Below the pieces are notes generated by a model. That model was given only the letters and a program-made list of their open reading frames with translations. It was not told the DNA's origin and did no database searches. From positions 1 to 21,357 of IMG/VR virus record IMGVR_UViG_3300030099_001401: DNA of 21,357 nt; one strand, written 5' to 3'. This document shows, piece by piece, positions 1 through 21,357 of this stretch; positions within the stretch are counted from its first letter, which is position 1, and every line of letters starts with the position of its first letter. Position numbers and translations under genes: made by a program. The stretch comes from a virus.

Positions 1-455
1 CCAAGCTTGGATACTCCTTTGATAAACAACTCACAGAAGTAGAGGCAAGAAGAAAGGGTAATGAAATTAGGAAAGCTTATGTTGCTGCCATTCCGGGTCT
101 TAAGGAGCTGTTACAGGCTTGTGAAAGATGTAGTAAAAGAGGTTATGCAAACGCCATCGACGGTCGCTCTATCAGGGTGGACAAAGGGCATAAGTTTCTC
201 AATTACCTCTTACAGGGAAGCGCAGCGACAATCGCCAAAAGATGGATGGTCACCGTAAATGAATGTTTACCAGAGGACTGCCATCAATTATCATTCGTAC
301 ATGACGAGCTTAACTATGAATGTTACCCTCGTGATTGTGAAGAATTAGCCAAATGGCTCGAAATCTCCGCTAAATTAGCAGGAGAATATTACAACCTAAG
401 ATGTCCTATTGCAGCAGAAGCTAAAATTGGACTTACTTGGGCTGACGTACACTAA
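1..455 (+). CDS. T7 gp5-like DNA polymerase, C-terminal part (5' truncated by window)
   Basis: This is the last ~150 residues of a family A (Pol I type) replicative DNA polymerase; the open frame runs from base 3 without a start, so the gene begins outside the window. The palm motif C is visible as FVHDEL, with the His-Asp-Glu triad that holds a catalytic metal-binding carboxylate. Upstream lies GRSIRVDKGHKFLNYLLQGS, matching the segment of T7 gp5 leading to the LQ-x-x-A-A helix of fingers/palm. The protein ends ...AKIGLTWADVH; T7 gp5 likewise ends in a Trp-containing segment with a terminal His. It copies phage DNA, in T7 with host thioredoxin as processivity factor. The exonuclease gene follows 7 bases after the stop, the same neighbour as in T7 (genes 5 and 6). 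Confidence 0.95.
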   Translation, partial: KLGYSFDKQLTEVEARRKGNEIRKAYVAAIPGLKELLQACERCSKRGYANAIDGRSIRVDKGHKFLNYLLQGSAATIAKRWMVTVNECLPEDCHQLSFVHDELNYECYPRDCEELAKWLEISAKLAGEYYNLRCPIAAEAKIGLTWADVH

Positions 456-462
456 AACCACC

Positions 463-1227
463 ATGAGATTATTAATAGATGCAGACTTCATAGTATATAA
501 GTGCTGTGCAGCCTGCGAAACAGAGATAGATTACGGAGAAGACGTTATATTTGTTACATCTAACTTTTCTGACGCATATAAAGCCGTAACGAACGAAATA
601 TCTAACTTACAAACAATATTCGGCGATTTCGCCAAACCAATACTCTTTTTTAGTGACTCTAAGAATTTTAGGAAAAAAATTTCCCCAGATTACAAGGGTC
701 ATCGAAATAGAAAGAAGCCTTGCGGATACAAACGTGTCATACGTAACCTAGAGTTACAGTATGAAGTTATTATCACGCCATGGCTTGAAGCTGATGATGC
801 AATGGGCATCTTTGCTACACAGTTCCCGGGAAATATTATTGTCTCACCTGACAAGGATATGAGACAGATACCCGGCAAGTTATATAATTTAGAAGATACC
901 ACCACCATCACACCAGAAGAGGGTGCTCAATGGCATCTTATACAAACATTAGCTGGCGATCAGACTGATGGTTACAGCGGAGTACCCGGTATCGGTGTTA
1001 AGAGAGCCGAGACACTATTTAAAAGAGAGGGGTACAGTTGGGCTACAGCCGTAGGAGCATTTCAAGATAAAGGATTGACTGAAGAAGATGCTTTACTAAA
1101 TGCAAGGCTAGCTAGAATACTTACCATAGATGACTATGATACCAAATCAAAAACCCCAATCCTCTGGGCACCAGAACCCACTTATGAAGTTGACAGTGGA
1201 GCAGGACTTCAAGATGAGAGTCATTGA
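463..1227 (+). CDS. T7 gp6-like 5'-3' exonuclease
   Basis: A 254-residue FEN/5'-nuclease family protein that removes RNA primers and degrades host DNA in T7-like phages. Metal-binding acidic residues stand in the expected order: D6 and D8 in MRLLIDADF, D65 in FFSDS, E109/D111/D112 in LEADDAMG, D130/D132 in SPDKDM, D166 and D169. The helix-hairpin-helix DNA-binding segment is TDGYSGVPGIG (168-178), very close to the TDGYSG segment of T7 gp6. I chose the ATG at 463 because it gives the canonical short N-terminus before the first beta strand; the frame is open further upstream but overlaps the polymerase. The 3' end overlaps the next small gene by 44 bases. No clear Shine-Dalgarno is seen. Confidence 0.93.
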   Translation: MRLLIDADFIVYKCCAACETEIDYGEDVIFVTSNFSDAYKAVTNEISNLQTIFGDFAKPILFFSDSKNFRKKISPDYKGHRNRKKPCGYKRVIRNLELQYEVIITPWLEADDAMGIFATQFPGNIIVSPDKDMRQIPGKLYNLEDTTTITPEEGAQWHLIQTLAGDQTDGYSGVPGIGVKRAETLFKREGYSWATAVGAFQDKGLTEEDALLNARLARILTIDDYDTKSKTPILWAPEPTYEVDSGAGLQDESH

Positions 1228-1354
1228 AGACCAGTTAAGAAAGAACTATGATAAGAAGGAAGATGTAATTACTGTCTTCCTTGCATTACAACGACAAAAC
1301 TACGCATTATCTAATGCACTCAAGAACTTTATAGAAAATACTATTGTGATTTAA
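1184..1354 (+). CDS. nblA: Small NblA-like protein (candidate viral phycobilisome-degradation adaptor)
   Basis: A 56-residue protein starting MKLTVEQDFKMRVIEDQL. Seen: an EQxFKxRVxEDQ block near the N-terminus, an acidic/basic linker, then a second helix with ALQRQNYALSNALKN. From family knowledge, NblA proteins are 50-65 residues long, form two helices, and carry LSLEQxFKLRVxxDQV followed by LxxxxRQxxxRxNxYKxLL; the two align without gaps. NblA bridges phycobilisomes and the Clp protease so that light-harvesting pigment proteins are degraded, and cyanophage versions have been reported. The ATG at 1184 keeps the whole block; a later ATG at 1214 has a better Shine-Dalgarno (AGGA, 7 bases upstream) but would cut off the EQxF motif. 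The gene overlaps the exonuclease and ends 1 base before nrdA. The similarity is by eye; an unrelated small helical protein remains possible. Confidence 0.55.
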   Translation: MKLTVEQDFKMRVIEDQLRKNYDKKEDVITVFLALQRQNYALSNALKNFIENTIVI

Positions 1355-1355
1355 A

Positions 1356-2735
1356 ATGTCTAACAGCTTAATCTCCCGCACTGGACGGGTACAGTCTTGG
1401 ATAGATGATCCTACATCAAGGCTGCCCGTATCATGCACAACTTTCGTGGTAGAAGATACTATGGAAGGCGACAACGGCATCGAAGCTAGCTGGAGGTTTG
1501 CGAGTCATGCACTACGTTATGGTGCAGGCTGTGCTATCCACCTATCTAAGCTTAGACCAGCAGGCGCAACAAATGACAAAGGACTGGTAGCCACTGGGCC
1601 AGTCAGCTTTGGTAAAATATATTCAGCACTCAATGAAACACTCAGACGTGGTGGTGCTTACAAAAATGGTGCTATTGTACTACACCTTGACCTTGACCAC
1701 CCAGATGTGGTCGACTTTATTACAGCCTCCCGCTCCGAGCTGCCTTGGGTCAAGCGATGCGTCGATATTGACGCTGACATGTGGGAAGGAGCAACTAATG
1801 ATGTAAAAGAGTCTTTAATTTATGGAATCAAATCAGGAGATGTCTGGCTCAACAAAATCAGACACACAGAATCCGGGGAGCGTATCTATGGGAACGTCTG
1901 TCTTGAAGTATACTTGCCCTCACGTGGCACTTGCTTGTTACAGCATGTCAATCTCGGTGCCTGTACTCTCGACAACTTACAAGAGGCTTTCGTATCAGGC
2001 ATGTCCCAGTTGTGTGATCTCCATGGCCGGACAGGTGTTGGAGAATCTGGAGAATACCTTACCCCAGAAATCGACAGACAAGTCGGGCTTGGAGTGTTGG
2101 GTCTTGCCAACTTCCTCAGACGTTACAGCATCTCCTACGAAGAATTTGGAGAAGCATTACGAAAAGTTAACCTCGGACATTCAGCAAACGACGCAGCTGG
2201 ACTTGCCGCTTGGGGACTGAATACAGCTATCTTTGAAGCAGCACAGATAGCTAGACAACATAACATGGTAAGGGCGTTCGCTATTGCACCCACTGCCAGC
2301 TGCAGCTATCGCAGTAGAGACCTAGACGGCTTTACATGCACACCCGAGATAGCACCACCAATAGCTACAACCGTAGATAGAGATTCCGGCGAGTTCGGAG
2401 TAGAAAGAGTAGACTACGGCGACGTTGAGATAGCAAGTAAAGTAGGATGGGACGCATACAAGCGTGTAGCAGACGAAATTATGACGATGCTCGATAGGAC
2501 TGGACTACTTCACGGATACAGCTTTAACAGCTGGAGTGATGTAGTAGAATACAATGAGGAATTTATAGAGGAGTGGCTTGAAAGTCCACAGACCTCTTTG
2601 TATTACAGCCTTCAGGTAATGGGTGATGTTCAGGATAAGTCTGACGCTTATGCAGCGCTAGCAGACACTGACATTAACAGTTACTTAGACGGTATATTAA
2701 ATGATAATAAAATTGAATGTGACTGCGAACAATGA
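1356..2735 (+). CDS. nrdA: Class I ribonucleotide reductase, alpha (catalytic) subunit
   Basis: A 459-residue catalytic subunit that reduces ribonucleotides to deoxyribonucleotides for phage DNA synthesis. Active-site residues are visible: C27 (SCTTF) and C203 (GACTL) as the redox pair, N180, C182 and E184 in NVCLEV, the phosphate-binding APTASCS near 311-317, and C455/C457 (ECDCEQ) as a C-terminal shuttle pair. Adjacent Y416-Y417 (TSLYYSL) match the tyrosine dyad that passes the radical from beta to alpha, a class I hallmark; this argues against the older class II (B12) label used for such cyanophage genes. It is much shorter than E. coli NrdA (761 residues) and starts directly in the catalytic domain, so the ATP cone that gives dATP feedback inhibition is missing. 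It overlaps nrdB by 4 bases (ATGA), implying coupled translation. Confidence 0.9.
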   Translation: MSNSLISRTGRVQSWIDDPTSRLPVSCTTFVVEDTMEGDNGIEASWRFASHALRYGAGCAIHLSKLRPAGATNDKGLVATGPVSFGKIYSALNETLRRGGAYKNGAIVLHLDLDHPDVVDFITASRSELPWVKRCVDIDADMWEGATNDVKESLIYGIKSGDVWLNKIRHTESGERIYGNVCLEVYLPSRGTCLLQHVNLGACTLDNLQEAFVSGMSQLCDLHGRTGVGESGEYLTPEIDRQVGLGVLGLANFLRRYSISYEEFGEALRKVNLGHSANDAAGLAAWGLNTAIFEAAQIARQHNMVRAFAIAPTASCSYRSRDLDGFTCTPEIAPPIATTVDRDSGEFGVERVDYGDVEIASKVGWDAYKRVADEIMTMLDRTGLLHGYSFNSWSDVVEYNEEFIEEWLESPQTSLYYSLQVMGDVQDKSDAYAALADTDINSYLDGILNDNKIECDCEQ

Positions 2736-3454
2736 GAAAACATCCTTATCAAACATTACTAGAAAGAAAAAGAACATGGACACCAGTTGTCCCTACAAAA
2801 GGAGAGGTAAAATACGGTGCTGAAGAAACCATCAAACGTGCTCTCGCAATACGTCATATGGAGCTACCAGTTGGAGAATTTATTTCTCAAGGCTTGGAGA
2901 AGGAAGTCCCGCAAACAGCGAGGACACTTCTTGAGTCAAACGTACAAGACGAGATTAAACATGATCTCGCTTTGGGCTACATTGTTGACGCCCACGGTGC
3001 AGATCAGCAAGCAGAACTCGAAGCTTTAAGATTAAGAGATGCTTGGATTGCACACCCTGATCATACTATCACAAAGGCACTCGTTGCAGAGCGAGCTATA
3101 TTCTTTGTTTTACTGCCTTTCTTTAGGTTTAATGGTGATGCTGCTCTCAGAACAGTATCAGCTGATATATCCAGAGATGAACAGATCCACGTTGCAACAA
3201 ATAGCCTTGTATGTGCTGAGCTGGGTCTTAATCCTAGCTCTTCTTTGGATAAGCTTCGGAAGGCAACTATTAATTGGATAGTACAACCACTAGGCATTAA
3301 TACTGACGATAAATATTTAGACAAAAAATTTTGGCTGGATGCGAGCGATCAGTTAATGTATCAAGGGAAAGCCCCACAGTTTTCCGACACAAGAGCAGCT
3401 CGCATGCCAGCATTTTTTGAACATGCAAACACAAATCTCCCCCAGTACGCTTAG
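2732..3454 (+). CDS. nrdB: Class I ribonucleotide reductase, beta (radical-generating) subunit
   Basis: A 240-residue ferritin-like protein. Two ExxH metal-binding pairs are visible: E74-x2-H77 (EIKH) and E150-x2-H153 (EQIH), plus E120 (VAERAIFF) and a candidate first ligand E44 (HMELPVGEF), giving the six-ligand dimetal set. In E. coli NrdB the radical Tyr lies seven residues after the first ExxH Glu; here that position (81) is Leu, with the nearest Tyr at 83. This suggests a tyrosine-independent radical or an unusual subclass. The protein is far shorter than the ~375-residue E. coli subunit. Tyr239 near the C-terminus could serve the beta-to-alpha radical path. Published work on phage P-SSP7 described just such an overlooked beta subunit next to the alpha gene. 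The ATGA overlap with nrdA supports a stoichiometric pair. Confidence 0.85.
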   Translation: MRKHPYQTLLERKRTWTPVVPTKGEVKYGAEETIKRALAIRHMELPVGEFISQGLEKEVPQTARTLLESNVQDEIKHDLALGYIVDAHGADQQAELEALRLRDAWIAHPDHTITKALVAERAIFFVLLPFFRFNGDAALRTVSADISRDEQIHVATNSLVCAELGLNPSSSLDKLRKATINWIVQPLGINTDDKYLDKKFWLDASDQLMYQGKAPQFSDTRAARMPAFFEHANTNLPQYA

Positions 3455-3623
3455 TTTCCACTCAGAAAAACTAGAGAAACTGGTAGAGGATTTAGAGGCC
3501 AAGTTCGCTTGGCGTCCTGTCCACCCCAAGGAGGATTTAGCCTCCATTATGTATCGCTCCGGACAATGGGAAGTGGTACAATATGTAAAATCTATTTTAA
3601 ACGAAGACAATGTGTCTATTTAG
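3423..3623 (+). CDS. Hypothetical 66-residue protein
   Basis: A small protein of unknown function. The ATG at 3423 gives MQTQISPSTLSF; an in-frame TTG two codons earlier is possible but less likely. A central Glu/Lys-rich helix (EKLEKLVEDLEAKF) is followed by HPKEDLASIMYRSGQWEVVQYVKSIL, which looks like a second amphipathic helical region. It overlaps the nrdB 3' end by 32 bases and the next gene by 14 bases, so it sits inside the coupled operon. Its place between the nucleotide genes and the portal corresponds to the small gene 6.x/7.x region of T7. No catalytic motif, signal peptide or membrane segment is visible. Confidence 0.7.
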   Translation: MQTQISPSTLSFHSEKLEKLVEDLEAKFAWRPVHPKEDLASIMYRSGQWEVVQYVKSILNEDNVSI

Positions 3624-3870
3624 ATCACCATCACCATCACCTATGCCTACACCAGCTCCTATACAACCAAGGCAGCCTGACGTAGTGCAAGCATCAAGAC
3701 TACCTAGCAAGAAAGAGTTAGTAGATCCTGATGAAGTAGCAGGGGTAGAGTATGGTACAACAGCAAAGACTGCACCAAGAGGTACAGCTAAAAAGACTGG
3801 TACTGATGCTCTCAAAATTAATATCAACACACCAACATCTGGCGGAGAGAGTGGGGGATTAAATGTATAA
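3610..3870 (+). CDS. Small Pro-rich T7 gp6.7/gp7.3-like virion protein
   Basis: An 86-residue protein with N-terminus MCLFRSPSPSPMPTPAP, a polar middle, and a C-terminus ending SGGESGGLNV. Small proteins with an MC start, a Pro-rich stretch and a Gly/Ser-rich end followed by a hydrophobic-Asn-hydrophobic tail lie before the portal gene in many T7-like phages. From memory, T7 gp6.7 begins MCFSPK and has a VEFGG segment similar to GVEYGTT here, and T7 gp7.3 ends in SSGGGINI. Those T7 proteins are minor virion components ejected or needed for tail assembly. The gene overlaps the preceding one by 14 bases and the portal by 8 bases. The assignment rests on position and end motifs only, and I cannot choose between gp6.7 and gp7.3. 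Confidence 0.6.
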   Translation: MCLFRSPSPSPMPTPAPIQPRQPDVVQASRLPSKKELVDPDEVAGVEYGTTAKTAPRGTAKKTGTDALKININTPTSGGESGGLNV

Positions 3871-5464
3871 GGCGAAGGAAAGATACAATCAATTGTCATC
3901 AGACAGAACACAGTTTCTTGACATGGCAGTTGAATGTTCTGAACTTACCTTACCTTATCTCATTACAAGAGACGACAACTATAAAGGCAAGCGACAACTG
4001 CTGCAACCATGGCAATCAGTCGGTGCTAAAGCTGTTGTTACATTGGCAGCGAAGCTTATGCTAGCTACCTTACCTCCACAGACTAGCTTTTTTAAGCTAC
4101 AAGTAAGAGACGACAAGCTTGGAGAAACACTCGACCCACAGATGCGCACAGAGTTAGACTTATCATTCTCAAAGATAGAGAGATTGATAATGGATTTCAT
4201 AGCCGCATCTAATGATCGAGTTCAAGTACACCAAGCACTAAAACACCTGATCGTTGGCGGTAACGCACTTATCTTTATGGGTAAGGATGGTCTAAAGACT
4301 TATCCTCTCTCACGATATGTTGTAAACAGAGACGGTAATGGTAATGTTATAGAAATAGTTACCAAAGAGCTAATTAGCAGAAAGGTTCTGGGGATAGAAA
4401 AACCTCCAGAGGAACAGGGACCGAACAGTGATTACCTTGGTCCAGATGAAGACGACGCTGAGGTATACACCTGTGTCAAGATGGATGAGAATAGCGGTAG
4501 TTGGAGATGGCATCAAGAAGTGGACAACATGATCCTAGAAGGTAGCCAGAGCACAGCACCGAAGAAAGCCTCACCATGGTTAGTGCTTCGATTCAATACA
4601 GTCGATGGAGAAGACTACGGACGTGGTAGAGTAGAGGAATTTATTGGAGACTTACGTAGTCTTAATGGGTTATCTCAATCTCTTGTAGAGGGTGCAAGTG
4701 TAGCCAGTAAGGTTATCTTTCTTGTATCACCTTCATCAACCACCAAGCCACAGACCTTATCTAAGGCTGGTAACGGAGCTATCATACAGGGTAGACCAGA
4801 AGACGTAGGAGTCGTGCAAGTTGGTAAGACAGCAGACTTTGCTACAGCTGCACAATTAGCAGCACAAATAGAAAAGAGAATCCTCGAGGCTTTCTTAGTT
4901 ATGAACGTAAGAAATGCAGAGAGAGTTACAGCTGAAGAGGTACGCCTTACTCAGCTAGAGCTAGAGCAATCCCTTGGTGGACTGTTCAGCTTACTAACGG
5001 TAGAGTTCTTAGTACCCTACCTCAACAGAACTCTGTTAATACTACAGAGATCAAACCAAATACCAAGACTACCTAAAGATGTCGTTAGACCTAAGATCGT
5101 AGCTGGTATTAACTCACTTGGTAGAGGACAAGATAACGAAAGCTTAACTAGATTCATGGCTACAGTCGCACAGACACTAGGACCAGAAGCTCTTGTTAAG
5201 TTTGTTAACCCATCTGAAGCTATACAAAGACTAGCAGCAGCACAGGGTATAGATGTACTCAACCTAATCAGAACTCCAGAACAACTACAAGCAGAGCAAG
5301 AGAAGCTTATGCAGATGAAGGCACAGCAATCACTTGTTGACCAGACAGGACAGCTTGCAGGCACACCTCTCATGGATCCACAGAAGAATCCACAGTTAGC
5401 AGAGCAAGCCTCAACTGCTATCGAAGGTATCTCTGGAGCACCACCAGTACCACCACAAGAATAA
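3863..5464 (+). CDS. Portal (head-tail connector) protein, T7 gp8-like
   Basis: At 533 residues it is nearly the length of T7 gp8 (536). It forms the dodecameric portal through which DNA is packaged and ejected. Collinear landmarks with T7 gp8 include the N-terminal tyrosine/arginine region, the PWQSVGAKAV...LASKLMLA-type segment, LKHLIVGGNALIF, YVVNRDGNGNVIEIVTKE, GEDYGRGRVEEFIGDLRSL, SSKVIFLVSP-type text with GRPEDVGVVQVGKTADF, and NAERVTAEEVR...LEQSLGGLFSLL. The C-terminal 60 residues are Gln-rich, as in T7. A purine-rich GGGGG stretch about 6 bases before the ATG serves as ribosome binding site. The scaffold gene follows 1 base after the stop. Confidence 0.97.
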   Translation: MYKAKERYNQLSSDRTQFLDMAVECSELTLPYLITRDDNYKGKRQLLQPWQSVGAKAVVTLAAKLMLATLPPQTSFFKLQVRDDKLGETLDPQMRTELDLSFSKIERLIMDFIAASNDRVQVHQALKHLIVGGNALIFMGKDGLKTYPLSRYVVNRDGNGNVIEIVTKELISRKVLGIEKPPEEQGPNSDYLGPDEDDAEVYTCVKMDENSGSWRWHQEVDNMILEGSQSTAPKKASPWLVLRFNTVDGEDYGRGRVEEFIGDLRSLNGLSQSLVEGASVASKVIFLVSPSSTTKPQTLSKAGNGAIIQGRPEDVGVVQVGKTADFATAAQLAAQIEKRILEAFLVMNVRNAERVTAEEVRLTQLELEQSLGGLFSLLTVEFLVPYLNRTLLILQRSNQIPRLPKDVVRPKIVAGINSLGRGQDNESLTRFMATVAQTLGPEALVKFVNPSEAIQRLAAAQGIDVLNLIRTPEQLQAEQEKLMQMKAQQSLVDQTGQLAGTPLMDPQKNPQLAEQASTAIEGISGAPPVPPQE

Positions 5465-5465
5465 C

Positions 5466-6263
5466 ATGGCAGCAGAAGAACAAACATTTACAGTTACAGA
5501 TCAGCAACCAGAAACAGAAGTCCTTACCGAAGAGGAACAGGACTCTCTGGATGTTGGTGAAAAGTTAGTAACTGAACAAGAAGGATTACTAGCTGGTAAA
5601 TATAAATCAGCTGAAGAGCTAGAGAAAGCATACAAAGAGCTAGAATCTAAACTAGGACAGCAAAACACAGAAGAGAAGGCTGAACCAGAGCCAGAAACTC
5701 AACCAGAAACTACTTCACTATCCGACAATGCTGATATAATTACAACAGCATCAGATGAGTACTATGCTAATGATGGTAAGCTATCCCCTGAGACCTTAGA
5801 AAAGTTCAAAGGTATGTCTAGCCAAGACTTGGTTGACGCATACCTAGAAGTAACTAAAAGCCCTGAGTGGCAAGCAGCACCTCCCGCACAGGTACAGGAT
5901 GTTACAGAGAATCAGATTAATGAAGTTAAAAACTTTGCAGGCGGAGAACAAGAGTACACTAACATGATACAATGGGCAGGGCAGAACTTAGATGCTCAAT
6001 CTATCAAAGCTTTTGATGATATCATAGCGTCTGGTAGTATAGAAACTATCAAGTTTGCCGTGTCTGGACTCAAGTCACGATATCAAAATGCAGTAGGATT
6101 TGAAGGTAAAATGGTGCAAGGTAAAGCAGCTCCTAACCGGGGCAATATATTCCGTAGCCAAGCTGAATTAGTAGCAGCTATGAATGATAAAAGGTATGAT
6201 AGGGACCCTGCCTACAGGCAAGACGTTATCGAAAAATTAGACAGATCAGATTTAGGATTTTAA
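5466..6263 (+). CDS. Capsid assembly (scaffolding) protein, T7 gp9-like
   Basis: A 265-residue, strongly acidic, low-complexity N-terminal protein rich in Glu, Gln and Thr, with a helical SAEELEKAYKELESKLGQ segment (residues ~48-65), a second acidic linker, and a more ordered C-terminal half. The extreme C-terminus (ELVAAMNDKRYDRDPAYRQD...) matches the form of T7 gp9 and other podovirus scaffolds, in which this basic helix-loop-helix contacts the capsid protein. Scaffold directs prohead assembly and is then released. Its position between portal and capsid matches T7, except that an accessory island separates it from the capsid gene here. Confidence 0.92.
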   Translation: MAAEEQTFTVTDQQPETEVLTEEEQDSLDVGEKLVTEQEGLLAGKYKSAEELEKAYKELESKLGQQNTEEKAEPEPETQPETTSLSDNADIITTASDEYYANDGKLSPETLEKFKGMSSQDLVDAYLEVTKSPEWQAAPPAQVQDVTENQINEVKNFAGGEQEYTNMIQWAGQNLDAQSIKAFDDIIASGSIETIKFAVSGLKSRYQNAVGFEGKMVQGKAAPNRGNIFRSQAELVAAMNDKRYDRDPAYRQDVIEKLDRSDLGF

Positions 6264-6265
6264 TT

Positions 6266-6427
6266 ATGCCCGGAAGAGAACCAAACCCAGAGGATGCACC
6301 ATATAGACCATACGTTCCTCCTAAGAAAAAGAAAAAGAATGGTGGTGAGACTTACGAACAATTAGGATTACCACTCAGATTAGCTCAGATGAAGAAGAGG
6401 ACTAACAACAATGTCAACGAAGCGTAA
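6266..6427 (+). CDS. Hypothetical Lys-rich 53-residue protein
   Basis: The ATG lies 2 bases after the scaffold stop and encodes MPGREPNPEDAPYRPYVPPK followed by a run of five lysines, NGGETYEQLGLPLRLAQMKK and a polar tail. The N-terminal half is Pro-rich, the middle very basic, and the end could form one short helix. It overlaps the next CDS by 17 bases. Function unknown. It belongs to the string of small basic proteins between scaffold and hli; DNA binding or a minor virion role is possible but not shown. Confidence 0.6.
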   Translation: MPGREPNPEDAPYRPYVPPKKKKKNGGETYEQLGLPLRLAQMKKRTNNNVNEA

Positions 6428-6770
6428 ATCACTTAAGATAGCTAGCACACCTCAAGACGGTCGTGCACCTACTCATTTATTTTATAATAATCCATACCCC
6501 GGCGGTAAACCTGACTTATTTATAAAAACTCAGGATCGTATAAACGAATCTAAAAAGATGTTTAGGCTAAATACAGGTATTGATTTAGCTAGTGATGCTA
6601 AAAGTATGCACTATCCTACTGAAAAAGGTTTCTTTGTAGACGGTACAGGTAAAGCTTTTATGCAGACTAAAGGTAAGTTCTATGAAGCTGGAGAGTATAA
6701 TCCTGACATACATGGACTACCTGTACCACTTGCAAAGCGAAAGAACCGATCAGAATTACAAATAGCATAA
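6411..6770 (+). CDS. Hypothetical 119-residue protein
   Basis: An unrecognised basic protein (MSTKRKSLKIASTPQDGRAP...). It has many aromatic residues and short Pro/Gly turns (FYNNPYPGGKPDLF, GFFVDGTGKAFM), suggesting a small beta-rich fold rather than a helical one. No Cys, signal peptide or membrane segment is visible. It starts inside the preceding small gene and its stop overlaps the next start (TAATG), so it is probably translated by coupling. Its location between scaffold and hli puts it among late accessory genes, perhaps a minor structural or assembly protein; this is inference from position. Confidence 0.7.
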   Translation: MSTKRKSLKIASTPQDGRAPTHLFYNNPYPGGKPDLFIKTQDRINESKKMFRLNTGIDLASDAKSMHYPTEKGFFVDGTGKAFMQTKGKFYEAGEYNPDIHGLPVPLAKRKNRSELQIA

Positions 6771-6922
6771 TGGCAAAGTTAACACCAAGACAACAAACAA
6801 CTCTTAAAAAACACGCCGAGCATCACACCACTAAACACATGGCGATGATGCGTAAAGAGATGAGAGCTGGTAAATCTTTTACAGCAGCTCATAAAAAAGC
6901 ACAAAAAATGGTAGGTAAGTAA
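6770..6922 (+). CDS. Small basic HHTTKHM-type phage protein, 50 residues
   Basis: A 50-residue Lys/His/Met-rich protein beginning MAKLTPRQQTTLKKHAEHHT with the later segment MRAGKSFTAAHKKAQKMVGK. From memory, marine cyanophages of several morphologies carry similar short proteins of the form (x)LxxRQKxxLKxHxxHHTxKHMxxMxxxMxxGxSFxxAHxxAxKxVGK, of unknown function. It is probably two short amphipathic helices joined by a Gly. The start overlaps the previous stop as TAATG, and the stop overlaps the next ATG in the same way. The clustered His residues could bind metal or nucleic acid, but nothing more can be said. Confidence 0.7.
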   Translation: MAKLTPRQQTTLKKHAEHHTTKHMAMMRKEMRAGKSFTAAHKKAQKMVGK

Positions 6923-6972
6923 TGACTAAGAAAAAGAAAAAAGGCACAGGCAAAAAACCAAAGGGCTACTAA
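6922..6972 (+). CDS. Possible 16-residue Lys-rich micropeptide
   Basis: A very short frame, MTKKKKKGTGKKPKGY, joined to both neighbours by TAATG overlaps. Half of its residues are lysine. The perfect stop-start linkage on both sides favours real translation, but its length alone gives little statistical support. It may serve mainly as a translational relay between its neighbours. Confidence 0.4.
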   Translation: MTKKKKKGTGKKPKGY

Positions 6973-7145
6973 TGGGCAAGAAAAAGAAAATCAACAAGCC
7001 AGTCAAAGACTTGAAAGATTTTGATCATCCTAATGATCAGATTAATAAGAACAACTATATGCTCAAGGAAGGCCAGAAAAAGAAAAGAAACAAATATGTA
7101 ATGAACTATGATTTCTTTTCAAAAGATAACAACAACGCTGTTTAA
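6972..7145 (+). CDS. Hypothetical Lys-rich 57-residue protein
   Basis: Starts within a TAATG overlap and encodes MGKKKKINKPVKDLKDFDHP..., a basic, Asn-rich hydrophilic protein with a central NNYMLKEGQKKKRNKY segment and the end SKDNNNAV. No known motif is recognised. It closes the chain of small basic genes; the next 42 bases, up to hli, form a noncoding gap with a possible hairpin. Confidence 0.55.
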   Translation: MGKKKKINKPVKDLKDFDHPNDQINKNNYMLKEGQKKKRNKYVMNYDFFSKDNNNAV

Positions 7146-7158
7146 GAAGTAGGTAGCC

Positions 7159-7185
7159 GGCGACCCGAATCGTATCGTCCTCGCC
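7159..7185 (+). promoter_or_regulatory. Possible hairpin in the hli leader
   Basis: GGCGA at 7159-7163 can pair with TCGCC at 7181-7185, with a smaller CGA/TCG pairing inside. It lies 2 bases before the proposed hli start, in the only true gap (7146-7187) of this stretch. The gap is GC-rich compared with its neighbours and has no Shine-Dalgarno near the hli ATG. A structural, processing or translational role for hli-psbA mRNA is possible; no U-tract follows, so it is not an intrinsic terminator. Confidence 0.35.
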
Positions 7186-7187
7186 AT

Positions 7188-7412
7188 ATGTATACTACCC
7201 ACAACGAACTTATGATTACTACCGAATACGGTAAACAAAATATTTTTCCTACCGAAACTCCAGCGAGAGTTATTCCTAACTACCCTAAAAACACCAACCC
7301 TATTATGACACACGAAGCAGAAAGATTTAATGGCTGGGCAGCAATGCTCGGATTCGTAGCAGCCGTAGGCGCATACGCAACAACAGGACAAATCATACCC
7401 GGCATTTTTTAA
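7188..7412 (+). CDS. hli: High-light-inducible protein (Hli), chlorophyll-binding stress protein
   Basis: A 74-residue protein with one transmembrane helix at the C-terminus. The chlorophyll a/b-binding motif is visible as E45-x-x-N48-G49-W50-x-A52-M53-x-G55-F56, followed by VAAVGAYATTGQIIPGIF, the typical end of picocyanobacterial and cyanophage Hli proteins. The Arg of the classical ExxNGR motif is Trp here, a form I remember from other Hli proteins. Hli proteins sit in the thylakoid membrane, bind chlorophyll and carotenoid, and protect photosystem II from excess light. The start is uncertain: the ATG at 7188 gives 8 extra residues over an in-frame ATG at 7212 (MITTEYGKQN), and neither has a clear ribosome binding site. 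The stop abuts the psbA ATG directly. Confidence 0.93.
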   Translation: MYTTHNELMITTEYGKQNIFPTETPARVIPNYPKNTNPIMTHEAERFNGWAAMLGFVAAVGAYATTGQIIPGIF

Positions 7413-8492
7413 ATGGCACAAACTATCCAACTTACAAGAGAAACCAGCAACTGGGAAAGGTTTTGTGAGTGGGTAACAAGCACCAACAACCGCCTCTACG
7501 TGGGGTGGTTTGGTGTTCTAATGATACCTACTTTACTAGCAGCAACCACTTGCTTTATCATTGCATTTATTGCAGCACCACCTGTCGACATCGACGGTAT
7601 TAGAGAGCCTGTTTCCGGCTCGTTATTATTTGGGAACAATATAATATCAGGAGCAGTCGTCCCCTCCTCTAACGCAATCGGACTACATTTCTACCCCATC
7701 TGGGAAGCCGGCACATTGGACGAATGGCTATATAACGGCGGCCCATATCAGCTCATCATCTTCCATTTTTTGATAGGAGTAGCAGCCTATGCTGGAAGAC
7801 AGTGGGAACTATCATACAGACTAGGTATGAGACCTTGGATCTTTGTAGCTTACACAGCTCCATTGTCAGCAGCAGCAGCTGTATTTCTAGTCTATCCTTA
7901 CGGACAAGGAAGTTTCAGTGATGGTATGCCTCTTGGTATTTCTGGTACTTTTAACTTCATGTTCGTATTCCAAGCAGAACACAATATTCTTATGCACCCG
8001 TTCCATATGCTCGGTGTTGCTGGGGTATTCGGTGGAGCTCTTTTCGCTGCTATGCACGGAAGTCTTGTTACTTCTTCGCTCATTAGAGAAACTACTGGAT
8101 TGGAGTCTCAGAACTATGGCTACAAGTTTGGTCAGGAGGAAGAGACTTATAATATCGTGGCTGCTCATGGCTATTTTGGCAGACTAATTTTCCAATATGC
8201 AAGTTTTAATAATTCTAGGGCTTTACATTTTTTTCTCGCTGTTTGGCCCGTCACTGGCATATGGCTTACAAGTATGGGCATTTGTACCATGGCTTTCAAC
8301 CTTAACGGATTCAACTTTAATCAATCCATTGTTGACAGTAATGGCAAGATTGTACCAACATGGGCTGATGTCTTAAACAGAGCTAACTTAGGCTTTGAAG
8401 TTATGCACGAGCGTAACGCACACAACTTCCCACTTGACTTGGCTTCAACTGAATCTACACAAGTGGCACTTACAGCACCTACAATAGGCTAA
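7413..8492 (+). CDS. psbA: Photosystem II D1 reaction-centre protein
   Basis: A full-length, intact 359-residue D1. All key residues fall at standard numbering: Tyr161 (YZ), Asp170, Glu189, His190, His198 (P680 ligand), His215 and His272 (non-haem iron/QB), Ser264, His332, Glu333, Asp342 and Ala344 (last residue after C-terminal processing), then a 15-residue tail. Five membrane helices are expected. Residue 130 is Gln, as in the low-light D1:1 type, rather than Glu. The phage copy keeps photosystem II repaired while host synthesis declines. It starts directly after the hli stop, so the two are co-transcribed, and it lies between scaffold and capsid genes as in other cyanopodoviruses. It was probably acquired from a picocyanobacterial host. 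Confidence 0.99.
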
Positions 8493-8599
8493 TGTCACAT
8501 CAAAGCAACATTGCTACAGCTTTTGTAACTAGGTATTCACCAGAACCAGAAGCTAAACAAACTGAAGAAAAAGAAGAAGAGAAAAAAGAAGAAGAATAA
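8492..8599 (+). CDS. Possible acidic 35-residue peptide after psbA
   Basis: Starts in a TAATG overlap with psbA and encodes [20 protein letters not shown] followed by a highly charged Glu/Lys tail (KEEEKKEEE). The first 16 residues are more ordered-looking. The overlap with the psbA stop makes coupled translation plausible. Function unknown; the low-complexity tail limits confidence. Confidence 0.45.
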   Translation: MSHQSNIATAFVTRYSPEPEAKQTEEKEEEKKEEE

Positions 8600-8606
8600 T
8601 GCCACG

Positions 8607-8658
8607 TCCGTTCATCCTTCGGGACGCAGGCGATCTGACCATGGAACGGGGGTCAGGT
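8607..8658 (+). promoter_or_regulatory. Pseudoknotted RNA resembling the Downstream-peptide/glnA glutamine riboswitch
   Basis: CCGTTC (8608-8613) pairs with GAACGG (8644-8649) as P1. Inside it, TCC-TTCG-GGA (8615-8624) forms a UUCG-capped P2. ATCTGACC (8633-8640) pairs with GGTCAGGT (8651-8658) across P1, making an 8-bp pseudoknot with one G-U pair. The CGUUCA(U)CC...GGACGC sequence and the GGAACG closing strand match my memory of the glutamine-binding glnA/Downstream-peptide motifs, known from marine picocyanobacteria and a cyanophage and placed before short peptide genes. A Shine-Dalgarno (GAGG, 8662-8665) starts 4 bases after the pseudoknot and 6 bases before the next ATG, so folding could control ribosome access. 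Confidence 0.7.
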
Positions 8659-8671
8659 ACTGAGGATAATT

Positions 8672-8773
8672 ATGACTCAAGTAGAACTACAAGCTCGAAT
8701 CAAAGAGCAAAGAGATCACGCTAGAGCTATGAAACTTAAGTATCGTGGCATAGAATATACACCCAACAGGTAA
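8672..8773 (+). CDS. 33-residue downstream peptide with YRGIEY motif
   Basis: Short protein MTQVELQARIKEQRDHARAM... ending KLKYRGIEYTPNR. The ATG has a good Shine-Dalgarno (GAGG, 6-base spacer), unusual for this genome, directly downstream of the riboswitch-like pseudoknot. The N-terminal 20 residues look helical; the C-terminal (K/L)xYRGxxY resembles the MKLTYRGxxY motif of small cyanobacterial DUF4278-type proteins, a likeness from memory. If the RNA is the glutamine sensor, the peptide would be made according to host nitrogen status and may modify host nitrogen or photosynthetic metabolism. Its last two codons form the 5' strand of the tRNA-like minihelix. Confidence 0.65.
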   Translation: MTQVELQARIKEQRDHARAMKLKYRGIEYTPNR

Positions 8774-8809
8774 ATGGCATACTGGGAGGTTCGAGTCCTC
8801 CCTTACCTA
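8768..8809 (+). other. tRNA-like minihelix (T-arm plus acceptor-like stem)
   Basis: GGGAGG (8784-8789), loop TTCGAGT (8790-8796), CCTCCC (8797-8802) is a perfect T-arm with the canonical GGTTCGAGTCC sequence of tRNA genes. It is flanked by AGGTAA (8768-8773) and TTACCT (8803-8808), which pair as an acceptor-like stem, then A8809 at the discriminator position. Only 10 bases (8774-8783) stand where D and anticodon arms would be, so this is not a complete tRNA. A competing helix, TACTGGG (8780-8786) with CCCAGTA (8820-8826), is also possible. Options are a processing site (RNase P/Z mimic), a regulatory leader, or a remnant of a host tRNA or attachment site. Confidence 0.5.
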
Positions 8810-8923
8810 TTGGCTTTTGCCCAGTACGCTGGATACCTTAAGCCGTCTAGACGGTGGGATAGACCACAAAAAATCTCGAGACAATTAGTACTAAGCAATA
8901 CAAACTTTTTTTAAACCAATATA
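8774..8923 (+). promoter_or_regulatory. Structured leader of the major capsid gene
   Basis: This 150-base noncoding stretch precedes the capsid ATG. After the minihelix it holds the 12-base palindrome CCGTCTAGACGG (8843-8854; GCCGT-CTAG-ACGGT stem), a small GTGG/CCAC stem (8854-8867), an A-tract joined to the palindrome TCTCGAGA, and an AT-rich run with seven T before the start. In T7 the strong phi10 promoter and an RNase III site occupy this place. No sigma-70 promoter or Shine-Dalgarno could be recognised with confidence. A phage RNA polymerase promoter probably lies here, by position only. Confidence 0.4.
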
Positions 8924-10087
8924 ATGGCACAACAGAATAGCACATTAACAACTAGCTTGACTAGTCCCGGTGCTGATAATGGTGCTGCTTCTACTACCAC
9001 TGCTAGAAGAGCCCTTTATTTAAAGCTGTTTAGTGGAGAAATGTTTAAAGGTTTCCAGAGAAACACAATCGCTAGAGACCTTGTAATGAAAAGAACTCTT
9101 AAAAATGGTAAGAGTCTTCAATTCATCTTCACAGGTAGAACAACAGCTGAGTATCATACTCCCGGAAACAGCATACTAGGTAACTCCGATGGAGCACCTC
9201 CAGTAGCTGAAAAGACAATTACATGCGATGACCTATTAATCAGTTCCGCATTTGTCTATGAGCTAGACGAGACACTAGCACACTACGACCTACGTGGTGA
9301 AATATCCAAGAAGATCGGATACGCTCTTGCTGAGAAGTACGACAGAAAGATCTTCAGATCAATCACTAAGGCAGCTAGACAAGCTAGCCCAATTACAAAG
9401 ACTAACTTTGTAGAGCCCGGTGGTACACAAATCAGAGTTGGTTCCTCAGGAACAGCAGCTTCTGATGCTTACGATTCTTCTAAATTAGTAGACGCTTTCT
9501 ACGATGCAGCAGCTGCATTAGATGAGAAAGGAGTTTCTGGTGACGGAAGAGTTGGTGTGTTGAACCCAAGACAATACTACGAACTAATACAAGCTGTTGG
9601 TTCTAACGGTCTTATCAACAGAGACGAGCAAGGTGACGCATTACAGTCAGGTAATGGCATCATCGAAATTGCTGGAATCAAGATCTTCAAGTCAATGAAC
9701 ATTCCGTTCTTTGGAAGATTCGGTACTAAGTATGGTACTGCATCAGCAACAAACCCCGGAGTAACAGATCCCGGCAACACAGGTAGCTTCACAGAAGTAA
9801 CAATGGTTGACGAGACAGCTGGTTCCGGTGCTACTAAAACTGTAAACTCTTACGGTAATGGTGACTCTGACTTCGAGAACTCATGCGGACTTATCTTCCA
9901 GAAGGAAGCTGCTGGTGTTGTTGAAGCAATCGGACCACAAGTACAGGTAACATCTGGAGACATTTCAGTTGTATACCAAGGTGACGTAATCTTAGGTCGC
10001 CTAGCAATGGGAGCTGACGCACTTAACCCTGCTGCTGCTGTCGAATTATTCGCTGGTACAGCAACTAAGCCATCTTCATTTGCTTAA
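8924..10087 (+). CDS. Major capsid protein, T7 gp10-like
   Basis: A 387-residue HK97-fold capsid protein (T7 gp10A is 345). Recognisable T7-type landmarks: ALYLKLFSGEMFKGFQRNT (N-arm/E-loop start), SLQFIFTGRTTAEYHTPG (compare QFPVLGRTQAAYLAPG in T7), DDLLISSAFVYELDETLAHYDLRGEISKKIGYALAEKYDR, RVGVLNPRQYYELIQ, and the C-terminal P-domain text GDISVVYQGDVILGRLAMGADALNPAAAVEL. A Gly/Thr-rich insertion near residues 270-325 accounts for the extra length. It is followed at once by an intrinsic terminator, as in T7. No -1 frameshift signal for a 10B-like extension was seen at the 3' end. Confidence 0.97.
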   Translation: MAQQNSTLTTSLTSPGADNGAASTTTARRALYLKLFSGEMFKGFQRNTIARDLVMKRTLKNGKSLQFIFTGRTTAEYHTPGNSILGNSDGAPPVAEKTITCDDLLISSAFVYELDETLAHYDLRGEISKKIGYALAEKYDRKIFRSITKAARQASPITKTNFVEPGGTQIRVGSSGTAASDAYDSSKLVDAFYDAAAALDEKGVSGDGRVGVLNPRQYYELIQAVGSNGLINRDEQGDALQSGNGIIEIAGIKIFKSMNIPFFGRFGTKYGTASATNPGVTDPGNTGSFTEVTMVDETAGSGATKTVNSYGNGDSDFENSCGLIFQKEAAGVVEAIGPQVQVTSGDISVVYQGDVILGRLAMGADALNPAAAVELFAGTATKPSSFA

Positions 10088-10103
10088 TTTTTATATTTTA
10101 TAC

Positions 10104-10125
10104 GGGAGCTTCGGCTCCCTTTTTT
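10104..10125 (+). terminator. Intrinsic terminator after the capsid gene (Tphi equivalent)
   Basis: A perfect 6-bp stem, GGGAGC (10104-10109) and GCTCCC (10114-10119), is closed by a UUCG tetraloop and followed by six T. It lies 16 bases after the capsid stop and ends 3 bases before the tail tube A start. T7 has its single late terminator Tphi in the same place, between genes 10 and 11. Partial read-through would give high capsid and lower tail-gene transcription. Confidence 0.93.
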
Positions 10126-10128
10126 CTT

Positions 10129-10776
10129 ATGGCTACCACAACTATTGAAACCGATACCGAACTATCCGCAGTTAACTCAATACTGGGAGCTATCGGACAA
10201 GCACCAATAACACAATTAAAAGACCCTACTACTGGGGCAATAACTAACGCTAACCCAGAAATACAATTTATATATAATCTACTACGTGATGCTAATGTTG
10301 ACACACAGTCGGAAGGCTGGCATTTCAACAGAGAACGTCATGTAACATTTAACAAAGATTCTACCACAAATAAGATAGCTATATCAAATGACATAGTTAA
10401 GATAGATTTACCAGATAACTGGAGCAGAAGACATTATAACTTTGTCAGACGTGGCGGATTCTTATATGATAAGATCGAGCATACTGATGTCTTTACTGAC
10501 ATGGCTGACTCTATCGAATTAGACGTTATTAGATTATATAACTATGAAGATCTACCTCCTGTATTTAAAAGATACATAACTTACAGAGCCTCACGTATGG
10601 CAGCTACACAGCTTGTAGCTAACCCACAACTTGTACAATTATTAGGACAGCAAGAAGCACTAAGTCGTGCCTCTCTTATGGAGTACGAGTGTAACCAAGG
10701 CAATCATAGTATGTTTGGATTTGAAGATGATACAGCATACACAACTTATCAACCATGGAGAAACCTTAGAAGATAA
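10129..10776 (+). CDS. Tail tubular protein A, T7 gp11-like (gatekeeper/adaptor)
   Basis: A 215-residue protein (T7 gp11 is 196) that forms the ring between portal and nozzle. Typical features are the ELSAVNSILGAIGQAPITQL start, shared by many podovirus gp11 proteins, the EGWHFNRERHVTF segment, IVKIDLPDNW, and the C-terminal ITYRASRMAATQLVANP region with a helical end. The start lies just after the terminator and has no Shine-Dalgarno. The stop overlaps the tail tube B start as TAATG, as expected for proteins that assemble together. Confidence 0.95.
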   Translation: MATTTIETDTELSAVNSILGAIGQAPITQLKDPTTGAITNANPEIQFIYNLLRDANVDTQSEGWHFNRERHVTFNKDSTTNKIAISNDIVKIDLPDNWSRRHYNFVRRGGFLYDKIEHTDVFTDMADSIELDVIRLYNYEDLPPVFKRYITYRASRMAATQLVANPQLVQLLGQQEALSRASLMEYECNQGNHSMFGFEDDTAYTTYQPWRNLRR

Positions 10777-13652
10777 TGGCAGGCATTACACAAACTATCC
10801 CTAGCTTTGCCTCGGGCATTTCAGAACAACCAGATCACTTAAAATTCCAAGGACAGCTAACGGATATTGTTAATGCAATACCTGATATTACACTTGGATT
10901 ATATAAAAGACCGGGTTCAGCACGTATAGGAACCACACCTTTATCTAATGTACAGAGTGGTGGTTCTTGGTTTCATTACTTTCGTGATGAGACAGAAGGA
11001 TCTTATGTAGGTCAAGTAGCAGCCGATGGGCAAGTCCGAGTATGGAGATGCAGCGATGGTCAGTTAATGACTACTGCATACGGTACTGGTGGACAGACTG
11101 CAATACAAAATTACCTTGCAACAAGTGAACCAGAAAATTTACAATTCCTTACTATCAACGACACTACCTTTATTAGCAGTCGTGATAGTACTAATGCTAA
11201 TACTTTAATAGGCGAGACTGGTACTACAGATGATAGACCAGAAGCTCACTGCGCTATGGTCGAACTACTACGAACAGAAAATGGACGTCAATACGGTATT
11301 AATATATACGATAGCTCTGCTACTTCTAGCCTTACTACTGTAAAACGAGCTACTAAAGTTAAGATTACAGGTAATAATTTTGATGAAAGTGATGGCTCAG
11401 GTCACTGCCCCGGTATAGGTACAGAGGTATATGCTGTTACAGCTGCTGGAAGTTATGGTGCTACAACTAATGTAGTACATGTTAAAAACAGCGGTGGTAC
11501 AACTATTACAACAGGTAAAAATAACTTAACATTCCGTCTGACGGCTTTAGGTCAGCAAGGTGTTAGCCCTAACTATAGTGCTGACTCTAACGGACCGGGT
11601 GGTGATAACTACAGATGTAGCTACAACTTAGAGGTTGTATTACTACATGGTGGAGAAGGTTGGGATGTTGGTGATGTTGTGCGTGTCGAACCAGAACACG
11701 CAGCTACAGCTAGCAGCTCTGATGGTCAAGCATACATAGAAGTTACTGTTACAGAAATAGAAACTACACAGGTTAAAGCAACCGTATCATCAGCAGGCGA
11801 TGGACTTATACGTCCAGCTCCTACACCATTTGATGCTGATACAGCTGTAACGGCTGATACTATATTAGCTGGTATTGTTGATGGTTTACCAGCTGGTATT
11901 AGTGCTAAGGTTATAGGACCGGGTATATATTTATCGAGTGCTAACCCATTTAACGTAGAAATAGCTGAAGAAGATCTCATGAGAGTCTTCCAAAAATCAG
12001 TAAATGATGTTACATTACTACCTAATCAATGCAGACATGGATATATAGTAAAGGTACAAAATGCTAGAATGTCTGACGAAGATGACTACTATCTACGATT
12101 TGATGGAGAAAATCAGCTAGATGGTGCGGGTGCATGGTCTGAATGTGCAAAACCGGGTATAACTAAAACCTTAACTAATATGCCGTTAGTTATACAACGT
12201 ACAGCTACAACCACATTTACAGTTAAACAGTTTACATACCAAGATAGGCGAGTAGGAGATGATAATACTAATCCTATGCCTACATTTGTAGGTAAACGTA
12301 TTAACAAAGTCTTGTTTTTCCGCAACAGATTAGCATTATTAGCAGGCGAAAACGTCATATTATCTAGACCGGGTACATTAGGAACCCCTGATTTCTTTAT
12401 AGAATCAGCTCTTACTGTGTCAGCTAGTGACCCTATTGACATATCTGCCGCATCTATGTTCCCATCTGATATATTTGATGGCATAGAAATTAATGCTGGA
12501 TTGTTAGTATTTAGTACAAACCAACAATTTTTATTATCTACAGATGATACAGTACTAAATCCAGATACCGCCAAGCTGCGTAGTGTATCTACATTTAATT
12601 ATAATAAAGATATACCTCCTATATCGCTAGGTACTACCATATCTTACCTTGATAACTCTGGTAGATTTAGTCGATTAAATGAAATGGCTAATACATCTAG
12701 AGAAGGAGAGCCTAATGTTGTAGAAATTAGCAAGCTAGTTCCTACATTATTACCAAAAGATTTAGATTTACTCACAAACTCTAGAGAAAACTCTTTAATA
12801 CTTATAGGTAAAACTGGCACAGATACAGTCTTTGGATATAAATATTTCAATACTGGAGAAAAAAGAGAACAACAAGCTTGGTTTAAATGGAAACTTAACA
12901 ATCCGTTACTATATCACTTTATTATAAATGACGAATATTTTTTTGTAGATACAGATAATTTCTTACAAAGTCTAAAACTTATACAATCAGACGATGATCC
13001 TATCATTACTAGAGCTGAAGATCTAACTTTTATGATACATTTAGATAACCACACTACAGTCAGTGGGGGTAACTATAATGCTGATACAAATATAACTACA
13101 TTTAATAGTGTTAGCTGGCTTTCTAATGTTACCACACCTAACTATCAGCTTGTAGTTATTGATGAAGGAGGTACACCAGCTCCTACTGATCAACAAGGTA
13201 GATATGCTGAATGTACAGTATCAGGTACAAGCTTTACTGTACCGGGAAATTGGCAAGGAGACACATTTAGAATAGGTTATTTATATGAATACTTAGTTAA
13301 GTTTCCTACAATTTACCCGAAAAAAATCTCGGGGGAAAAATCCTTTGCTGATGTTAATTCATCACTTATTTTACATAGAATTAAATTACACTTTGGTAAG
13401 ATAGGTCTATACGAAACAACACTTGAACGTGTAGGAAAAGATGATTACACAGAAGTGTACGAGTCAACAGCTATGGATTCTTACAGTGCATCAAGAGTAC
13501 CTTACTTAGAAGAAGATATTAAAACTATACCTGTCTATGAAAAGAATAAAAACGTAGATATTACACTTAAATCAAGTCACCCAGCTCCAGCTACCCTAAG
13601 AGCAATGGCATGGGAGGGAGACTATTCACCATTATTTTACAAACGTGCCTAA
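10776..13652 (+). CDS. Tail tubular protein B, T7 gp12-like (nozzle)
   Basis: At 958 residues it is clearly longer than T7 gp12 (794). The N-terminus (ITQTIPSFASGISEQPDHLK followed by ...LYKRPGSARIG) is the usual start of podovirus nozzle proteins: an opening strand, then a KRPGxxxIG motif. The middle has the NKVLFFRNRLALLAGENVILSRPG and NQQFLLSTDD segments typical of the family's beta-propeller. The C-terminal part includes FPTIYPKKIS and LHFGKIGLYETTLER. It forms the tail tip channel and carries the fibres together with gp11. The extra length seems to lie in the Gly/Thr-rich part around residues 190-340. It overlaps the next gene by 8 bases. Confidence 0.96.
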   Translation: MAGITQTIPSFASGISEQPDHLKFQGQLTDIVNAIPDITLGLYKRPGSARIGTTPLSNVQSGGSWFHYFRDETEGSYVGQVAADGQVRVWRCSDGQLMTTAYGTGGQTAIQNYLATSEPENLQFLTINDTTFISSRDSTNANTLIGETGTTDDRPEAHCAMVELLRTENGRQYGINIYDSSATSSLTTVKRATKVKITGNNFDESDGSGHCPGIGTEVYAVTAAGSYGATTNVVHVKNSGGTTITTGKNNLTFRLTALGQQGVSPNYSADSNGPGGDNYRCSYNLEVVLLHGGEGWDVGDVVRVEPEHAATASSSDGQAYIEVTVTEIETTQVKATVSSAGDGLIRPAPTPFDADTAVTADTILAGIVDGLPAGISAKVIGPGIYLSSANPFNVEIAEEDLMRVFQKSVNDVTLLPNQCRHGYIVKVQNARMSDEDDYYLRFDGENQLDGAGAWSECAKPGITKTLTNMPLVIQRTATTTFTVKQFTYQDRRVGDDNTNPMPTFVGKRINKVLFFRNRLALLAGENVILSRPGTLGTPDFFIESALTVSASDPIDISAASMFPSDIFDGIEINAGLLVFSTNQQFLLSTDDTVLNPDTAKLRSVSTFNYNKDIPPISLGTTISYLDNSGRFSRLNEMANTSREGEPNVVEISKLVPTLLPKDLDLLTNSRENSLILIGKTGTDTVFGYKYFNTGEKREQQAWFKWKLNNPLLYHFIINDEYFFVDTDNFLQSLKLIQSDDDPIITRAEDLTFMIHLDNHTTVSGGNYNADTNITTFNSVSWLSNVTTPNYQLVVIDEGGTPAPTDQQGRYAECTVSGTSFTVPGNWQGDTFRIGYLYEYLVKFPTIYPKKISGEKSFADVNSSLILHRIKLHFGKIGLYETTLERVGKDDYTEVYESTAMDSYSASRVPYLEEDIKTIPVYEKNKNVDITLKSSHPAPATLRAMAWEGDYSPLFYKRA

Positions 13653-14085
13653 TTATATACACCCAATTACGTTGGAGGCTGCTACAGAAGTGGCCTCTAA
13701 CCTCCGTCCAGACGACCTCAGAGAGGTTCAAGAGGGTCATGGGATAGATCATAGCGAGCTACCTTTTCTCATGGCTCACAACCCATCCTACGTGTATTTC
13801 ACAGTGCCTGACGGCAAGACTGCTGGCATGGCCGGAGTAGGAGATAAAGGTGATATATGGATGCTTTGCACTCCTGATATACACCGATACCCAATTACAT
13901 TTGCAAGAGAGGCCAAACGGTATGTCGATAGCCGTAAAGAACCCCTCCTCTGGAATATAGTTGACAGTAGAAACAAAGTACATTTAAAATTACTTAAATT
14001 TCTAGGCTTCAAGTTCTTACGTAAGTTTGAACATGGACCAAATAATATACAATTTATAGAATTTTGCCGTGTGCATAGATGCTAA
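13645..14085 (+). CDS. Internal virion protein A, T7 gp13-like (GTG start)
   Basis: A 146-residue protein, close to T7 gp13 (138). The GTG at 13645 overlaps the nozzle gene by 8 bases and gives MPNYIHPITLEAATEVASNL, the best start since no nearby ATG preserves this region. The order N-terminal helix, LPFLMAHNPSYVYFTV, GMAGVGDKGDIWML, then LLWNIVDSRNKVHLKLLKFLGFKFLRKF resembles an acetyltransferase-like (GNAT) fold, as in other gp13-type proteins: the NxVxxxNxxHxxLLxxLGFxF ending is typical. In T7 gp13 is needed for infectious particles. The first ~250 bases use more C/G-ending codons than the neighbouring genes. Confidence 0.88.
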   Translation: MPNYIHPITLEAATEVASNLRPDDLREVQEGHGIDHSELPFLMAHNPSYVYFTVPDGKTAGMAGVGDKGDIWMLCTPDIHRYPITFAREAKRYVDSRKEPLLWNIVDSRNKVHLKLLKFLGFKFLRKFEHGPNNIQFIEFCRVHRC

Positions 14086-14632
14086 CGCTGGTGCAAGACA
14101 TGCAGCCAGACAACGATGGTTGGAGAAAGACGCTAAGTTTCGCTCTGACTCGTTAAAATTTTGGAATAGAGAAACCTCAGCTCAACGTGGCATGGATCGT
14201 GCTGCTACAGGTTATAGCCGTGGTATCTCAGACGATTATCAAAGAGCTTTATATGTCCAAGGACAGGGGCGACAGGCTTATCAACAAGGATACGTAAAGT
14301 ATCTACAACAAAAAGCTACAGTAAACGAGGGTGGTCAAGCTAGACGTCGTACTACCGGAGTACGAGCTCTGATGAGAGCTAAAGGTAACTTAGAACAGGC
14401 TACCAGATCAGAGTTTGGAACTCAGATGCAGAGACGTTACAGAGGTCGACTGTTAAAACTACAAGCTACACAAGCTGATGTAAGAAATAAATTAGGACTC
14501 ACACCAGAGTATGGAGCACCTGTATTAATGCCTCCAAGTGATAGATTTAGTGGTGCGTTAAGTATTGCTAGTCAGGTCATAGGTATTGCTTCTGGACTAG
14601 GTCCAAATGGATTAGACATTTTAAAGCTTTAA
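14069..14632 (+). CDS. Internal virion protein B, T7 gp14-like (GTG start)
   Basis: A 187-residue, Ala/Gln/Arg-rich helical protein (T7 gp14 is 196). The GTG at 14069 gives an MC N-terminus, as in T7 gp14, and overlaps the previous gene by 17 bases. Much of residues 10-150 should be helical, with Tyr/Gln-rich YVQGQGRQAYQQGYVKYLQQ and basic RARRRTT-like text; the C-terminal SIASQVIGIASGLG is hydrophobic. In T7, gp14 leaves the head and forms the outer-membrane part of the ejection channel. The call rests on position, length and the MC start rather than on strong sequence identity. Confidence 0.82.
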   Translation: MCIDANAGARHAARQRWLEKDAKFRSDSLKFWNRETSAQRGMDRAATGYSRGISDDYQRALYVQGQGRQAYQQGYVKYLQQKATVNEGGQARRRTTGVRALMRAKGNLEQATRSEFGTQMQRRYRGRLLKLQATQADVRNKLGLTPEYGAPVLMPPSDRFSGALSIASQVIGIASGLGPNGLDILKL

Positions 14633-14636
14633 AATT

Positions 14637-17063
14637 ATGTCATCATCATATTTCGAGTCATTAGGTAGAAAGGAGTCTGAACCCTTTACCTATGATAATC
14701 TAAACTACGCAGAAACAGAACCAGATCTCGTAGAAGCCACCAACAAACAGATAGACGAAAACATTAAAGATCGTAAGCAGTTCTTCCAAGATAATATAGA
14801 CTTATATAACGCAACTATGACAGCCCGTAGTAAACGTTGGAATGATCTAGCACAGCTTACTAAATCTGGTAAGCTAATACTGGATAGAAGAAGAACATAT
14901 AAAGAAAGTGAAAATAAATGGGACGGTTGGACTGCTGCATATGAAGATCCGAAAACAAGATCTGAATTTATCAGCAACTCTATACTTTATGAAAATGAGA
15001 ATAAAGAAATAAAAGTAGAAGGATCTAGAGAACATGGAATAATGCTACGTACTGGTGAATCCAGTGATAATGTACCTATGAAGCCTACAGATATAGCTGA
15101 TTTTAATTTAGTTATACAGTCTGGTGATTTTGATAATGGTTTACAAGCTATTAACGAAATGAACGCTCATCTTCCTATGTATATGAGTATTGCTAAAAAC
15201 TCACTCATGGTTAATGGTAAGCTTCATGCTGATATGACTTACTCAGAAAAGCAGCACTGGAGAAAAGTTGCATATGCTAGATACGCAGAAATGTGGATGG
15301 CAGAGCATCCAGAAATTAAAGAAAGAGATATAATCTCTAAGTTTGTAGGTAATGTAAAAGGTATCGAGCGTGACTGGGATGCTGCTGCTTCTGATATGCA
15401 CAAAGATGCAGCTAACGAAATAGCTACTGGTTATCAGACTACAGGCTTAATTAATAGCTTTAAAGCTGCTTCAGCTAATTATTATAATGGTAATCAAGAT
15501 GCGATTGTTCATAGCCTCTTTAGTCAAGACAGCTACATACAAGAACGAGTAGCTCATTATGAAGGGTTAGGTATGGCAAATCCATACAAACTAGCTAACG
15601 ATGATCTTGTAGCATTAATTACTGCACCAGAAAATATAGGTTTATTTACTGAGAATGAGATACGATATCTTACTCAAGTACATAGTTTTGTTCCAGAAGG
15701 TCAGAAAGGTGAAAAAACTTATGTGGATATTCAGGACCAAAATGTTGTCAAAATTAATAATGCTTGGAACAAAAGAAAGACAAAAGAATCAAAAGAGTTC
15801 TTAGAGAATGAATTAAATGCTTTAGAGATTCAAGTAAATGAAGGTGATTATGTAACTAGAGAGCAGTTGAACGATTATTTTGCTCATCCTGAGTTAGAGC
15901 AGAGAGCCAGTGCTTTACTTGATAGAAGCAACGATAATAGAAATGCACTAAAGCGAAGTGAGTTTGATATTCAACGTACTAAAATTCATCGAAATATTGA
16001 AACATATGTTCAAAACAACTTTAAAGAATCTAGAGATTATAATTGGCGATATAATAAAGAAGGAGCTATTTTAGCTAAAGCTCAGGCACATTTTTCAGTG
16101 AAACTCAGGCATTATCAAAGTATAAATCAGGACAATGCTGGTGCATTAGCTGCACAAGATGTAATAGATGAATTACATAAGGGTACATGGGATAATGTAA
16201 ATACCGCAGTATATACAAATGGTAATCGTGGTAATGATTTAAAATCAGCAAGAACAGCTTATAATACTGATTTTAATAAAACTCTTAATGCTAAACAAGC
16301 TCATGTATGGGAGGAACCTTATGTAAAAAATGCTATAGAGTTCTTTCAACCTGATTCTAACGTTGAGCTTGACGGGTACTGGACACAAATAGCTAAAGAT
16401 CACCCCGGTGTTAGTCCATTTAAGTTAGCACATGATAGACTTGTAGCTCTCGGATACGCCAAACCTAATCCAAACTTTGGAGTCAGGTTAAATATGCCTA
16501 AAAACGATATAGAATTACTTGTTACCAAAACTGACTTTGCTAAGATTAACAGGGTTATGCTAAGTTCAGATGAAAATATGAACGAAGTATTAAATTCTAT
16601 ACAAGATCCAAAAGTTAATGATAATGGAGGAATAGATGCTATTAAAGTTAATAACAAATATCAACCTTACGATCCAAAGAATGAAGTTAAATTATCTGAA
16701 ATGACTGTTGGAGAAATTCTAGATAAAGTACGTAGTGGTGAGATTAGTGGAGATACAGAATTAGGTATTTACGGACTTAAAGGTGATGCTTTTAGGGACT
16801 TAGCATTACACGCTAACTTAGATCTGAATAGAACTTTTGACCAAGATACTCAAACTTTAGTACTATTAGAAAGATTAAGATACAAGTCAAATAACAAGCT
16901 TCAATTTAGAGATTCTGATTTTACATACAGAAGACTTGTAAATGTACCAGAAGAGGACAGAGAAGAGTTTAAATCAATTATAGGTGACTTAGGACCATTT
17001 ATGGATCTAAACACTTTATTACCAGCTGCTGCTAATGAGTTAGTAGAGACAAACATGAATTAA
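14637..17063 (+). CDS. Internal core protein, T7 gp15-like
   Basis: An 808-residue, highly charged helical protein (T7 gp15 is 747) with no membrane segment and few Cys residues. In T7, gp15 and gp16 form the internal core and the periplasmic tunnel and motor for DNA ejection. Seen here: an acidic N-terminus with FESLGRKESEPFTYDNLNYA, many KxxxE helix patterns, and a C-terminal segment about 80 residues long with alternating charges (RLVNVPEEDREEFKSIIGDL). The assignment is by order, length and composition; sequence similarity to T7 is too weak to see by eye. It is followed 2 bases later by the gp16-like gene. Confidence 0.85.
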   Translation: MSSSYFESLGRKESEPFTYDNLNYAETEPDLVEATNKQIDENIKDRKQFFQDNIDLYNATMTARSKRWNDLAQLTKSGKLILDRRRTYKESENKWDGWTAAYEDPKTRSEFISNSILYENENKEIKVEGSREHGIMLRTGESSDNVPMKPTDIADFNLVIQSGDFDNGLQAINEMNAHLPMYMSIAKNSLMVNGKLHADMTYSEKQHWRKVAYARYAEMWMAEHPEIKERDIISKFVGNVKGIERDWDAAASDMHKDAANEIATGYQTTGLINSFKAASANYYNGNQDAIVHSLFSQDSYIQERVAHYEGLGMANPYKLANDDLVALITAPENIGLFTENEIRYLTQVHSFVPEGQKGEKTYVDIQDQNVVKINNAWNKRKTKESKEFLENELNALEIQVNEGDYVTREQLNDYFAHPELEQRASALLDRSNDNRNALKRSEFDIQRTKIHRNIETYVQNNFKESRDYNWRYNKEGAILAKAQAHFSVKLRHYQSINQDNAGALAAQDVIDELHKGTWDNVNTAVYTNGNRGNDLKSARTAYNTDFNKTLNAKQAHVWEEPYVKNAIEFFQPDSNVELDGYWTQIAKDHPGVSPFKLAHDRLVALGYAKPNPNFGVRLNMPKNDIELLVTKTDFAKINRVMLSSDENMNEVLNSIQDPKVNDNGGIDAIKVNNKYQPYDPKNEVKLSEMTVGEILDKVRSGEISGDTELGIYGLKGDAFRDLALHANLDLNRTFDQDTQTLVLLERLRYKSNNKLQFRDSDFTYRRLVNVPEEDREEFKSIIGDLGPFMDLNTLLPAAANELVETNMN

Positions 17064-17065
17064 TT

Positions 17066-20000
17066 ATGGATGAAAATAGAACCACTGACTTTGACCCAGT
17101 CGAGCAAAGTATAAATGAAATGGGGGCTAACTTAGAAGAACAGTTACGCCTAGATGAACAAAGAAAATTAAGCTTACAAGAGGAAGAAGACGAGAGAACG
17201 AAACGAGCTGAACTCTTGCAAGGTGATCCTAGAGACCAAGATCAGTGGGGACTACGAGCATTAGCTAAAGAAGGTCAATCCATACTGTCTGGAGGATTAC
17301 AAGATACAGCTTCTTCCGTAACAACCTTCGCTGAACGTACCACAGATGCTTTATCTGGTGAGATGCAGCGAGAGAAAGAAGAGACAGGTTATTATAGACC
17401 TGAGTGGGACCCATTTGTTGACCATGATGATCCTATAATAACAAAGACATGGTGGGGTAAATTACTTAGAGGTACAGTACATTTTGGTTCGTTAGCTGTT
17501 GGTACAGTATTAGCAGCCAAAGGGCTAGCCGCTACAGGTGTACCTATACTAGCAGCCGGTGCTACTGGTCTTATGGGTATGGGTACTATTACAAGAGCTA
17601 TGGCTATTGGTGGCTTATCTGATTTAATATCTAAAGAATCAGATGGTCATAATGCTTTAGGTTCTTTACGTGACCACTATGGCTGGATGGATACTCCGTT
17701 AAGTACAAAAGAAACGGACCATCCTATTATGATGAAGTTTAAAAACATTGTCGAAGGTATGGGCATTGGTCTCATATTTGACGGTGCAGCTCACTTAATA
17801 GGTAAAGGTAGAGCTGGTGTTAAGAATCAAATTATAAAACGTAATTCAAGTATAGAAAACCAAACTACTACACAAGCTTTAGCACAGATACGTAGAGGTG
17901 ATACAGAGTTTCGTGCTGCTAAAAATGCTCCTATCGCACAAAGACATCAGGGTGCTGATATATCGGAAGTTGACCCCGGTAAAGCTCGAGATCAATTAAA
18001 ACGTACACGTCAAGACTGGGGATCTGAAGATGGATCTACAGGCTCTGTTACTACATCCGTAGAGCGTGAACGTATAGTTAGAGAGAGTGGTACAACTGAC
18101 GAGATAGTTGAACGTACCTTACGAGGTTTAATGAGCGATGATAAGTTTAAAGCTGAGTTAGACTCAGTAAAAGGAAATAGAAAAGCTCTAGCTGACATAT
18201 GGCGTGATGCTATTACAGAATATCATAAGATAACAGACGGCAGAAATGCTATGGAAATGTCAGGAGAGGATTACTTAACTGACTTATTTAACAAACAAAA
18301 AGCTACTATACCTTTAGGTGATGAAGTATTTGAGACTTGGTCTGCTGAAACAGTTGTAACAGCTGATTTAGTTGTAGGATCTTTGCTTAAACAGCTTCGT
18401 GATACAGGTATAGCTGGCAGAGAACTAGCAGAATTTGTGTCTTTAGATGACATAGATGGTCCAGCTCAACAAATTATAGATACTATGCTAACAGCTATGT
18501 ATCAAACCAAGAAGTCTCGATTCGTAGCTTCTGATTACTTTAGATCTTTTGGTGCTGGTAAGACTAAATCACAGTTGAATGATGCAGTCAACGCTGCTGT
18601 TCAAGCCGATATGGAAGATGTTAAAGATTCTATATTATCAATACTTAAAATAGCTAAAGATGATCCAGATGATAACTTATTAAATGCTTTATTTGAAGCG
18701 TTTACTATGATGAAAGATGTAAATAATCTAGATGACTTCGATAATTGGGCAAGAAAAGTATTAAAAGGTGGTCAGTTAGGAGGAGAAGGACCAGATCGTA
18801 CTGGTGCATTAATACGTAACTTACAGGAAATGATAAGTCACAGTGTATTAAGTGGACCTAAAACTCCAATGCGAGCACTTTTAGGTACAGGTGCTGCAAC
18901 ATTTCTACGTCCTTTATCTACCTTTATGGGTGCAATGTTAAGATACCCACTTACTGGAGATAGTGCTACTATACGTGGTAGTATTGCGTCTATGAATGGT
19001 ATGTTAGAAGCTTTACCAGAAGCGTTCGACCTATTCTTTACAAAGCTAAATGGTTACTGGAGTGGTGACATATCCACAATTAAGACTAGATATATCGAAT
19101 TTAGTAAAGGTGATTATAATTGGGAACTAGTACGTAGATGGGCAGAAGATAGTGGTCGGGCAACTAAGGAAGATCGAGCTATCTTTGCATTTACAAACAT
19201 GATTCGTAATGTAAACAATACTAATCTCTTTACTTACTCTACTAAGATAATGGCAGCGACTGATGATGCCTTTACATTCTTATTAGGTAGAGCTAAGATG
19301 AGAGAAAAAGCGATGCGTAGAGCGTTGGAATTACGAGGTAATGGAATAGAAGTTCCTAATCTTACACCTGATTTAATGAAAGCTTATCAAGATGATTTCT
19401 ATACAGAGATTTTTGATGCTAATGGTAATATAAAAGACGATGCAACTATGTTTGCAAAGAAAGAAGTTACACTTACACAAGACTTAACTGGCTTTGCTAA
19501 AGGCTTGAATGATGTGTTAACTGCTAACCCTTATGTTAGACCTTTCTTCTTATTTGCCAGAACTGGTGTAAACGGATTATCTTTAACCGCTAAACATACA
19601 CCCGGGTTTAACTTTTTAGTTAAAGAATTTAACGAGATAGCATTTGCTACTCCTGATAACTTAGCAGCTGTTAAAAAGTATGGAATTAACACAGCAGAAG
19701 AACTATCTAATGCTAAAGCTTTACAAACAGGTAGGCTCGCAATAGGCTCTGCTGTTACATTTATGGGTATCAATGCTTGGATGTCTGGAAGACTTGCAGG
19801 CAATGGACCAGCTGACAGACAGATGCGTCAAGGATGGATAGATGGTGGTTATGAGCCTAGAACTATTGAAATTGGTGGTGTTAGAATAGGTTATGATTCT
19901 ATCGAACCTTTTAACCTTATCCTATCTACAATCGCTGATGTAGGTGATGCTAGTATGTTAATGGGTGAAGAGTGGACAGAAAAAGAACTTCAAAAGATAT

Positions 20001-20782
20001 CATTAGTTATTGCACAAGCTATTTCCAGTAAGTCTTACTTGTCAGGTATTCAACAGTTAGTTGACCTAGCTGCTGGTCGCCCCGGTCAGTTTGAACGTAT
20101 TTTTGCAAGTATAACTAATAATACTGTACCTATGGCTGGTTTACGTAATGAAATTGGTAGATTAATTACGCCTTATATGCGTGAAATTAACTCAGGTATT
20201 CTTCAATCTTGGCGTAACAGAAACTTAGGGTCAGAGAATATTCCCGGAGTAGATGCCTTACCTATTAAATATGATATGTTAAATGGTAGACCTATCAAAG
20301 ATTGGGATTTTATGACTAGAGCATTTAATGCTATTAGCCCAATTTCTCTTAATTTAGATAGTAACCCAGCTAGACAACTTTTATTTAATAGTGGCTATGA
20401 CCTTAGAATGTCTACTTATTATGCCCCAGATGGTACAAACTTAACAGATAACCCAGAAATAAGATCTAGATTTCAACAAGCTATAGGTGAGTTGAACTTA
20501 GAATTAGATTTAGATAGGTTGTCTAGAGATCCCAGAATCCTAGAATCTATAAAATTAATGCAAGCTGATATACGAGCCGGAAAACGTGGTGAGTATAATG
20601 CAAGAGACTATTATCATAATATAGTAATTGATCGCTTATTCAAGCAAGCTAGAGTATTAGCTTGGAATAGAATTAAAGATGAGAAGCCTATATTTGACTT
20701 ACGTTTACTTCAACAAGCAACTGGAGCATTACAAGATGCTAAAGCGCTTGAATCTTACTCATTATTAAATATGTACAAATAA
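17066..20782 (+). CDS. Internal core protein, T7 gp16-like, without the lytic transglycosylase domain
   Basis: A 1238-residue protein, near T7 gp16 (1318). In T7 the N-terminus is a soluble lytic transglycosylase that opens peptidoglycan. Here residues 1-60 are a charged Glu/Arg-rich helical region, and no transglycosylase motif (catalytic Glu in an ES-type context) is visible. Residues ~137-187 are Gly/Ala-rich and hydrophobic ([20 protein letters not shown] and beyond), a likely membrane-inserting segment for the ejection channel. The C-terminal half includes [20 protein letters not shown] and [20 protein letters not shown]. It ejects with the genome and forms the inner-membrane part of the channel. 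A small gene starts immediately after the stop. Confidence 0.9.
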
Positions 20783-20917
20783 ATGGCAGAAACTATTGAC
20801 GAAAAAGGTAAAGTAAAATCTACTAAAAATCAGAAACCTTGCCCTTCTGGTTTTTTTAGAAACCCAAAAACTGGAAAATGTGAACAAGCTGGTGTCGGAC
20901 CACAGTATAAACCATAG
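20783..20917 (+). CDS. Small two-cysteine protein, 44 residues
   Basis: MAETIDEKGKVKSTKNQKPC followed by PSGFFRNPKTGKCEQAGVGP. The ATG is directly adjacent to the gp16 stop. The core C-P-x-G-(x)2-R-N-P-x-T-G-x-C, with 12 residues between the Cys, resembles the 2-cysteine adaptor motif (CxxGxxRNPxTGRC) known from large eukaryotic DNA viruses. The likeness is from memory. The rest is polar and probably unfolded. Its place between internal core and tail fibre suggests a small virion or adhesion-related protein, but no function is shown. Confidence 0.6.
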   Translation: MAETIDEKGKVKSTKNQKPCPSGFFRNPKTGKCEQAGVGPQYKP

Positions 20918-20930
20918 GAATTTTAAATAA

Positions 20931-21357
20931 ATGGCAACAACCTTCGTAGATTATACAGGAGACGGGAACGCTACGAAGGCGTTTTCTTTTCCTTCCATAA
21001 AAGAAGCTGACGTAAAAGTAACAGTAGATGAAGTACTGAAATCGTCAGGTACACACTACAACATTACTAGCTACACAACAACAGGTGGCGGTAATGTTGT
21101 ATTTACTTCTGGTAATATACCAGCAAGTCCAGCAGCTATACGTATTTTTCGTGATACAGCCGTAGATACTGCAAAGGCTACATTTGTAGCAGGGTCGTCA
21201 GTTAAAGCTAATGATCTTAACAACAATCAAACACAACTTTTATATGCTGTACAAGAAGAACAGAATATAGTTAGTTCTACAACTACAGTAAAAGGTTATA
21301 TATCTGCTGCTGATAAAACAAAACTAGATGGTATTGAAACAGCAGCAACAGCCGATC
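20931..21357 (+). CDS. Tail fibre protein, T7 gp17-like N-terminus (3' truncated by window)
   Basis: The first 142 residues of the tail fibre. The N-terminal domain (MATTFVDYTGDGNATKAFSF) through FPSIKEADVKVTVDEVL, YNITSYTT, IRIFRDTAVDTAKATFVAGS and VKANDLNNNQTQLLYAVQEE follows the T7 gp17 tail-attachment domain (compare T7 LxRxTxxxxxxVDFTDGSxLRAYDLN). It is followed by SAADKTKLDGIETAATAD, a motif frequent in cyanophage fibre shafts. The N-terminal domain docks onto the gp11/gp12 tail, and the missing distal part would decide host binding. An AGGA lies 11 bases before the ATG, a weak ribosome binding site. Confidence 0.93.
   Translation, partial: MATTFVDYTGDGNATKAFSFPSIKEADVKVTVDEVLKSSGTHYNITSYTTTGGGNVVFTSGNIPASPAAIRIFRDTAVDTAKATFVAGSSVKANDLNNNQTQLLYAVQEEQNIVSSTTTVKGYISAADKTKLDGIETAATAD
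20941..20979 (+). repeat. 9-bp perfect inverted repeat at the start of the tail fibre gene
   Basis: CCTTCGTAG (20941-20949) and CTACGAAGG (20971-20979) are perfect complements with a 21-base loop, beginning 10 bases after the tail fibre ATG and followed by a T-rich stretch (GTTTTCTTTT, 20981-20990). The DNA also codes for conserved protein, so the pairing may be chance; if formed, it could attenuate transcription or slow early translation of the fibre. Confidence 0.5.

Follow-up and report, generated by a model that had tools for sequence, protein, structure and literature searches.

The window, as we call the whole stretch of DNA analysed here, is a 21,357-base virus record with the gene set of a T7-like cyanopodovirus, comprising exonuclease, ribonucleotide reductase (RNR) large and beta subunits, connector, scaffold, high-light-inducible protein (hli), psbA, capsid, tail and internal proteins. 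Between the exonuclease and the RNR genes, 56 codons and a stop are open on the plus strand in a frame different from that of the exonuclease (Table 1). A sequence-only reading of the window had placed a 56-residue gene here, overlapping the exonuclease and preceding RNR, and the coordinates agree with this (1184-1354, with the exonuclease stop ending at 1227 and the RNR ORF beginning at 1356, 1 nt past the stop of the small gene). The overlap with the 3' end of the exonuclease amounts to 92 nt, or to 44 nt with the shorter reading of the small gene. The MazG/gp32-type gene found between the small gene and RNR in most isolate relatives is missing from this slot in the window. Promoter-like matches near the small gene were weak and little above chance. 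With regard to the RNR genes, the beta-like protein (2732-3454) had no Pfam match, and the large subunit next to it is labelled class II in the records of P-SSP7 and S-TIP37; RNR class labels are inconsistent across phage records.

Table 1. Features of the window around the nblA-like gene and photosynthesis genes further downstream
Feature	Position	Strand	Basis
T7-like 5'-3' exonuclease	463..1227	+	PF02739 E 6.5e-10; PHROG 107 E 5.3e-64
nblA-like gene in its most likely form, 72 aa (start ATG1136, stop TAA1354)	1136..1354	+	start conservation
Variable 16-residue N-terminal extension, Pro/Gly-containing	1136..1183	+	low-confidence in model
NblA-like core, 56 aa	1184..1354	+	PF04485 E 5.8e-4; PHROG 27006 E 2.4e-16; AF2 helices
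RNR large subunit	1356..2735	+	PF02867 E 5.4e-19; PHROG 367 E 6.9e-51
RNR class Ia beta subunit	2732..3454	+	PHROG 6799 E 4.2e-131
High-light-inducible protein (hli)	7188..7412	+	PHROG 178 E 1.5e-26
psbA (photosystem II D1), 359 aa	7413..8492	+	82% DNA identity to P-SSP3/P-SSP2 psbA

Overlap with another gene, frequent lack of annotation in the records, and the lack of a clear ribosome-binding site by eye upstream of either ATG1136 or ATG1184 would all fit a chance open frame within the exonuclease region rather than a gene. The substitution pattern makes this explanation extremely improbable. In the part of the small gene that lies past the exonuclease stop, 33 unique close relatives gave pS of 0.58, pN of 0.11 and dN/dS of 0.107; none of the 33 had an in-frame stop, and both other forward frames were interrupted by stops in every one of them. 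Within the core overlap, the third codon positions of the exonuclease, which are the second positions of the small gene, were frozen (0.091 differences, against 0.39-0.41 upstream), while the exonuclease-frame wobble was still variable over the extension at 1136-1183. The dN/dS ratio and the frozen wobble positions together rule out a chance ORF for practical purposes. Judged by these substitutions, the ORF is a real, conserved gene that has been selected as a protein. In one relative, a TAA following 'SNAL' cuts the frame short within the second helix, which may mark a pseudogene or a sequencing error.

Conservation was also informative about the start of the gene. An ATG at codons 0-2, around position 1184, was present in only 9 of 72 relatives, and elsewhere the codon aligned to ATG1184 is ATA, ACG, TTA, CTG or the like, even in one relative that is identical from residue 2 onward. 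An in-frame upstream ATG at about codon -16, corresponding to ATG1136 of the window, was found in 68 of the 72. All 36 close relatives have this ATG, with the exonuclease wobble base T1137 unchanged among them, although variation is seen at 10 of 11 comparable wobble sites of the exonuclease, and PSSP7_019A of P-SSP7 is annotated with the equivalent start. Because ATG1184 is rarely conserved, we prefer ATG1136 as the true start, which most likely gives a product of 72 aa with an N-terminal extension whose length differs among relatives. A start at the internal M11 (position 1214) was rejected too: several relatives have L or I at this place, and the EQ motif would be deleted.

PF04485, the NblA family, was the sole Pfam family that matched the window protein. 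The score of this match, 20.7 bits, lies under the curated cut-off of 25 bits, and the protein taken alone was also under the NCBIfam cut-off. Other members scanned singly gave scattered results, with the S-TIP37 (28.8 bits) and S-SRP01 (25.2 bits) orthologues above the PF04485 cut-off and the P-SSP7 member without any Pfam match; PF04485 matched 30 of 36 diverse family members. A narrow profile made from 28 host NblAs gave a probability of just 34% and did not beat some of the shuffles; these 28 sequences were similar ones and the profile too narrow, and widening the host set remedied this. With the diversified profile, built from 28 close and 25 divergent sequences of cyanobacterial genomes, the window ORF ranked first of the 179 ORFs in the window (E 5e-7, 22-23 bits), compared with 11.7 bits for the best of 5,000 shuffles. 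Among 10,800 shuffles of family members, none scored at or above the family median. Profile-profile comparison by hhalign between the phage family and the diversified host NblAs gave a probability of 93.8% (E 1.8e-7), and the reversed control gave 0.2%. The best identity to any host NblA was about 31%. As the window protein stays below a cut-off that its family, taken together, does reach, these comparisons support calling it an NblA homologue rather than a curated member of PF04485. The Pfam search that had been proposed along with the NblA assignment thus returned the right family below its threshold; the assignment itself is supported by profiles in both directions and by the predicted fold described below, although the single protein scores under the cut-off and structural searches gave no match to an NblA structure.

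The window protein matched PHROG 27006, whose slot was exonuclease-[x]-RNR in all annotated regions inspected. This family is listed as of unknown function; its members from S-TIP37, P-SSP7, S-CBP3 and the window identify it as the cyanopodovirus NblA family, and it thereby gains a likely function.

Alignment with host and phage proteins bore out the motif residues that the sequence-only reading had pointed to. The N-terminal L-(S/T)-x-E-Q-x-F motif is present as L3, T4, E6, Q7 and F9, and together with R12, Q38, N44 and K47 it coincides with common NblA residues. E6 and Q7 were invariant in 36 phage sequences, compared with E in 53 of 53 and Q in 52 of 53 host NblAs, and L3 is nearly common to both groups. 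The match is not gapless, as had been claimed, since about 2 residues are inserted between the helices (positions 22-23) relative to host NblA. A column that holds Lys in 40 of 53 host NblAs, and so is not invariant even there, has Glu in the window protein and Lys in 10 of 36 phage members. The window belongs to a subclade, 17 of the 36 rows, from which the Trp of the C-terminal 'KW' and the tail of other phage members are missing; a C-terminal Trp is not universal among host NblAs either. The divergent C-terminal half may hint at a changed substrate side, but host NblAs vary there too and the hint is suggestive only.

An AF2 model of the 56-aa core contained helices at residues 5-21 and 26-53 (pLDDT 88.6, pTM 0.68), for which an NblA-type helix-turn-helix fold is predicted. 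The 72-aa form gave a poor model (pTM 0.36), with the extension unstructured at pLDDT of about 50, and Foldseek/VIA-align found nothing with it. The same search with the 56-aa model returned unrelated helical proteins only (Z <5) and no NblA chain; two-helix folds give little signal in such searches, and this outcome speaks neither for nor against NblA. Of the structural expectation set out beforehand, the two helices of the monomer were predicted, and an NblA structure among the Foldseek matches was not found. Cyanobacterial NblA (PF04485; PDB 2qdo, 2q8v, 3cs5) resembles the window protein in its length, in the motif residues listed above and in the two helices predicted here, and differs from it in that identity is at most about 31%, in the 2-residue turn insertion, and in that the window protein has Glu for the common C-terminal Lys. 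The window gene, unlike its cyanobacterial counterparts, is overlapping and N-terminally extended.

By tblastn, relatives with 46-59% identity were found in 37 phage records, in many of which the gene is unannotated or called 'hypothetical protein', just as had been anticipated for a gene of this kind. In IMG/VR, at least 270 stretches encode a relative. The 37 records with an orthologue were exactly the 37 with the closest exonucleases, and no tblastn match was obtained in the next T7-like cyanophage clade (P-SSP10, 9515-10a, NATL2A-133, S-TIP28, SS120-1, S-CBP42, Syn5, P60). In the records inspected, the homologue always lay at the exonuclease end, upstream of RNR and often with a MazG/gp32-type gene between. 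Marine T7-like cyanophage NblA (PHROG 27006; S-TIP37, S-CBP3, P-SSP7) shares with the window gene this slot, the overlap with the exonuclease and an LTxEQ...ALQxQ...N core, with about 46-55% identity to the isolates; the window subclade differs in that it stops right after the second helix, without the 'KWP' motif and tail.

Viral NblA genes are already known, and Nadel and colleagues reportedly found in 2025 that roughly one in three T7-like cyanophages of the ocean carries nblA. P-SSP7, P-SSP2 and P-SSP3 have psbA together with the orthologue in the same slot, and P-SSP7 has hli as well; the combination of psbA, hli and nblA noticed earlier in the window was thus correctly recognised but is not new. 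Earlier, nblA was predicted in 14 cyanopodovirus isolates forming one cluster (Nadel et al. 2019, Environ Microbiol Rep 11:848, as cited in PMC9602691), and function was reported for oceanic viral NblA (Nadel et al. 2025, Nature 648:434, as summarised in PMC12892361 and also cited via PMC13386980). Both PMC9602691 and PMC12892361 cite viral NblA proteins as degrading the antenna. The freshwater phages Ma-LMM01 and PaV-LD likewise carry viral NblA, but they are other phage types, and in a published tree their nblA genes lie far from the cyanopodovirus cluster (PMC9602691). The window gene is a further environmental example, and what is probably new is the subclade without the C-terminal 'KW', in a probable Prochlorococcus phage.

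The window has a GC content of 39.8%, and the isolates closest to it are P-SSP2, P-SSP3, P-SSP7 and NATL1A-7. The exonuclease is 71% identical to that of NATL1A-7, psbA is 82% identical to that of P-SSP3/P-SSP2, and the early region is also Prochlorococcus-podovirus-like. No tRNA that could serve as a host clue was found in the window, and the P-SSP2 record gives Synechococcus as the host. Taken as a genomic signature, these resemblances indicate that the host is probably Prochlorococcus, and they do not support the phycobilisome-containing Synechococcus that the sequence-only reading had hinted at. Prochlorococcus has been reported to have neither phycobilisomes nor nblA (PMC7439483), which puts the substrate of the window protein in question.

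As an adaptor, NblA delivers antenna protein to the ClpC-ClpP protease (PMC7966870, PMC7760959), with an N-terminal motif that binds ClpC and a C-terminal motif that binds phycobiliproteins (PMC4103541). Because of its family membership, the window protein may be assigned the same role, and we give a probability of roughly 0.8 to the reading that the ORF encodes a viral NblA, an adaptor of ClpC-ClpP for antenna degradation during infection. By inference from the family, the small helix-turn-helix protein would most likely dimerise, the conserved motif L-T-x-E-Q-x-(F/L)-K in its N-terminal part would bind the host Clp chaperone ClpC, and its second helix would bind an antenna protein of the phycobiliprotein type. 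ClpC-ClpP would then degrade the antenna during infection, which could free amino acids and cut light absorption, and the phage's own D1 and Hli could meanwhile keep photosystem II going or in repair. By analogy to Ma-LMM01, in which nblA is expressed early (PMC4103541), early expression together with RNR is plausible. Weighing against this reading are the single-protein scores below cut-offs, the low best identity to host NblAs, the Glu in place of Lys, the absent Trp, and a probable host group without phycobilisomes.

Two other explanations take up these points. The protein could be helical and conserved among cyanopodoviruses but serve a function unrelated to that of NblA, for instance as an accessory factor of a nuclease or RNR, and have come to look like NblA by convergence. 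Its location in a nucleotide-metabolism block with exonuclease, MazG and RNR neighbours would suit such a protein, as would the sub-threshold scores, the P-SSP7 member without a Pfam match and the lack of NblA among Foldseek matches. We consider it unlikely, given the profile-profile probability with its clean reversed control, the shuffles that never reached the family median, the L-(T/S)-x-EQ-x-F motif found where host NblAs have it, and published work in which viral NblA was predicted and its function tested (cited in PMC9602691 and PMC12892361). The RNR neighbourhood is no argument against NblA, because nblA of Ma-LMM01 also overlaps an RNR gene (PMC4103541).

The other explanation accepts homology to NblA and changes the target. 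A homologue that keeps the ClpC-binding half could have been retargeted, in a phycobilisome-free Prochlorococcus-type host, to another protein; candidate substrates are remnant phycoerythrin, the chlorophyll antenna Pcb and proteins unrelated to either. We put this possibility forward, candidate substrates included, only tentatively. It would accommodate an invariant N-terminal motif beside a C-terminal half that has diverged (the Glu and the lost 'KW' tail), the GC, psbA and exonuclease evidence for Prochlorococcus podoviruses, and the reported lack of phycobilisomes and nblA in that host. Against it, the host is itself inferred, other phage members also have E or other residues at the Lys column, and the Trp varies among host NblAs as well. 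The wider proposal, that podoviruses of phycobilisome-free Prochlorococcus use an NblA with an intact ClpC-binding and an altered substrate half to redirect Clp to a non-phycobilisome target (Pcb, remnant phycoerythrin or other), is a speculative one that we regard as rather doubtful.

An overlapping ORF that records of many marine podoviruses often leave unannotated is thus confirmed as one for a protease adaptor of the NblA type. Light-harvesting complexes of the host are reportedly degraded by viral NblA, and PMC12892361 cites an estimated global loss of light capture of as much as 5%. An NblA with a changed C-terminus in Prochlorococcus-like phages raises the question of what is degraded in a host without phycobilisomes. 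In genomes of the picocyanobacterial host family, we found no clear chromosomal orthologue, and the only strong match was a phage-type contig in a Prochlorococcus assembly. Some contigs deposited as bacterial, from Prochlorococcus assemblies (among them Prochlorococcus sp. AG-363-G03) and from other assemblies, also contain nblA-like loci of phage type, which suggests infection of Prochlorococcus or contamination.
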